The notes beneath the pieces were generated by a model. That model was given only the letters and a program-made list of their open reading frames with translations, was not told the DNA's origin and did not search any database. A stretch of 64,000 bases of DNA from a bacterium. GTDB taxonomy: Bacteria > Eisenbacteria > RBG-16-71-46 > CAIMUX01. Shown one piece after another: positions 1 to 64,000 of this stretch; within the stretch, counting starts at the first letter, position 1; every line of letters starts with the position of its first letter. The position numbers were made by a program, and so were the translations under genes. The stretch is from the NCBI GenBank assembly GCA_030431975.1, contig JAUIHP010000018.1, forward strand, positions 1-64,000, in the 5' to 3' direction.

Positions 1-149
1 GAATGGAGGTGGCAGTATTACGAACGGAAAGTTAGGACGCTCGCTTTGGGTGGGCAGCAGACTGAGCATCGACTGCAGCGGGCGTTCTAGCGAGTGCCCA
101 GGAATCCCGGTTCTTCGACCCATAACCAAACGCCTTCAGAGGCCCGCCC
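1..149. other. Left edge, no supported gene
   Basis: This edge segment holds no gene I can support. On the plus strand one frame reads from the window start to a TAG at 88-90 (29 residues, ending LQRAF) and could be the tail of a gene lying mostly outside the window, but its composition is not distinctive. The chloride channel gene ends at 150 on the other strand, so a convergent arrangement is possible. Confidence 0.3.
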
Positions 150-1898
150 TCAGGAGGTTGGACCCATCAGCTCCAGGCTTTCGCTGGCATGGTCGTAGGC
201 GTCCGCGGTGAGCAACGCGATGAGGCGGTCCCCTTCCTGCACGGCCACATCGGGTCCGGGCACGACCACGACCCCATCCCGCAGGATGTTGAGGATCGAG
301 ATGCCGGATCCCAGAGGTCGTTCGCGCAAGCGGATCCCTGCAGCCGGCGCTCCTTCGCGAACCTCGACCAGGACGATGGAGCGGCCTGTGCCTTCGACCG
401 GGATCGATGTTCCCATCAGCAACAGTTCTTCGAGGCGGACGGGAGTGGCCTCCTTCGGCATTCTGGCTTCACCGGCGTGGATGAGGTCGACGACCTTGTG
501 AACGTACTCCTCGTAGTGGACGGGTGAGTCGCCGTGGTGCGACACCTGCGCTTCGTAAAGGCTGGGATACTCGGCATTGCGCGTCATCCGGGACTGGACG
601 AGGAACGACAGCGTCACCGCAAGCATGGCCGGAACCATCAAGCCGTACCCTCCCGTCATCTCGACGACCATGAACATGGTGGCCATGGGCGTTCGCGCGG
701 CGCCGGAAAAGAGGGAAGCCATACCCACCACCGCAAACGCCTCGACACTCAACCCAACATCCGGAAACAGCTGGTTCACTGCGGTTGCGAGCGCGGCACC
801 GAGACAGGTCCCGACATAGAGGCTGGGAGCGAAGACACCTCCGGACCCGCCCGATGAAACGGTCAACGACATGGCGAGTGGCTTCGCCAACGCCAGCAGT
901 AGGAGAAGTCCCAACGTCAGCTCGCCGTTGATCGCGCGCTGCATCCATCCATAGCCGCCGCCCAGGATCTGAGGAAGGGCCAGTCCGAGCACGCCGACGA
1001 GAAATCCTCCGAGAGCGGGCTGAAGCACCCTCGGACCGGGCAGGCGGCGGAAGAGGACCTGCGCTTTGTAGAAGACCCATGGCAGCCCCGCAGCCGCCAC
1101 GCCGGTTAGGATGCCGAGCAGACCGTACCAGGCCAGCTCGGTCCCTCCGTGAAAGCGCAGCCCGGGATCGACGTCGAAGATCGGTTCGTATCCGACGAAG
1201 GCGCCGTTGACCGCATACCCGATGACTGCCGCAATCATCGTGTAGAGAAGGGCGCGCGCCTCGAAGTCCATCGAGGAGTAGAGAATCTCCACCGCCAGGA
1301 CCGCCGCTCCCAAAGGAGACCGGAACATGGCCGAGAGGCCGGCCGCCACTCCGGCCAGCATGAGAAGACGCCGCTCGTCCGGAGGCAGCCCCGTCCATTG
1401 CGCCAGGACGGATCCGAATCCCGCAGAAATCTGCGCACCCGGCCCCTCGCGTCCCGCCGAACCTCCGCTTCCGATGGTGATGGCCGAGGTGAGGGCCTTG
1501 ATGATGGGAACCCGGGCCCGGATGGCTCCGTCCTGATGGTGGAACGCACGGACGGCGCTGTCGGTCCCGTGTCCCTCAGCTTCCGGCGCAAAGCGGAAGA
1601 CGATCCAACCGGAGACCAGACCACCGAGAGTTGTCGCCAGTGGGATGAGCCAAAGCCCGAGTCGGCCGATTCGCTCTTCGGGGTGCCCGCCCTCTGACGG
1701 AATTCCCGGCGGCGAGTAGCCGGTGATTCCTACGAGCAACCACTCGTGGGCAAGGTCGAGCATCCAGATGAAGACTTGGGCGCCCAGGCCCCCGACGATT
1801 CCGACGAGCACACTGAGGAGCAACAGCCGTCCGGTCGGAGACACCCTCCATTGGATCGGAGGGATCGAGGACTTCATCTGCGGAAGGATGCGCGCCAT
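150..1898 (-). CDS. CLC-family chloride channel/antiporter with C-terminal TrkA-C domain
   Basis: An integral membrane protein of 582 residues in the CLC family, which moves chloride passively or in exchange for protons. Visible signatures are GSGGSAGREGP near residues 143-153, containing the gating glutamate (about E151), and the later GGVFAPSLYVG selectivity motif. Many hydrophobic helices span residues 25-450. The last 110 residues (LEELLLMGTSIPVEGTGRS onward) are soluble and resemble a TrkA-C/RCK-C ligand-binding domain, replacing the CBS pair found in many CLC proteins. The gating glutamate is kept, which is compatible with antiport, but transport mode cannot be settled from sequence. 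It stands alone, with lon upstream on the same strand. Confidence 0.93.
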   Translation of the reverse strand: MARILPQMKSSIPPIQWRVSPTGRLLLLSVLVGIVGGLGAQVFIWMLDLAHEWLLVGITGYSPPGIPSEGGHPEERIGRLGLWLIPLATTLGGLVSGWIVFRFAPEAEGHGTDSAVRAFHHQDGAIRARVPIIKALTSAITIGSGGSAGREGPGAQISAGFGSVLAQWTGLPPDERRLLMLAGVAAGLSAMFRSPLGAAVLAVEILYSSMDFEARALLYTMIAAVIGYAVNGAFVGYEPIFDVDPGLRFHGGTELAWYGLLGILTGVAAAGLPWVFYKAQVLFRRLPGPRVLQPALGGFLVGVLGLALPQILGGGYGWMQRAINGELTLGLLLLLALAKPLAMSLTVSSGGSGGVFAPSLYVGTCLGAALATAVNQLFPDVGLSVEAFAVVGMASLFSGAARTPMATMFMVVEMTGGYGLMVPAMLAVTLSFLVQSRMTRNAEYPSLYEAQVSHHGDSPVHYEEYVHKVVDLIHAGEARMPKEATPVRLEELLLMGTSIPVEGTGRSIVLVEVREGAPAAGIRLRERPLGSGISILNILRDGVVVVPGPDVAVQEGDRLIALLTADAYDHASESLELMGPTS

Positions 1899-2026
1899 GG
1901 CGGCAGCATAACGGGTGCGTCGGCAGGAACAACCCGCTTCCGCACCCGTTCTCTTTCAGGCGGACCGGTCGATGGTCCACTGGTCGTTCGAAGTGTCACC
2001 CCGGTTGGGAGGCCGGGAAGAAGTAT

Positions 2027-4831
<2,805 letters not shown>

Positions 4832-4854
4832 CTTGGCCAAGAAAAATCCTTCCT

Positions 4855-4911
4855 GGTTCGGGGCTTGCGCGAACCGATGTCTATGGCACAAATGGCAGGG
4901 TAACACCCTGC
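4855..4911 (-). promoter_or_regulatory. Two inverted repeats in the lon 5' region
   Basis: Two inverted repeats lie just upstream of the lon ribosome binding site. One is perfect: GCAGGGT, AAC, ACCCTGC at 4895-4911 (7-bp arms, 3-nt centre). The other is GGTTCG, nine bases, CGAACC at 4855-4875. Neither matches CIRCE (TTAGCACTC-N9-GAGTGCTAA) or HAIR, the usual heat-shock operators for lon. They may bind a lineage-specific repressor or form leader hairpins. No convincing -35/-10 pair was identified. Confidence 0.45.
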
Positions 4912-5092
4912 TGTTGGCTCCTCAACGCGGTCGGGCCAACCAGGTGCGGGGCGTCGGACATATCTCCGTACAGCCGAGAACCGCTGCGCTCTCCGTGCGT
5001 TCGGCTGTTTGGATGCCGGACCCCTTCTTTCGATTGCGGACTTCGGAATCCGGACTCTGGTGTTCTGCGAAGACTGATCCGGGAGGATCGTG

Positions 5093-5815
5093 ATGAAGGG
5101 TCATTCACCGTATGTCCTGGAACTGAAGGCGGTTTCGCGAACCTACGATTTGGGCGGCGGCCGGACTCTGCGGGCCCTGGACGATGTTTCGTGCCGAGTC
5201 GAAGCCGGACGCTCGATCGCGGTCGTTGGTCGTTCGGGTAGTGGAAAATCGACGCTGCTCCATCTCGCCGCCGGAATCGATCTACCCAACACCGGTTCGG
5301 TACATCTGCACGGACGGGATATCTCGCAGCTCAGTGACAGCGAGCGAACCCGGCTGAGACGGACCGAGGTCGGACTCGTCTTTCAGTTCTTTCATCTGCT
5401 CCCCGGCCTTTCCGTGCAGGACAACGTGTCCCTTCCCGGCTGGATTGCCGGCCGATCCCAGCTTCAGTCGCGCGCCCTGGAGCTGCTGGAGACCGTCGGT
5501 CTCTCCGATCGGGCCGGACAGTCCGTGGAGAAACTGAGTGGAGGCGAGATGCAGCGTGTCGCGATTTGTCGGGCGCTGCTGGCTGGTCCGCGGTTGCTTC
5601 TGGCGGATGAGCCGACCGGGAATCTCGACGACGAAAACGCGGATCTGGTCATGAATCTTCTTTTGGACCTGACCCGACGGGAAGGGAGCACTTTGATCTA
5701 CGTCACGCACAGTGACGAAATGGCGGCGCTCGCCGACGAGGTCTGGCACCTGCACAGCGGCCGTCTGGACATCGCATCCCCCGCGACCGATCCGCGTCCC
5801 GCGTCCGGAGCGTAG
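5093..5815 (+). CDS. ABC transporter ATP-binding protein (LolD/YbbA/MacB type)
   Basis: Cytoplasmic ATPase of a type VII (MacB/LolCDE/YbbAP-like) ABC system, about 240 residues, normal for the family. Visible: Walker A GRSGSGKSTLL, Q-loop FQFFHLLPGL, signature LSGGEMQRVAICRALL, Walker B LLLADEPTGNLD and the switch His in YVTHSDE. Start: GGGAGG at 5081-5086 is 6 nt from the ATG at 5093; the GTG at 5090 would be only 3 nt away. Its TAG abuts the permease GTG at 5816, so the two are translationally coupled and surely partners. Such systems use ATP to drive periplasmic conformational work, such as lipoprotein extraction, rather than classical transport. Confidence 0.95.
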   Translation: MKGHSPYVLELKAVSRTYDLGGGRTLRALDDVSCRVEAGRSIAVVGRSGSGKSTLLHLAAGIDLPNTGSVHLHGRDISQLSDSERTRLRRTEVGLVFQFFHLLPGLSVQDNVSLPGWIAGRSQLQSRALELLETVGLSDRAGQSVEKLSGGEMQRVAICRALLAGPRLLLADEPTGNLDDENADLVMNLLLDLTRREGSTLIYVTHSDEMAALADEVWHLHSGRLDIASPATDPRPASGA

Positions 5816-8365
5816 GTGCTCCGGTACTTCTTTCTTTCTCTCCGTACACAGTTTTCCCGAGGGCGAAGCCTCTTCGTCCTCTCCGTTCTTGGAGTGGCGT
5901 TGGGCGTGGCTTCCGTCGTCTCGATCCAGGTCCTGAACGACAACTCGCTGGCGGCGTTTCGCGGCGGGATCCGGGCGATTTCGGGAGATGCCGATCTCAC
6001 CGTCGTCGGAGCCGGTCCCGCGTTCTCGGATTCTCTCTATCCCACCGTCCTCGGGACTCGCGGGGTCGAGCTGGCCATCCCGCTGTACCAGGTTGCGGTT
6101 TCTTTGGCCGATGATCCGGAAACCTATCTGGAGGTCGTCGGAGTCGACCTGCTCGCCCCGACGGGCCTGCCGGTCAATCCCACAAGTACGCCTGGCGACG
6201 ACGACGGATTCGGTGCGGTTTCCGAAGCGCTCTCCGTCCCTGGCTGGGTCGCCGTCACGCCCGCTCTCGCCGAAGACCGGGGCTGGTCCCGCGGCGATAC
6301 GTTTGTCGTCAGCAGCGGAAGCCGAAGCGTTCGTCTGCAGGTCGGCGCTCTCGTCGACTTTCAGTCCTATGCCCCATTGGCCAGCCGTTACCTCGCCGTC
6401 ATGGACATTTCCCAGGCGCAGGCCCTCCTTGGCCGCCCGGGAAAGCTGCAGCAGATCGATGTTCATCTGGCGGAGGGCGTGAATCCGGAAGACGTGCGGG
6501 AGACGCTGCAAGACGAGCTGGGCCCGATGGTCCGGGTGACCACACCGAGTTCCAGAACCGATGATGCGGCCAATCTTCTCTCCGCGTTTCGCCTCAACCT
6601 GACCGCGCTCTCCATGATCAGTCTGTTCGTCGGAATGTTCCTCATCTTCAGCAGCACGCAGGCTTCGCTGGTTCGGCGGCGTCGGGAGATCGGACTCTTG
6701 AGATCCCTCGGAGCAACGCGTCTGCAGGTTCTCGCCTGGCTGATCGGTGAAGTCGCGTGGCTCGGACTGATCGGGGTCGCCGTCGGAATTCCGATCGGAC
6801 TCTTCGCAGCGACGCAAAACGTCGAGGTGGTGAGCGCGACCCTGACCAACATCTACCTGCTCTCGGCGATCGACTCGTTGCGAATCCCCGCCCAGACGTA
6901 TCTGCTGGCCGCGTTCGTCGGGATCGGAGGCGCCGTTCTGGGGGCTTTGTTCCCCGCCTGGGACTCGACGCGCAAGGATCCGCGCGCCCTCCTCTCGGCA
7001 TTTTCTGTTCACGAGGGTACGCAGGGCGTGGCCGGACGCTTGGCCCTGGCCGGCGGAATCCTCATCGGCCTGGCGCTTCTTGCGACGTTCTTCTTCCGCG
7101 AGAGTTGGCGTTACTTCGGATTCGCCGTCGGACTGGTCCTGCTCATTGCCTTACCGATGATGACGCCGGTCCTGGTTCAGGCGGTTTCCCGGATCACCCC
7201 CGCCGCCGGATTCAACTTTTCGCTCGCCATTCGCAATCTTTCGGCCCGGCTCCAAACGACCTCGATCTCGATTGCGTCACTGGCCATTGCGGTCAGCATG
7301 ATGATCGGAGTCACCCTGCTCATCAGCAGCTTTCGTTCGACCCTGGCAACCTGGGTCGATGACACCATTCGCGCGGACATCTACATCACCACCGAGTCCT
7401 GGGTGCGTGGTGGAGAGGACGCGTTTCTGACCGAAGACGTACTCGCGACTCTTCGCGGCCACGGAGACGTCGCGGCAATCGAGACGTTGCGACGTCTCTC
7501 CCTCGAGATCGAAGGCCGCCCGATCTGGGTCGGCGGCGTCAGCCTGACGCTTCCCGACTCTCTCTACAGCTTTCCCATGCGCGAAGGAAATGCGCGCGCC
7601 GCCCTCGAAAGCATTCGCGCCAGTGACTCGTGTCTCATCAGCGAGCCGCTATCTCGAAAGACGAAGTTGGGTGTCGGAGATTCTCTCCAGGTCCGGACAC
7701 CGCGAGGCCTCGAGCGGTACCCGATCGTCGGCGTGACCTATGACTATTCGAGTGATGGGGGCACCGCGCTCGTTTCTGAAGCGACGATGTCGCGACTCTT
7801 CGGTGAGGGCCCGGTGCAGAACGTCGCACTCTTTCTCGCACCGGAAACGGATCCCGACGAAGTCATCGGAGAGCTGCGGGCTGCGCTCCCCGGCGTTCCG
7901 TTGTCGTATCGAAGCAACCGGCACATCCGAGAAGAAGTCTTCCGAATCTTTGACCAGACTTTCGCGATCACGCGACTGCTGCAGGGAATGGCTCTACTCG
8001 TTGCGGCCTGCGGAATCTCGTTGACCCTGCTCGTCGTGGCTCGCGAACGCGTGGCGGAACTCGCCCTCTATCGTTCATTGGGGGCTCTACGCCGACAGAT
8101 CTTCGGACTCTTCGTCGGGGAAGGTCTCGGCCTCGCCCTTCTCGGACTCGTTCTCGGCACCGTCGGAGGTTTTGCGCTGGCCGGAATCCTCGTCTACATC
8201 ATCAACCCGGCATTCTTCGGTTGGACGATCCGACCGGACGGATCGTGGGCCGAGTGGGCGCAACAATGTTTGACCATTCTCGCCGTTGCCGTGTTGGCCA
8301 GCCTTTACCCCGCGTTGAAAGCCAGCCGCGTTCCCGCACAGGAGCTGACCCGTGAAGACCTTTGA
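5816..8365 (+). CDS. ABC transporter permease, FtsX/YbbP-like (two FtsX domains)
   Basis: Inner-membrane permease of 849 residues, the length expected of fused YbbP/AttFG-type permeases rather than the ~400-residue LolC/E. It has an N-terminal TM helix (SLFVLSVLGVALGVASVVSI), a periplasmic domain, a three-helix FtsX block near 255-400 (RRRREIGLLRSLGATRLQVL coupling region), a second half starting near 470 with another periplasmic domain, and a second FtsX block at the C-terminus (ELALYRSLGALRRQIFGLF). Starts with GTG directly after the ATPase stop, and its last 14 bases overlap the next gene. Substrate is unknown; the AttH-like neighbour suggests a lipid or lipophilic ligand. Confidence 0.93.
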   Translation: MLRYFFLSLRTQFSRGRSLFVLSVLGVALGVASVVSIQVLNDNSLAAFRGGIRAISGDADLTVVGAGPAFSDSLYPTVLGTRGVELAIPLYQVAVSLADDPETYLEVVGVDLLAPTGLPVNPTSTPGDDDGFGAVSEALSVPGWVAVTPALAEDRGWSRGDTFVVSSGSRSVRLQVGALVDFQSYAPLASRYLAVMDISQAQALLGRPGKLQQIDVHLAEGVNPEDVRETLQDELGPMVRVTTPSSRTDDAANLLSAFRLNLTALSMISLFVGMFLIFSSTQASLVRRRREIGLLRSLGATRLQVLAWLIGEVAWLGLIGVAVGIPIGLFAATQNVEVVSATLTNIYLLSAIDSLRIPAQTYLLAAFVGIGGAVLGALFPAWDSTRKDPRALLSAFSVHEGTQGVAGRLALAGGILIGLALLATFFFRESWRYFGFAVGLVLLIALPMMTPVLVQAVSRITPAAGFNFSLAIRNLSARLQTTSISIASLAIAVSMMIGVTLLISSFRSTLATWVDDTIRADIYITTESWVRGGEDAFLTEDVLATLRGHGDVAAIETLRRLSLEIEGRPIWVGGVSLTLPDSLYSFPMREGNARAALESIRASDSCLISEPLSRKTKLGVGDSLQVRTPRGLERYPIVGVTYDYSSDGGTALVSEATMSRLFGEGPVQNVALFLAPETDPDEVIGELRAALPGVPLSYRSNRHIREEVFRIFDQTFAITRLLQGMALLVAACGISLTLLVVARERVAELALYRSLGALRRQIFGLFVGEGLGLALLGLVLGTVGGFALAGILVYIINPAFFGWTIRPDGSWAEWAQQCLTILAVAVLASLYPALKASRVPAQELTREDL

Positions 8366-9599
8366 GTTCGAGCGTGACAATCGGAGTGGGCAGCGGCGTG
8401 AGATTCCGCACGCATTCCGGCCCGACCTCGACCGCCGGAACTGGAGGCTCGTTGCCGTTGCGTTTCTGCTCGGGATCGTGGCTCACGTTACGACTCACCC
8501 TGGGCTTTCCGAAACGTCTCCGACGCCCGTCTCCGCCAACGGCTGGAAAACCGCTCAGCCCGACTTTTCCTGGCAGTTCCCGCGCGATCACTGGGCTCAC
8601 GATGGCTATCGAACCGAGTGGTGGTACTTCACCGGGCACCTCGAGTCCGACTCCGGCCGCCGCTTCGGTTATCAGTTCACCGTTTTCAAAGTGGGCCTCG
8701 TGCCCGGCGGAGACATCGACCCGAGTGTCCAGGCATCCGAATGGCACGCCAGCGGACTATGGATGGGACACGCCTCGATCAGTGATCTCGACAACGGAAC
8801 CCACCGCTTCTGCGAAGTCCTGCACCGTGAGATCCCGCTTCTTAGTGGATTCGGCGCCTATCCCGATCCTCGTTTGGCCTGGGCCCGCGGCCCCGCCGGG
8901 ACAGCCGACCTTTGGACTCTGGACTGGAACGGCGAGGCGTTCGACTTTCAGATGGCGGACGAAGGGAAAGGCGTACGATTCGATCTGAAGACCCGCCCTC
9001 GAAAGCCTCTCGTCTGGCAAGGACCGAACGGCTACAGCCGCAAGGGTTCCGAACCGGACGCCGCCAGCCTCTACTACAGCTTCACCCGACTGGAAACGCA
9101 GGGGACGCTCGAGATCGACGGTGAAACTTTCAAGGTTCATGGCCAGTCATGGATGGACAAGGAGTTCGGCTCCAACCAACTGACCTCAGGCCAGGTTGGG
9201 TGGGACTGGTTCAGCCTCCAACTCGATGACGGCACGGAGCTGATGCTGTATTCGCTTCGACGAGCGGACGGCACTGTCGACTTTGCCCGGGGCACTCACA
9301 TCGACGCAGACGGGACACCCACCTACCTGGACTCGGACGATTGGAGCTTCCAAGCCCGTCGAGAGTGGAAGAGCCCGACCTCCGACATTCGGTATCCGCT
9401 CGATTGGCAGATCCGCCTCGGATCCGACCGCACGCTGACGGTTCGCCCACAACGAGACAACCAGGAGAATCACGCCCTGCGAACGGGACAACTCTCCTAC
9501 TGGGAAGGCGCCGTTGAGGTGGAAGAAAATGGGAAGCGTGTGGGAGTCGGGTACGTTGAACTGACGGGTTATGGAGAGGGAAACCGGCCGCCGATCTGA
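8352..9599 (+). CDS. AttH/CrtC-like (carotenoid 1,2-hydratase superfamily) secreted or anchored protein
   Basis: 415 residues. A single hydrophobic segment near the N-terminus (WRLVAVAFLLGIVAHVTTHPG, about 31-50, with basic residues before it) looks like a signal anchor or signal peptide, so the protein probably lies in the periplasm. The rest matches the lipocalin-like AttH/CrtC fold: FPRDHWAHDGYRTEWWYFTGHL early, GRRFGYQFTVFK, and VHGQSWMDKEFGSNQL in the second half. The GTG start at 8352 overlaps the permease end by 14 bp, making a three-gene operon. Known attE-F-G-H type loci have the same ATPase-permease-AttH layout. The family binds lipophilic ligands; no enzymatic activity should be assumed. 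Confidence 0.88.
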   Translation: MKTFEFERDNRSGQRREIPHAFRPDLDRRNWRLVAVAFLLGIVAHVTTHPGLSETSPTPVSANGWKTAQPDFSWQFPRDHWAHDGYRTEWWYFTGHLESDSGRRFGYQFTVFKVGLVPGGDIDPSVQASEWHASGLWMGHASISDLDNGTHRFCEVLHREIPLLSGFGAYPDPRLAWARGPAGTADLWTLDWNGEAFDFQMADEGKGVRFDLKTRPRKPLVWQGPNGYSRKGSEPDAASLYYSFTRLETQGTLEIDGETFKVHGQSWMDKEFGSNQLTSGQVGWDWFSLQLDDGTELMLYSLRRADGTVDFARGTHIDADGTPTYLDSDDWSFQARREWKSPTSDIRYPLDWQIRLGSDRTLTVRPQRDNQENHALRTGQLSYWEGAVEVEENGKRVGVGYVELTGYGEGNRPPI

Positions 9600-10043
9600 G
9601 CCGTTCGACCTCACCCGTTGGACTCCAGGCACCGAGCTGATTCACCCGTCTGACTTCGCTAGCGCCCCGAGTTACTTTGTGCGGCAATCGAACAAAGTGT
9701 GTGACTCGAGGCGCACAGGGTGGGTCTACAGGGAAGAGGATGAGGGCGTGCCGGAGCGAGAGACAATCCAGGCCGCTTGGATTGAACCCGCCGCTCGGAA
9801 ATGGCACGCCCTCAACTCCTTGTAACTCGCAAGTTGGGATGAAGTTGCATCCCGGAGCAGAGTGCTGACACCATGTCTACCGATATCGGGCCGCGGGTTC
9901 TTGGCGGCGATGAATGGGAAACCGTCGATGTCATTTCGGCGGGGTTTCGGCCGTTTTAGTCAGTGGTCGGCGGGCTTCCCTAAGAACGTGCGGATTTAAG
10001 CGGCATTCCCGTAACCATTGCAACAAGTATTTACAACCGACTC
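9600..10043. other. Intergenic region with a 25-bp imperfect palindrome
   Basis: No credible gene. At 9674-9698 lies an imperfect 25-bp palindrome (left arm ACTTTGTGCGGC, centre A, right arm ATCGAACAAAGT), with outer CGAGT (9668-9672) and ACTCG (9704-9708) extending the symmetry. A closely related element lies at 23928-23952. The region is between convergent genes, so it may hold a transcription end as well as a binding site. Local base composition is more AT-rich than the genes, especially 9940-10040. Confidence 0.5.
9674..9698. promoter_or_regulatory. Palindromic element, copy 1
   Basis: Twelve-base arms around a single central A; three of twelve arm positions are mismatched within this copy. 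It shares ACTTTGT, CGGCA, CGAACA and AGTGT with the copy at 23928-23952. It could be an operator or a hairpin; no T-run follows, so it is not an obvious intrinsic terminator. Confidence 0.4.
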
Positions 10044-10634
10044 CTAAATGGCATTGGTTTTGTAGCTATTCAGGTTGTCTGTGGCTGATACCACCGCGCT
10101 CGCCACTTCCTCCAACTTCACGCGCCGGGCCCGCGCCTGGTTCCTTAGCAGCTCGAATCCCCGCTCCGAGTCGACCCGGTGCCTTTCCATGAGGATCCCG
10201 ACGGCAATGGCAATGCTGCGCTGCCGGACGATGGCGCCTTGCAGCTTTTCTTCCGACTCGCGTAGCTCCCGAAGATCGCCGGCCCGGATCAGCGCGGCCT
10301 CGATGGACGGGATCAGTTGTGGAACGTCGATCGGCTTTACCAGGTAACCGAGCGCCCCCCGCCGAATCGCCTCACGCACGGTAGCCGTATCGTCATGCGC
10401 GGAAAGGAACAAGAAGGGCACGGACCCTTCGCGGGCAAGCTCTTCCCCCACCTCCAGACCGCTCATGTCCGGCATTCGAACGTCGAGGATGGCCAGATCG
10501 GGCTCGGCCTTGCGGGCCAACTCGACGGCTTCCCTTCCGGAGGACGCTTCCAGGGCTTCGTATCCGGCTCGTCTCAAACCCTGGCCCAGGGTGGCCAGGA
10601 TCAGGCGATCATCGTCAGCTATGAGAAGTTTCAT
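10044..10634 (-). CDS. Response regulator with ANTAR RNA-binding output domain (AmiR/NasT type)
   Basis: 196 residues: CheY-like receiver (MKLLIADDDRLI; phosphoacceptor Asp in LAILDVRMPD; switch Ser in FLFLSAHDD; Lys in YLVKPID), a short coiled coil, and a C-terminal ANTAR domain (AIVRQRSIAIAVGILMERHRVDSERGFELLRNQA split over residues ~140-190). ANTAR proteins bind paired RNA hairpins and prevent transcription termination. Start at 10634 is fixed by the receiver N-terminus; the frame is open much further upstream but that part is unlike the family. No histidine kinase is adjacent, so it is an orphan here. The leader (10635-10780) has notable inverted repeats. Confidence 0.93.
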   Translation of the reverse strand: MKLLIADDDRLILATLGQGLRRAGYEALEASSGREAVELARKAEPDLAILDVRMPDMSGLEVGEELAREGSVPFLFLSAHDDTATVREAIRRGALGYLVKPIDVPQLIPSIEAALIRAGDLRELRESEEKLQGAIVRQRSIAIAVGILMERHRVDSERGFELLRNQARARRVKLEEVASAVVSATDNLNSYKTNAI

Positions 10635-10655
10635 CGGGTCGGGAAATCTGAAGCG

Positions 10656-10786
10656 GGCGTGCGCACAAGGGCTGCCTCTTGGACGATTTGTCCCACTCTT
10701 GCTGCCCGTCCCCAGTCTCGTCTGATCGGAAACCCGCCGCACGCCAAGACAAATCTGAAATTCATGAGTTTCGGGTGCTGAGTATA
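10656..10786 (-). promoter_or_regulatory. Leader of the ANTAR regulator with promoter-like -10 and two interleaved 8-bp helices
   Basis: On the minus strand a TATACT lies at 10786-10781 inside GGGTATACTCA, the same 11-mer found before the M20 gene leader at 63443-63453. Downstream, GGCGTGCG (plus strand 10656-10663) is perfectly complementary to CGCACGCC (10738-10745), and GATTTGTC (10685-10692) to GACAAATC (10748-10755). The two helices interleave, so they would form a pseudoknot or exclude one another. No good -35 is seen. Confidence 0.35.
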
Positions 10787-10866
10787 CCCGCTTTTTGCAT
10801 CGGATAGTGACGACATGATCCGATCGAGAAACGGGTAGTCTATCCGGGGAAACGACAAAGGTTGGA

Positions 10867-11862
10867 ATGAACGGACACAAGAAAACCATCGCTGTGACAG
10901 GTGGAACCGGGTTCCTCGGTAGCCATCTCGTCCGCGGTTTCGTCAGCGACGGGCATGAAGTCCGGATTCTCTCGCGAGACCCGGAAAAATCCCGCGTATG
11001 GGAAAGCAAGGTCGCGCACGTCGAGACCGCGGAGATCACCGACGCAGCCGCACTGGAACGGCTCTTCGACGGCTGCGACGCCGTCGTCCATCTCGTTTCC
11101 AACTTTCGGACCTCGTCCGGTGATGATGCCTCCTACCGCCGCATCAACGTCGAGGGCACGGAAGCCGTTCTTTCCGCGGCACGAAAAGTCGGGGTATCGC
11201 GCCTGATCCACTGCTCCACGATCGGGGTCCACGGCCACGTCGAACAAACCCCGGCCGATGAGAACTCTGCCTTCGGCCCCGGCGATCTCTATCAAAGCAC
11301 GAAGCTGGAGGCCGAACGATTCGTTCAGCAGGAGGCCCGCCGCCCCGGCATGGAGATCGTCGTTGTGCGTCCTACCTCGATCTACGGACCGGGGGATCTG
11401 CGAATGCTGAAGATGTTCCGAATGCTCAGCAAAGGAACATTCTTCACCCTGGGACCCTGCCGGGAAAACTTTCACGCGGTCTACATCGACGACCTGATCG
11501 ACGGCTACCGCCGCTGTCTCTCCACCGAGGGAATCGGCGGAGAGACCTTCATTCTCGGTGGACCGGACTATCTCCCGCTGTGGGACTACATCCAGACCGC
11601 AGCGCGCGCCGTCGGGGCCAAGGATCCGTGGATCCGCCTGCCTTACGGACCGATTTTCGGGATATCCGTCCTTTGCGAAAAACTGTGCGTGCCCTTCGGA
11701 ATCGAGCCGCCCCTTCATCCCCGGCGGGTCCGTTTCTTCAAGAACAACCGGGCTTTTTCCATCGAGAAGGCACGGGGGGTCCTTGGCTACGACCCCAAGA
11801 TCAAGCTGGATGAGGGAATGCAGCGAACCGTTCACTGGTATCGTGAAAACGGATACCTTTAG
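10867..11862 (+). CDS. NAD(P)-dependent epimerase/dehydratase (extended SDR)
   Basis: 331 residues, typical for extended short-chain dehydrogenases acting on nucleotide sugars. N-terminal cofactor motif TGGTGFLGSHLVRGF (GxxGxxG, residues ~9-23), acidic residue region after beta-2, catalytic YQSTKLEAE (YxxxK), and RPTSIYGPGDLRM substrate-region motif. The upstream Ser/Thr is in LIHCSTIG. Exact substrate cannot be told. It opens the first polysaccharide-related block; the ANTAR regulator lies divergently upstream. Start ATG at 10867 sits a few bases after AAAGG. Confidence 0.93.
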   Translation: MNGHKKTIAVTGGTGFLGSHLVRGFVSDGHEVRILSRDPEKSRVWESKVAHVETAEITDAAALERLFDGCDAVVHLVSNFRTSSGDDASYRRINVEGTEAVLSAARKVGVSRLIHCSTIGVHGHVEQTPADENSAFGPGDLYQSTKLEAERFVQQEARRPGMEIVVVRPTSIYGPGDLRMLKMFRMLSKGTFFTLGPCRENFHAVYIDDLIDGYRRCLSTEGIGGETFILGGPDYLPLWDYIQTAARAVGAKDPWIRLPYGPIFGISVLCEKLCVPFGIEPPLHPRRVRFFKNNRAFSIEKARGVLGYDPKIKLDEGMQRTVHWYRENGYL

Positions 11863-11916
11863 CGGAATCAAGCCAGCCAGCCGCAGGCAGGCACGGTGTG
11901 AGCAGCGAGATTCCAA

Positions 11917-12014
11917 GCCCCGATTTCCGGGGCACGTCCGCTATCCTGTCCCCTCAACAACGGACGGCCTCGCACCGATCTACTAGAAGGAGTGGGTGCG
12001 CCCCGACGGCGCAC
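11917..12014 (+). promoter_or_regulatory. Two perfect hairpins in the carbamoyltransferase leader
   Basis: Hairpin 1: GCCCCG, loop ATTTC, CGGGGC at 11917-11933. Hairpin 2: GTGCGCC, loop CCGAC, GGCGCAC at 11996-12014. An AGAAGGAG lies at 11985-11992 just before hairpin 2. Hairpin 1 could end the epimerase transcript, although no T-tract follows. Hairpin 2 is 55 nt before the ATG at 12070 and could control expression. Confidence 0.4.
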
Positions 12015-12069
12015 TGTAATCAAAGTAGGCGGGCCTCATCGGGGCTGCGGGAATCAGCACGGATTGAAA

Positions 12070-13833
12070 ATGATCGTACTTGGCATCTCGGACAGCAGCG
12101 TATGTGGCGGCGCCTCCATCAGCATCGACGGTCGGGTGGTGACCTCGGTCAACGAGGAACGGCTCGATCGCCAGAAACTCTCGACCGGTTTCCCCCGACT
12201 CGCGATCACGCGTGTGCTCCAAGAAGCCGGACTCGAGGCATCGCAGATCGATCGGGTTCAGGTTTCCGACAACCACAACTACTTCAAACCGGAGTCGTCC
12301 TACTGGCAGGGCTGGCTCATCGACCACGCCAACAAGAAGAAGGAAATGGTCGCAACCATCTCCTCTTCCGTTTCGTCGGTCATCGGTAACAGCGATCTCG
12401 TCCAATCTGCCTATTACAAGCTGAAGCGGAACATCACGAAGAAGCGTCCGGAGCAGTTGCGTGCGCTTCTGCGATCCGACTTCGGTCTCACCTGTCCCGT
12501 CCAACACATCGACCACCACTTCTGCCATGCAACCTCCGCCTACTACACGGCGGGATTTCCGGAGTGCACGGTCATCACACTGGACGGCGGCGGCGACGGT
12601 CTGTGCTCACGCGTCTACCGCGTCCGCAACGGCATCTTCGAATCGCTGAACCATCTGGGAAGCTATCATTCGATCGGCAACTACTACGCCTACGTGACCA
12701 AGATCTGCGGCTTCACCGCACACAAACACGAAGGCAAGATCACCGGCCTGGCCGCCTTCGGCAAGCCGATCTATGCCGACATCATCAAGCAGATGGTGGC
12801 CTTCGACGGTGAGCAGATCCGCAATCAGGGGAACGCCTACTACTGGTCCGCGGTGAAGAAACTGACCGCCGCTCTCCCCGCAAACTTCGAGATCAAAGAT
12901 CTTGCCGCAAGCATGCAGACCGTCCTCGAGGACGTGGTCGTCGACTACTGCCGTCACTGGACACAGCAGTCGGGGATCGGACGCGTCGCGCTGGCCGGTG
13001 GCGTGTTCGCCAACGTTCGTTTGAACCAGAAGATCCACGAGCTCGACTGCGTCGAGGACATCTTCATCCACCCGGGTATGGGAGACGAGGGACTGTCCTT
13101 CGGAGCCGCACTCACTCCGGACATCCTTCCGGAAGGACATTGCCCACCCGTCGTCGATGACGTCTACCTCGGCCCGACGATTCGCACCGAGGAAGTCGAG
13201 GAAGAGATTCGCAGTCGAGGATTGGGATTCGAGAAGCATGACAACCTGGCGGCACAGATCGCTTCGTTGTTGGCGCAGGGACATGTCGTCGCGCTCTGTG
13301 ACGGAAGAATGGAGTACGGCCCGCGAGCCCTCGGCAACCGTTCGGTGCTCTATCAACCCAATGACCCCTCGGCCAACGACTGGCTGAACAAGCACCTTGC
13401 CCGCACCGAGTTCATGCCGTTCGCCCCGGTCGTTCGGGAAGAGAACGCAGATCTCTGCTTCCACAACATGGACGGAGCCCGCGATGCCGCCCGCTTCATG
13501 ACCATCACCTTCGATTGCACCGATCACATGAAGAAACTGTGCACCGGAGTGGTCCACGTCGACGGCACCGCGCGTCCGCAGATCATCCGCCGACGAGACA
13601 ACGAGCTCTACTACGACATCGTCCACGAGTACGAGAAGCTCACCGGCAACCCCGCCATCGTCAACACGAGCTTCAACGTGCATGATGAGCCGATCGTGTG
13701 TACTCCGAAGGATGCGCTGAACGGATTCATCGACGGAGACCTCGACTATCTGGCCGTTGGCGGGCTGCTCGTCGAAGGAGCGAATGCCCAAAACCGGCAG
13801 AGAGTGATCCCGGAGACGGCCGACGCGGTGTAG
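12070..13833 (+). CDS. Carbamoyltransferase (NodU/CmcH/TobZ family)
   Basis: 587 residues from ATG 12070. It transfers a carbamoyl group from carbamoyl phosphate, via an adenylate, to a hydroxyl of a sugar or small molecule. Visible: N-terminal MIVLGISDSS, the metal-binding HIDHHFCHATSAYY segment, TLDGGGDG, AGGVFANVRLNQ (ASKHA-like fold), and the C-terminal YrdC-like-region motifs MEYGPRALGNRS and NTSFNVHDEPIVCTP. An in-frame GTG at 11992 would add 26 residues unlike the family and run through a hairpin, so I start at 12070 although its SD is weak. Context implies decoration of a surface polysaccharide. Confidence 0.95.
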   Translation: MIVLGISDSSVCGGASISIDGRVVTSVNEERLDRQKLSTGFPRLAITRVLQEAGLEASQIDRVQVSDNHNYFKPESSYWQGWLIDHANKKKEMVATISSSVSSVIGNSDLVQSAYYKLKRNITKKRPEQLRALLRSDFGLTCPVQHIDHHFCHATSAYYTAGFPECTVITLDGGGDGLCSRVYRVRNGIFESLNHLGSYHSIGNYYAYVTKICGFTAHKHEGKITGLAAFGKPIYADIIKQMVAFDGEQIRNQGNAYYWSAVKKLTAALPANFEIKDLAASMQTVLEDVVVDYCRHWTQQSGIGRVALAGGVFANVRLNQKIHELDCVEDIFIHPGMGDEGLSFGAALTPDILPEGHCPPVVDDVYLGPTIRTEEVEEEIRSRGLGFEKHDNLAAQIASLLAQGHVVALCDGRMEYGPRALGNRSVLYQPNDPSANDWLNKHLARTEFMPFAPVVREENADLCFHNMDGARDAARFMTITFDCTDHMKKLCTGVVHVDGTARPQIIRRRDNELYYDIVHEYEKLTGNPAIVNTSFNVHDEPIVCTPKDALNGFIDGDLDYLAVGGLLVEGANAQNRQRVIPETADAV

Positions 13834-13843
13834 TCTCGTCGGG

Positions 13844-14974
13844 ATGTCCGACGCAGTCGACCCGAAGAGCCACGGTTCGCCCGAGAATCGTCGCGACAAC
13901 GCGAGCCTTTCCCTGGCGCTGGCGCTCGCCGAACGCATCCCCCTACCCGATGGTTACGAGTGGTCGGCCCTTCGCCTGGAAGACGCCGAAGAGATCGTCG
14001 CGCTCCTCAACGCACACTCCATGGAAACGATGGGGCGCAGCGACCGCAAGGAGGAGGACTTCCGCGCCGACTGGGAAGAGCCCGGAGTCGATCCCGGCGC
14101 CGACGGGGTTGTCCTTCGAACGAAATCGGGCCGGGTCGTGGGATACGAAGAGGTCTACGACAAGAATCGCCATGCGGAGCTCATCTTCTACGGCGGGATC
14201 GTCGACCGCGGCCATCGCACGCCGGAGCTTCGAAATGCGCTCATCGAGTGGATGCGGTTGCGTTGCGCAGAGCATGTTCGCGAGGCTCCCCCCGGCGTCG
14301 AGGTCAAGGCATTCACCGGGGTCGACTCAAGGGATGTTGATTCACGTTCGTGGCTCGAGACCAACGGTTTCGAATGCACGCGCGTTTTCCGCGTCATGCG
14401 AAAGGAATGGAGTCAGGATCCAAGTAGGGACACAGAGCGTTCGCTGGCTGCAGTCGGCTCCGAGTACAAGATCTGTGTGCGCGGTCACCGTGAAGAGATC
14501 GACGAGGCATTCCTTCGCCGCTTCTATCGTACGCAGTGGGAGGCGTTCCAGGATCACTGGGGCGCGCCCGTGCCACTGGATTCATCGTTTCAACGCTTCG
14601 TCCATCAGTTGGAATCGAAACTCGAGCGCGACGAAGCCCTTCTGACCTACGTCGAGTGCGCCGACGAGATCGTGGCCACCTGTTTGACCCTGCTTTCCAG
14701 TGAGTCCGATCCTGACGTCGCGTTTCTCGATCGTCTCGGCACCCTGGCCGAGCACCGTGGCAACGGCCTGGCCCGTGCTCTTCTGTGCGACGTGTTCGAA
14801 AGGACTCAGGCTCTGGGCAAGAAGGCGCTCGAGCTTTCCGTCGACAGCGACAGCCAAACCGGCGCGCCGCGCCTCTACGAAGGGGTCGGCATGGTGGAAA
14901 CGGAAAAGACCTTCGTCATGAGTCAGGTCCTGCGTCCGGGACGACCGCTCGGCCTCGAGGACTCTCCTTCGTAG
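13844..14974 (+). CDS. Tandem GNAT-fold N-acetyltransferase
   Basis: 376 residues with two GNAT-like halves: residues ~30-185 (WSALRLEDAEEIVALLN ... VVGYEEVYDK, degenerate acetyl-CoA loop) and ~200-365 (YKICVRGHREEIDEAFLRRFY ... LGTLAEHRGNGLARALL, a good acetyl-CoA motif A, then ELSVDSDSQTGAPRLYEGVGM). The second half is probably catalytic. Begins 10 bp after the carbamoyltransferase stop, so co-transcribed. Substrate unknown; similar two-domain proteins include mycothiol synthase-like enzymes. Confidence 0.88.
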   Translation: MSDAVDPKSHGSPENRRDNASLSLALALAERIPLPDGYEWSALRLEDAEEIVALLNAHSMETMGRSDRKEEDFRADWEEPGVDPGADGVVLRTKSGRVVGYEEVYDKNRHAELIFYGGIVDRGHRTPELRNALIEWMRLRCAEHVREAPPGVEVKAFTGVDSRDVDSRSWLETNGFECTRVFRVMRKEWSQDPSRDTERSLAAVGSEYKICVRGHREEIDEAFLRRFYRTQWEAFQDHWGAPVPLDSSFQRFVHQLESKLERDEALLTYVECADEIVATCLTLLSSESDPDVAFLDRLGTLAEHRGNGLARALLCDVFERTQALGKKALELSVDSDSQTGAPRLYEGVGMVETEKTFVMSQVLRPGRPLGLEDSPS

Positions 14975-14997
14975 CCCGAACTCTTCACGACGATCAG

Positions 14998-16218
14998 CTA
15001 GTGTGGTGACGAACTTTGTGAATAGACCGTGCTCGACCCCGACACGTCCGATTCGAGCCGGCCGTACAGCTCGTGAACCCGCTCCCGAAAGACCGGCCAG
15101 CTGTGTTCTCGGCGGATCAGCTCGCGGGCCTTCGCGGCCAACGAGCGTCGCCAGGCTGGATCGGACAAGAGACGCGCCATGACCTCGGCATAAGCGTCGA
15201 CTTCGGGAGCGGCCAGGGCCGCTTCTTCTTCCGTCACGACCTGTGTGTGTGTCGGTAGGTCCGTAGCCAGCACCGGGACTCCCGAGTCGAGATAGCTGTA
15301 GACCTTCATCGGCGTGTTCTCACCCTGGGTCCTTGGGGACGCCAGAACATCGGCCTGCGCCATGAGCGGTCCCAGGTGCGAAACCGGTTGCGGCCCGACG
15401 AAGTGGATCTCCGATTCGAGACCATCATTCGAAACCCGCTGTCGGTACTCGGCCACGTGAGCGGCCGCTCCTCCAACGACGACCAGCGCTGTCTGTCCGT
15501 CCTCGGCGTGGACTTTCCTGAACGCGTCGTAGAGCAGATCGATTCCCTGGTAGGGTTCGAGATTCCCGATGTAGAGAACGATCCGTCGTCCTTCGAGTCC
15601 AAGGCTCGAACGGATCTGGAGAACCTCGTCTGCCAAGTCCCCGTCATCTTCCGTCGCCGATGTCAGCAACGAAACGTCCTTGAGAACGACGATGTCCTTC
15701 GCGCCGGCCTCCCTCGCTTCCGTCGCCAGGCTCTCGCACATCGGAACGACGACCCGAGCCGATCGAATGGCGTCGTTCTCGATCCAGGCGAGCCCCTTAA
15801 GGAGCCCGGAAAGGGCCGGGAACCGATCGGCCATCTGACCGGTCATCGACGAGTCCATGTCGTAGACGTAGGGAACTCCGTAGAGGGCGCCCAAGTGTCG
15901 AGCCAGGAAAACGCCCTCTTCGGTCGCGTGAATGATGTCCGGGCGAAGTTGGTGGACCAGCCGCGCCGCGCGACCCGCCAGAAACAGGTCCGTGTAGACC
16001 TTACGGAATGAGAATCCGGGCCTCACGTTTTCGACCCGCGGGAATGGCTGAACGCGATCAATGACCAGGCCGGGAAGTTCGATGTCCTCGCCTTCGGGGA
16101 AGGTCAGAAGGTGAACCTGATCCCCTCTCTCACTGAGCGCACGCAGCAGCAACCGCACGGCGATCGGTGTGCCGCGTTCCTGGTAGAACGGCTGCGGAGC
16201 GAGGAAGAGAACCCGCAC
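14998..16218 (-). CDS. Glycosyltransferase family 4 (GT-B)
   Basis: 406 residues. N-terminal Rossmann half starts VRVLFLAPQPFYQERGTPIAV, typical of GT4; the C-terminal half has IVLYIGNLEPYQGIDLL and PRTQGENTPMKVYSYLDSGVPVLATDLP (nucleotide-sugar donor site, ExxxxK-like region). The GTG at 16218 is the start: AGGGAG lies 10 nt upstream and the beta-1 strand begins there; a longer frame upstream lacks family similarity. Converges with the GNAT gene (23-bp gap) and follows another GT4 on the same strand. Confidence 0.93.
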   Translation of the reverse strand: MRVLFLAPQPFYQERGTPIAVRLLLRALSERGDQVHLLTFPEGEDIELPGLVIDRVQPFPRVENVRPGFSFRKVYTDLFLAGRAARLVHQLRPDIIHATEEGVFLARHLGALYGVPYVYDMDSSMTGQMADRFPALSGLLKGLAWIENDAIRSARVVVPMCESLATEAREAGAKDIVVLKDVSLLTSATEDDGDLADEVLQIRSSLGLEGRRIVLYIGNLEPYQGIDLLYDAFRKVHAEDGQTALVVVGGAAAHVAEYRQRVSNDGLESEIHFVGPQPVSHLGPLMAQADVLASPRTQGENTPMKVYSYLDSGVPVLATDLPTHTQVVTEEEAALAAPEVDAYAEVMARLLSDPAWRRSLAAKARELIRREHSWPVFRERVHELYGRLESDVSGSSTVYSQSSSPH

Positions 16219-16402
16219 AGTAAAAGAACTCCCTGGTTTCGAATTCGTCCGTGAGGAGCCGGCCGTTCCGTGGACGGGCCACACCGGGACGGTACCTTCC
16301 GGACACGGCCCCTTCGGATGATGAGACCTTCCGATGATGGCCGCGCTCCGCGATCCTGTCCACCCGTCGGGTCGGCGCACTTCCGGCGCAGACCAAGTCC
16401 CT

Positions 16403-17686
16403 CTAATCGTATCGTCCGGAATGAGGGGAGTGTCGAGTCTCGGGCTGGGCGGCGTTCAGAATTCGCTCGGCCCGTTTCTCCCATGTGTACCTGCTGAGGA
16501 AGAGTTCCAGTGCGGAAGCTCCGAGTCGCTCTCGTCGGCCGGGATCCTCGATCAACTCCCGAAGCTTGGACTCCCAGTCATCCGGATCGCCGGGAAGGGC
16601 GAGCACCGCGTTCTCCCCGTCCTCCGCGACTTCCTCGATGGCCGGTAGGTCGGAAACGACGATGGCCTTTCCCGCAGCCATGTATTCGAAGAGCTTGAGC
16701 GGTGACATCCATTTGACGGTGTCGAGCCCCCCTCCACCGGCAACGGCCACAGACCTTGCGTAGGGCGCGAGAAGAATGTCGAAGGACTGCCGATAGGCAT
16801 CCAGGCGAGCGGGAGGCAGGAAGCCGTGCAGGCGAACATTGCCCGCAGCCTTCGCCTCCGGCGACCATCTCGCAACATCCTCTTCCGTCCCGCCGACGAG
16901 GTGGAAATCAACCTCCGGCAGGCGACGCGCCAGCTCGAGAATGAGGTCGATACCTCTCCCGTCGTAGAGATGACCGACATAGCCGATGCGGAGCCGACGT
17001 TCTCCCGGCGCCGAGTTCCCGTCGAATGGCCCGCGTTCGGCAACGAAAGACGTGGCCACCTCAGCCGGCTGTTCGTGCTCGCTGTGCGTCGGGCCCTGGG
17101 CCCCGTCCCCGCGATTCGCCTGATGCTCGGACTCGATGCCGTCAACCGTCTCGTGCCCTCTGACAGGATCCGCTCCGTCCGGGGCTACGAAGATCTTGGA
17201 GGCCGGGACTCCCCGCTCCTCGACGTAGTGTGCCTTGAGCGCCTCTGTGATGACGACGTGAGTCCGAAGCTGCGGCGAACGGAGGAGCCACTCGTAAAGC
17301 CGGCGGCTGTTGCCTTTGCTCTCCGGGGTGTGCGACTCGTAGATGACCGGGATCCCGAGCGCGGCAGAAAATGCACTCGCGGCCAGCGACCGGGAAAAGA
17401 CGAGGTCGGCTCCCCTGCGACGGGCCCACCCAGCCGCCTGGACGGCAAAGGTTGCCTTGGTCGCGAAGATCGGCCAGGGATTCAGTTTTTCCAGGTTGAA
17501 GGTCGAAGGGACGCCGTAGAATTCGAAGGGGCTGCCGTCGATCACGATTTCCCGTTGGGGAAGCCGGCGTACGACCAGCGTGACCTCATGCCCGAGCGCC
17601 GCCAGAGCGGCACTCATCTTCATGACGTGGACGCTGTTGGCGGCCTTTGACGGTACAATGGAGTCTGCGATATAGACGATGCGCAT
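16403..17686 (-). CDS. Glycosyltransferase family 4 with a hydrophilic insertion
   Basis: 427 residues from ATG 17686 (GGGGAG just upstream; MRIVYIADSIVPSKAANSVHVMKM is a GT4 N-terminus). C-terminal donor half: RIGYVGHLYDGRGIDLILELA and KLFEYMAAGKAIVVSDLPAIEEV. Between the halves about 55 residues (from VRGHETVDGIESE to NSAPGERR) form a polar, glycine/glutamate-rich segment not expected in the fold. Head-to-head with the deacetylase across about 200 bp. Acceptor and sugar unknown. Confidence 0.93.
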   Translation of the reverse strand: MRIVYIADSIVPSKAANSVHVMKMSAALAALGHEVTLVVRRLPQREIVIDGSPFEFYGVPSTFNLEKLNPWPIFATKATFAVQAAGWARRRGADLVFSRSLAASAFSAALGIPVIYESHTPESKGNSRRLYEWLLRSPQLRTHVVITEALKAHYVEERGVPASKIFVAPDGADPVRGHETVDGIESEHQANRGDGAQGPTHSEHEQPAEVATSFVAERGPFDGNSAPGERRLRIGYVGHLYDGRGIDLILELARRLPEVDFHLVGGTEEDVARWSPEAKAAGNVRLHGFLPPARLDAYRQSFDILLAPYARSVAVAGGGGLDTVKWMSPLKLFEYMAAGKAIVVSDLPAIEEVAEDGENAVLALPGDPDDWESKLRELIEDPGRRERLGASALELFLSRYTWEKRAERILNAAQPETRHSPHSGRYD

Positions 17687-17889
17687 TCGCTCCCCAGTGC
17701 GATGGGATGAATTCAGGCTCTTGGTTCCCAGTCGGACAAGCTGCCTCTTCCGTCCAGGATTCTCAAGCCTGATCGCCCGGGATGTCCGCCCAAGCCGAGC
17801 CGCCGCAGGGCTCACGAACTAAAGAAGTCTCGAATGGTGGACGATTTTTCCCTATGGGAAGGCGCCTCGAAGCCAACCCCGGAGCCGTC

Positions 17890-18786
17890 ATGGATCGCCT
17901 ACTGCGCCTTTGGACACCGGTCCTTCTGTATCACGGAAGCTACCCAGAAGTGCCGCCGGAGTTGGGCGGCAAGCTTCACAATGTCGCTCCGGATCAGCTC
18001 GTCCAACACACCCGCTATCTTCGCAAGCACGTGCGATTCGTTCCCATCGACGAACTCGTCGCGGCGGAGAAACGTCACGGACTCGCTTCCATCACGTTCG
18101 ACGACGCCTACAAGAGTGTTCACGAACACGTCGCCGACGCGCTCATCGCCGAGGGAGTGCCGTTCACGATCTTCGTCAATGGTTCTTCCCTGGATGGCGA
18201 GATCCTTTGGAGAGACAAGGTTCGGATCGCCATCACCAATGGGTGGGTCGAGGAGTGCGAGGCTCAGCTCCCCGCAGGGATGAAAATTCGCAACCTCTCG
18301 TTCTACAAGTACACCAAGGATCCTCGCAACGACAGTGCCGCCGTTGACGCCGCCATCACCCGCTTCCTGGAGGCGAAGGGCGCCTTGGCCTCCCTGCAGC
18401 CGGCGACGATCGACCGTCCGGAAGCGTTCATCGATCATCCGCTCGTTACCTACGGAAATCACTCTCATCACCACTACGTGCTTTCGTCGCTGACCAAAGA
18501 GCAGCAGCGTGAGGAGATTCTTCGAACGGAAGCAACCCTGGATGGGATCCCGAACATCCGAAGGAGCCGAGTCTTTTCGATCCCTTTCGGAGAGCGGAAA
18601 CACTTCAATGCCGAGACGATCGAGCTATTGAAGGAGCATGACTTTTGCGCAGCCCTGCTCAGCCGTCAGCGGTTGAATCTTCGCCGCAGGAAGCTGGACG
18701 GACTTCCGGTTCTGGAACGCTTCATGCCCGACGACGATCTGCTCGGACCTCAGCTCATTCACTTCAAGCGGCTGGCCAGCGCATAG
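17890..18786 (+). CDS. Polysaccharide deacetylase (NodB/CE4 fold)
   Basis: 298 residues. Removes acetyl groups from N-acetylated polysaccharides. Motif 1 is ITFDDAYKSV (catalytic and metal Asp); motif 2 is YGNHSHHHYVL, giving the H-x-x-x-H metal ligands; VFSIPFGERKHFN corresponds to motif 3. I prefer the ATG at 17890, with GGAG 5 nt upstream; an ATG at 17854 and a longer frame from 17782 overlap the neighbouring GT4 promoter. No signal peptide is visible, so it may act in the cytoplasm or during export. Confidence 0.92.
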   Translation: MDRLLRLWTPVLLYHGSYPEVPPELGGKLHNVAPDQLVQHTRYLRKHVRFVPIDELVAAEKRHGLASITFDDAYKSVHEHVADALIAEGVPFTIFVNGSSLDGEILWRDKVRIAITNGWVEECEAQLPAGMKIRNLSFYKYTKDPRNDSAAVDAAITRFLEAKGALASLQPATIDRPEAFIDHPLVTYGNHSHHHYVLSSLTKEQQREEILRTEATLDGIPNIRRSRVFSIPFGERKHFNAETIELLKEHDFCAALLSRQRLNLRRRKLDGLPVLERFMPDDDLLGPQLIHFKRLASA

Positions 18787-18804
18787 CGGCCGCAACGGGT
18801 TGAC

Positions 18805-18862
18805 GGGTCGGCGCAGAGCGACCGGGTCGGCGCTGAGCGACCGGGTCGGGCGCCGAGCGAAT
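18805..18862. repeat. Three tandem 19-20-bp repeats between convergent genes
   Basis: Units GGGTCGGCGCAGAGCGACC (18805-18823), a copy with one change (18824-18842) and a third diverged 20-bp copy (18843-18862). Each of the first two units is itself an inverted repeat (GGTCG ... CGACC), so the array can fold into successive hairpins. It lies between the deacetylase stop and the alaS stop, where it may act as a transcription barrier. Confidence 0.7.
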
Positions 18863-18888
18863 GGAACGCTCATCCGATCCGGCCGACT

Positions 18889-21822
<2,934 letters not shown>

Positions 21823-21963
21823 CCCCTACTCCTTCCCCGGAAAATCGGGGGCAAGCCGAATCGAAACGAAGGCGCTAGGATAACAGGTCCAAGTTGGGCT
21901 CGGGTGACAAGATGGACGCCTGCCCCCGCTGTTCATGGATGGATTCATGGGAGGAACCCGCGC

Positions 21964-22515
21964 ATGTCCACCGAGGCCCACGCCTTCATCGCCACTTCGC
22001 TGGATGGATTCATCGCCCGCGAGGACGGAGCGATTGACTGGCTGGACGGCGTTCCCGACACCGAGGACCACGGCTTCGACGAGTTCCTGGACGGTGTCGA
22101 CGCGCTCGTCATGGGGCGGAAGACCTTCGAGCAGGTGTTGGGATTCGGGGAGTGGGCCTACGGGGAGCGCCGGGTGGTCGTTCTGAGCCGGAGCCGGACC
22201 CAGGCATCGATCCCGGTCCCGGAGCACGTCTCGTCCCCCGTCGAGTTCTTCGGCGGCACCCCCGAAGACTTGTTTCGCAGAGAAGAGTCCGCAGGGACCG
22301 GGCGGCTTTACGTCGACGGTGGGCAGGTCATTCAAAGCTTTCTCGCCGCCGGGCTTCTCCATCAGATCAACCTGACGCGGATTCCCGTGCTGCTCGGTGG
22401 CGGGATCCCGCTCTTCGGTCCCCTGGATTCGGATGTGTGGTGGGAACATCAATCCACCCGGTCCTTTCCGAGTGGGCTCGTGCAGACGGTCTACCGCAGA
22501 AAGGAGACGTCATGA
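21964..22515 (+). CDS. RibD C-terminal/dihydrofolate reductase-like protein
   Basis: 183 residues, about the size of YwjB/YyaP-type proteins. HAFIATSLDGFIAREDGAIDWL at the N-terminus and ALVMGRKTFEQVLGF (NADPH-binding region) and LYVDGGQVIQSFLAAGLLHQINL identify the RibD-C fold. Probably an NADPH-dependent reductase of unknown substrate. GGAGGA about 7 nt before ATG 21964 fixes the start. It overlaps the next gene by ATGA at 22512-22515. Confidence 0.9.
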   Translation: MSTEAHAFIATSLDGFIAREDGAIDWLDGVPDTEDHGFDEFLDGVDALVMGRKTFEQVLGFGEWAYGERRVVVLSRSRTQASIPVPEHVSSPVEFFGGTPEDLFRREESAGTGRLYVDGGQVIQSFLAAGLLHQINLTRIPVLLGGGIPLFGPLDSDVWWEHQSTRSFPSGLVQTVYRRKETS

Positions 22516-22808
22516 TCCACGTCGTCGTTTTGCTCGAGGCCGGCCCGGGAGGACTGTCCGCGCTGCGCGCCTACGAGGACAAGGTTCTGGCCTGGCTTCC
22601 CGAGTACGGCGGTCGGGTCGTCACGGCATTCCGGCCAGAGTCGGCGAAGGAGGGATCTCCGGACGAAGTGCATGTTCTCGCGTTTGAGAGCCGGGATGCG
22701 CTCGACCGGTTCCGGCAGGATCCACGACATGAGGCGCTGAAAGAAGAGCGCGCCGCAGCCATCGCCGCGACGCATGTCTACATCTCAGACGTCTTGCACC
22801 CGTATTGA
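22512..22808 (+). CDS. Small ferredoxin-like (DUF1330/YciI-type) protein
   Basis: 98 residues, MIHVVVLLEAGPGGLSALRAYE at the start and HVLAFESRDALDRFRQDPRHEAL in the second half, consistent with a dimeric alpha/beta barrel such as DUF1330. Translationally coupled to the RibD-C-like gene through an ATGA overlap. Function unknown. Confidence 0.8.
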   Translation: MIHVVVLLEAGPGGLSALRAYEDKVLAWLPEYGGRVVTAFRPESAKEGSPDEVHVLAFESRDALDRFRQDPRHEALKEERAAAIAATHVYISDVLHPY

Positions 22809-22823
22809 TCGGCTGCAGACCCC

Positions 22824-22867
22824 AAAAAATCGTGGCGGGCGCCGGGAGCTGAACTCCGGGCGCCCGC
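22824..22867 (-). terminator. Intrinsic terminator of the lipoprotein gene
   Basis: A 14-bp stem with one mismatch (22835-22848 pairs with 22854-22867; loop CTGAA) is followed on the minus strand by a run of six T (22829-22824). It lies downstream of the lipoprotein stop and may also serve the convergent plus-strand operon. Confidence 0.88.
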
Positions 22868-22892
22868 ACTTGACAGCGGCCTGGATGAAGAC

Positions 22893-23555
22893 CTACCAAC
22901 CCGCCCGAGTCTTCCAGCGAGAGAAGTGATCGATCTCGGTCGTCATCGTCGGGTGATGCCACGTCCCCCCGACGTCGACCCAGTCGCCGGTCGTCTCGTC
23001 GAGCCAGTATTGGCGAACATCGTCGTGGGGGCCGTAGTCGGTGTTCATGTTCACTTCGAGCGTAACCGGAACGTTGAAGGTCGTTCCATGCGGCAATAGC
23101 TCAAAGTCGACTTCGTCATTTGCACCGTGCAGAACGACGATGGAGATTTCGGTGTCGACGTTGAGGGCGCCCGGCGGAACACAGATGTTGACGAGCCCGG
23201 CCGACAGCTTGCCGCCGGAAACGGCCGAGATGACCTTTGATTTGAGAACGTCGATCTCGTGGAGGGTAACTCGATCGAGAAGGCCCTCGACATCGGCAGC
23301 CTCGCCAGCGACGTCGTCCGCGGTTTCGACCAGCCCACCAACCAAGCCACCCCTCGCTTTCCCCCTCTTTGCTGCCGCGTCACCGCCCTCAACGGCGCCG
23401 ACGAGATCGGGGGTCATCTCCCGGTCCTTGCCGGAAGTGGCGTCCACGGCGACGGCACCGTCGGAAACGGGGTTCGTCCCAGTGTCATTCGAGCAGCCTA
23501 CGGCCATGGCGACTGCGGCCACCGTGGCCAGGCTGAGTAGGCTTCGTAGTTTCAT
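22893..23555 (-). CDS. Secreted lipoprotein with ZU5-like domain
   Basis: 220 residues. The signal peptide MKLRSLLSLATVAAVAMAVGC has a lipobox-like AVGC, so it should be a lipoprotein anchored at Cys21. A low-complexity Ala/Gly/Asp region follows, then a domain with NICVPPGALNVDTEISIVVL and FNVPVTLEVNMN, a ZU5-like pattern, ending at MTTEIDHFSRWKTRAGW. ATG 23555 is preceded by AAGGAG at 8 nt. Role unknown; probably a surface or periplasmic structural protein. Confidence 0.82.
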   Translation of the reverse strand: MKLRSLLSLATVAAVAMAVGCSNDTGTNPVSDGAVAVDATSGKDREMTPDLVGAVEGGDAAAKRGKARGGLVGGLVETADDVAGEAADVEGLLDRVTLHEIDVLKSKVISAVSGGKLSAGLVNICVPPGALNVDTEISIVVLHGANDEVDFELLPHGTTFNVPVTLEVNMNTDYGPHDDVRQYWLDETTGDWVDVGGTWHHPTMTTEIDHFSRWKTRAGW

Positions 23556-24128
23556 GATTCGGGCTCCTTCGTCGCTTTCCCATCGGCTGGCCCGGATCGC
23601 CGGTTCCGGGTCGGCGTGTCTTCGGGGTGTATAGGGGCAACCCTCATGCCAGGGCCCGTAAGTCGTTGATTTCACTCGATCCGACATCGGAACAGGCGGG
23701 GGGAATCCCGTTCTCTGGCCCAGCCCGGACTGCCTGCCGGGCTTCTTGGAGTTACATAACTACCTTCGTATCTGGCAGTTACGCCCGGCAAGCACGGATT
23801 GGCCTCAAAGCAAAAAGCACCCAGGCCGCTTCTACGCACCCACTGTCCGCTCTTTGCCCGCGAGGCGAGATAGGCCCAGGCCACCCTCCCGGGACTCGGG
23901 CTCAGATATCTCGTTTGAAGTCCAAGAACTTTGTTCGGCAGCCGAACATAGTGTATCCTCTTGGCTGCGAAGGAGAGGTACGCGGGCGAGCGTCGGCAGC
24001 CGAGTGGCTTGGCTCCCGGCTGACCTCCAGCCAAATCCTCGCAGTCGAAACCGATTCCAGAGGTCGAGCGCGTGAACCGACGTCCGCCGGTTCGTCGGCT
24101 CCAAAGAAAGCACAAGGAGAATCTCACG
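23556..24128. other. Divergent intergenic region with palindromic element copy 2
   Basis: About 570 bp between divergent secreted-protein genes. It contains the 25-bp palindrome at 23928-23952 and a smaller inverted repeat (TTGGCT ... AGCCAA near 24010-24040). No reading frame in it looks coding. It should hold the promoters of both flanking genes, but I cannot assign a -35/-10 pair. Confidence 0.5.
23928..23952. promoter_or_regulatory. Palindromic element, copy 2
   Basis: Left arm ACTTTGTTCGGC, central A, right arm GCCGAACATAGT: eleven of twelve arm positions are complementary. It lies about 180 bp upstream of the plus-strand gene at 24129. The related copy is at 9674-9698. It does not have the GAAC-N4-GTTC order of the Gram-positive LexA box. 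Confidence 0.5.
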
Positions 24129-24782
24129 ATGAATTGGAACCGTATTCTGGGTGGCAGCCTTGCCTGCGCCGCCCTCCTGACCGTCGCCGCCGTCCAGGAC
24201 TCCAACGCTCAGCTGCTCAACGGCAGCTTCGAAATGCCGGACGCATCCGGCGGCGACCAGCCCTGCTCCGCGGATTGGGCCTGCTTCAGCGGTACGGAGT
24301 TCACGACCACCGCCCTCGCCAGCGACGGCACACAGTCCTTCAAGACCTTCGGCCCGTTCAACCCGGGTGGCGGCGCAGGCGCTGCGCAGCGTGTCGCCGC
24401 TGCCGAGGGAGAGACCTGGGTGGGTGAGATCTACGCACAGAATGCGAGCTTCGATCCGATCGACGACCAGGACTTCGGCGTCATCAAGATCGAGTTCCTC
24501 GACAGCGCGGGCAACCTCGCCGCCGGTGGTGTTCTCGGCGTCGACGTCTTCGAGTCCAATCCCATCAACGGCGCCACCCCGATGGACACGTGGACGCTGC
24601 TCGGCGTCGGCACCGCTCCGGCCCCGGCCGGCACCGCCTTCGCGCAGTTCGTGATCGTCAAGGTCGACGTCGACGGCACGCAGGGCGGATCGATCTTCTG
24701 GGACGACGCCGTTCTCTTCATCGACGAGCCGTCGCCGACGGTTGAGACGTCGTGGGGTGAGGTCAAGTCGGTCTTCCGCTAG
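24129..24782 (+). CDS. Secreted protein with NGSFE-type beta domain and W-G-x-V-K-x-x-F-R tail
   Basis: 217 residues. Signal peptide (MNWNRILGGSLACAALLTVA ... SNAQ) then LLNGSFEMPDASGGDQP, a start typical of secreted carbohydrate-binding-like jelly-roll domains, and a stretch of alternating strands ending with SIFWDDAVLF. The last residues are ETSWGEVKSVFR. Such a short conserved-looking tail after a flexible TVET linker recalls terminal sorting tags. AAGGAG is 9 nt before ATG 24129. An intrinsic terminator follows. Confidence 0.82.
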   Translation: MNWNRILGGSLACAALLTVAAVQDSNAQLLNGSFEMPDASGGDQPCSADWACFSGTEFTTTALASDGTQSFKTFGPFNPGGGAGAAQRVAAAEGETWVGEIYAQNASFDPIDDQDFGVIKIEFLDSAGNLAAGGVLGVDVFESNPINGATPMDTWTLLGVGTAPAPAGTAFAQFVIVKVDVDGTQGGSIFWDDAVLFIDEPSPTVETSWGEVKSVFR

Positions 24783-24838
24783 GCCTGAAGTTCACCACAA
24801 GGTCCGGGGGTGAACATCGCCCTCGGGTCCTTCACACG

Positions 24839-24876
24839 GAAACCGGCCGTCCTTCGAAAGAGGGGCGGCCGGTTTC
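24839..24876 (+). terminator. Intrinsic terminator after the 24129-24782 gene
   Basis: An 11-bp perfect stem (GAAACCGGCCG at 24839-24849 with CGGCCGGTTTC at 24866-24876) is followed by TTTGG. The T-tract is weak but the stem is strong. It may serve the convergent HTH gene too. Confidence 0.75.
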
Positions 24877-24935
24877 TTTGGTTCCAAAAGTCGGGTTCGG
24901 TTCTCGTTGGTTGCGAACGGTCGCCGCAGGGATCG

Positions 24936-25268
24936 CTATTTTCGCTGTTTTCGTTTGAGAGGCGGGTCTTCGATCGGGAGGAAGCGGACGACGACGCGCT
25001 GCCCCAGGGCATGCCCGATTCGACGTAGCATTGAGAGAGAGTGGCCTTCGTACTCTGAGTCCTCGAGCCGGCTAATAACGGACGCGGTCGTGCCGACTCG
25101 CTTGGCCAGCTCACTCTGGGTCAGCCCGGCCTGTGTCCGTGCATGGAAGATGACTTCCGCAACCTCCATACGTTCGCGGAAGATCTCGCGCCATCGCAGA
25201 TCGTCCGCCGTTGGAGGATTCTGGCGATCCAAGATATCGAGGGCGTCCACCGTCGGGCTCTTCGTCAT
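24936..25268 (-). CDS. XRE-family HTH regulator, HigA/antitoxin-like
   Basis: 110 residues. MTKSPTVDALDILDR, then VIFHARTQAGLTQSELAKRVGTTASVISRLEDSEYEGHSLSMLRRI, a classic helix-turn-helix of the antitoxin type found with RelE/HigB or Gp49-like toxins. The C-terminus is basic (RFLPIEDPPLKRKQRK). ATG 25268 overlaps the TGA of an upstream reading frame as in toxin-antitoxin operons, but no intact toxin is evident there. An ATG at 25295 would add nine residues. Confidence 0.88.
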   Translation of the reverse strand: MTKSPTVDALDILDRQNPPTADDLRWREIFRERMEVAEVIFHARTQAGLTQSELAKRVGTTASVISRLEDSEYEGHSLSMLRRIGHALGQRVVVRFLPIEDPPLKRKQRK

Positions 25269-25692
25269 CTGGTTCCTCGACGTAGTTCGCAACATCCGGG
25301 GCCTGCAGGAGAGCGTTTCGGAGCCGGTCGGACACCGCTGTGGACGTGCCGGAACACCTCTCGTCTACCTGCTGCCGCCCGCTGCCGGGCATACGGAATC
25401 GGGCGGCCGCGCGTACCGGTGCGCTGTAGCCAAAAGCCCGCTGCGGCGCCCTTCCTTCCGTTTGGCGCGATTCGTTGTCCTCCTTGATACTACACGATTC
25501 CCTCCACCATCCCGCGACTTTGGACCTCGACTTGCCGTCTCCCGGTATCGCTTGGCTCAAGCCGATTGGCCTGAGGTACCAAGTCGTGCTGAACCACAAC
25601 AGGAGGAATGGCATGCGAGACACCTTTTGTAACGCTGTCGAAACGAAGGCCCCTCGGGAGTCACGATGGATTCTGTGGCTTGGGAGGTTCGT
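25265..25692. other. Region upstream of the HTH gene, possible toxin remnant on minus strand
   Basis: A toxin gene would be expected here. On the minus strand AAGGAGG at 25485-25479 precedes, by 7 nt, an ATC (25471-25469) that opens a 68-codon frame whose TGA (25267-25265) overlaps the HTH ATG. The product, with GRPIPYARQR and AGRREVFRH, is Arg/Ala-rich and only faintly recalls a RelE/Gp49 core. It may be a decayed toxin, an ATC-started gene or chance. The rest, 25500-25692, holds the upstream region of the next plus-strand gene. Confidence 0.25.
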
Positions 25693-28422
25693 ATGAAGTT
25701 CAAAGTTTGGACCTGCATCTGGGTGGCTGGCAGCCTCGGTGTCTCGCCCTCGGCCTTCGGGACGGACACCACCCACGAGAGCACCATCTCCAGTCACGCC
25801 GCGGTTGTAACCATCGATTCCGGCCGCCGGGGCTCGACCACGGTTGAGGACCTTTCCTGGCGCGAAGACTCCGGTCTGGTCGATGGGGGCTTAGGCCTGA
25901 ACGCCTACGGACTACAGCCGAACGTATACGCGGTCCGCAGGTATCCTGACGTTTTCTACGGGAACACAATCGTGGTGGGCGGGGACTTCCTCAACGCTGG
26001 AGGCGACCCCGATGCGGACTACCTGGCCGTGTACCGCAACGGCTCTTACGAGGCCATCTCGGACAGAAACCCTGCTGCACCCCTCGCTCTCGGACCACCC
26101 AACGGCCCGGTGCGCGCGTTGGCCGTCGTGGACTTCGACGGGCAAGGGCCACGCCTCTATGTGGGAGGCGACTTCACCATGATTGGCGGACAGTCCGCAA
26201 ACGGGATCGCGCGTTACAAGTACAACGGCCGCGACTTCGAATGGGACCCGCTTCCGTCCTCTGGTGCACCAGACGGAACGGTGCATACGATGGAACTGTT
26301 CGACGATGGCTCCGGGAACGCACTGTATGTTGGCGGCAACTTCTCCATCTCTGGAGGGAGAAACGTCGGTCGGTTCGACGGAACGTCCTGGAGTCCCGTT
26401 GGCCTCCTGAAGTATGCGTTCGAGCCAACGACGGTATCCTCGACGGTTTTCGACCTCCAAGAACATGATGGCGCTATCTATGCCGGCGGCGCGTTCGACA
26501 CCAACGCAAAGGGCAACGTAGTCAAGAACGTGGCCAAGTTTGACGGCACGAACTGGATTGCACTCGGATCCGGGATCAATGGAACGGGACCCAAGGTCTA
26601 CAAACTGGCGTCGTATGCCGGCGATCTGTATGCGGGTGGAGACTTCATCACTTCTGGATTCCAGGGAGCCCACAACCTTGCCCGTTGGAGCGGAACCAGC
26701 TGGCTGGAAGTCGGGGGTGGCACGGACGATGCCGTCTACGCCCTGGAGGTATCGCCGTTCGCCGGGGAACTCCACGTTGGCGGCCTGTTTACCGAGGTAA
26801 ACCACAGCGGGAGTGCGATTGCCGCAAGTCGCGTGGCAACGTGGAGCGGCTCGGCGTGGTCAACGTTGGGGAGCGGTCTCGAGGCTAATGTCCGGGCCCT
26901 AGCTCAGACAGACTGCGGCCTACTCGCCGCAGGGAACATCACAGGCATCGGTACCGATGCCGCCGCGGGGCTTGTTCGATGGGATGACGCCGAGGGGAGC
27001 TGGACTCCGCTCCACGATTCCCTACGCGATCCTGAAGCTGCGGTAACCGCGTCGTACTACGACGGAACCCGGACCATCATCGCCGGGATAGGATTCGTAA
27101 AGTACTGGTCCGATGGCGAATGGAAGTCCGCGAGTCTTGAAGGCCGTCCGATGGGGACTGCGCGGGCCATGACCGTCCTCGGCACCGATCTTGTCATCGC
27201 CGGAAACCTCCATGTCGGAAACCCGCCAACCGGACGCGGAATCTTTTCCATCCCACTGTCGAACCTAGCCTCAGGAACGTGGACCTTGTTTCAGGGAGGG
27301 ATTGATGGTTCTGATTGTAAAGGTTTGGCTTGCTCGGCGACCGTCAACGCGGTGCTCGCCGTGGGGGATGATCTGTACATCGGAGGCCAGTTCGACACGG
27401 TCGACGGTGACACCGAAAGTAATGACGGTAGGTGCTTTGCAAACCTGGCAAGATGGGACGGAAGTGCATCGTCGTGGGAGCCGTTGGACAACGGCGTCGA
27501 CGGACAAGTTCTCGCGATCGAGAGTTACAACGGTGACATCTACGTTGGGGGTAGCTTCACTGCACGTTCTCTTTCTGGCACCGGAATGTGTGACGAGCGA
27601 ACCACAACATCGGCGCCGTATCTCGCGATCTACGACCCCGGGCTCGACTCATGGTCTCTTCCGTCGACACCTCCCGACAACGAAGTCAGCAGCCTGCTGG
27701 CGTACGGTTCCGACCTCATTGTCGGCGGGAGTTTCGGATCCCCCGAGAAAGGCGTCGCCGCGTGGGATGGTTCAAGCTGGAGCGCTCTGGGCGACGGGCT
27801 GGATCAACTGGGCCCGTTATCAAGCCCCGAGGTAAATGCCCTCGCCGTCTTCGACGGGTTGCTTTGCATCGGCGGAGCTCTTGAGGATGGCGCCGACGAT
27901 CCCCCGCGGTTCTCCAACCTGGTGTTCTGGGACGGTGTTGCGGCTGGCTCGCCGGAGAATCTCTCCCCCGACGCTGCCGTGAAGCTTCTGGCCGCCGGTG
28001 ACGAACTGTTCATCCAAGGTGACTTCACGAGAGTCGCTCATGTGGAGGACTGCTACCCGATCAACGCGAGCTCGAAGACTGCCTGGATTCGGAGCGATAG
28101 CGGCTCCTCACCCGCCCCTGCGCCAGTTCGTCTTGCAAACCCCATGTCTAAGCTCAACTCTGGTCTCTCGCTAGACAGTGTCAGCCCCAATCCAACTTCC
28201 TCCAGCGTCCGAATCGAGTTTACCCAACCGTCCGAAAACTCGGTTTCACTCGAATGGTTCTCGGCCTCGGGGCGAAGAGTTCTTCAGAAGTCCCTGGGTG
28301 AGTTGCCGGCCGGACGCCACGCTCTGGAGATTCGGGATCTAAGTCTCACGCCCGGAGCGTACTTCGTGAGAATCGTGTCGGATCAACTCGCAGACAGCCA
28401 AAAACTCGTCATCGTCCGCTAA
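25693..28422 (+). CDS. Secreted beta-propeller-like (delta-60/kelch-like) repeat protein with FlgD-like C-terminus
   Basis: 909 residues. Signal peptide MKFKVWTCIWVAGSLGVSPSAFG. The body repeats a strand pattern of the form LYVGGDF, YVGGNF, YAGGAF, YAGGDF, HVGGLF, YIGGQF, YVGGSF, IVGGSF, each followed by a W or R-rich blade, suggesting a propeller made of delta-60-like units. The last ~80 residues (SVSPNPTSSSVRIEFTQPS ... GAYFVRIVSD) are a FlgD-like/T9SS-type C-terminal domain. GGGAGG 5 nt before ATG 25693 fixes the start; ATG 25666 would hide the signal peptide. Only 15 bp separate it from the metallopeptidase gene, so they form an operon. Confidence 0.88.
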   Translation: MKFKVWTCIWVAGSLGVSPSAFGTDTTHESTISSHAAVVTIDSGRRGSTTVEDLSWREDSGLVDGGLGLNAYGLQPNVYAVRRYPDVFYGNTIVVGGDFLNAGGDPDADYLAVYRNGSYEAISDRNPAAPLALGPPNGPVRALAVVDFDGQGPRLYVGGDFTMIGGQSANGIARYKYNGRDFEWDPLPSSGAPDGTVHTMELFDDGSGNALYVGGNFSISGGRNVGRFDGTSWSPVGLLKYAFEPTTVSSTVFDLQEHDGAIYAGGAFDTNAKGNVVKNVAKFDGTNWIALGSGINGTGPKVYKLASYAGDLYAGGDFITSGFQGAHNLARWSGTSWLEVGGGTDDAVYALEVSPFAGELHVGGLFTEVNHSGSAIAASRVATWSGSAWSTLGSGLEANVRALAQTDCGLLAAGNITGIGTDAAAGLVRWDDAEGSWTPLHDSLRDPEAAVTASYYDGTRTIIAGIGFVKYWSDGEWKSASLEGRPMGTARAMTVLGTDLVIAGNLHVGNPPTGRGIFSIPLSNLASGTWTLFQGGIDGSDCKGLACSATVNAVLAVGDDLYIGGQFDTVDGDTESNDGRCFANLARWDGSASSWEPLDNGVDGQVLAIESYNGDIYVGGSFTARSLSGTGMCDERTTTSAPYLAIYDPGLDSWSLPSTPPDNEVSSLLAYGSDLIVGGSFGSPEKGVAAWDGSSWSALGDGLDQLGPLSSPEVNALAVFDGLLCIGGALEDGADDPPRFSNLVFWDGVAAGSPENLSPDAAVKLLAAGDELFIQGDFTRVAHVEDCYPINASSKTAWIRSDSGSSPAPAPVRLANPMSKLNSGLSLDSVSPNPTSSSVRIEFTQPSENSVSLEWFSASGRRVLQKSLGELPAGRHALEIRDLSLTPGAYFVRIVSDQLADSQKLVIVR

Positions 28423-28437
28423 GAAAGAGAGAGAAGA

Positions 28438-31400
28438 ATGACCAGAACGAGAAGAGCACATCTCCGCCGCCGCTTTGCCGCCCTGATCCTGGCAGCCTCC
28501 GGCATCTGTGCACTTGCGTCTGCTTCCCTGGCGTCCATGCGCCCCACTTTGTCCACTGAGTTCATCGTCAGGCCTGGGAGGCTGCACTCCTTTGAGCCTT
28601 TGACGCAGTCGGAACAGGCTGACGCGGACAACGCTGCATACCTTGCATCGAAGGCGTGGGGAGGCAGTTGGCTAACCTACGAATGGAATCGACGGACATC
28701 GACACCCAGCAATCTCATTGGTGACGGCGTTCCTGTTGACCAGTCTCGCCTCACCACCGATCCCGAGGGACTGGCCCGTGACCTCATCGCGATGAGGCCC
28801 GATTTGTTTGGAGGGCGGGATGTCGTCCTCGCACTCGACTCCGTCCGCCAAGGAGCGGGGAAAACCGTAGTCCACTTCCAGCAAACGTACGAGGGTATCG
28901 AGGTACTCAACGCCAAAGCGCATGTCACCTTCCATGACTCCGGCAAACTCTTTGAGCTGGGATCGGACGCCTTTCCCTTTATCGGAATCTCCACGATACC
29001 TGTCATCAACGAATCTCAGGCCCTTCAGTACGCGAAGTCCTCTATCGGATTCGTCGAAGGGAGAGATCGGGTGTCAGAGCCGGCACATCTCGCCATCTTG
29101 CCGGTACCAATATCAGAAACGGAAACGGACTTTCATCTGTGTTGGCTTATCCAGCTCCGAGTGGAGGAACCACTCGGCTCGTGGGTCCACTACGTCAGTG
29201 CCGAGAGTGGCGAGCTGTTTGCCCGGGCCAACAAGATGGGACTCATGACGGACCTGAGCGGCCAGGTGCTTGGCTCATGGGAAGAGCGTGGCCAGTGCGA
29301 CATGGAGACCGACGGCGGCATTCGCTACCACGCGAGCGATGGTATGTCATATGCAAGAGTCACCGTCAATGACGTCGACTACTATGCGGATGTGGACGGG
29401 TACTTCACGATTCCCTCGTCCGCCTACAGTGTCGGTGACACCTACGAGGCGACTCTTGACTGGCTCGATGGTTCCCAAGGCCTCCGGATTGTCAATTGCG
29501 AAGACACGGATCCTTGTGTCGAGTCTATTCCGCTGGTGACGGGAGTCATCGGCACAGGTCATGTCCTCGGCGGCCTTGAGATCATGATGGATGATGGATC
29601 CATCATCTCCGAACGAGACAGCTGGATGACGATCCATCGTGCACGGGACTACTTTCTGGAAGAGATCCACCCAGACTTCTGGAAGCTCGACGGAATCATC
29701 ACTCTTCGGGTTGACGACCCGCTGGGGGATCCGGACCTCAACGGGCGTGGTTGCGGAGGGTTTTGTGCGGACAACTGCACCGCGCCGAACTCGGCTGACG
29801 TCACTATCAGAATAACAGGAGAGCGAGCCTCGGACAGCTGTGGTGGTGGGCTTTGTACCGACGGAGGGCGGGCCGCGGGCCTGGTGCTTCACGAACTTGG
29901 TCATGCCGTCTACACTGGGCTCACCGGACTCACCAGCAATGTCACGGAGACGGGCCTCTGGGAGGGTGGAAACCCCACCGTTTACGGACTACTGACTCTC
30001 GAACAACCGATGGGACGAGGTTGGACGTGCCAATCACAGGACGACTGCTCGCTCGATCAGTTCGATGGTTCGGACCAGTCCATCCACGAACTTCAGTATC
30101 CGGAAGACATGGTGGGCAATGACTATGATGACGGAAGAATCCTAAGCGGCTTCTACTGGCAGTCACGCGAGGCTCTGGCACCAGTTCTGGATCGAAAGAA
30201 GATTTCGCTGACCAACTGGACATGGGCGGTTGCTCTCATGGTTCCATTGACGATGAGGGACCAGGTTCTAGCAACATTCATTGCGGACGATGACGACGGA
30301 AACCTTCTGAATGGAAGCCCGCACTACGACGCCTATGCCACGGGCGCGCTACGGCACGGATTCGTCCCGCCGCCACGAATTGGAATCGTCGTTGCTCACA
30401 ACTCTCCGGACCCGATGATTCTCGATTCCGACCTGAACGCCGGATCTCTTACCCTCACCGCCCTGGGGACATCATTCGGGGAAGACATCTCCTCTGCCAC
30501 CATCTACTACCGCGAAGGCGGAGTCGGATCGTTCACCTCTTCATCCATGTCGATCACTCCCGACGTAGGTCCTTGGTTCTCGCTGGAGGGAGACATCGAT
30601 AACCTGGCATCCGGCGATGAAGTCGAGTACTACATCGAAGCGGTCGACACCGGTGGATCCACCCGAACAAATCCGCCGACCGCAGGGCTATATCACGAAT
30701 TCACGGTAGTGAGTTCCTTCGCGCCGATGGAAGAGGATGGCGGCTGGGTGGCGAACCTGGACGGCACCGATGACGCTAGATCTGGTGAGTTCGTGAGGGT
30801 GATCCCGTCCGGTGGGGACACCCAACCATCCGAAGACCACACCCAAGACGGGACTCAGGCGTGGCTCACCGGGACTGGGTGGTATGAGGCCGGCGACGAG
30901 GAGCACGACGTCGATGGCGGCAAGACTTCTGTCTTCAGTCCGACCTACGATTGCCACGGAGCCACGAGTGCGGAGATTCTGTTCCACTACTGGTTCTACG
31001 GAAATCAGAACGGAGGTACTGATGACGCTCTTGTCTTGTTCGCGAGGTCCGGTCTCAGTCCCTGGACCGAACTCTTCCGTGCCACCGAGATGACACCAGA
31101 GTGGACGAGGCAAGAAATCGACCTAGTTCCCGTACTGGGATCCGACCTCGAGACCGTGCAGTTCAAGTTCGAGGCGTTGGATGGTGGTGCCGAGTCTTTG
31201 GTGGAGGCCGCTTTGGATGACTTCGCAACCATGGTGGTCTTCGGCGAAACGACAAGTACCCCCGCCGAGGAGGTAGATCTGTCCAGGACGACGTACTTCC
31301 GCTCTCCCACTCCGAATCCTGCCGAGGGTCGCAGCCTTCTTCGGTTCGGCCTCGCTGAATCGGGCGGCGTGGAGGTAAAAGTCTTCAATGCGGCGGGCGA

Positions 31401-31563
31401 ACTAGTGCGCACGTTGGCCTCCGGCGAGTTCGAGGCCGGGAACCACGAACTGGAGTGGAACCTGGATAACAACAACAGGCGCAGGGTCCCTAACGGTATC
31501 TATTACGCACGACTGACAACGGTGGGATTCTCCGCCAGCCGCAGGATTGTTCTGTCGCGCTGA
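28438..31563 (+). CDS. Secreted zinc metallopeptidase-like protein (FTP propeptide, HELGH) with FlgD-like C-terminus
   Basis: 1041 residues. Signal peptide (RRFAALILAASGICALASASLA), an FTP/PepSY propeptide-like region (~70-260: VVHFQQTYEGIEVLNAKAHVTF; SGELFARAN), then a catalytic region with HELGH at 485-489 and, 20-25 residues on, TETGLWEG, which can supply the third zinc ligand. This is the layout of M4/M36 thermolysin/fungalysin-like enzymes, although similarity outside the motif is low. A beta domain and a FlgD-like C-terminus (SPTPNPAEGRSLLRF ... PNGIYYARLTT) follow. Likely self-processed after secretion. A purine-rich AGAGAGAGAAGA precedes the ATG. Confidence 0.87.
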   Translation: MTRTRRAHLRRRFAALILAASGICALASASLASMRPTLSTEFIVRPGRLHSFEPLTQSEQADADNAAYLASKAWGGSWLTYEWNRRTSTPSNLIGDGVPVDQSRLTTDPEGLARDLIAMRPDLFGGRDVVLALDSVRQGAGKTVVHFQQTYEGIEVLNAKAHVTFHDSGKLFELGSDAFPFIGISTIPVINESQALQYAKSSIGFVEGRDRVSEPAHLAILPVPISETETDFHLCWLIQLRVEEPLGSWVHYVSAESGELFARANKMGLMTDLSGQVLGSWEERGQCDMETDGGIRYHASDGMSYARVTVNDVDYYADVDGYFTIPSSAYSVGDTYEATLDWLDGSQGLRIVNCEDTDPCVESIPLVTGVIGTGHVLGGLEIMMDDGSIISERDSWMTIHRARDYFLEEIHPDFWKLDGIITLRVDDPLGDPDLNGRGCGGFCADNCTAPNSADVTIRITGERASDSCGGGLCTDGGRAAGLVLHELGHAVYTGLTGLTSNVTETGLWEGGNPTVYGLLTLEQPMGRGWTCQSQDDCSLDQFDGSDQSIHELQYPEDMVGNDYDDGRILSGFYWQSREALAPVLDRKKISLTNWTWAVALMVPLTMRDQVLATFIADDDDGNLLNGSPHYDAYATGALRHGFVPPPRIGIVVAHNSPDPMILDSDLNAGSLTLTALGTSFGEDISSATIYYREGGVGSFTSSSMSITPDVGPWFSLEGDIDNLASGDEVEYYIEAVDTGGSTRTNPPTAGLYHEFTVVSSFAPMEEDGGWVANLDGTDDARSGEFVRVIPSGGDTQPSEDHTQDGTQAWLTGTGWYEAGDEEHDVDGGKTSVFSPTYDCHGATSAEILFHYWFYGNQNGGTDDALVLFARSGLSPWTELFRATEMTPEWTRQEIDLVPVLGSDLETVQFKFEALDGGAESLVEAALDDFATMVVFGETTSTPAEEVDLSRTTYFRSPTPNPAEGRSLLRFGLAESGGVEVKVFNAAGELVRTLASGEFEAGNHELEWNLDNNNRRRVPNGIYYARLTTVGFSASRRIVLSR

Positions 31564-31580
31564 CAAAGAGCAACGAGCAG

Positions 31581-31610
31581 AAAAAGGGGCGGCCTGGTCG
31601 CCCCTTTTTC
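31581..31610 (+). terminator. Intrinsic terminator of the propeller-peptidase operon
   Basis: AAAAAGGGGCG (31581-31591) pairs perfectly with CGCCCCTTTTT (31599-31609), loop GCCTGGT. The T-run forms the 3' side of the stem base. It starts 18 bp after the stop codon. Confidence 0.95.
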
Positions 31611-31751
31611 CTCACATGGCGATCATCGAGTTCGGGCGATCAAAGGACAGCCGCTTGGTTCAGCAACCTGTGAATTTGACCACAAACCGTATCTGAGGAA
31701 TCACCACAGAAGCCGGTTCGTATCGGCTACGACACTGAGTGGCGTCGTGAC

Positions 31752-33314
31752 TCATGAGGAAACGCCTTCCGCGGGGGAATCCGTTCCCCGGTACTGAATC
31801 GCCTCGGCCAGGTGCCCCGTCCGGATCTCCTCCACCCCTTCCAGGTCCGCAATGGTCCGCGCGACACGCAGACACCGATGAACGGCCCGGGCGGAGAGTC
31901 CCATCGACTCCACCGCGCGTTCGATCAGCGCTCGCTCCTGCCTCCCGACGGCGCACGCATCCGGCAACTGGGTGAGGTCGATCTCCGCGTTTGATCTCAC
32001 CTTCCATCCACGGGCGCGGCTTCGTTCGGTCTGTCGATCCCTTGCTTTTCGAACGCGAGCGGCCACCGTTTCCGAAGACTCGGCTTCTACACGAGGTCCG
32101 ACCGTTGCCGAGATCTCCTCGGCCCGAAGCTGCGGGACCAGAACATGGAGATCGATCCGGTCCATGAGCGGCCCGCCGACTCGGCCGCGATAGCGTTTGG
32201 TTTGGCCTTCGGTGCAACGACAGGGCCGATGGCTCCCGAGGAATCCACAGGGACAGGGATTCATGGCGGCCACGAGCATGAAGCGGCACGGAAAGCGCGC
32301 GGCGCGTCCTCCGCGGACGAGGCGAACCTCTCCTTCCTCGAGCGGTTGCCGAAGTAGATCGAGGACTCCGGAGCGAAACTCGGGCAGCTCGTCGAGGAAC
32401 AGCACCCCGCCGTGGGCCAGACTCACCTCACCGGGTCGCGGAGAGAATCCGCCGCCGATCAGTCCTGCGGCGGTCACCGTGTGATGGGGCGCGAGGAAGG
32501 GACGGGATTCGATCCGCGACGTGTTGCCCCGCAACCGTCCGGCCACGCTGTGAACGAGTGTGGCTTCCAAACGCTCGCCCTCGTCCATCGGCGGCAGGAT
32601 CGTTGCCAGCGCGCTGGCGAGAAGGGTCTTTCCCGTACCCGGTGGTCCGATCAGAAGGACGTTGTGCCCGCCCGCAGCCGCCACCTCCAAAGCCCGGCGC
32701 GCCGTGTGCTGCCCGGCGATGGAAGCGAAGTCCACTTTTTCGTCGGGCTCATACAGAGGCGCCGATGACTCATCTTCGTCTGACACCGGAGGAGGAATCG
32801 GTTCGCCGGAGATCCAACACTTGAGCGCCTCCAGACTCTGGATCGGCGAGATCGCAACTCCGGCCAGTCCCTCGACCTCTTTTCGATTGGCCGCGGGAAG
32901 CAGGAGTTCACCCGTTCCTCGTTCCTGCACGGCGAGCGCACATGCGAGAGCGCCGCGAATCGGCAAGACGCGTCCATCCAGAGAGAGTTCGCCGACGGCC
33001 ACGACGTTTCGGAGCCGTTCCGGCTCGATCACACCGTGGGCGGCGAGAATTCCGAGCGCAATCGGCAGGTCGAGTGCGCTTCCCTCCTTTCGAAGTTCGG
33101 CGGGCGCCAGGTTGACCACGGTCTTTCGCGGCGGCGTTGACATTCCGGAGGCCCGAAACGCACCGTCGATCCGTTCGCGGCTTTCACGTACCGCTGCATC
33201 CGGCAAACCGACGATCGTCGTGACGGGGTATCCATCGGAAACCGCCACCTGAACTTCGATCGATGTCGCATGCACTCCAAAAACGGTGAAGGTTTCGATC
33301 GCCGCGGCTCGCAA
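31752..33314 (-). CDS. comM: ComM/YifB-family AAA+ ATPase (Mg-chelatase-like)
   Basis: 520 residues. ComM is a hexameric helicase that promotes branch migration during integration of transformed DNA. N-terminal Lon-protease-like S5 fold (FTVFGVHATSIEVQVAVSDGYP ... IVGLPDAAVRESRERI), then AAA+ with Walker A LIGPPGTGKTLLAS, Walker B GGVLFLDELPEF, and the family-typical MNPCPCGFLG and RAVHRCLRVARTIADLEG. I choose TTG at 33314 because GGAGG/AGGAG lies about 10-12 nt upstream and the N-terminal domain begins there; the ATG at 33377 adds 21 residues unlike the family. Stands alone, divergent from the methyltransferase. Confidence 0.93.
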   Translation of the reverse strand: MRAAAIETFTVFGVHATSIEVQVAVSDGYPVTTIVGLPDAAVRESRERIDGAFRASGMSTPPRKTVVNLAPAELRKEGSALDLPIALGILAAHGVIEPERLRNVVAVGELSLDGRVLPIRGALACALAVQERGTGELLLPAANRKEVEGLAGVAISPIQSLEALKCWISGEPIPPPVSDEDESSAPLYEPDEKVDFASIAGQHTARRALEVAAAGGHNVLLIGPPGTGKTLLASALATILPPMDEGERLEATLVHSVAGRLRGNTSRIESRPFLAPHHTVTAAGLIGGGFSPRPGEVSLAHGGVLFLDELPEFRSGVLDLLRQPLEEGEVRLVRGGRAARFPCRFMLVAAMNPCPCGFLGSHRPCRCTEGQTKRYRGRVGGPLMDRIDLHVLVPQLRAEEISATVGPRVEAESSETVAARVRKARDRQTERSRARGWKVRSNAEIDLTQLPDACAVGRQERALIERAVESMGLSARAVHRCLRVARTIADLEGVEEIRTGHLAEAIQYRGTDSPAEGVSS

Positions 33315-33731
33315 GGTTGGTTCGCTCCTCCCTCTTTCTTGCAAAATGTAGCTTTCGCGCCGAGCCGCTGGACGCACTCCACTCCGGCGATGCCCTAGCG
33401 CGATCTATCGCGACGTTCTTCTGCAGTGACGACCCTCAGGAATCGATCGGGCAAGGAACACGAACGGGGAGAGACGCGGTCTCCCGGGGGTGTGGAAAAG
33501 TCCTGCCCCTCCCCGTCCGATCCTTGGCAGCTCCCGGGCGACGAACGCCCGACGCTGAACCTGTACGAAGCAGCTTTTGGGCCAAAGAACCCTGCCAACC
33601 GCGACGATCTTGAAGAAAGTGCGGAGGTCCCGCTCTCGGGTCGCGAGTCGTGCACCGTCAGACCATGCAGCGTCGGGCCGCGCGCCACGCATTGTCAGGC
33701 AGTGTTTCGTCTGAAGGAGTCCTCTCAAGCG
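33315..33731. other. Divergent promoter region of comM and methyltransferase
   Basis: About 417 bp. A perfect palindrome CGCGAT-CT-ATCGCG lies at 33399-33412, 85 bp before the comM start, and could bind a regulator. A reading frame continues upstream of the methyltransferase ATG to 33426, but its composition is unlike protein and the motifs begin later. Confidence 0.4.
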
Positions 33732-34490
33732 ATGGGCGTCAAGGACATCGACATCGGCGCGGACACGAATCCGACGCCGTCCCACCTTCTGGTCGATCAC
33801 CTCGTCAAGAAGCACGGCTTCCGCTCACCGGAGAGATGCCAGCGCTACTTCCAACGCATCCTCGGAGACGTTCGTCTCTACGACCGCGACGTGCTCGAGA
33901 TCACGGCCGGTCCGGGATGGGTCTCACTGTTCGCCGCGAGCCAAGGTGCGAACCACGTCTCCACGGTGGCTGCGACGGAACGGGACCAAATGCGACTGGG
34001 CAGCCTGGCCGCGGAGGCCGACCTTCTCGGTCTGCGGCGGGTCGAAGTGGCGACGCGGCCTTTCTCGACGGAGGACCTTGGCACGTCCGCCTTCGATGTC
34101 GTCGTACTGCGCGCTTCCGTCACCTGGCTGGATCCGGAGTCCTCCTGGACATTGGAGAACGACTCGTCCTCACGCACCCGCTACGAGGAGATTTGGCAAC
34201 GGATCTGGAAGGCCACCCGCCCCGGCGCACAAGTCGTCATCTTTGACGTTTCGCGGCGAAACCTGTGGCCGTCCCTGGGGCTTCGGAATCCGTTTGCGCG
34301 GGACACGGACTGGGAGCGGCATCCGCCGCCGTCCGTATGGACCGAGCTATTGATGGACACGGGGTTCGAACAACCCGAAGTCGAATGGATGGTCCCCGCT
34401 CCTCTTGAAACGATGAGCCGGGCACTCCCCGCGGGAATGGCTGCGCACGCGGTCCGGAGCCGCTACCGCCTGACCGTCCGCCGACCTTAG
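33732..34490 (+). CDS. Class I SAM-dependent methyltransferase-like protein
   Basis: 252 residues from ATG 33732 (AAGGAG at 33714-33719). The central region VLEITAGPGWVSLFAASQGANHVSTV resembles SAM motif I (E-x-x-x-G-x-G), followed by DVVVLRASVTWL in place of motif IV and GAQVVIFDVSRR. N-terminal HLLVDHLVKKHGFRSPERC may be a lid. Substrate unknown; a rather divergent member. Its last codons (RYRLTVR) are repeated just after the stop, see the 34455-34527 repeat. Confidence 0.75.
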   Translation: MGVKDIDIGADTNPTPSHLLVDHLVKKHGFRSPERCQRYFQRILGDVRLYDRDVLEITAGPGWVSLFAASQGANHVSTVAATERDQMRLGSLAAEADLLGLRRVEVATRPFSTEDLGTSAFDVVVLRASVTWLDPESSWTLENDSSSRTRYEEIWQRIWKATRPGAQVVIFDVSRRNLWPSLGLRNPFARDTDWERHPPPSVWTELLMDTGFEQPEVEWMVPAPLETMSRALPAGMAAHAVRSRYRLTVRRP

Positions 34491-34527
34491 CTCCCGGACT
34501 CGCTATCGCCTCACCGTCCGCGACGAC
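34455..34527 (+). repeat. Direct repeat of the methyltransferase 3' end
   Basis: The final methyltransferase codons for SRYRLTVR (34458-34481) recur at 34499-34522 as codons for TRYRLTVR, with third-position changes (TAC/TAT, CTG/CTC). The second copy is in another frame relative to the stop and lies in the 3' end of the convergent GT4 gene. Synonymous drift suggests a duplicated coding end, perhaps a remnant of a second copy. Confidence 0.6.
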
Positions 34528-35680
34528 GCGCAAGAGCCGCCTCGTACTGCTTCTCCAGCTGGTCGACGATCGCCGACAAGCCGTAGGTTCCTGCAACCGA
34601 TTCCCGGGCCGCACTCGCCATCTCCCGAGTTCTGTCCGGCTGCGTGACGAGGTCATGAATCCGGGCGGCCAAAGTTTCCGCATCGCCCGGCTCGACGAGA
34701 AAACCAGTCCGCCCCTCGTCGACGACTTCGGGAATCCCTCCGACATTACTGGCAACGGGCACGCCCCCCGTCGCCATCGCTTCCAGGAGCGACAACGGCA
34801 GCGCTTCGCGCAGGGAAGGCAGCACGAAGACGGACGCCCGTTGAAAGAAAGGAAGGACGTCGGCCTGGAGACCGGCGAACTCGACCGTGTCTGCGATTCC
34901 GAGAGACGCCACCTGCGCTTCCAATTCGGGACGCAGGACTCCGTCTCCGACCAGGGTCAGCCGAAGTCCATTCACGCCCTCACCTGGAGTCGAGTCGGAG
35001 CCCGGGCCTGTGCCCGGACCCGTGCCCGGAGCCGACCCTGGAGCGCCACCCACCCGATCTACGACGATCTTCCAGGCATCCAACAGCGTCTTGTGATTCT
35101 TCACATCCGTGAGGCTGGCCACACACACCACCTCACCCGCACCCCGCGGCGCCTGCGGAGGCGAGAAACGGTCCATGTCGATTCCGTTGGCAAGGAACAT
35201 CGACCGCGATTCCGGTACGGCGAGGCGCCCGCGCAGATAGTCCATCATTTCCTGGTTGAGCCCGATGACGAGATCGGCCCGGCGAAAGAGAGTGCGATCG
35301 ATGAAGGCGCGGTGAGCGGGCTGGCTCGTCACCATTCGGCCGGCGTGGACATGGCAAACCACGGCCATGTCGGGAAAAAAGTACCCCAGGGCCCGGGCCC
35401 AGGTGTTGGCGCCGAAGTTGTGCGCATGAAGCACGTCGGGCCGGATCCGGCGAAGGTGGCCGACCAGAAAGCTCAGGATCCTGGGATCGAGCCGGCTCTC
35501 CCGCACCAACGCGTCTACCTGGAGGTTGTCCGGCCGCGGCCGTTCGAACAGCGGCCCGTTGAGCCGGTTGGCGAGAACGTGGACGTCATGTCCCCGAGCG
35601 GCGAGCTGGCATCCCAGGGCGTAGCCGTAGGTCTCGGCTCCACCCAGAACGGTCTGCGTCACGAGTTGAACGATTTTCAT
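34511..35680 (-). CDS. Glycosyltransferase family 4 with a Pro/Gly repeat insertion
   Basis: 389 residues from ATG 35680 (MKIVQLVTQTVLGGAETYGYAL is a classic GT4 start; the frame extends to 35836 without similarity). C-terminal half: VASLTDVKNHKTLLDAWKIV ... VFVLPSLREALPLSLLEAMATGGVPVASNVGG. Between the donor-half strands lies a run of PG, TGPG and APG units (about 25 residues, DNA 34975-35045), a linker-like expansion built from 12-bp units. Function: transfer of a sugar from a nucleotide donor to a surface glycan. Confidence 0.92.
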   Translation of the reverse strand: MKIVQLVTQTVLGGAETYGYALGCQLAARGHDVHVLANRLNGPLFERPRPDNLQVDALVRESRLDPRILSFLVGHLRRIRPDVLHAHNFGANTWARALGYFFPDMAVVCHVHAGRMVTSQPAHRAFIDRTLFRRADLVIGLNQEMMDYLRGRLAVPESRSMFLANGIDMDRFSPPQAPRGAGEVVCVASLTDVKNHKTLLDAWKIVVDRVGGAPGSAPGTGPGTGPGSDSTPGEGVNGLRLTLVGDGVLRPELEAQVASLGIADTVEFAGLQADVLPFFQRASVFVLPSLREALPLSLLEAMATGGVPVASNVGGIPEVVDEGRTGFLVEPGDAETLAARIHDLVTQPDRTREMASAARESVAGTYGLSAIVDQLEKQYEAALARRRGR

Positions 35681-35882
35681 CCGGCAAAGATTACCCGTTT
35701 GCGGCACTCGCGTAACCGGACAAAGACAAGCCGAAAACCCACCGGATTTGCTCATCTCGAACTTCTCCAGAACCCATTTGCAGTCACCGATCTGTAACTT
35801 GAAGAGCGCGTCGATCTCGGCGCTGCAAGACGCCACAACCTCGCCTGGATTGCTTCATGAAGGTCGCCGCAATCTGACCTGC

Positions 35883-37658
35883 GTGAGTATTCCGGCCTGG
35901 ACAAACATCGTCGGGTACTCCGTGGAAGCATCCGCCACCAACGGCTGGAGATTGCTCCTGCTCGCCAACGAGGCGCAGGAAGAGACTCAACGTCGGATTG
36001 AAGAGGTCCTGGGGAACCGCCATCACCTCATTCGCGTCGTTGCGCCCGAACTCGCCCAGCTTTCGACTCAGTATGATGCGGCTCTTCTCATCGTCGATGA
36101 ACCGTCTCGACTGGGTGGCGACGTCCAGCAGCGACGGATGACGGTGGCTCCGCATCTCCCCTTGATCGCGCTCGTTCCCGAAGGCTTTGAACACTTCGCT
36201 CCGGTGCTTCTGGAAAAAGGCGCGCAGGAAGTTCTCACCTTCGGTCAGCTGGACGGCCTCTATCCGGCCATTCGAAAATCCATCGAACGTTTTCGGCGCG
36301 TCGCGCGCCTGGAGTTCGAAGTCTCCCACGATGAGTTGACCGGACTTCCGCGTCGACGCCTCTTCCTCGATGAAGTCGCACGTGAGATGGAGCGGTCCAA
36401 AATCGACCGGTCCCACAAGTTCGGCGTCCTCGTTCTCAACCTCGATCGTTTCAAGCTGATCAACGACGGACTGGGACCGAGCTATGGTGACCAGCTCCTG
36501 GTCGCTCTTGCGCAACGAATGCAACGTTGCCTTCAGGGCGGAGACATGGTTTCCCGTCTGGGAGGCGGTGAGTTCGCGATCCTCCTGCGAAATCTGAACG
36601 GCGACAAGCACGCTCCGTTCGTCTGTCAATCATTGCAGAGAGAAACAGCGCAGCCTTTCCACTTCGGTCGCAACGAAGTCTTCACGACGGCAAGCATCGG
36701 GCTCACGACCCATGACCCGAAGATCCACAGACCGGAAGAGATGCTTCGACAGGCCGGCATCGCGCTGCATCACGCCAAGTCCGAGGGCTCTGGTCGCTAC
36801 TGTTCCTATGAGCCGAGCATGCACGACTCGGCGGAACTGCGGTTTCGACGTGAGATGGAACTGCGGCAGTCGATCGGTCAGGGCGACTTCATGCTGTACT
36901 ACCAGCCGATCGTCGACCTTAGCACGGGGACGCTACAGGGATTCGAAGGCCTGCTGCGTTGGCAGCACCCCACCGAGGGGTTGGTTCCACCGGATCAGTT
37001 CATTCCGATCGCCGAAGAGACGGGGCTCATCGTCCCCATCGAACGATGGGTCATGAGGCGAGGCTGCGAGCAGTTGCGGACCTGGCGGGAAACCAATCCC
37101 GGCGACTCACCGCTGCATCTTCACCTCAACCTGTCCGGCAAGCACCTGGGTCGTCCGGAACTGGCGAGCGAACTGAGTTCCATCATTCGTGAACAGAAAC
37201 TGGATCCCAGTTGGCTTTCGATCGAGATCACCGAGAGTGCGCTCGTCGAGAACAAGAAGGCGGCCATCGACCTTCTCGGTCGGCTTCGCGAGATCGGATG
37301 CACTCTCTCGATCGACGACTTCGGAACCGGCTACTCGTCGCTGGCCTGTCTTCAGAGCTATCCGCTCGACACACTCAAGGTCGACCGCGCGTTCATACGC
37401 GAGCTGCGGTCCGATGCCGACAGCCACCACATCGTCCGGGCCATTCTCGAACTGGCCCACGGATTCCGTCTGGATGTCGTCGCCGAGGGTATCGAGACCG
37501 TAGAGCAGCTTGCCATCCTGGAGCGCATGGGTTGCGATCGCGGGCAGGGTTACCTCATCTCTCCGCCACTGCCACCGGAAGCCGCAACGCGGTGGGTGCA
37601 GGAAGCGCGAGACGGAACGCACTGGGAAACGCTGGTCGAACGACACAAAGCTGCGTAG
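35883..37658 (+). CDS. c-di-GMP signalling protein: receiver-like, degenerate GGDEF (GGGEF), EAL domain
   Basis: 591 residues from GTG 35883. A receiver-like N-terminal domain (WRLLLLANEAQEETQRRIE ... LPLIALVPEGFE) leads into GGDEF (DELTGLPRRRLFLDEV) whose signature is RLGGGEFAIL, so the third residue D is G and cyclase activity is doubtful. The EAL domain keeps the metal and catalytic residues: EGLLRW (EGL in place of EAL), NLSGKHL, IEITES, DDFGTGYSSL, LKVDRAFI, AEGIET and QGYLISPPL, so it should hydrolyse c-di-GMP, with GGGEF perhaps a GTP sensor. An ATG at 35748 gives 45 more residues of no known similarity; neither start has a clear SD. Confidence 0.9.
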   Translation: MSIPAWTNIVGYSVEASATNGWRLLLLANEAQEETQRRIEEVLGNRHHLIRVVAPELAQLSTQYDAALLIVDEPSRLGGDVQQRRMTVAPHLPLIALVPEGFEHFAPVLLEKGAQEVLTFGQLDGLYPAIRKSIERFRRVARLEFEVSHDELTGLPRRRLFLDEVAREMERSKIDRSHKFGVLVLNLDRFKLINDGLGPSYGDQLLVALAQRMQRCLQGGDMVSRLGGGEFAILLRNLNGDKHAPFVCQSLQRETAQPFHFGRNEVFTTASIGLTTHDPKIHRPEEMLRQAGIALHHAKSEGSGRYCSYEPSMHDSAELRFRREMELRQSIGQGDFMLYYQPIVDLSTGTLQGFEGLLRWQHPTEGLVPPDQFIPIAEETGLIVPIERWVMRRGCEQLRTWRETNPGDSPLHLHLNLSGKHLGRPELASELSSIIREQKLDPSWLSIEITESALVENKKAAIDLLGRLREIGCTLSIDDFGTGYSSLACLQSYPLDTLKVDRAFIRELRSDADSHHIVRAILELAHGFRLDVVAEGIETVEQLAILERMGCDRGQGYLISPPLPPEAATRWVQEARDGTHWETLVERHKAA

Positions 37659-37663
37659 TTCGC

Positions 37664-38884
37664 TCAGCCGGCGACGACTTTGACCGTCTGGCCGATCTCC
37701 TGCAGAGCCGAACGCAACCGGTCGTAGTCCGGATCGCGCAGTCGGAACCACGTGTTGACGTGCCAGCCTTTCTCCAACGGTAGCGTGGCCGAACCAACGG
37801 TGGGCACTTCGTACTCGTAGATCATGTCGCCGAACTTCGAGCGGATGTCATCCAGTCCGTGGTAGGCGCGAACGCGACCATCCTGACTCGGTCGAATCTG
37901 GATCGCGCCGGTGGCGTAGCGACGAGACAGCTTCGTTTCGACAGGGCGACCAATGATTCCCCGAGACCAGTTCAGATAGATGTCGGATTCGTTGGCGACG
38001 CGGTAGAGGTCCCAGATCATCTCCCCGGCCGGGCGGGCGCCGATCTCGGAGAACCGAAGACCGCGGTTGCCGAAGAACCACTCCATGTGAGTCGCCGACG
38101 TTCCAAGGTCGAGCAGCTTGTTGACCCGCGCCCCAAGCTCGCGAAGCTCTTTGTAGCCGGTAGCGTCGATCCGGTTGGTGTGTGCGATGATCGGTGACAC
38201 TTCCCGACTTTCCAAAGCCGCAAGACAACCGGGGTAGTAGTGGGAGATGAAGTCCTGCGCGACCTCGCCGTTCACCGTCAGCGTGTCGTAGAACCCCTCA
38301 TGCCCATCGATGAACTCCTCCAGCAGAACCGAGTCGGCTTTGCGCGACTTCATCGTCTCCAGAAGAGTCTCCAACTCAGCCTTGGACTCGACACGAGTCG
38401 TCCCCAGGGAACCAAAGCCGGCCCGAGGCTTGACGATGATCGGGTAGCCCAAACGCTCGGCGAAGCTGCGAACGTCGGCTTCATTCTTGGGGACCTGCGA
38501 CTCCGCGCAGGGCACGCCCTTCGACCGAAGGAAGTCCTTCATGGCCGACTTGTCACGACAGAGCTCCGCGCTCCGGACCGACACTCCGGGGATGCCGAGG
38601 CCCTCGCGTAGCTGGGCGGCGGGCGTGACCATGGGTTCGTCGATCGTCTCGACACGGTCCACAGGATGCGCCCGGTCGATCTTGCGCGCGGCCGCCAACA
38701 TCTCCAACGGATCGAGAACGTTTCTCACCTGCACGTAGGCATCGAGGTATGGGCGAACCTCACGGGAGAGACGCTCCCGCGGATTGAACCCGATCGAGGT
38801 AACGGTGCAGCCGAGGTCTTTCAGCGCCCGCAGGAACTGATGGTTGTACCGGTGCGTGTCCGGAGCGAGGAATAGAATGTGCAT
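37664..38884 (-). CDS. ATP-grasp ligase (carbamoyl-phosphate-synthetase-like fold)
   Basis: 406 residues. N-terminal Rossmann-like MHILFLAPDTHRYNHQFLRALKDLG; ATP-grasp core with AERLGYPIIVKPRAGFGSLGTTRV (phosphate loop and Lys), LLEEFIDGHEGFYDTLTV and HMEWFFGNRGLRFSEIGARPAGEM (metal Glu/Asn region). Such enzymes form an amide bond between a carboxylate, activated as acyl phosphate, and an amine; which ones is unknown. First of a cluster with a GT4, an adenylating enzyme and a second ATP-grasp protein. Converges with the EAL gene 5 bp away. Confidence 0.9.
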   Translation of the reverse strand: MHILFLAPDTHRYNHQFLRALKDLGCTVTSIGFNPRERLSREVRPYLDAYVQVRNVLDPLEMLAAARKIDRAHPVDRVETIDEPMVTPAAQLREGLGIPGVSVRSAELCRDKSAMKDFLRSKGVPCAESQVPKNEADVRSFAERLGYPIIVKPRAGFGSLGTTRVESKAELETLLETMKSRKADSVLLEEFIDGHEGFYDTLTVNGEVAQDFISHYYPGCLAALESREVSPIIAHTNRIDATGYKELRELGARVNKLLDLGTSATHMEWFFGNRGLRFSEIGARPAGEMIWDLYRVANESDIYLNWSRGIIGRPVETKLSRRYATGAIQIRPSQDGRVRAYHGLDDIRSKFGDMIYEYEVPTVGSATLPLEKGWHVNTWFRLRDPDYDRLRSALQEIGQTVKVVAG

Positions 38885-39027
38885 CCCGGCACTTTAGCCT
38901 AGTCCCGGCGTCAAAGGCCAGATTCTGCAAGACGGCCGGCCGCCGCTTGGACCGCGCCCAGCTCTGTTGGGCGTCTGGCTTCGGACCTTCCAAGAGCCGG
39001 GACCGTCGACAGGGCGTCTAGGAGGCG

Positions 39028-40290
39028 CTACGCCTTCGGCGGCCACTCCGGGACATCCTGCGCGGAGGTTCGGTAAATCTGGTGGATCCGGTCCATGCAC
39101 TGACGACGCCCGTACCGGGCCTGCACCAGCTTGGCTGCGTTCTGCCCCATGACCGCCCGCTCTGCCGGGCGAGACGCCAGGGACTGGATCGCGTCAGCCA
39201 GCGCCGAGGGATCCGCGGGGGGAAAGAGGAGGCCGTTGACTTCGTGCTCGACGGCCTCGGGAATGCCGACCGCATCCGAACCCACCACCGGAACTCCGCT
39301 CGCCATCGCTTCCAGCACGACGTTGGGGAGACCGTCCCGGCCTCCCGTCTTCGCGACGACCGACGGAGCCAGGTAGATATCCGCACGTTCGTACTCGGGC
39401 GGCAGGTTGGATTGTTCCTGGTATCCGAGAAGCGTGATGGAGTCGCCGAGTCCGTTCGCTTCGATCGTGCTCACGATCTGCTCGCGCATCGGCCCCTCGC
39501 CCACGATCCGGTAGGAGAATGGAATGCCCCGCTCTTTGAGCAGAACGCACGCATCGATCGCGTAGTGAAACCCTTTCGCTTCGGTCAGGCGGCCGACGGA
39601 AAGCATGTGGATACGGGTCTCGCCCTGAGTCCCACCGTTGGACTTGGGCTGGAACCGTTCGAGGTCGACGCCGTGCGGGTGGTAGTGAACCTTCTTCATG
39701 GTCTCGGGAGAAAACATCTTCCCGAAGTAAACGATGTTGGCCTGGTTGCAGGTCAGGACGAAGTCCGCCCCCTCGATGACGGTGCGCAAAGCGGCGTCCG
39801 TCTGGTGTGCTTTGTGATAGATGTCTGCCCCCGCGTGGGCCCAGGTCACGAAGGGAATTCCCGTGTAGCCGGAGATCCACCAGGAGGCGCGCGCCGGCAA
39901 GCTCGCCCAGAAAGCCATCAGACGATCGACGTCCTGTCCGGCCAGCTGCGTTGCGAAGTAGCAGCACTTCGGAAAGATGCCCAGCGTCTTGATCAGGATC
40001 TTGGGAGAGCTGGCGGTGTCGGCGATCGCTCGCGTCAAACTGGAAAAGAACCACCCCGGCTTCGTCACCATCGCCTTGAGCATTCCGCCGATGACCGGTA
40101 GCGAGACGTACGGCGCGCTGCGAACGCGGAAGCGGCTCTTCAGCTGCCGAGCTCCTTCGGCGTCGGTCAAGGTAGCCCGAAGACAAAGAAGCTCGACGTC
40201 GATTCCCCGGTCCGCCATTTCATTGACTTCAGCCAGCCCGAAGGTTCCGGACTGATGGGGAATGTCGGTGAAAACATAAACCTGTTTCAG
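39028..40290 (-). CDS. Glycosyltransferase family 4, apparently started at CTG overlapping the upstream stop
   Basis: 420 residues. GT4 motifs: KQVYVFTDIPHQSGTFGLAEV (N-terminal strand), HMLSVGRLTEAKGFHYAIDACVLL and PSVVAKTGGRDGLPNVVLEAMASGVPVVGSDAVGIPE (donor site). The first recognisable strand is encoded from 40290, where CTG sits in CTGA overlapping the CapK stop; GAGGAG lies 8 nt upstream. No ATG, GTG or TTG fits nearer the fold start; the next in-frame ATG would delete the first beta-alpha unit. An upstream frame to 40677 overlaps the CapK gene and reads as non-protein. Co-transcribed with CapK. Confidence 0.85.
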   Translation of the reverse strand: MKQVYVFTDIPHQSGTFGLAEVNEMADRGIDVELLCLRATLTDAEGARQLKSRFRVRSAPYVSLPVIGGMLKAMVTKPGWFFSSLTRAIADTASSPKILIKTLGIFPKCCYFATQLAGQDVDRLMAFWASLPARASWWISGYTGIPFVTWAHAGADIYHKAHQTDAALRTVIEGADFVLTCNQANIVYFGKMFSPETMKKVHYHPHGVDLERFQPKSNGGTQGETRIHMLSVGRLTEAKGFHYAIDACVLLKERGIPFSYRIVGEGPMREQIVSTIEANGLGDSITLLGYQEQSNLPPEYERADIYLAPSVVAKTGGRDGLPNVVLEAMASGVPVVGSDAVGIPEAVEHEVNGLLFPPADPSALADAIQSLASRPAERAVMGQNAAKLVQARYGRRQCMDRIHQIYRTSAQDVPEWPPKA

Positions 40291-41747
40291 GAGAGAGTCT
40301 CCTCGCCGCGGCTCGAGTTCGCTGCGCCCGAGTCTCCGGACGCCGGTGCCTTCTTCTTCCAAGTGTTCAGCTGATAGCGGAACTTGCCCGCAGCGGTCCG
40401 TGGGATCTCCTCGACCCAGGAGCAGTCGATGCGCATCTCCGACCCGAAGAAACTGTGCAGACGTTCGGTGACGACGCGAATGGCCTCGTCCAACGGTTCG
40501 TCCTGCGCGACAAGATTGACGGTGAGGTGGGCGCGATCGTCCTGAACGATCTGGCATTCCCGAACTCCGGGAAGTCCGCGAGCGATCGGATCCAGGCGCC
40601 CGACCGGTCTTCCGTCCGGCGCGTAGAGAACGTCGTCCATCCGTCCCGAGAGCGATTCCAGATGGTCCGTCTGCCAACCACAGGCGCAGTCCCCTGCGCC
40701 GGTCGAGAGCGTAGCGAGGTCACCGATCCGGTAGCGAACCAGAACCTGCACTTCGTTGATGAAGCCCGTTCCCACGACCTCTCCGACCTGACCACGTACG
40801 GGCTGGTCGTCGACCAGCGTCTCGAAGTAGCCGATCTCGTGATTGACGTGGTAGGTCCCCGACGGACACTGCCCGGCCCAGACGACGACCTCCGCCGAGC
40901 CGTACTGGTCGGCGACCGGACACCCAAAAGCCTGGCTCAAATGGTCGCGCTGAAAGTCGTAGACCTGCTCGGCAAAGGTGACGATGACCTTCGGCCGCAA
41001 CTTGTCGTAGCCCGTACGAATCGCGTACTCGGCCAGAACGTCGAGTGCTGAGGCGAAACCCAGGACCTCTTCCGGATCGATTTCGACCATCTTGTCCAGA
41101 TAGTGTTTGAGGTTCGCCTCCTCGAGGTGGACGTTCGAGAACATCCACTGCTTGTCCGCTCCGTTGTACTGCCAGAAGGGCGGGGTCTTCTTTTCGACGG
41201 GAACGACCGGACGATTGTGAAGCGAGACCCGCGGACGGTCCCGGTCGAGCCCCCAGTACCAACGCTGTCGCTCCTGAAATGCCCAGGTCCGCTGGTAGGT
41301 GTTCTTGTCCTTGATCATCATGAGCGGCTTGCCCGTGGTGCCGCTGGTGTGTCCGGTGAAGACGGCCGATCGGTCTTCACGGTACCGGTCGACGACGAAC
41401 TTCCAGGGATCGTCGCGAAGAGCCTGCTTCTCGGTCACCGGAAGCTTCTCGAAGTCGGCCATCGTCTTCAGATCTTCGGGGTGGAAGTCGAGTTTGCCCC
41501 AAGTCTCGCGGTAGTAGGGAACATTGGCGTAGGCATGACGGACGACGCCCTGCAACTTTTGCCACTGCCACTCACGAATCTGGTCGAGCGGCCAGGAATA
41601 GGATTCCTTCAGGCCATCGAGGAAGCGCCGGTGCTCGGCGCCGTAACGCCGTCGGCGAAGCACACTGCCGTAGGTGCTGACGAGAAGGCTTTGCAAGGGC
41701 GCCGGCAGCTTCTCGTAGATCTTGTAGAGCCGGGTCCCCGGAATCAA
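40287..41747 (-). CDS. CapK/PaaK-like adenylate-forming enzyme
   Basis: 486 residues, related to phenylacetate-CoA ligase and CapK. AMP-binding signature FTGHTSGTTGKPL at about 130-142, YGSAEVVVWAGQ, VRYRIGDLATL and the C-terminal GRMDDVLYAPDG then IPRTAAGKFRYQ, containing the catalytic Lys. Such enzymes activate carboxylates as acyl-AMP; in capsule loci they are thought to supply acyl groups to polysaccharides. The CTGA overlap links it to the GT4 downstream. Divergent from the ATP-grasp gene at 41979 across 231 bp. Confidence 0.92.
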   Translation of the reverse strand: MIPGTRLYKIYEKLPAPLQSLLVSTYGSVLRRRRYGAEHRRFLDGLKESYSWPLDQIREWQWQKLQGVVRHAYANVPYYRETWGKLDFHPEDLKTMADFEKLPVTEKQALRDDPWKFVVDRYREDRSAVFTGHTSGTTGKPLMMIKDKNTYQRTWAFQERQRWYWGLDRDRPRVSLHNRPVVPVEKKTPPFWQYNGADKQWMFSNVHLEEANLKHYLDKMVEIDPEEVLGFASALDVLAEYAIRTGYDKLRPKVIVTFAEQVYDFQRDHLSQAFGCPVADQYGSAEVVVWAGQCPSGTYHVNHEIGYFETLVDDQPVRGQVGEVVGTGFINEVQVLVRYRIGDLATLSTGAGDCACGWQTDHLESLSGRMDDVLYAPDGRPVGRLDPIARGLPGVRECQIVQDDRAHLTVNLVAQDEPLDEAIRVVTERLHSFFGSEMRIDCSWVEEIPRTAAGKFRYQLNTWKKKAPASGDSGAANSSRGEETLS

Positions 41748-41978
41748 TGCAACCTCTCCTCACGTCCGCAATCGGGCGGACCTTTTCGGGCAACCGGGGA
41801 AAGATCCCACACTGGACACAGGAGTCAACCCGAGGGACGAGCCCGCATGGGCCATTTCCCCCACTCCCTGCGTCCTACAGGTCATCGGCTTAGTCATCGG
41901 CCGTCGACGAATCGATCCTTTGATCCGGAGATGGAACTTCCGGCGGAAACGGCGGCGCCCGGCCGATAGAATGCTCGG

Positions 41979-43253
41979 ATGCCAAACGAAACGCCGATAG
42001 AGTCCGACGGAGGTTCGTCACTCCCTTCACGCGGAACCTCCGCCCCACAGCGGGCCGGGGTCGACCGACCGGCAGCCATCGTCCTGGGGCTTCACGGGAC
42101 CGGTCTCCGCACCGCACGCTGTCTCGCCGAAGAGGGCATCGAAGTCCACTCCGTCGCGCTCAGTCCGAACGAGTCCGGACGGAAGTCGAAGCTGGTCCAG
42201 TTCGAGGATCGCTTCGATCTCAGCTATGACGACGACCGCATCATCGACTGGCTCGCCCAACGCGCCGCGGCCATCGGCGGTCGCCCGGTCGTCTTTCCGA
42301 TCTGCGACGAACACGCCATCGCCATCGCCCGTCACCGGGACCGCCTCGATCCGGTCTGTCGAACGTTCCAGGCAAGTGCAGACACGATCGAACGCATCGT
42401 CAGCAAGGACGGCCTCTACTCCGCGGCCGAGGCCGTTGGAGCGCCAATCCCGCCGGCCGTGGTCGAACCGACCTTGGAAGAGCTCGACGAGTGGTGCCGG
42501 ACGAATGCCGCACCGTACTTCGCCAAGCCGTACTACCAGGGCTTGGAAGGTGCGGCTCTCGAAGAGAAGAACCGGGTGTTCTCGACCGCCGACGAGTTGC
42601 GGGACTTCGTTCGGGAACGCGGATCCCGAGCCCTCATCGTCCAACGGATGTTGCGAGGCGGGGACGGCTGGATCTTTGACTGCTACGGTTATTGCGACGC
42701 GAGTGGCCGCGTCGTGACCATGGCCTCCCATCGGCGCATCCGACAACTTCCCATCCACACCGGAACGACCTGTTACGGAGAAATCCCGGCGTCCCCGCGC
42801 AACCGGGGGCAGGAAGCGCTCTTCGAGTTGACGTCCCGGTTGCTGGACGGACTCGGTTACCACGGAATCTTCGGAATCGAGTGGCTGCAGGATCAGGAGA
42901 CGGACGAACTCTATCTGCTCGACTTCAACGCCCGTCCCTTCTCGACGGTCAACCATCTCAAGGATTGCGGGCTCAACCTCCCCTTTTTGGCCTACCGCGA
43001 ACTGACCGGCGAGGACATCTCGGGAACAGAGCGGACCCCGCACTTGACGCACAAGACCTGGATCGGCATGAATCGGGACCTGGCCGCGGTTCGAAAGAGC
43101 GGAGGCGGCGCCGGTGCTTTGATCCGGTGGATCGGAGAACTGGCGGGCGCCCGTTCCTATGCCTTCTTCACCTGGAGCGACCCCGGTCCCGGCCTTGACC
43201 AGTTACGTCGACTGTTCGGCCGCGTAGGACGCGGGGTTCGAGGCGAAACATGA
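41979..43253 (+). CDS. ATP-grasp ligase, second copy
   Basis: 424 residues. AAIVLGLHGTGLRTARCLAEEG begins the N-terminal Rossmann fold after a 30-residue leader; APYFAKPYYQGLEGAALEE carries the ATP Lys, ALIVQRMLRGGDGWIFDCYGYCD the second ATP-contact, and FGIEWLQDQETDELYLLDFNARPF the metal Glu and Asn. Distinct in sequence from the 37664 protein, suggesting another amine or carboxylate. The ATGA overlap at 43250-43253 couples it to the dehydrogenase gene. Confidence 0.9.
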   Translation: MPNETPIESDGGSSLPSRGTSAPQRAGVDRPAAIVLGLHGTGLRTARCLAEEGIEVHSVALSPNESGRKSKLVQFEDRFDLSYDDDRIIDWLAQRAAAIGGRPVVFPICDEHAIAIARHRDRLDPVCRTFQASADTIERIVSKDGLYSAAEAVGAPIPPAVVEPTLEELDEWCRTNAAPYFAKPYYQGLEGAALEEKNRVFSTADELRDFVRERGSRALIVQRMLRGGDGWIFDCYGYCDASGRVVTMASHRRIRQLPIHTGTTCYGEIPASPRNRGQEALFELTSRLLDGLGYHGIFGIEWLQDQETDELYLLDFNARPFSTVNHLKDCGLNLPFLAYRELTGEDISGTERTPHLTHKTWIGMNRDLAAVRKSGGGAGALIRWIGELAGARSYAFFTWSDPGPGLDQLRRLFGRVGRGVRGET

Positions 43254-44353
43254 GACCCACACCCATTCTCGTTCCCGCGGACTCGCGACCGCTGTTCGAA
43301 CGCGCCTCTGGTGGCGGTTCCACTCCCCACGACCTGGAGTGGCTGGATCACGGTCCCGAGTCGTCGGAGGGATCGATTCCGACACCGCTCGACTGGGTCC
43401 AATGTCATTACTACGACATCCACAGTCTCTCCTCTGCGGACAAGGTGAAGCGGCGCCTGGGACGACTGAGCGCGGAGTCTGCGTTTCGGGCCAAGCTGAC
43501 CCTTCCTGCGGACGGAGCGGGAGGCGCAGCGCAAGCGTTGTGGCTTTCGGAGCGCGTCTCGCTCAAACCCAAGGAATGGAAACTCTTTCTCGACGAGCTT
43601 CCGGATCTGAAGTGGATCTTTTCCCAACGGACGAGCTATCACCATTTGCAGCTCGACCTTTTCAAAGATCGGGGCATCGCTCTCAGCAACAGCGGAACCC
43701 TCGTTTCCCGCTGGGTCGCGGAGTTCGCCTTCGCCTGCATCGTTGCCGAAACGAAGAAGATTCCCCAACACGCTATGGAGCCGAGTTGGTTTGCCGCACC
43801 GATTGCCGGCGCCGGGTTCACGAGCCGGCGAGTGACGATTCTCGGAACCGGGAACATCGGAGGGCACCTCGCCGGGATGTGCCGCGGCGTGGGCATGAAA
43901 GTCACGGGCCTTTCGCGGAACCCGGAGCGGTTCGGCGCCGACCACGATCCCTATGACCGAATGCTCCACATCGACAAAGACCGGGTTCGCGCCATGGAAA
44001 CGTCCGACTTCGTCATTCTGGCCGTACCCTCGGCGGACGAGACCCAGCGAATCATCGGACGCGCCGAACTAGCCGCCCTGCCGCGTGGAGCCACGTTGAT
44101 CAGCGTGACCCATCCGGAAGTCATCGACCAGGAGGCCGTGTTTTCTTCGCTGCGTGAAGGGAATCTTGGCGGGGCGTACCTCGATCGGGTCGAGGCGCAA
44201 CGGGGCCGGCGTCAACCCAAGGTGCCCGGGCTGGTCGTGACCCACAACTCGCACGCGCATCTTCCGGAGAAGAAGGCGGCCGCCTTCCGGCGCTTCCTTC
44301 GGGGAGTCCAAGCCCTGCAGGAAGGAAAGGACCCTGCAGACCGCGTCGTCTAG
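43250..44353 (+). CDS. D-isomer-specific 2-hydroxyacid dehydrogenase, divergent
   Basis: 367 residues. The NAD domain is clear: VTILGTGNIGGHLAGMCRGVGMKVTGLSRNPERF (GxGxxG), DFVILAVPSADETQRIIG, then GAYLDRVEAQ and LVVTHNSHAHL with a possible catalytic His. The substrate Arg normally in a VNxARG-like motif is replaced by LISVTHPEVID, so substrate use is likely unusual. An N-terminal extension of about 70 residues (1-70) is unlike the family. Coupled to the ATP-grasp gene by ATGA, so it may act on a product or precursor of that ligase. Confidence 0.87.
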   Translation: MRPTPILVPADSRPLFERASGGGSTPHDLEWLDHGPESSEGSIPTPLDWVQCHYYDIHSLSSADKVKRRLGRLSAESAFRAKLTLPADGAGGAAQALWLSERVSLKPKEWKLFLDELPDLKWIFSQRTSYHHLQLDLFKDRGIALSNSGTLVSRWVAEFAFACIVAETKKIPQHAMEPSWFAAPIAGAGFTSRRVTILGTGNIGGHLAGMCRGVGMKVTGLSRNPERFGADHDPYDRMLHIDKDRVRAMETSDFVILAVPSADETQRIIGRAELAALPRGATLISVTHPEVIDQEAVFSSLREGNLGGAYLDRVEAQRGRRQPKVPGLVVTHNSHAHLPEKKAAAFRRFLRGVQALQEGKDPADRVV

Positions 44354-44366
44354 GGGCCAACCTGAA

Positions 44367-44891
44367 CTACGGCGCCCAGGAAGACGGGCCCTGCGGATCG
44401 AACTCGGTCCGCAGCATGGCTCGCAAGCTGTCCCAACGACGACTCACCGTCCGCGTCCCTAATCCGAGACGAGACGCGGTCTCTTCGATCGTCAGGCCGC
44501 CGAACCAACGAAGCATCAGCAGTTGCGACAATTGCGGGTCGTGAGCCTCCAGAAAGGCAAAAACCTGGTCCACCAGAACCAGGTCGAGGACATCGGCGTC
44601 GGTGAAAGCGATGTCTCGCGGAATGGCAACGCGAACCGCCTTCCCGCCGTGCTTCTCCGCCTGTTTCCGCCTTTGGTGGTCGATGAGATGGTGCTTCATG
44701 GCGGTGGCGAAAAGTGCCTTCAGCTCAACCGGCGGCAACGCGGTCACATTCTCGTTCCCAGAACGATGAATACGGATCAGCCCCTCATGTACGAGTTCCG
44801 TCGGCCGAAGCGTGTGGCCCTCGTAGCTACGTGACATCAGGATGCGGGCAATAGACCGGCATTCCTCGTAGATTTCGTCGTCCATGTCCAC
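44367..44891 (-). CDS. ECF-like RNA polymerase sigma factor (TIGR02999 type)
   Basis: 174 residues. Region 2-like HTLRPTELVHEGLIRI ... LFATAMKHHLIDHQRRKQAEKHGG and region 4 LTIEETASRLGLGTRTVSRRWDSLRAML (helix-turn-helix) match the short Sig-70 X6/TIGR02999 group, which usually partners a TPR-linked Ser/Thr kinase, as here upstream. Start: GTG 44891 has AAGGAG 8 nt before it; an ATG follows two codons later. Confidence 0.9.
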   Translation of the reverse strand: MDMDDEIYEECRSIARILMSRSYEGHTLRPTELVHEGLIRIHRSGNENVTALPPVELKALFATAMKHHLIDHQRRKQAEKHGGKAVRVAIPRDIAFTDADVLDLVLVDQVFAFLEAHDPQLSQLLMLRWFGGLTIEETASRLGLGTRTVSRRWDSLRAMLRTEFDPQGPSSWAP

Positions 44892-45125
44892 GGCTGGTGC
44901 TCCTTATACATGTCCATGTCAATCGCCGAACCGGGGACGTTACACGAACTGCAATCAGAATCCACCCACTTAACCTCGTTCTCGGTCTCTTTCACTGACC
45001 ATGACATACTGTCCCCTGCGAGCCTGGTGGATCACGCCTTGGGACGCGCGTTGTTGGAACGGGTGCTTCTCCGCCGACCGGCAGGTTGAATCGGAGTGAA
45101 GCTAGCCTCGATTCGGCTGGACGCA

Positions 45126-47666
45126 TCACCTCACCGATCCGCACTGCGCTTCGATACTCTCGGCTCGGCGATAGAGGCTGGGAAAATCCTGACGGGGAAC
45201 GACGCTCCGTGCAGACTTCAGGAGCGACCGGACATTTCGGCAGTGGTTGGAATTCCGGGTAGCACCGTAGCGCCTCGATTCGAGATCCGCCGACAGCAGG
45301 AGAACCTCGCAGTGCTGGATCGGGCGCTCGTCGAGGGTCATGTACTTCGCCACCTCTCGAATGTTTTCCTCTGCCAACTGCCAATAGGACGTATCGACCA
45401 TTGTCCCCTGCTCGATGCGGATCTGAGCCTCGACGCCGAGCACAAGGCACTGTGCGAAAGGATGGTGCGTGGTGAGCCTGGCGATCGCGACCTCCTCCAC
45501 AGCTTGCTCCAACAGTGCTCGCAGGTCACGATCGTCTACCGGGCACTCGGACTCGGAAACAGCCGCAGGCTCGTTCACATCGAGTGCGGGAGCCGCGACT
45601 TCCGCCCCGTCGCGGTCCTGAAGGAACTTCGCCCTTTCGACCTGGAGTCGGGCTCGCTCCAGCCGGGTCTCCCAGTGCACGGCGCTGATGCTGGCTTCGC
45701 TTCGAAGCTGGAGCGCCTGCTCGAAGTACACGTCTGCGGAATCGAGCAGGGCCGGGTTCCGACTCTGTTGAGCCAGGCGCGTGAAGAGGATTCCTGCATT
45801 CTGAAGGGCCGAGGCATGGGCCGTCCGGTTCAACTGCAGAACATGGATCGACAACGCCTTTCGCGCCCAGTACAACGACTTTTCGTACTCCTCCGCGCCT
45901 CCGGCCAGGTCACCGACCACGCGCCACGCCTCTCCCATCTCGTTGAAGGCCAGCGCGGAGTCAGCCAACGCCTGCCTCTCCGATCGTGGCTCGATATAGT
46001 TCGGCCCGAGATCCCCGCGGATCCGCCTTACACCCTCTTGTCTGCTGTTTAACGCCAGACGGGCATGGTGGGCCGGAGCGTCGTGTTGAACCAACGAGAC
46101 ATGGGCCAATCCAAGCCCCATCCGTGGATGATGGCGGCCCAGATGACGATAGATGCCCTTGAGTTGATCATCGCCTCCAAGCGTCTCGAACGCATCGGGT
46201 GACGGAGGCGGGATCTCACTCGTACGGTCCCAATGCTTCGCCGCCTCTCTCAGCCAGTTCGGGTCATAGGTCAAGCCATGCATGAAGTAGCACGCCTCTC
46301 CCAACCGCCACTGCACGAGGCGCGAAAGCAACCGGGCCCATCCATGCTTCCGATACGGCTCCAACCCGTCTCTTGCTGCTTCCAGCCGGGGCAGGAGGAT
46401 GAGGATCCGTTCCTCCTTCCGCGGCTGTTCGTGCAGTTCGTGCGTGGCGTCCATGATGACATTGCGGGCTTGAGTGATTGCGATCTCGGCGCGTTCGTCC
46501 AGCCCGTCGCCACCCTGCCGCAACAGAAGAGCCAGCATCGTCCCCAGGCTGAGGGCAAGGAGGAGAACCGGCCCGCGGCGGGACAACCAATGCAACGTTC
46601 GGGACCTTAGGCATAGGGCGCGAATGCGTCTCTGCAACGTTCTCGGAATGCGCTCACCATTTTCGACTCTTCGGAGGTCTAGAGCCATCGCCGCGGCGTC
46701 GGTGTACCTCCGCCCGGTCGAAACCTCGAGAGCACATTCCAGGACCAACTCGAGATCACCACGCACTTCCGTCACGCGATCTCCGGCCAGGACTGGGACC
46801 TGATCCGGGTCGGAGGATGCATCCGCCGTCCCGTTTGGGTGCGGCAGAGCATCGGTCATGAGTTCGTAGCCTACGATACCGAGTGCAAACACATCGGCAG
46901 GTGGTCCGGATTCGCCGCGGAACTGCTCCGGACTCATATAGTCGGGCGTCCCGGCTGGAAACTGTCCCTTTGTGACGCGCGTCAAGTTGTCCGACGATTG
47001 TCCCAAGCTCGCGATTCCGAAATCGAGAACACAAGCACGACCGGACGAGGCGACCAGTATGTTCTCCGGCTTGAGGTCCCGGTGAACGACGCCGCGGCCG
47101 TGTGCGTGACCGACGGCCTCGCAGACTTCTCGTAACACCCGAAGACGGTCGGCAAACGTCGGAGCGGCCTTTTCCGTCCAACGCCGAAGATTGACGCCGT
47201 CGATCCATTCCATTGCCAGGTAGGGAATTTCGCGCCCTTCCTGATTCTCGATCCCCAGATCAAAGACTTTGACGATCCCATCGTGATCAAGGCGCGACAC
47301 CGCTTCGAACTCACGTCGGAACCGGGTCACGGACCCCCAAACCTGCAACTGCGGCAACAGGACCTTCAGCGCGACGGCTCGATCGGATCTTGTATCCGTC
47401 GCTTTGTAGACAGCGCCGATGCCCCCGCGAGCGATTAGGTGGGTGGCTCGGTATGGTCCGTAGGTTAGAAAACAGGTGTCGGGACCGAGTTCGGTGACCG
47501 GGTTCTTTTCGTCGAGATTCTGATGTGCTTCCAAGTACCGAAGCACGAGGCCAAAGAGTTCCGTATCACCGGCGCACCGGACTTGGACGAGCTCTCTTTG
47601 CCGGTTTGTCGGCAGCTCGAGTGCATCTTCGAGGATTTGTCGGGCCTGAAAGGGATCCGCGCTCAT
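45126..47666 (-). CDS. Membrane Ser/Thr protein kinase with helical (TPR-like) C-terminal domain
   Basis: 846 residues. Hanks-type kinase domain ~70-345: LIARGGIGAVYKATDT (Gly loop), AVALKVL (Lys), RGVVHRDLKPENILV, LDFGIASLG, GTPDYMSPEQFRGE. An N-terminal 60 residues precede it (QARQILEDALELP, seen in kinases paired with ECF factors). A single TM helix RGPVLLLALSLGTMLALLL near 365-385 divides kinase from a periplasmic, helical, Trp/Arg-rich domain that looks TPR-like. Its pairing with the ECF sigma gene suggests the kinase transmits an envelope signal. GAGG just before ATG 47666. A 234-bp gap separates it from the sigma gene. Confidence 0.92.
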   Translation of the reverse strand: MSADPFQARQILEDALELPTNRQRELVQVRCAGDTELFGLVLRYLEAHQNLDEKNPVTELGPDTCFLTYGPYRATHLIARGGIGAVYKATDTRSDRAVALKVLLPQLQVWGSVTRFRREFEAVSRLDHDGIVKVFDLGIENQEGREIPYLAMEWIDGVNLRRWTEKAAPTFADRLRVLREVCEAVGHAHGRGVVHRDLKPENILVASSGRACVLDFGIASLGQSSDNLTRVTKGQFPAGTPDYMSPEQFRGESGPPADVFALGIVGYELMTDALPHPNGTADASSDPDQVPVLAGDRVTEVRGDLELVLECALEVSTGRRYTDAAAMALDLRRVENGERIPRTLQRRIRALCLRSRTLHWLSRRGPVLLLALSLGTMLALLLRQGGDGLDERAEIAITQARNVIMDATHELHEQPRKEERILILLPRLEAARDGLEPYRKHGWARLLSRLVQWRLGEACYFMHGLTYDPNWLREAAKHWDRTSEIPPPSPDAFETLGGDDQLKGIYRHLGRHHPRMGLGLAHVSLVQHDAPAHHARLALNSRQEGVRRIRGDLGPNYIEPRSERQALADSALAFNEMGEAWRVVGDLAGGAEEYEKSLYWARKALSIHVLQLNRTAHASALQNAGILFTRLAQQSRNPALLDSADVYFEQALQLRSEASISAVHWETRLERARLQVERAKFLQDRDGAEVAAPALDVNEPAAVSESECPVDDRDLRALLEQAVEEVAIARLTTHHPFAQCLVLGVEAQIRIEQGTMVDTSYWQLAEENIREVAKYMTLDERPIQHCEVLLLSADLESRRYGATRNSNHCRNVRSLLKSARSVVPRQDFPSLYRRAESIEAQCGSVR

Positions 47667-47888
47667 CGATCCTCAGCGGGTGATTCGGTAGGGCTGCGAC
47701 TTTCAGAAGCGGTGTTCAAAAGGATACGGGCCGTCGCCTTCAGCGAAGGTCGGTGAAGCGGCTGCATGGAAGTATACAGGACAGGAAACGCGGCGGCGAT
47801 TGCGGATTCGCCACAGATGGCGCTACCAGCCGGAGCTACTAGAGTCTACAGCGGTGACGAGCTTCTCGAAGAGATTGCGACGGGGATG

Positions 47889-49067
47889 TCAAGCCTCGGT
47901 GGGAGTGTCATCCCCAGGGACGGACGAGAGCGTGAAGTGAAAGGTAGATCCGGATCCGGGTTCGGATGTACACCAGATCCTGCCGTTGAGATGTTCGAGG
48001 ATACGGCGACAGATGGCGAGCCCCAATCCCGTCCCCGGAATGTTGCCGCCGGATACACGACGCAACGGCTCGAAAACCTCGGCGTGATACTTTTCGGGAA
48101 TACCCATCCCATTGTCCTGGACGGCAAAGCCCCAATCCGCTCCCCAGCGTCGAGCACGGATCCGGACCTCCGGAACTTCATCGCTTCGGTACTTGATCGC
48201 GTTCTCGATCAGGTTTTGCATCAACTCGACGAGCAAAGGCTCGACTCCAAGTACAGTGGGCAGGGGTTCCGGCGACACGACCGCCCCGGAGGCCGATATC
48301 GCTTCCTCGACGATTTCCCGGGCCTGAGCGACGACATCGTCCATTCTCACCGGAGCGATCTCGATCGTCGCCGTGGACAACCGGTTGTAACAGGACAGTG
48401 CCTGGATCAGTCCCTCCATGTGCTCGCTTGCCTGCACTACCTTCAGCGAGATGTCCCTGGCCTCGTCATAGTCTCCGTTCTGCAGTGCCTCTACGACCAT
48501 GTCGGAGAACAAATGGACACGGCGAGCCGGCGCGGCGAAGTCATGGGCCAGGATCCGGGAGAAGTTTCGAAGCTCCTCGCGTTGTTCATCGATCTTTCGG
48601 CGAAGGTGAGACTTCTCGATGGCACTCTCGACCGCGCCCCGGACGCGATCGGGCGTCATGTTGCTTTTGGAGACGTAGTCGGTCGCTCCGCCCTTGATCG
48701 ACTCCGCCGCGATCTCTTCACTGCCGTTTCCGGTGACGAGCACGATCGGAACCTGGGGTAGGCGTTCACGAATGAGGGGGATACCATCCACCCCTCGCAT
48801 ACCGGGAAGGAAGTGGTCGAGAAGGATACAGTCGAACTCGCGCTCCTCGCAGGCGGAGACAGCCTGTTGCATCTCCACGACCTCGACGAACTCGCCGCCC
48901 ACGTGAGCCGTGGCCAAGGCACCTCGCATCTGCTTTCGATCGCCGGCGTCATCGTCGACGATGAGGATGCGAAGTTCAGACAGACTTCGCTCTGCTCCCG
49001 GAACTATCGCGGCGGGCGTTGGGCCTTCAACCGTCCGGACAGGCTTTTCAACAGGGGAGCTCAACAA
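47889..49067 (-). CDS. Receiver-histidine kinase hybrid
   Basis: 392 residues: receiver (LRILIVDDDAGDRKQM, phospho-Asp in CILLDHFLPGMRG, VTGNGSEE, YVSKSN), then HisKA with LAHDFAAPARRVHLFS (phospho-His) and HATPase_c (LMQNLIENAIKYRSDE, VQDNGMGIPEK, GTGLGLAICRRIL). Soluble, so it responds through the receiver. Starts at TTG 49067 or 49064; GGAGG lies 1-4 nt before these. Overlaps the preceding receiver gene by 20 bp, last gene of the operon. Confidence 0.87.
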   Translation of the reverse strand: MLSSPVEKPVRTVEGPTPAAIVPGAERSLSELRILIVDDDAGDRKQMRGALATAHVGGEFVEVVEMQQAVSACEEREFDCILLDHFLPGMRGVDGIPLIRERLPQVPIVLVTGNGSEEIAAESIKGGATDYVSKSNMTPDRVRGAVESAIEKSHLRRKIDEQREELRNFSRILAHDFAAPARRVHLFSDMVVEALQNGDYDEARDISLKVVQASEHMEGLIQALSCYNRLSTATIEIAPVRMDDVVAQAREIVEEAISASGAVVSPEPLPTVLGVEPLLVELMQNLIENAIKYRSDEVPEVRIRARRWGADWGFAVQDNGMGIPEKYHAEVFEPLRRVSGGNIPGTGLGLAICRRILEHLNGRIWCTSEPGSGSTFHFTLSSVPGDDTPTEA

Positions 49068-49506
49068 GCCTCCAGTAGCAGTCCAGCATCTCCACGAGCG
49101 GAACCATGCTGGTCCCGGCCGTTTGCTTCACGATGTAACCGGCAACGTTCAGCCCATAGGCTGCGGTCATGTCCTCATCCCGCTTCGAAGTCGTGAGGAC
49201 GAAGACGACGCTATCGCGGAGGTTGGGATCCTCTCGCAGCGCCGCGATGAACTCGATACCGTTCATCCGCGGCATATTGATGTCGACGAGAAAGATGTAG
49301 GGTTTCGGAGGCGTCTCCCTTCCGTTCTCGCCGTTGAGTAGTTCCAATGCATCTACTCCATCCGTCGCCCGCAGCATCGGATTGGAGATGCGGGCCTTGG
49401 CGAAAGCCCGCCTGACCGCTTTGGCGTCGCCGTCGTCATCCTCAACCATGATCAACGACACCGGGCGAGTCCTGTTATGTTCCGTACCGTACTCGAGAAG
49501 CTCCAT
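49048..49506 (-). CDS. Single-domain response regulator (Rcp1/CheY-like)
   Basis: 152 residues: SLIMVEDDDGDAKAVRRAF, phospho-Asp in IFLVDINMPRMNG, VFVLTTSKRDED, IVKQTAG. The LTTSKRDED motif and longer loops resemble Rcp1-type receivers that work with phytochrome-like kinases. No output domain. AAGGAGG is 6 nt before ATG 49506; gene overlaps both neighbours. Middle of a three-gene operon, probably relaying phosphate between the two kinases. Confidence 0.9.
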   Translation of the reverse strand: MELLEYGTEHNRTRPVSLIMVEDDDGDAKAVRRAFAKARISNPMLRATDGVDALELLNGENGRETPPKPYIFLVDINMPRMNGIEFIAALREDPNLRDSVVFVLTTSKRDEDMTAAYGLNVAGYIVKQTAGTSMVPLVEMLDCYWRLVELPC

Positions 49507-51796
49507 TCTCATCCTCCTTCGACTGCTGAACCTTTGGGAAGGTAAGCGCAAATATTGCGCCACGGGCTCCGCCCGATCGAACCGCGATGGTCCCTCCCTG
49601 GTGCTCTACGAACTTCTTCACGTTGGCTAGCCCCATGCCGCTTCCTTCGACTTCATCGCGCGGTCGCAGGGTTCGAAACATCTCGAAGATCTTCTCGTGG
49701 TAACTGTCGGGGATCCCGGGCCCGTCGTCCGAGACCGTGATTTCCGGCGCTACATCGTCGTCGTGGTATCCGATCTTCACCGTCCCGCTCTGCCGGTCGT
49801 GATGCTTGATCGCATTGTTGACGAGATTGAGCAGAATCTGCTTCGTCGGCATGAGTAGAAACTCGGCCTCCTTGAAGGCAGCGTCCGCCTCAACGATGAA
49901 ACCAGGGTGTGGTCTAGCCAGGAGAGTGATCTCGTCCATTATCTGTGCGCCCGAGACCAGACGACGATAGCGTTCATCCTCGTCACGGCCGATTCTTGAA
50001 TAGTCCAGAAGATCATCGAGAAGCTTTTCCATTCGCTTCACCCGGCTACGCATCAACGCCAGGTTCTCTCGGCCCTCCTCGTCGAGTGTCTCTCCCAAGT
50101 CCTCCTCGAGCCAAACGGAGGCGTTCTCAATGACACGAAGAGGCGCCTTCAGGTCATGCGAAGCTACGTAGGCGAACGCGTCCAATTCGCTGTTGCTTCG
50201 TCTCAGCTCCTCAATAAGCGACTCTCGAGCGTCCTGAGCCTTCTTCTCGGTGAGATCCCGAAGGATCCCTGTAAAGATCACACGGCCCTCCAAACGAATC
50301 TCGCTCACCGAGATTTCGAGCGGAAAAGTGGTCCCGTCCTTTCGCCGCGCCACAACTTCCCGACGGTTTCCGATGAAGTTGCGCTTCCCGGTCCGTCGGT
50401 AGTTTTCCAGGTAGGAGTCGTGACGAATCCGCACCGCTTCCGGCATGAGCGAACTCACATTCCTGCCGATCACTTCCTCCGCTGAGTAGCCGAAGATCTG
50501 TTCACACGACGGGTTAAAGGACTCGACTCGCCCCCGCTCGTCGATGACGGCGATCCCATCGAGAGCATGGTCCAACACGGCACGGGACCTGGCCTCACTC
50601 TCTTCGAGCTGCTGCGTCTTTCGTTGAAAGGACCGGGCCAGCGCCCCAATCTCGCCGCCGGCCTGCGTAGGGAGGACCGGAGGGTGGCCGTGCACGGTCG
50701 ACTCGTCGATGCTCCGGGTCAGGCTCTGCAATCCCTCGGTGAAGCGTCCCGCCAACACGGCCGTCGCAACGAACGTTAGAAGCACAATGAGAATTGAGAG
50801 GAGGATCGCCTTGCCCCTCACCGCCCTTGCGTCAGCCAACAGCCGGTCTCTCGGGACACGGACCACCACCCTAAGATCGTGGTCCTTGGCAGCCCCGCCG
50901 ACCCTAACGCGAGCGAAGCATTCCAGGTCCTCTTCGGACCAGACAGTTCCCTCTTCCGATTCCGACATGAAGCCATCTGCCAGTATCTGCGGCAGGACCG
51001 GCGGTGCTTTGTCCCGCTCACAGAATTCCATCGCTCCAAGCGTTGGATCGTTAGACAGAACATCGCCGAAGCTGTTGATGACGAACGTGCGCTCAGGCAA
51101 CTGGAATGTCCCGAGCGTGTTCTTCAGGAACTCCGCGTAGTGGATGTTGATTACGATCAGTCCGAAACGGTTCCCCGCGTGGTCGAAAATCGGTACCAGG
51201 GATCGAATGACCAGCTCATGCGACGGGTCAACCTGTCCGTGCTCGCGATTGAAAGTGACGGCGGAAAAGGCAGCCTCGTCCTCCCCCAAGAGTTGGCTTT
51301 CCGCGTAGTAGGGTTCCTGCCCTTTGGTTTGAAGCAGTTCAGGAACGACACGTTCAAGACCGGTGGCCGTTCGGTTGACTCGGACGATCTCCCGCCCGCC
51401 ATCCGCCATCCCTATGTATCGAACCTGAACATAGGACGGTCTCGACTCCATCAACGAAATGAATGTTGTCTCCAGGCGCCGACGCCACTGGAGCGTCGTC
51501 GATCCATCTACTGGATCGACTCCGGCGTTCTTCGTCGAACGCATGAGCCCACGGACTGGAGGAGTCCTCGAGAGCACGAGCGCGTCCTGAACGACGCCCT
51601 CGTGCGCATGCTTGAAGTGCACAGACAGCTGCTGGGTCTGCTCGGTCATCTTCTCGACAGCTACCTCCTTTGTTCTATGAACAAATTGGGAGTAGAGGAA
51701 GGCCGATACTACGGAGACCGAAAAGCAGGTCACACTGCAGGTGAGAAGGATGATTTGCCGTCGCAGGGAGAGGTTTGGCCGGTGGAGCCGTCTCAT
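49475..51796 (-). CDS. Sensor histidine kinase: periplasmic Cache-like sensor, HAMP, PAS, HisKA, HATPase
   Basis: 773 residues. TM1 IILLTCSVTCFSVSVVSAFLY (~15-35), a periplasmic ~280-residue sensor with a Cache-type pattern (EIVRVNRTATG; FGLIVINIHYAEFL), TM2 AILLSILIVLLTFVATAVLA (~330), HAMP, PAS (VLDHALDGIAVIDERGRVESFNPS), HisKA (FAYVASHDLKAPLRVIENA, phospho-His) and HATPase (LLNLVNNAIKHHD; VSDDGPGIPDS; GSGMGLANVKKFV). ATG 51796 is preferred to a TTG at 51811. First gene of a kinase/receiver/receiver-kinase operon; no DNA-binding output is encoded in it. Confidence 0.92.
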   Translation of the reverse strand: MRRLHRPNLSLRRQIILLTCSVTCFSVSVVSAFLYSQFVHRTKEVAVEKMTEQTQQLSVHFKHAHEGVVQDALVLSRTPPVRGLMRSTKNAGVDPVDGSTTLQWRRRLETTFISLMESRPSYVQVRYIGMADGGREIVRVNRTATGLERVVPELLQTKGQEPYYAESQLLGEDEAAFSAVTFNREHGQVDPSHELVIRSLVPIFDHAGNRFGLIVINIHYAEFLKNTLGTFQLPERTFVINSFGDVLSNDPTLGAMEFCERDKAPPVLPQILADGFMSESEEGTVWSEEDLECFARVRVGGAAKDHDLRVVVRVPRDRLLADARAVRGKAILLSILIVLLTFVATAVLAGRFTEGLQSLTRSIDESTVHGHPPVLPTQAGGEIGALARSFQRKTQQLEESEARSRAVLDHALDGIAVIDERGRVESFNPSCEQIFGYSAEEVIGRNVSSLMPEAVRIRHDSYLENYRRTGKRNFIGNRREVVARRKDGTTFPLEISVSEIRLEGRVIFTGILRDLTEKKAQDARESLIEELRRSNSELDAFAYVASHDLKAPLRVIENASVWLEEDLGETLDEEGRENLALMRSRVKRMEKLLDDLLDYSRIGRDEDERYRRLVSGAQIMDEITLLARPHPGFIVEADAAFKEAEFLLMPTKQILLNLVNNAIKHHDRQSGTVKIGYHDDDVAPEITVSDDGPGIPDSYHEKIFEMFRTLRPRDEVEGSGMGLANVKKFVEHQGGTIAVRSGGARGAIFALTFPKVQQSKEDENGASRVRYGT

Positions 51797-52149
51797 TGCA
51801 CCGCCCCCCAATCGGCGTCACTGAGGCACGGTATGACCTTGGGGTGATGTCGGACGGGCACAGCGTACTCCTTCAGGTGACCGACCTCGACTCGACATGA
51901 CCTCCCAGTTGAACCGTCTCCGGTCCCATCGAAGGTCAGGTGCTAGTTCGAGATCGAAACCGGTGCGGCCGTGTTTCAACCTGAGTGTTCTTCGCTGCGC
52001 GGACAATTCGAGACATTCGGCCTGCTTATACGGTCGGCTGCTTTCGACAGTTCCTTGACCGTTTCCGGGCAGGCCATTAGGGATGTCCCCGGGGCTTCGA
52101 GACAGCCGCCAGGAGAGCAAGCGAGTCCGTGGAATGGGATCGGGCCCAG
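51797..52149. other. Intergenic region, nothing clear
   Basis: About 350 bp between the sensor kinase start and the end of the GT4 gene on the same strand. No coding frame, hairpin with T-run or known motif stands out. It should contain the promoter for the two-component operon. Confidence 0.4.
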
Positions 52150-53298
52150 TTAGTCCCCACCCACGAGTCGCTCGTACAGCTCCTCGTGTCTCCGGACCAT
52201 GAGGTTGATGTCGTACTCCGCCTCGGCCCGCGCTCGCGCCTTCCGTCCGAACTCGAGAGCCCGTTCGGGCGCTTCGTAGAGGGACCGCAACCCGTCTGCA
52301 ATCTCCTGGGCGTCCGGCTGCACCAGCACGCCGGCTTCGCCTCCCGCCAACACTTCGGTGTTGCCGCCGACGGAGGTCGCGACGATGGGCAGCGCCATGG
52401 CCAAGGCCTCGAGGAGAGCGTTGGACATCCCTTCGGACCGGCTCGGCAGGACGAAGAGATCGATCTCCCGAAGAAAACCGGGAATGTCATCGACACTCCC
52501 CAGAAACTCGATGCCCGGGGTGCCTTCATACCGGGCCTGGATCTCCCGCCCGTAGTCGATGTCGGCGGGACCAGCAATCTTGAGCACCGGTTTGGGATCC
52601 GGAAGCGAGGTGTAAGCCTCGAGCAGAAGGTCGATGCCCTTGATCTTCCGCAACCTTTGCACGGTGCCGATCGAACGAATCGGGCCGGTCCGTTCCGGCG
52701 CCACGTAGCGCGTCAGATCGATCCCGTTCGGAATGACGATGGTCTTGTCGGCAGGCAGCCCTTCCGTATCGAACGAGTGCTGCGCCGAGGCTTCGGACAC
52801 ACATGCGACCAGGTCGACGACCTTGTTCGTCCAGTTGTAGTACTGGTGACGCCGCGGCCGGGTCTCGTTTCCCCGGCGGGTGGTGATGACGTGGACACCG
52901 GGAAGCAGCGGAGCACAGGCTCCGGCCAGGACGTCCGCCGGATAGCCGTAGGCCTGAACGACATCGGGCCGGATCCGGCGAATCGCCTGGGGCATCCGTA
53001 CCAGCGCCTGCAAAGTCCCTTTGATTCCGGCGGCGATGTCCAAAGCCGTCGGCTGGACCTCGCGTTGAAGTTCAACCGGCATGAGGTCGGCCGCATCCTC
53101 GAGCATGAGAAGTCGAGGTTCGACACGACTCCGGTCGATTCGGTCGATGAGCTGAACGAGGTGGGCTTCGGTGCCGCCCATCTTCAGATTGCCGATCACG
53201 TAGAGAACACGGATCGGCCTCTTCCCCGCTCGAACCTGCGCGCTCTCCCCGGACTGCGCCGAGTGTGAACGAGCCGATGACTGCACCCCGGTTCCCAT
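52150..53298 (-). CDS. Glycosyltransferase family 4
   Basis: 382 residues. A ~25-residue polar leader then RPIRVLYVIGNLKMGGTEAHLVQLI, and in the second half SIGTVQRLRKIKGIDLLLEAY, DDIPGFLREIDLFVLPSRSEGMSNALLEALAMALPIVATSVGGNTEV (donor-binding E-x7-E). ATG 53298 has GGGGGAAGGG just upstream. Downstream of the heparinase-like gene on the same strand, so perhaps in the same polysaccharide unit. Confidence 0.93.
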   Translation of the reverse strand: MGTGVQSSARSHSAQSGESAQVRAGKRPIRVLYVIGNLKMGGTEAHLVQLIDRIDRSRVEPRLLMLEDAADLMPVELQREVQPTALDIAAGIKGTLQALVRMPQAIRRIRPDVVQAYGYPADVLAGACAPLLPGVHVITTRRGNETRPRRHQYYNWTNKVVDLVACVSEASAQHSFDTEGLPADKTIVIPNGIDLTRYVAPERTGPIRSIGTVQRLRKIKGIDLLLEAYTSLPDPKPVLKIAGPADIDYGREIQARYEGTPGIEFLGSVDDIPGFLREIDLFVLPSRSEGMSNALLEALAMALPIVATSVGGNTEVLAGGEAGVLVQPDAQEIADGLRSLYEAPERALEFGRKARARAEAEYDINLMVRRHEELYERLVGGD

Positions 53299-53350
53299 GC
53301 CCTTCCCCCGGCGGCCCGACTCCCGCTAAGTCGCGGACTCTGGCGATCCG

Positions 53351-55564
53351 TTAGTGATCGTATCCTACTCCGTCGCACACGACCCCGGGACGGCAGAGGC
53401 TGATCTGAAACTCCTCAGCGCCGTTCCGAACGTCGATGGAGATTCCGTCCTCGAGCGGCGTCGAACCGACATCGGCCAGCGGCGCGCCCTGACTCGTGAT
53501 GTGGATGAGGGCCGTCATGTCGACGACGGTTTGTCCGACAACCTCGAACTCGACACGCCAGTCACCCGGACTGTCCGCGTTGTCGCTGTGCCGGTTGTCG
53601 ATGTTGCCCTGGTTGACGAAGTATCCCGGCGGATAGTTCCGGCCGTCGACCCAGAATTCGAAGGACGGGTCGCCCGGTGCGTACGTATCGTCATCCTCCG
53701 GTTGAAAATCCTGTCGCCAGTGCTCGCCCTGGCTATTGGCGCCGCCGATGAGGCGCATCTTGCTGGGACCGCCCTCGTACTCGACCCAGTAAATGCGGGC
53801 GCTGCTGTCCCCACGGTCGACGACGACGCGACGGGCATCCTGGGATTCAAAGACGCCGCCGGTCGAGAGCTGTCCTTCGAGAACACTCAGGTCGTCCGCA
53901 TCCAACTCCGGACGGTCGATCATGTGGTAGACCGCGCGTACCGGCAGGTTCGGTTTGTTGAGAACGATCCGGTCCTGGACGATGACCCAGTCCGGACGAA
54001 GATAGACCCACCGGCGCAGCACCTGCTGCGCCTTGGACGAGCTGTAGACCTCGGACGCGTCACCCTCGACCCAAACCCATCCGTCCGTGGCCTCGTAGCG
54101 GGTGATCTCGCCTCGGTAGCCGTAGGTTCCGTCACACTCCGGCCAACGGTCCTCTCCCATGTCGTCGTTGGAGTCGGTCTGTCCGCCGTCGTTGGGAATC
54201 TGGATGATGTCGTCCCAAACGTTTTCATACGACCCGAAGTCCTCGGCGGGATCGTAGATCAGCACCGTGTTGTGCGCGACGGCCCGCTTGAAGTACGGGA
54301 AGAAGTGGTTGGCCAGGTCGTGGTACCGGCGCCCGGAATCGATGATGAGATTGTCGATGCCCCGGGTGATGAAGAAGTGGTTCTGCGTTCGGTTCGTCAC
54401 GGTGTCGGCGCCATTGAAGAAACCGACGGTGATTGCGTTGGAATCATTCCCAAGCGTCCACTCGTCGCGGGTCATGACGAACCCCATGTCCGGATCGAAG
54501 TAGTCGCGGGGAACGGAGCTCAGTGGAATGCTGGGCGCGTTCGGGTCATGCCAGGCCAGCGCGAGCATCGCCGCCGGTTTCCCGAGATCGCCCGCGACCA
54601 GGTAGTCCGCGATGGCCTGGGCCGCGGGATCCCCCAGCCGGCTTCCTGCATACGAGAAGTAACCGGCGGGTTCACTCTGAGACGTGTTGTACTTGCCCGG
54701 CAGCTTGGCCCACTTCTGATCGGGACGGAATCGCGCCGCCCAGAACTTCCCGGTATTCAGATAGTAGGGCGAGTCGAGAGCTGGACCTTCATAGTCGGAG
54801 GCGTTGGCCAGCGCATCGACGAAGGTCAGAAGCGTCATGATGCGGATCCCGGAATAGCCGTCGATGGCGCTGTTCGGCGCCAACGAGTCCAGGCACGGAA
54901 GAAAGAAGTCCTCGAGCTGCGCGATCGACGCTTCGATGTTCGCGTTGACGGCCGCGTTCTGTTGCGCCGTTCCGTCGTTGGCGATGGCGAACATGTAGCC
55001 CCAGTTGTAGTCGCGAATGAACCAGGCCTGCTGGTACGACGGATCCTCGTCCACGTTCGGATAGAGAGCATCATAGATGTGCTGCCGCTGGGCCGACGTC
55101 AGGTGGGCGTAGCACCAGTCGTAGACACACGCCACGATGGAGGTTCGGGCCGGACCTCCACCCTCGCCGGAAAGATCGTCCGGCTGCTCGATCATGTCGT
55201 AGGCAATCTGGATGGCGGCGTCGGCGAACTCGGTCTCGCCGGTGATCAGATAGACGACGGCGTAGTCATCCGCGTCGTAGCTGTTGTAGTTCTCGTTGCC
55301 GAGCCGTCCCGATACGTTGTCGTAGTAGTCGTTCCAGATGTCGGCATGCTCGTTGAAGATCCGGCCGCGGACTTCCTGGATGTTCCGGGAATGAAACAGG
55401 ATTCGTGGATGCGCAGTATCGACCTGGATCGCCTGGACGCTTTGCACCGCGGACGCGAGAGCCAGAATCGACAGACCCAACGGGAGGATCCGTGAGCAGC
55501 CCGAAAGAACTCTCGCGCTGCCCAGGCGCCATTCTCTCGACTTCGGTTCGGATTCAACGCGCAT
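53351..55564 (-). CDS. Secreted heparinase II/III-like protein
   Basis: 737 residues. A basic N-terminus and hydrophobic LPLGLSILALASAVQSVQA form a signal peptide. An alpha-toroid first half (HPRILFHSRNIQEVRGRI; SIVACVYDWCYAHLTSAQRQ; NWGYMFAIANDGTA) and a beta second half with FFITRGIDNLIIDSGRRYHDLANHF and AVAHNTVLIYDPAEDF match the heparinase II/III fold. Family members eliminate uronic-acid polysaccharides; substrate here unknown. The GGGGGGAG that serves as its SD sits at the end of the giant gene upstream, only 6 bp away, so they form an operon. Confidence 0.85.
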   Translation of the reverse strand: MRVESEPKSREWRLGSARVLSGCSRILPLGLSILALASAVQSVQAIQVDTAHPRILFHSRNIQEVRGRIFNEHADIWNDYYDNVSGRLGNENYNSYDADDYAVVYLITGETEFADAAIQIAYDMIEQPDDLSGEGGGPARTSIVACVYDWCYAHLTSAQRQHIYDALYPNVDEDPSYQQAWFIRDYNWGYMFAIANDGTAQQNAAVNANIEASIAQLEDFFLPCLDSLAPNSAIDGYSGIRIMTLLTFVDALANASDYEGPALDSPYYLNTGKFWAARFRPDQKWAKLPGKYNTSQSEPAGYFSYAGSRLGDPAAQAIADYLVAGDLGKPAAMLALAWHDPNAPSIPLSSVPRDYFDPDMGFVMTRDEWTLGNDSNAITVGFFNGADTVTNRTQNHFFITRGIDNLIIDSGRRYHDLANHFFPYFKRAVAHNTVLIYDPAEDFGSYENVWDDIIQIPNDGGQTDSNDDMGEDRWPECDGTYGYRGEITRYEATDGWVWVEGDASEVYSSSKAQQVLRRWVYLRPDWVIVQDRIVLNKPNLPVRAVYHMIDRPELDADDLSVLEGQLSTGGVFESQDARRVVVDRGDSSARIYWVEYEGGPSKMRLIGGANSQGEHWRQDFQPEDDDTYAPGDPSFEFWVDGRNYPPGYFVNQGNIDNRHSDNADSPGDWRVEFEVVGQTVVDMTALIHITSQGAPLADVGSTPLEDGISIDVRNGAEEFQISLCRPGVVCDGVGYDH

Positions 55565-55570
55565 GCTTCG

Positions 55571-58500
55571 CTACTCCCCCCTTGAAACCACGACGAACTT
55601 CGCCAGTTCCGTCCGCTCGTCGATGCGCATACGGAGGAAGTACATCCCGGCGGCGACCCGCTCTCCACGCATGTTCTCGGCCTTCCATTGCCACTCGTGT
55701 ACGCCCGGATTCCGCCGTCCAACGAGATCTTCGCTGACGATACGACCCTGCGCATCATAGACCTCGAAGGCAATCCGGCTCTCGGTGCCCAAGGTGTAGG
55801 AAACACGCATGTCGGTCCGAACCGGATTCGGATAGAGGCTGACGAGCTTGTTCAACCAATCCGGAATATCGACCACGACGGGGTCGAGGTACAGGGATTC
55901 GCCCGAAACGCCGACCGCCTCGATCCAGTACCGATAGGTACCCGGATCCGGCCTTGGGGTCTCCTCGAAGACGTGGGGACCGGGACCGGAAAGAACATCG
56001 TCCGTCAACCGCACGACCTGGGTGGAAGGATTGTCGGCAGAACCCTGGTCCTGGACCTCGTTCACCGGTTCCCGGTAGACGTGGAATCCCAGCAGCTCAT
56101 GTCCCGGCTCGATGGCCCAGCGAATAATCAGGTCCTCGCCTTCCTGCGCGATCGGGTCGGCGGCCAGGTAGTCCACGGACTGGACCAGCGTCGGCGCCGT
56201 CAGCGGGACGGTGATCCACACCTCGGCGCTTCGGGCGGAAAGGTTCCCCGAGTCGTCGCGAGCGGCCACGGAATAGGCATAGGTCGCTCCCGGCTCGCCG
56301 GTCCGGTCCAGCCAGACCACGGATGAGAGGTGCTCGAGCAGAACGGACGGATCGGTCTGACCGATCTCGCGACGGTAGATCGCGTACCCGATGAGGTCTG
56401 CATCCGGGCTCGGCTGCCAATTGAGTCGGACTCCTTCGGCCACCGGCTCCGCCGTCACACCGGTCGGAACGGATGGCGGCGCGGTATCGGGAACGTCGGG
56501 AAGAGTCACCGCGATGACGTTCGAGAGCTCGGACTCGTTGTCGACCTCGTCATAGGCGCGAAGGGCGAAGAAGTAGGTCGCTCCCGGAACGCGGTCGGAC
56601 CAGGTGTAGGACTCGACGGCTCCGAAGGCCTTTGGCGCGTCGACGTCGGTCAACGCCTCGGCGTTGTTCCACGTGGCCTCGGTGATGGGATCGAACGACC
56701 ACCGCAGATCGTAGCGATCAGCCGATCCCGCTTCGTCGTCATCACCCGGGGCGAACCAGGTCAAACGCAGAGTCGAGGTGCCGAGGGCGTAGCCGGTCAG
56801 GCTCGAGACGCGGGACGGCGCCGTCACGTCCGGACCCGGATCATCCGGATCGTCCGGGTCATCCGGATCGTCGGGATCGTCCGGGTCATCCGGGTCGTCC
56901 GGATCATCGGGATCGTCCGGATCTTCTTCCGGCAGTGTCATTCCGAAGATGTTGTTCGAGATCGGCGAGAGGTTTCCGGTGGCGTCGATGGACCGAATGG
57001 CAATCCAGTACTCCTGATCCGGGACCAGTCCACTCAGAATCAGCTTCTCGGAAGAGCCCGGATTCTTGGCTCCCGAAAGATCGCGGACACCTTCCGTCTC
57101 GTTCCAGTTCGTGTCGTCGATCTCTTTGTTGGACCAGCGAAGTGCATAGCTGGCGACCGGTCCCGTCTCACCCAAGGGACGAAGATCCAAAGGAGCGGTC
57201 CAGGTCAGTTCGACTCCCGTCTGACGCCACTCGACGACAGAGAGATCCTGAATGGCTTCCGGACCGACCAGGTCTTCGACGAAAGGAACCTGTGCGAGGT
57301 TGGACCAACCGACGGGGCTGACGTTGCCCGCGTCGTCTTCGGCCACGAGCCCAAAGACGTAGACGTTGCCCGGGGTCAGAGCTTCCAGCGTCAGGTTTTC
57401 AGCCGTACCGGAAGGAGCCGGCTCACGTTCGATGACCACGACCTCGGCCGCGTCCCACGCGCCCTCAGCAGACGGGTCCGGAGGCGTGTCTTCGGTTCCA
57501 CTCAGCCGGCGCAGCCCGTAGGACGTGGCACGTCCCTCGTCGGCATCATCACCGGTTGCCGTCCACGTCAGCACTGCGGTCCAGGAATCGACCGCCTCCA
57601 AAGCGAGGTCGTCAATCTGGGACGGAGCTTCCGTATCGGGCTGCGGCGGAGGCGGCGGCTCATCTCCACCCGTCGTCGTGACCTCGATGACGTTCGAGAT
57701 GGGGCTCCAGTTTCCGACGGCGTCCTGACTCCGGACACCGCAGAAGTAGGTCGTTCCCTCTTCCAAACCGGCGATCGTCCAAACGACGCCCGAACCCGGC
57801 TCTTCCGGATCGGGAACGGCACCGGAGGAAGCATCATCCCACGTCTCTTCCGTGAGTTCCTGCTCTGCGTAGCGGAAGTCGTAGGCGACCACCGATCCGT
57901 CTCCGGTCGCACCTTCGGAGATCACGTCTTCCGGAGTCGTCCAACCGAACGTCACGGCCTGGTCGTCGATGAGAAGATCGGACAGGTCATCAATCGGGTT
58001 CGGCCCGGCCACGTCGGGCAGGTAGTCGGTGCGAATCCCGACCACGTTCGACATTTCCGACCAGTTTTCTGCGTTGTCGGCGGCCTTCAGCGCGAAGAAG
58101 TATTCCGTGCCGGAGTCGAGATTCTCCAGGCGGAAGGTCTCGGTCTGACCGGACTCGAGCGGATCGGACACGCCCTCGATCCGGGTTCCGAGGAGGAAGC
58201 TCGAAGGCGTGAAGATGAAGTCGGAAACCCGCAGGTCGTACTCGGCAGCCTGACCTTCGCTTCCGTCGGAACCAGTCGCGGTCCACTGCAACTCGATGTA
58301 ATCGACACCGCTCTCGACAATAGTGAGATCCGACACGGCGCTCGGCGGAGTTTCGTCTCCCTGCGGCGGCGGCGGCTCTTCGTCGAATGTCGTCGCGGTA
58401 GCTTCGTTGGACGGATCCGACCAGTTGTCAGCATCGTCACGGGAAACGATGTAGGCGTAGTAGGTCGTACTCGGATCCAATCCCTGCACCGCATAAGACT

Positions 58501-61500
58501 CGGCGAAGCCCGGATTGGCCGGAGTGCCCGGGTCGAGGACGAGTGCGGTCGGCGAAAGGTCGCCGTCGAACGGAGAGGTCTGGATCCAGATTTCGTAGGC
58601 GGCGACCGCGTCCCCGTCGTCGTCGGCCGGCGCGGTCCACGAAAGCTGAATCGCGTCATCGGCGGTACCAACGCCGGACAGGTCCTGAACGGCGTTGGGT
58701 CCTACCTCGTCCGGACTGGCCAGGAAGACTTCGAGAACATTGGCTACGCCGGAGGCATTCTCGACTTCGTCGTAAGCCCGGATGGCGAAGAAGATCGTCG
58801 TGTCGGCCGGAAGATCCTCGACCCAAAGCTCGTGCGCAGTTCCCGCGGAACCAGGATCCGGAGTTCCGCCGATCAGTTCGGCGGCGTCCCAGTTTTCTTC
58901 TTCGATCTGGACAAAGCTGCGTCGAAGTTCAAAGCGCGAGGCTGTGCCGGAAAGTCCGTCGTCCCCGGTCGCGGTCCAGCCGAGGTGAACCCGGTCGGCG
59001 CCGGCCTCGAGCTCGCTCAGATCGTCGATGGCCGCCGGCGGTACCGTGTCTTCCGGCGACGGAAGGGTCGTTCCGACGACGATGTTCGAAACCTCTGACC
59101 AGTTGTCAGAATCGTCGACCGTCTTCAGGGCGAAGTAGTACTCCTGCTCGAAGGCCAGGCCACCCACCATCATGACGTGGAGCGTTCCGGGATCTCCCGG
59201 AGTCGGCTCACCGACCGCCTGCGAGGCCGTCGAGAAGTTGGAGTCGTTGATGGGAGCCGTAGAGTAACGGAGATCGAACGCCGTGGCCTGTCCGCCGGAA
59301 TCGCCGTCATCACCCGGCGCCGTCCACTCCAGCGTCAACGTGGTCGGTCCCTCACCGCGCACCCAAAGGTCGTCCGTTTTGCTCGGCGGAATCTCGTCGT
59401 TGTTGACGATCTCCGTCGTGACCTGGGCAATGTTCGAGATCGCGCTGCTGTTGTTGGCGTCGTCCGTCACCTGCAGTGCGAAGTAATAGGTCGTTCCGCT
59501 GTTCAGACCGTTGACGTTGAGAAACTCCGAGGCGCCCGACGGCGAAGGAAGCGGCTCACCGAGTACCTTGGTTGCGGCGCCCCAGTTGCCGTCATGGATC
59601 GTCGACGTCGAGTAGCGCAGGTCGTAGCTCGAGGCCGTTCCGTCCAGTCCGTCGTCACCGACCGCCGTCCAGAGGACGCGAACGGCCGACGGTCCCAACG
59701 CCGTCGCGGACAGGTCGGAGACGGGAGCGGGCGAGGTTTCGTCGCCCTCGTCGGATCCGCCGTCGAGGAGAACGCTGAAGACGTACTGGGAATCTCGGGT
59801 GTCGCGGGGGAGGGCGCCCGCCGTGTTCAGCACTTCCGGATACGCTTCCTCGGCCGAAGTTTCGGTGATCGGCGGCGCGTCCATGCGCGTCGACGTGTTC
59901 CCCGAGGGATTGGACTCCGGCGGAAGTACGTTGCCGGCAACGTAGGCCGGGCCCGCATCCGGACTCACCACCACCGCGACGGACGGATCACTGAAGCCGC
60001 CCTCGATGAAGTAGTTCTTGACCAGATTGCCGCTGCCGCCGGCCGCGAAGTTGACGCTGAACTCAGAACGCCAGCCGTGCATGACGTTGTTGACGATGTC
60101 GACGTTCGTTGCGTTCTCACGGACCCGCGGGTTCTTCCGCTTGCCGAGAGCGAACAGATTGTGGTGAACGGTGACATTGTTGGAGCCCGACCGAATGAGC
60201 AGATTGTCGTTGGCGTCGGCCAGGATCGACCACTGCACGGTGACATCGTGAACGTTGTTGTTCAGCGAGATGTTCTCGTCACCCGGGTTCCGGAAGGAAC
60301 AGTGATCGATGACGATATTGTAGGCGCCGTCGTCGACCCGCAGATTGTCCGCGCCGCTTTCCGGTGCGTCTTCCAGTCGCAGGTGACGCAGGATGAGGTC
60401 GTGGGCGCCTTCCAGCTCCACGAGGTCGCCGCTCAAGCTCGGGGCCCCGGTCAGGGTGATCCCGTTGGTAGCCGTCGAACCATCGATGGTCAGATGGTGG
60501 GTGTCTATGACGAGCGTCGACTGCAGGGTGATGACGCCAGAGGCCGCGAAGCTGATGTTGCGGTTGCTCGATGAGACCGCGTCGCGAAGCGTGCCCGGTC
60601 CGGAATCACCGAGGCTGGTGACGACGAAGGGCGTGCCCCCAGAGCCACCGGCCGTCTCGGCGCCGTAACCTTCGAGGGCAAAGTCCGACCCGCCGCCGGC
60701 CGAGCCGGTCGTGCCGCCAGGCGAGTTCGAGACGTCACTTTCGTTACCGGCTTCGTCGGAAACCCGAACCGCGAAGAAGTAGGTCGTCTCGGGAAAGAGT
60801 CCACCCAACGTAAAACGCTCCTGCGATCCGGACGGACGCGGAAGCGGTTCGCCGAAGGCGGAGTTGGCGCCGTTCCAGTTGGAGGCGTTGATCGGCGAGG
60901 TCGAGTAACGCAGGTCATAGGACTGGGCCGTTCCGTCGTTTCCGTCGTCACCCACCGCTGTCCACGTGACCGTTGCAGAATTCGTGGTGACGCTCTCGAC
61001 GGCGAGAGTCGTGACCGTCGCCGGAGGTGTCTCGTCGGCCCCACCGCCGCCGCCCTCGGTTTGGCCGCTGGCCACATTGGAGAGCAGGGACCAATTCGGG
61101 ATCTCGTCCCCCACCTTCAGCGCGAAGTAGTAGGTCCGGCCCGGTGCCAGACCCTCTATCGTCATCGATTCAGATGCACCGCTGTTTCCCGGCGTCGGCT
61201 CGCCGGAAACCTGAATGGCCGAGAACCAGGTGTCCTCGGTGATGAAAGACGATGAGTAGCGGACATCGTAAGTGGATGCACGACCAGAGTTTCCATCGTC
61301 CCCGGTGGCGGTCCAGGTCAGAACGGCTGAATCTTCACCAGTGGACTGGACACTCAAGGTGGTGACGTCATCCGGCCGAGTCGTGTCCCCGGAGCTGCCG
61401 GAGGAGACGACCTGAAAGGATCCACCGTCTGCGGAATTGAAGACGAGCCCGCCGGCCAGGGACGGGACTTCGTTCTGATGGATCATCGATCCATCTTGAT

Positions 61501-61630
61501 ATACGTCATAGCTTTGGCCGGCCCGGACACCGAAGACGAAATGGTCGACGGCGAAGGCCGGTAGAGGCATGAGAAGGGTTGTGGAGATGACCAGGCCCAG
61601 GAGGATTCCAAGGGCAGGTTGACGGTCCAT
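55571..61630 (-). CDS. Giant secreted FnIII repeat protein with pectate-lyase-like beta-helix and FlgD-like C-terminus
   Basis: 2019 residues. Signal peptide (LGILLGLVISTTLLMPLPAFA). Twelve or thirteen FnIII-type units, each with a WTATGDDG-like core, flank a right-handed parallel beta-helix at ~317-640 (FVVTSLGDSGPGTLRDAV; VIDHCSFRNPGDENISL; HHNLFALGKRKNPRVREN; VNNVMHGWRSE), which matches pectate lyase family 1 including the conserved NPRVR Arg. A nine-fold Asp-Pro-Asp repeat links units near residue 1570. The last ~75 residues (LYPNPVRTDMRVSYTL ... GMYFLRMR) are a FlgD-like sorting-type domain. Likely a cell-surface polysaccharide-binding or -cleaving protein; first gene of the operon with the heparinase-like protein. 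Confidence 0.88.
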   Translation of the reverse strand: MDRQPALGILLGLVISTTLLMPLPAFAVDHFVFGVRAGQSYDVYQDGSMIHQNEVPSLAGGLVFNSADGGSFQVVSSGSSGDTTRPDDVTTLSVQSTGEDSAVLTWTATGDDGNSGRASTYDVRYSSSFITEDTWFSAIQVSGEPTPGNSGASESMTIEGLAPGRTYYFALKVGDEIPNWSLLSNVASGQTEGGGGGADETPPATVTTLAVESVTTNSATVTWTAVGDDGNDGTAQSYDLRYSTSPINASNWNGANSAFGEPLPRPSGSQERFTLGGLFPETTYFFAVRVSDEAGNESDVSNSPGGTTGSAGGGSDFALEGYGAETAGGSGGTPFVVTSLGDSGPGTLRDAVSSSNRNISFAASGVITLQSTLVIDTHHLTIDGSTATNGITLTGAPSLSGDLVELEGAHDLILRHLRLEDAPESGADNLRVDDGAYNIVIDHCSFRNPGDENISLNNNVHDVTVQWSILADANDNLLIRSGSNNVTVHHNLFALGKRKNPRVRENATNVDIVNNVMHGWRSEFSVNFAAGGSGNLVKNYFIEGGFSDPSVAVVVSPDAGPAYVAGNVLPPESNPSGNTSTRMDAPPITETSAEEAYPEVLNTAGALPRDTRDSQYVFSVLLDGGSDEGDETSPAPVSDLSATALGPSAVRVLWTAVGDDGLDGTASSYDLRYSTSTIHDGNWGAATKVLGEPLPSPSGASEFLNVNGLNSGTTYYFALQVTDDANNSSAISNIAQVTTEIVNNDEIPPSKTDDLWVRGEGPTTLTLEWTAPGDDGDSGGQATAFDLRYSTAPINDSNFSTASQAVGEPTPGDPGTLHVMMVGGLAFEQEYYFALKTVDDSDNWSEVSNIVVGTTLPSPEDTVPPAAIDDLSELEAGADRVHLGWTATGDDGLSGTASRFELRRSFVQIEEENWDAAELIGGTPDPGSAGTAHELWVEDLPADTTIFFAIRAYDEVENASGVANVLEVFLASPDEVGPNAVQDLSGVGTADDAIQLSWTAPADDDGDAVAAYEIWIQTSPFDGDLSPTALVLDPGTPANPGFAESYAVQGLDPSTTYYAYIVSRDDADNWSDPSNEATATTFDEEPPPPQGDETPPSAVSDLTIVESGVDYIELQWTATGSDGSEGQAAEYDLRVSDFIFTPSSFLLGTRIEGVSDPLESGQTETFRLENLDSGTEYFFALKAADNAENWSEMSNVVGIRTDYLPDVAGPNPIDDLSDLLIDDQAVTFGWTTPEDVISEGATGDGSVVAYDFRYAEQELTEETWDDASSGAVPDPEEPGSGVVWTIAGLEEGTTYFCGVRSQDAVGNWSPISNVIEVTTTGGDEPPPPPQPDTEAPSQIDDLALEAVDSWTAVLTWTATGDDADEGRATSYGLRRLSGTEDTPPDPSAEGAWDAAEVVVIEREPAPSGTAENLTLEALTPGNVYVFGLVAEDDAGNVSPVGWSNLAQVPFVEDLVGPEAIQDLSVVEWRQTGVELTWTAPLDLRPLGETGPVASYALRWSNKEIDDTNWNETEGVRDLSGAKNPGSSEKLILSGLVPDQEYWIAIRSIDATGNLSPISNNIFGMTLPEEDPDDPDDPDDPDDPDDPDDPDDPDDPDDPGPDVTAPSRVSSLTGYALGTSTLRLTWFAPGDDDEAGSADRYDLRWSFDPITEATWNNAEALTDVDAPKAFGAVESYTWSDRVPGATYFFALRAYDEVDNESELSNVIAVTLPDVPDTAPPSVPTGVTAEPVAEGVRLNWQPSPDADLIGYAIYRREIGQTDPSVLLEHLSSVVWLDRTGEPGATYAYSVAARDDSGNLSARSAEVWITVPLTAPTLVQSVDYLAADPIAQEGEDLIIRWAIEPGHELLGFHVYREPVNEVQDQGSADNPSTQVVRLTDDVLSGPGPHVFEETPRPDPGTYRYWIEAVGVSGESLYLDPVVVDIPDWLNKLVSLYPNPVRTDMRVSYTLGTESRIAFEVYDAQGRIVSEDLVGRRNPGVHEWQWKAENMRGERVAAGMYFLRMRIDERTELAKFVVVSRGE
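56834..56923 (-). repeat. 9-bp tandem repeat encoding (Asp-Pro-Asp)n linker
   Basis: Ten 9-bp units within the giant gene, consensus (minus strand) GAT-CCG-GAC, encode nine D-P-D units and a final D-P-G. Third-position differences between units (GAT/GAC, CCG/CCC) show the array is not newly made but is still repetitive enough for slippage. It links two FnIII units. Confidence 0.95.
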
Positions 61631-62032
61631 GACGGCTGCATTCCCCCGGTAGATTCGAGTCCCCTACACGCGTTCCCTTGCCTTCCCTGGCAAATCTCGC
61701 GCCATCCCTCGGAGATTCGAACCTGCAGACTGCCCCGTCCGCTGGAAGTTATCGTAACGACAGTCGATTGTCTCCACCGTTTCTTGTCGGAAAATGCCCA
61801 AAATGGCTATTTTCCGCCCGATGAATCGTTCGCCTTCCGGCCCGAAACGGCTGCGGAACGCAATTGCAGGTGAGCATAATGCGAGCAAAACGGCTGAAAT
61901 CTAGCCGCCGATGGATATGGGAAAACTTCCCCCCATTTCAGAATTCCTCGGAATCGGAAGACGATGGTTGCGCTCTGCGTCGGACCACGGGCGCCGTTGC
62001 CGTGTGGACTGGGGTGGAAGGTGGCCTGCAAC
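61631..62032. other. Intergenic region with a strong hairpin
   Basis: About 400 bp upstream of the giant gene and downstream of the M20 gene. A stem at 61788-61816 pairs CGGAAAATGCC with GGC-T-ATTTTCCG (11 bp, one bulged T) around loop CAAAAT, about 160 bp before the giant-gene start. No coding frame is convincing. Confidence 0.55.
61788..61816. promoter_or_regulatory. Strong inverted repeat upstream of the giant secreted-protein gene
   Basis: Arms CGGAAAAT (61788-61795) and ATTTTCCG (61809-61816), extended inside by GCC/GGC, loop CAAAAT. As DNA it is an operator-like palindrome; as RNA it is a stable hairpin in the leader of the giant gene. No T-run on either strand follows it closely, so it is not an evident terminator. 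Confidence 0.5.
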
Positions 62033-63250
62033 TCACCTGAGTCCGGGCGCCGTCGGGAATCGCTCCAGGTAACGCTCCTGGATCCGGAGGAAGATCTCGG
62101 CCCCGATGGGCATGACCCCCTCGTCGAAGTTGAAACGCGGATGATGGTGGGCGTAGTCCAATCCCTTTCCGGAATCGGCCGACCCGACGAAGAAGTAGCA
62201 GCCCGGCACCTCCCTTAGGAAGTAGGCCATGTCCTCGCCCGCCATGGAGACGTAATCGCGGCGCACGTTCTCTATCCCGACGACCTCGGCCGCAACATCG
62301 GCGACGAAGTCGCTCATCTGCGGATCGTTGAGCAGTGCCGGATAACCGTCGATGAACTCGACCGTGCCTTTCGCCCCCAGTGTTCTGGCGGTTCCCTCGA
62401 CCACCTCATGGAGTCGGGCGATCAGCTTCTGACGGACTTCGGGATCAAAGGTCCGAAGCGTTCCCCGCATCCGCACGCGCTCGGCAAGGATGTTGAAGTT
62501 GCTCCCTCCTTCGAAGGTGCCCACGGAGACGACGGCGGTCCGGGTGGGGTCGGTGTTACGGGAGACGAGTGTCTGCAACGCCACGACGATGTGTGCGCCG
62601 ACGACCACAGAGTCCACGGCCTCGTGTGGGTAGGCCCCGTGTCCCCCGCGACCCTCGACCAGAATCTCGAACTCGTCCGCAGCCGCCATGAACGGCCCCG
62701 ACGTCACGGCGACGGTTCCGGCCGGAAGTCCATTCCACAGGTGCAGTCCGAACGCCGCCTCGACGGAAGGGGACTCCAGCACCCCCTCCTCGATCATCGG
62801 CGCCGCACCACCCGGTCCTTCCTCCGCCGGCTGAAAGATGTACTTCACGTCGACCGGCGATCGGGAAGTCCCCTGGCACGATTCGAGCAGTGTGTGCAGA
62901 AGCAGCGACGTGTGCCCGTCGTGTCCGCAGGCATGCATCTTGTCGTCGACTAGCGACCGGTAGGGAACTTCGTTTTCCTCATGGACCGGCAGCGCATCCA
63001 TGTCCGCGCGGAAGAGAATGGTGCGATTCGATTCGGAAGTTCCGCGGACAACGGTAGCGATACCCGTCTTGGCGATCTCGGCCCGAAACTCGAGGCCCGC
63101 CTCGCGCAGCCGTTCCTGAACGCGGCCGGCTGTTCGGAACTCCTGAAAACCCAGTTCCGGATGCTGGTGGAGGTCGCGGCGCAACTCGACCATGGACGCA
63201 TAGCGGTCAGCCAACGGGGATCGGACGGGAAAGCTTTCGAAGGTGGCCAT
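62033..63250 (-). CDS. M20-family metal-dependent amidohydrolase (N-acyl-amino acid/peptide)
   Basis: 405 residues. Metal-binding motifs: FRADMDALPV, KMHACGHDGHTSLLL, FQPAEEGPGGA, a dimerisation domain with GRGGHGAYPHEAVDSVV, and a C-terminal RFNFDEGVMPIGAEIF. Such enzymes hydrolyse N-acyl amino acids, hippurate or aminoacyl amides; substrate is unknown. ATG 63250 has GGGGAG at 6 nt; an upstream TTG at 63256 is less likely because it abuts the SD. The gene is preceded by a ~187-nt structured leader with an intrinsic terminator. Confidence 0.95.
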   Translation of the reverse strand: MATFESFPVRSPLADRYASMVELRRDLHQHPELGFQEFRTAGRVQERLREAGLEFRAEIAKTGIATVVRGTSESNRTILFRADMDALPVHEENEVPYRSLVDDKMHACGHDGHTSLLLHTLLESCQGTSRSPVDVKYIFQPAEEGPGGAAPMIEEGVLESPSVEAAFGLHLWNGLPAGTVAVTSGPFMAAADEFEILVEGRGGHGAYPHEAVDSVVVGAHIVVALQTLVSRNTDPTRTAVVSVGTFEGGSNFNILAERVRMRGTLRTFDPEVRQKLIARLHEVVEGTARTLGAKGTVEFIDGYPALLNDPQMSDFVADVAAEVVGIENVRRDYVSMAGEDMAYFLREVPGCYFFVGSADSGKGLDYAHHHPRFNFDEGVMPIGAEIFLRIQERYLERFPTAPGLR

Positions 63251-63267
63251 ATACAACTCCCCATCTC

Positions 63268-63305
63268 AAAAACGAAAGCGGGCCGGCGTCGAGGCCGGCC
63301 CGCTT
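63268..63305 (-). terminator. Intrinsic terminator directly before the M20 SD
   Basis: A perfect 12-bp stem (63276-63287 with 63294-63305, loop of six) is followed on the minus strand by TTTCGTTTTT. It lies between the promoter-like sequence and the GGGGAG at 63262-63257, so it would stop transcripts that have not been rescued before they enter the gene. Confidence 0.85.
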
Positions 63306-63438
63306 CGGATAGTCGCCGGGTGTCATCGGTCGAGCGAGTCGCTCAGCCTGCCGGTTCCCCACTGGGGTCCGACCGGATCCACAGGCCAAAGAGCATAGAC
63401 GTCGCCAAATTCGCCTCGACCCGGCGTACCTGAAATCC
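63268..63438 (-). ncRNA. Candidate structured leader RNA (riboswitch/attenuator-like) of the M20 gene
   Basis: From a promoter-like TTGGAT-N16-TATACT (63472-63445) the transcript would start near 63437. Its predicted fold is a rod: GGAT/ATCC (63438-63435/63310-63307), CGCCGGGT/ACCCGGCG (63426-63419/63321-63314), CGAG/CTCG, GCTC/GAGC (63394-63391/63344-63341), GCCTG/CAGGC (63386-63382/63350-63346), CCGGT/ACCGG and CCCC/GGGG around loop AGT. It ends at an intrinsic terminator (63305-63268) 5 nt before the SD. A 5' strand, GCCGGGTCGAG (63425-63415), can instead pair with the terminator loop and 3' arm. I recognise no known riboswitch consensus. Confidence 0.5.
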
Positions 63439-63444
63439 GCCTTG

Positions 63445-63472
63445 AGTATACCCAGTTCTCCCGCGAATCCAA
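63445..63472 (-). promoter_or_regulatory. Sigma-70-like promoter of the M20 leader
   Basis: Minus-strand TTGGAT (63472-63467), 16-nt spacer, TATACT (63450-63445). The GGGTATACTCA containing the -10 also occurs at 10779-10789 before the ANTAR regulator gene. Confidence 0.5.
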
Positions 63473-63613
63473 AACGATTGAATGAAGCAACGCCCGGTTT
63501 CCTGTCCCCCGCGAGATCTGCGACTCGACGGTGCACGAGTGACCCGCGCGGCTTGCCGCGTCCACATCGATTTCGGCCGCGAAAGAACGGCGAATCGAGG
63601 ATAGTATCCAGTT

Positions 63614-64000
63614 ATGAAGAACGAGTCAGAGTTCCCGCGAATGACCGGACTCCCCGAGCCGCTTCTCCTCCGCCTCGACGAAGGCTGGGATCACCTGGAG
63701 GTGGGTGACGTCGAGGCTGCCGGTTGCATGGCGCGCGAGCTTCTCGACGAAACCGCCGGACATCCCGAGGTGCGTTTTCTTTTGGCTGCGGCGCTGCTCG
63801 AGTCCGGTTACCCGCGCGAGTCTTTGGCAGAACTCGAGGATTGCCGGGGCAAGGTCGAGGACGATCTTCTCCACCGCTACTACCTGGCTTCCGCCCACTA
63901 CGAAAACCTCGACATGGATGAAGCGGAACATCATTTCCGCAAGATCCTCGAGACGGAGCCGACGGCGCCGCCGCCCCACTACGGACTCGCACAGGTCCTC
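63614..64000 (+). CDS. TPR-repeat protein, 3' truncated by the window
   Basis: 129 codons, open to the right edge. The predicted protein (MKNESEFPRMTGLPEPLLLRL) has helical repeats: LDEGWDHLEVGDVEAAGCMAREL, RFLLAAALLESGYPRESLAEL and AEHHFRKILETEP, with TPR-like A-x-x-x-x-x-A-L spacing. Function unknown; TPR proteins mediate protein contacts. Divergent from the M20 gene across ~360 bp. The ATG at 63614 lacks a strong SD. Confidence 0.75.
   Translation, partial: MKNESEFPRMTGLPEPLLLRLDEGWDHLEVGDVEAAGCMARELLDETAGHPEVRFLLAAALLESGYPRESLAELEDCRGKVEDDLLHRYYLASAHYENLDMDEAEHHFRKILETEPTAPPPHYGLAQVL

Follow-up and report, generated by a model that had tools for sequence, protein, structure and literature searches.

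Two divergent gene pairs and a stand-alone ATP-grasp ligase form a probably loose neighborhood of surface-sugar enzymes in a bacterium of the Eisenbacteria

The window analyzed here is a stretch of 64 kb, the first part of contig C4 of a 6.19-Mb draft genome. Between positions 37664 and 44353, five open reading frames (ORFs) were confirmed, all of them intact (Table 1). A preliminary description of this region had sorted them into two ATP-grasp ligases, a CapK/PaaK-type enzyme, a GT4 glycosyltransferase, and a dehydrogenase, and domain or profile matches agreed with these family assignments. The genes are arranged as two coupled pairs plus ATP-grasp 1. CapK and GT4 are coupled by a CTGA overlap on the minus strand, ATP-grasp 2 and the dehydrogenase by an ATGA overlap on the plus strand (43250 versus 43253). 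Both couplings had been proposed before and were recovered, the former with an inferred GT4 start: translation of GT4 probably begins at a CTG that overlaps the stop codon of CapK and is preceded by a GAGGAG ribosome-binding site. The TTG start codon of CapK is preceded by AGGAG. The pairs diverge from the 231 bp between them, GT4 is followed by ATP-grasp 1 after 143 bp, and at both outer ends the adjoining genes are convergent, a GGDEF/EAL gene on the left and a gene for an ECF-type sigma factor on the right.

Table 1. Features of the five-gene region, with positions in the window and the basis of each assignment
Position	Strand	Feature	Basis
37664..38884	-	ATP-grasp 1, L-amino-acid-ligase-like amide ligase, 406 aa, stand-alone family branch	PF02786, fold, profile, tree
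39028..40290	-	GT4 family glycosyltransferase, 420 aa, inferred CTG start overlapping CapK stop	PF00534
40287..41747	-	CapK/PaaK-type adenylate-forming enzyme, 486 aa, TTG start	Adenylation motifs, NCBIfam likeness
41748..41978	.	231-bp gap separating the divergent pairs; space for promoters, candidate only	Coordinates
41979..43253	+	ATP-grasp 2, divergent ATP-grasp enzyme of exopolysaccharide-locus kind, 424 aa	Profile and relatives' loci
43250..44353	+	D-2-hydroxyacid-dehydrogenase-like protein, 367 aa, catalytic Arg and Glu replaced	PF02826, alignment

ATP-grasp 1 contains the domain PF02786 (40.5 bits, cut-off 19.8). Its AlphaFold2 model (pLDDT 90.8) had its best match in the Protein Data Bank (PDB) with BL00235 (3vot; Z 34.8, rmsd 3.8 over 376 residues), followed by RizA (4wd3; Z 34.5) and BacD/YwfE (3vmm and 3wnz; Z about 30), and a profile search yielded RizA at 8.6e-26. 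In an alignment of 41 sequences, K152, E190, E268, E280, and R284 were among the invariant columns, the metal-binding residues of the ATP-grasp active site presumably being included, and the active-site stretch aligned with that of RizA. ATP-grasp 1 shares the whole fold and the profile with the L-amino acid ligases RizA, BL00235, and BacD/YwfE but differs from them by an identity of about 20%, by scores far below every curated cut-off, and by its place in a phylum-spanning branch of its own. As judged from the modeled fold and the active site, it is L-amino-acid-ligase-like, with the formation of dipeptides as the predicted activity.

The genome encodes five further members of this family: contig C22 carries a locus with four of these ligases, and C17 carries the remaining one. 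One of the four, ligase A, has 47% identity to ATP-grasp 1 and the active-site columns in common with it. A scan of contigs with the ATP-grasp 1 alignment confirmed 545 relatives, the best 80 of which were used as loci, so that rarer gene contexts may be missed. In a tree of 51 rows, from which an incomplete ligase of one genome (G041) was left out and whose alignment took in 40 of the 80 loci, ATP-grasp 1 is located in a 15-row clade (support 100/99) nested in a 23-row clade (97/97), which is the sister of a 24-row clade (99/89) holding ligase A. Among the best 80 of the 545 relatives, 33 loci belonged to the branch of the window and 47 to the A branch, with 40 loci assigned by the tree and the remaining 40 by the best BLAST score. 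The A branch, present in several phyla, is characterized by loci with up to four paralogous ligases, a glycogen-synthase-like GT5, a peptidase, an esterase, a RimK-like ligase, and a GCS2 ligase. At least one of these partners (GT5, peptidase, esterase, RimK-like, or GCS2) was found in 41 of the 47 A loci versus 1 of the 33 loci of the window branch (best 80 of 545), and none of them at the locus in the window. The window branch occurs chiefly in Planctomycetota and Acidobacteriota, again as judged from the best 80 of 545, and in 10 of its 33 loci from this sample a gene for a D-Tyr-tRNA deacylase (dtd, PF02580) is located on the same strand not more than 200 bp upstream; in Planctomycetota, the ligase is often directly behind dtd. 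One of the ten loci adjoining dtd is cut by a contig end. ATP-grasp 1 thus has a history of its own and is best seen as a stand-alone ligase located behind the CapK-GT4 pair by chance.

GT4 is a clear member of its family (PF00534, Glycos_transf_1; 130.5 bits, cut-off 26.4). CapK had its best NCBIfam match with the DVU_1553 AMP ligase (117.8 bits, cut-off 300) and reached 83.3 bits with the phenylacetate-CoA ligase TIGR02155 (cut-off 646.3), which indicates a family-like protein but no equivalog of either. It possesses TSGTTGKP, YGSAEV, YRIGDLA, and GKFR, which we take to be adenylation motifs, and among PDB entries it is closest to phenylacetate-CoA ligases (best E value 4.9e-19). Thus, CapK is similar to PaaK/CapK-type AMP-forming ligases in these motifs, over its full length, and in having relatives in polysaccharide loci, but scores under every NCBIfam cut-off of the curated proteins. 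A “possible CapK protein,” NE2015, appears among profile hits presented by Haft et al. (2006; PMC1569441). Relatives of CapK at an E value of ≤1e-20 were present in 25 of 47 genomes of the phylum including this one, with not more than 34% identity in the others, and the best relative found had 39% identity over most of the protein. A GT4 gene was present within the fetched stretch in 25 of 36 CapK loci and on the same strand at a distance of ≤400 bp in 9, with none so placed in the other 27, as counted with a profile of 11 sequences; the window supplied four of them and fetched loci the other seven, and most of those fetched loci were also among the loci scanned. Several of the CapK relatives adjoined by GT4 sit in large glycan loci.

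The only Pfam match of ATP-grasp 2 was PF15632, with 24.5 bits below the cut-off of 29.1. Single-sequence structure prediction was of no use (pLDDT 36.8), so a profile search was used in its place: as a profile, ATP-grasp 2 and seven relatives matched carbamoyl-phosphate synthase at 6.1e-21, and six of these eight members matched CPSase_L_D2. At an E value of ≤0.001, matches to ATP-grasp 2 were found in 14 of 59 related genomes, with not more than 30% identity where most of the protein was covered. Loci with ATP-grasp 2 relatives contain genes for GT4s, flippase-like proteins, and acetyltransferases as well as chain-length or export-like genes, several of them named by eye. One locus, L240, encodes an XrtA-type polysaccharide deacetylase (375.7 bits, cut-off 276.2) together with a PF13480 acetyltransferase, a GT4, and export-like genes. 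ATP-grasp 2 aligns along its length with the ATP-grasp enzymes of such XrtA/exosortase-type exopolysaccharide loci (L240 and L241), albeit with only 22 to 28% identity, and its partner in the window is the dehydrogenase instead of an acetyltransferase and export genes.

The dehydrogenase had been called “odd,” and this was borne out by its active site. The protein contains the NAD-binding domain PF02826 (85.4 bits, cut-off 25.1) with a GxGxxG site, as do the D-2-hydroxyacid dehydrogenases 3hg7 and 1gdh. In these enzymes, an arginine has a catalytic role. The RG motif with this arginine was present in all 17 aligned homologs, which came from 17 of 19 loci, the other two (L081 and L083) having no tblastn match, but reads HP in the protein of the window. 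Moreover, the catalytic glutamate is replaced by glutamine, and the region of the catalytic histidine reads THN instead of TPH or similar, being alignable with a deletion of one residue. When the dehydrogenase was used as the anchor, 74 of 385 genomes including this one had a match at an E value of ≤1e-15, the best other match had 32% identity, and the relatives were generic.

Conservation of the gene set was evaluated from the sides of ATP-grasp 1, CapK, and ATP-grasp 2, and none of these neighborhoods showed a kept set, so one conserved pathway was rejected. The preliminary description had named the loss of this association in relatives as the outcome that would speak against its proposal, and this was the outcome: a second member other than GT4 was present in 0 of 80 (best 80 of 545), 0 of 16, and 0 of 36 loci, respectively, for ATP-grasp 1, ATP-grasp 2, and CapK. 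Up to 10 kb on each side of the 80 ATP-grasp 1 loci, tblastn (E ≤1e-8) yielded none of the GT4, CapK, ATP-grasp 2, and dehydrogenase of the window, and a repetition at an E value of ≤1e-10 gave the same result. Dehydrogenase, CapK, and ATP-grasp 1 were absent beside the 16 ATP-grasp 2 relatives, and the 36 CapK loci contained no member other than GT4 apart from a marginal ATP-grasp match in L233 (E value 8e-4, about 3.5 kb distant). A simple ORF picker, which in places selected the wrong strand, served only for proposing candidates. In the 49 genomes with an ATP-grasp 1 relative, which cover 50 of the 80 loci (best 80 of 545), CapK was present at an E value of ≤1e-40 in 3 and ATP-grasp 2 at ≤1e-15 in 2. 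The nearest genomes in the list of related genomes were from the same family (two) or the same order, with none from the same genus. None of the five proteins had a match in PADLOC, and a defense system was also rejected.

Other glycan genes are found elsewhere. A second glycan-type group in the window (11992 to 18786) comprises genes for a carbamoyltransferase, an acetyltransferase, two GT4s, and a polysaccharide deacetylase. Four Poly_export genes are located on the contigs C7, C10, C41, and C49. No polysaccharide export gene was found on C4, the contig of the window, which does not qualify the region as an XrtA-type locus. Since the relatives of CapK and ATP-grasp 2 sit in exopolysaccharide-type loci, a surface-glycan role is reasonable for both pairs. 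The preliminary description had proposed a pathway acting on a surface sugar or making a peptide-like metabolite; the surface-sugar flavor was retained for CapK, GT4, and ATP-grasp 2 on account of their relatives' loci, the assignment of all five genes to one pathway was not.

The reactions of these families suggest how the proteins may act. CapK would convert a carboxylic acid to an adenylate (acyl-AMP) and probably subsequently to a CoA ester, and the sugar transfer by GT4 would be retaining. ATP-grasp 2 would join a carboxylate and an amine via an acyl phosphate and would be made together with its partner, a divergent NAD(P)-binding dehydrogenase-like protein. Both pairs may act on surface glycan, the most likely site of action, and depend on export systems encoded elsewhere in the genome. 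ATP-grasp 1 would couple amino acids likewise via an acyl phosphate, unrelated to both pairs. These reactions are proposed because of family membership, which does not imply the substrates.

The enzymes are of ordinary, known kinds, and a single pathway is not demonstrated. Because relatives of the five genes were not found together in other genomes, the genes are probably a loose neighborhood of surface-sugar enzymes with a stray peptide-bond enzyme, not a conserved pathway. Some observations count against this reading: two divergent coupled pairs within 6.7 kb are a hint of a common function, in 27 of the 36 CapK loci a same-strand GT4 is missing from the nearest 400 bp, and conservation would equally be lacking for a lineage-specific pathway of recent assembly. 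Moreover, even the best relatives found for CapK and ATP-grasp 2 are only distantly similar (39% and about 30% identity over most of the protein), and the genes around them may be a poor guide to the window. One lineage-specific pathway for an aminoacylated surface glycan or a glycopeptide, in which an amino-acid or dipeptide group is assembled by one of the ATP-grasp ligases or by both, this group or a different acid is activated by CapK, and the sugar is attached by GT4, would agree with the tight packing with two translational overlaps, the intact adenylation motifs of CapK, and the L-amino-acid-ligase fold of ATP-grasp 1. Nevertheless, it appears quite unlikely, since relatives are adjoined by no second member of the set except GT4 (for ATP-grasp 1, among the best 80 of 545 relatives), and ATP-grasp 1 is set apart by a gap of 143 bp and comes from a branch that stands alone in other phyla. 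Very little weight is given to a specific version as a young pathway, in which a dipeptide or aminoacyl group made by ATP-grasp 1 would be activated by CapK and placed on a surface glycan by GT4 and ATP-grasp 2, while the dehydrogenase-like partner lacking the arginine would act on a substrate without the usual carboxylate.

Alternatively, a larger exopolysaccharide locus may have been broken up in this genome, leaving both pairs as a displaced piece of it that lies beside ATP-grasp 1 by chance. The large glycan loci around relatives of CapK and ATP-grasp 2 and the scatter of glycan genes in the window and of the four export genes on other contigs would fit such an event, but all five ORFs are intact, and this explanation is considered unlikely. 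That ATP-grasp 1 is a distant fifth ligase of the multi-ligase locus on C22 is highly improbable: its identity of 47% to ligase A and the common active-site columns are opposed by its position in a different, well-supported branch, in which partner genes occur in 1 of 33 loci compared to 41 of 47 in the A branch (best 80 of 545).

No description of the multi-ligase locus or of the five-gene set was found in titles and abstract openings of the open-licence literature. The multi-ligase locus may have been described already, most likely in the survey of amidoligases by Iyer and coauthors (2009), and therefore its novelty is not claimed. The five-gene set itself is of little import, except as a warning that, where a genome has many glycan genes, ligases may be neighbors without sharing a pathway. 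Of more import is a by-product of the analysis, a ligase family with two branches, one stand-alone and the other in a multi-ligase locus, and this locus may be worth more than the five-gene cluster.

Immediately upstream of the L-amino-acid-ligase-like gene, dtd (D-Tyr-tRNA deacylase) was located in 10 of the 33 loci of the window branch, chiefly in Planctomycetota. These loci, with dtd upstream of the ligase match, were L097, L098, L100 to L103, L107, L108, L112, and L115.

On contig C22 of the source genome (G000), a glycogen-synthase-like GT5 gene is surrounded by paralogous ATP-grasp ligases. Relatives of this multi-ligase locus (L116 to L172) were spread over several phyla, and additional genes in them encoded an S51-like peptidase, a PF00756 esterase, a RimK-like ligase, and a GCS2-CBS protein; the locus may possibly have been described earlier in the literature. 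The RimK-like ligase of G000 is separated from it by about 43 kb, and an internal stop codon (TAA) was reported in the match. The C17 ligase paralog is followed by a gene for a protein with a borderline peptidase C58 match (23.7 bits; cut-off, 23).

In the window, the start codon of GT4 is likely a CTG, a rare start codon, here within the coupled pair CapK-GT4.

Positions of features in the window and on other contigs of G000
Feature	Position	Remarks
GT4 start, likely CTG	40287-40290	Overlaps CapK stop codon
Second glycan-type group	11992-18786	Carbamoyltransferase, GNAT acetyltransferase, two GT4s, polysaccharide deacetylase
Multi-ligase locus	G000:C22:277166-283687 (= L060:9164-15703)	Four paralogous ATP-grasp ligases, GT5
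RimK-like ligase	G000:C22:234426-235661 (L249)	
Further ligase paralog and next gene	L067:8339-10414 (G000:C17)

Follow-up and report, generated by a model that had tools for sequence, protein, structure and literature searches.

A rod-shaped RNA upstream of an M20 amidohydrolase gene is conserved in sequence and fold between two genera of one Candidatus Eisenbacteria family, and the order promoter-like site, rod, terminator, M20 gene is conserved with it. The RNA lies in the window, by which we mean the whole 64,000-nucleotide stretch analysed here. It is a real, undescribed RNA element, selectively maintained and of narrow distribution. We favour, at a probability of roughly 0.55, the reading that it forms the 5' leader of the M20 mRNA and acts as an attenuator. 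The riboswitch mechanism first proposed in a preliminary description of this DNA is not supported.

Locus anatomy and the rod fold

The whole element lies on the minus strand and reads, in order, promoter-like site, rod, terminator, Shine-Dalgarno sequence and M20 ATG (Table 1). Counted by hand, the promoter-like site matches the sigma-70 consensus at 8 of 12 positions and predicts a transcription start near 63438-63437; a promoter scan reported no promoter-like site at 63445..63472. A terminator scan of 61500-64000 found one terminator, that at 63268..63306, with a perfect 12-bp, GC-rich stem (AAGCGGGCCGGC/GCCGGCCCGCTT) and the loop CTCGAC. The 5 nt GAGAT separate its T-tract from the Shine-Dalgarno sequence. 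The preliminary description had the coordinates and letters of the promoter-like site, the P1 strands and the terminator all right, and its account of a perfect 12-bp terminator with a T-tract ending 5 nt before the Shine-Dalgarno sequence was confirmed. The distance from T-tract to ATG is 17 nt, which leaves no room for a separate M20 promoter after the terminator; on this anatomy M20 mRNA would have to arise by readthrough.

Table 1 Features of the leader and the M20 gene in the window
Feature	Position	Strand	Basis or remark
Promoter-like site TTGGAT-N16-TATACT	63445..63472	-	Read directly from the letters; putative function
-35-like TTGGAT; -10-like TATACT; spacer 16	63472-63467; 63450-63445	-	Read directly
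Conserved rod-shaped RNA body, about 113 nt	63314..63426	-	MFE and centroid folds agree
Outermost helix P1, CGCCGGGT / ACCCGGCG	63426-63419 / 63321-63314	-	Paired in the MFE fold
Apical part, most conserved, GGATCCGG-N5-CCCCAGTGGGGA	63356..63380	-	Invariant in both copies except N5
GATGAC, facing CGAGGCGA across the internal loop above helix P1	63322..63327	-	Invariant in both copies
Intrinsic terminator (stem-loop 63306-63275, T-tract 63272-63268)	63268..63306	-	Terminator scan
Shine-Dalgarno GGGGAG	63257..63262	-	Read directly
M20 amidohydrolase/carboxypeptidase, 405 aa	62033..63250	-	Profile matches; ATG at 63250

That the leader precedes an M20 amidohydrolase, as first described, is borne out by matches of the product to PF01546 (E 5.8e-41), PF07687 and TIGR01891 (356.3 bits, above the cut-off of 153.75), and the association is kept in the related genome described below, G002, whose orthologue also backs the start codon by alignment. 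Against the CpsA model the product scored 369.5 bits, under the cut-off of 500. The divergent gene adjoining the leader (window 63614-64000, continuing to L079:14460, plus strand) encodes a protein of 281 aa that has TPR repeats and, C-terminally, the motif HEFGH, like that of zinc metallopeptidases. Directly downstream of M20 lies a 2019-aa protein (window 55571-61630, minus strand) in which reading by eye picked out numerous fibronectin-III-like repeats, a tract of DPDDPDD repeats, a stretch resembling a parallel beta-helix and, at the C terminus, a sorting-type domain.

The successive nested pairing noted from the letters is found as a rod in both the MFE and centroid folds, and the related copy gives the same rod. 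It consists of nested helices whose internal loops are asymmetric, small and mostly on the 5' side. Leader and terminator together have an MFE of -86.5 kcal/mol (z -3.97); leaving out the terminator brings z to just -1.89, a value equalled by 10 of 200 shuffles, so the single-sequence significance comes mostly from the terminator. By fold energy the leader body alone is weak evidence, and it is conservation in a second genus that shows the body to be beyond chance.

Conservation and distribution

BLAST of related genomes gave one true relative, at C637:548-703 of G002 (73% DNA identity, E 1.4e-11). This contig, JAGQHR010000449.1 of Candidatus Eisenbacteria HKST-UBA01, represents a different genus of the same family as the window genome. 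It carries the same order of promoter-like site, rod, terminator and orthologous M20. The promoter-like site, TTGGAC-N17-TAGACT, sits at the position matching that of the window, is the better of the two and is the only such site found within L080 380-900 (expected 0.0). A terminator hairpin with a T-tract occupies the same place, its stem letters largely different from those of the window, so that an intrinsic terminator stands between the conserved RNA and the gene in both copies. From this terminator to the M20 start is about 100 nt, as against 17 nt in the window, a gap into which a separate M20 promoter could fit.

The two M20 proteins are 63% identical; at third codon positions the figure is 48%, which means that DNA free of constraint has nearly saturated between the two genera. 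For the RNA body, identity comes to 68% in the MAFFT alignment and 74% in a structure-guided one, above the third-position rate (84/124, P 1e-5). When 40 kb of window sequence were searched against G002, the leader RNA was the only noncoding match, the others lying inside long reading frames. The order and orientation of RNA and M20 are kept between the two genera and no other flanking gene compared is common to both, a comparison that rests on a 4-kb contig.

Folded on its own, the relative (L002:548-656) gives the same rod as the window copy. When the same substitutions were placed at random and the preserved pairs counted, the mean was 4.8 +/- 5.9 pairs, against 31 in the real relative, with 3 of 2000 randomisations as good; under structure-guided alignment only 1 of 2000 preserved pairs as well. 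It is only the preserved pairs that are unusual, the relative's MFE being unremarkable in this null (286/2000 as low). RNAalifold on the MAFFT alignment gave a weak signal (z -1.76; 49 of 1000 shuffles as good), in our opinion because MAFFT misplaces helix strands, and the substitution null was added for this reason. Structure-guided alignment left 30 of the 44 window pairs unchanged, with 2 changed on both sides, 3 on one side, 6 broken and 3 gapped. Identity is 82% at paired and 56% at unpaired columns of this alignment, which is itself biased towards structure. The invariant runs are CGCCGGG, CGAGGCGA, ATGCTC, GGATCCGG, CCCCAGTGGGGA, GATGAC and CCCGGC, and the apical part includes the internal loop GGAU and the triloop AGU, both invariant. 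All these comparisons are between two sequences, too few for a strict covariation test or a guess at a ligand.

Covariance models of the window structure (R1) and of the relative's structure (R2) were run on 47 genomes of the phylum, and R1 also on 385 relatives. Only the window genome and G002 scored, each with one copy and each with this M20. Weak matches at G001:C47, G006:C184, G008:C90, G008:C46, G007:C104 and G002:C482 (E 0.7-8) were put down to chance; three of them were aligned, and these fit poorly. Scanning 84,980 species genomes for the pattern gave 12 matches, of which only the G002 contig passes the covariance model, and no copy was found in the viral contigs, plasmids and phages searched. 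Rfam gave no match in the window at the gathering score and, at permissive thresholds, only chance matches to either copy, mostly on the terminator hairpin. The preliminary description had likewise recognised no riboswitch consensus in the sequence. By titles and abstracts, the literature held nothing relevant on riboswitches with M20 amidohydrolases or Eisenbacteria, and no paper found in that search mentions both Eisenbacteria and riboswitches.

Comparison of homologous M20 upstream regions, suggested in the preliminary description, had a divided outcome: the RNA is present in G002, and the M20 homologues of other families of the order (45-61% identical) have different upstream genes and lack it. 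In G001, a genus of the same family, neither the leader RNA nor a close M20 homologue occurs. In the other families one of two genes precedes the M20 homologue, identified by eye as a small conserved one that may be DUF2203-like or as a possible gene for thiamine-phosphate kinase (L042 and L044 versus L045-L047).

Antiterminator, 6S and leader-peptide readings

The preliminary description saw in GCCGGGTCGAG (63425-63415), which overlaps the 5' strand of P1, a complement of the terminator loop and 3' arm, and took the two pairings for the mutually exclusive states of a transcriptional switch. The complementarity to CTCGAC(G)CCGGC (63293-63282) is literally present, with 11 pairs and one bulge, at a strength expected by chance. 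Its duplex energy was equalled by 92 of 500 dinucleotide-shuffled leaders with the window terminator and by 205 of 500 with that of the relative; GC-rich words such as GCCGG make chance complementarity easy. Abolishing the terminator would cost 14.6 kcal/mol in the window and 16.8 kcal/mol in the relative. Shuffled leaders cost no more in 263/300 and 287/300 cases, respectively, so the real leaders are less prone than random ones to undo the terminator. The best terminator-free fold of the window does contain the antiterminator pairing, which speaks for a switch, but that of the relative is a wholly different global structure, and the partner segments, terminator loop and 3' arm, are those transcribed last. 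No alternative fold competing with the terminator was found in either copy, and no plausible coupling of the rod to the terminator. With complementarity at chance in both copies and a terminator costly to abolish, we reject the built-in antiterminator as a demonstrated feature. Two genomes in which the rod is conserved ahead of M20 are too small a sample to show an aptamer, and we regard a classical metabolite riboswitch built on exclusive P1 and antiterminator pairing as very unlikely.

6S RNA (RF00013) had been named as an alternative, and a divergent or second 6S RNA would share with the leader its length, its long imperfect rod and its own promoter-like site and terminator. The canonical 6S RNA of the window genome lies elsewhere, at C8:50909-51088 (L034; 59.1 bits to RF00013, E 8e-11), neither leader copy gives a hit to the 6S model at E<=10, and the folds of both lack the large central bubble typical of 6S. 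Identity with 6S is rejected on the first two of these grounds, and a further 6S RNA at this site is scarcely credible. Among relatives of the order, six have a 6S RNA above the cut-off; the best match in G001, at 35.7 bits, is below it.

Attenuation through a leader peptide would use a 17-codon ORF (ATGCTC...) inside the rod, and the invariance of ATGCTC and the 3-nt length of the indel between the copies are in its favour. Substitutions in this one short ATG frame fall 4/4/2 by codon position, without third-position bias, and the frame of the relative has no stop before the terminator, so the leader does not look coding; nor was a good Shine-Dalgarno sequence seen by eye. We reject this candidate on the substitution pattern, in which coding selection is not seen, and consider the mechanism highly improbable.

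Proposed readthrough control of M20

We propose that transcription would begin near 63437 and that the RNA would fold to the rod of about 113 nt, most transcripts then probably stopping at the intrinsic terminator 17 nt ahead of the M20 start codon. M20 would be made only when RNA polymerase reads through, and the leader would thereby serve as an attenuator. The conserved rod would most likely decide readthrough through binding, and its partner could be a protein, a metabolite or the RNA polymerase. This cis-acting leader is favoured by the lack of room for a promoter in the window and by the linkage of RNA and M20 across rearranged flanks; against it stand the gap of about 100 nt in G002, the absence of a fold competing with the terminator, a total of only two known copies and a synteny comparison on a 4-kb contig.

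The same RNA could instead be the product of a free-standing, trans-acting sRNA gene that merely lies upstream of M20, the latter being expressed by leaky readthrough or, in G002, from its own promoter. Insulation of rod from terminator and the G002 gap make this possible, and we hold it as a tentative second choice. In its favour, the terminator is a strong one that does not depend on the rod, the cost of abolishing it being at least that in 263/300 and 287/300 shuffled leaders; the length and rod shape fit an sRNA; and the spacing to M20 differs between the copies. It is harder to reconcile with the order and orientation of RNA and M20 being the only conserved local synteny, with an M20 in the window that would have no promoter of its own, and with an RNA found once per genome in only two genomes, both with this M20.

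The attenuator-type leader resembles a known group, the structured 5' leaders of terminator type (attenuators, among them transcriptional riboswitches and leaders that respond to proteins), in its promoter-like site, its folded conserved RNA, its terminator just before the Shine-Dalgarno sequence and, in two copies, its association with one gene. It differs from them in that no antiterminator alternative could be detected, the fold is a single rod and has no multi-way junction, no known class matches it, and only two genomes are known to carry it. The put RNA of phage HK022 and EAR of Bacillus are cis-acting antitermination RNAs; they too place a structured RNA ahead of a terminator and do without classical mutually exclusive pairing, and the general Rfam scan, through which alone they were compared, gave no match. 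More speculatively, and in our view doubtfully, the rod could be the first representative of a new class of cis-acting RNAs restricted to a single Candidatus Eisenbacteria family. RNAs of this class would control transcription through the terminator with no base pairs competing for it; they would either bind a small molecule, for which an N-acyl amino acid or a peptide might be a candidate, or act on RNA polymerase.

To our knowledge the Candidatus Eisenbacteria phylum is known only from uncultured genomes. With two copies and no ligand hypothesis, the element is a lead more than a discovery. If the RNA controls the amidohydrolase, attenuation in which no antiterminator is obvious could be studied on it as a small test case.
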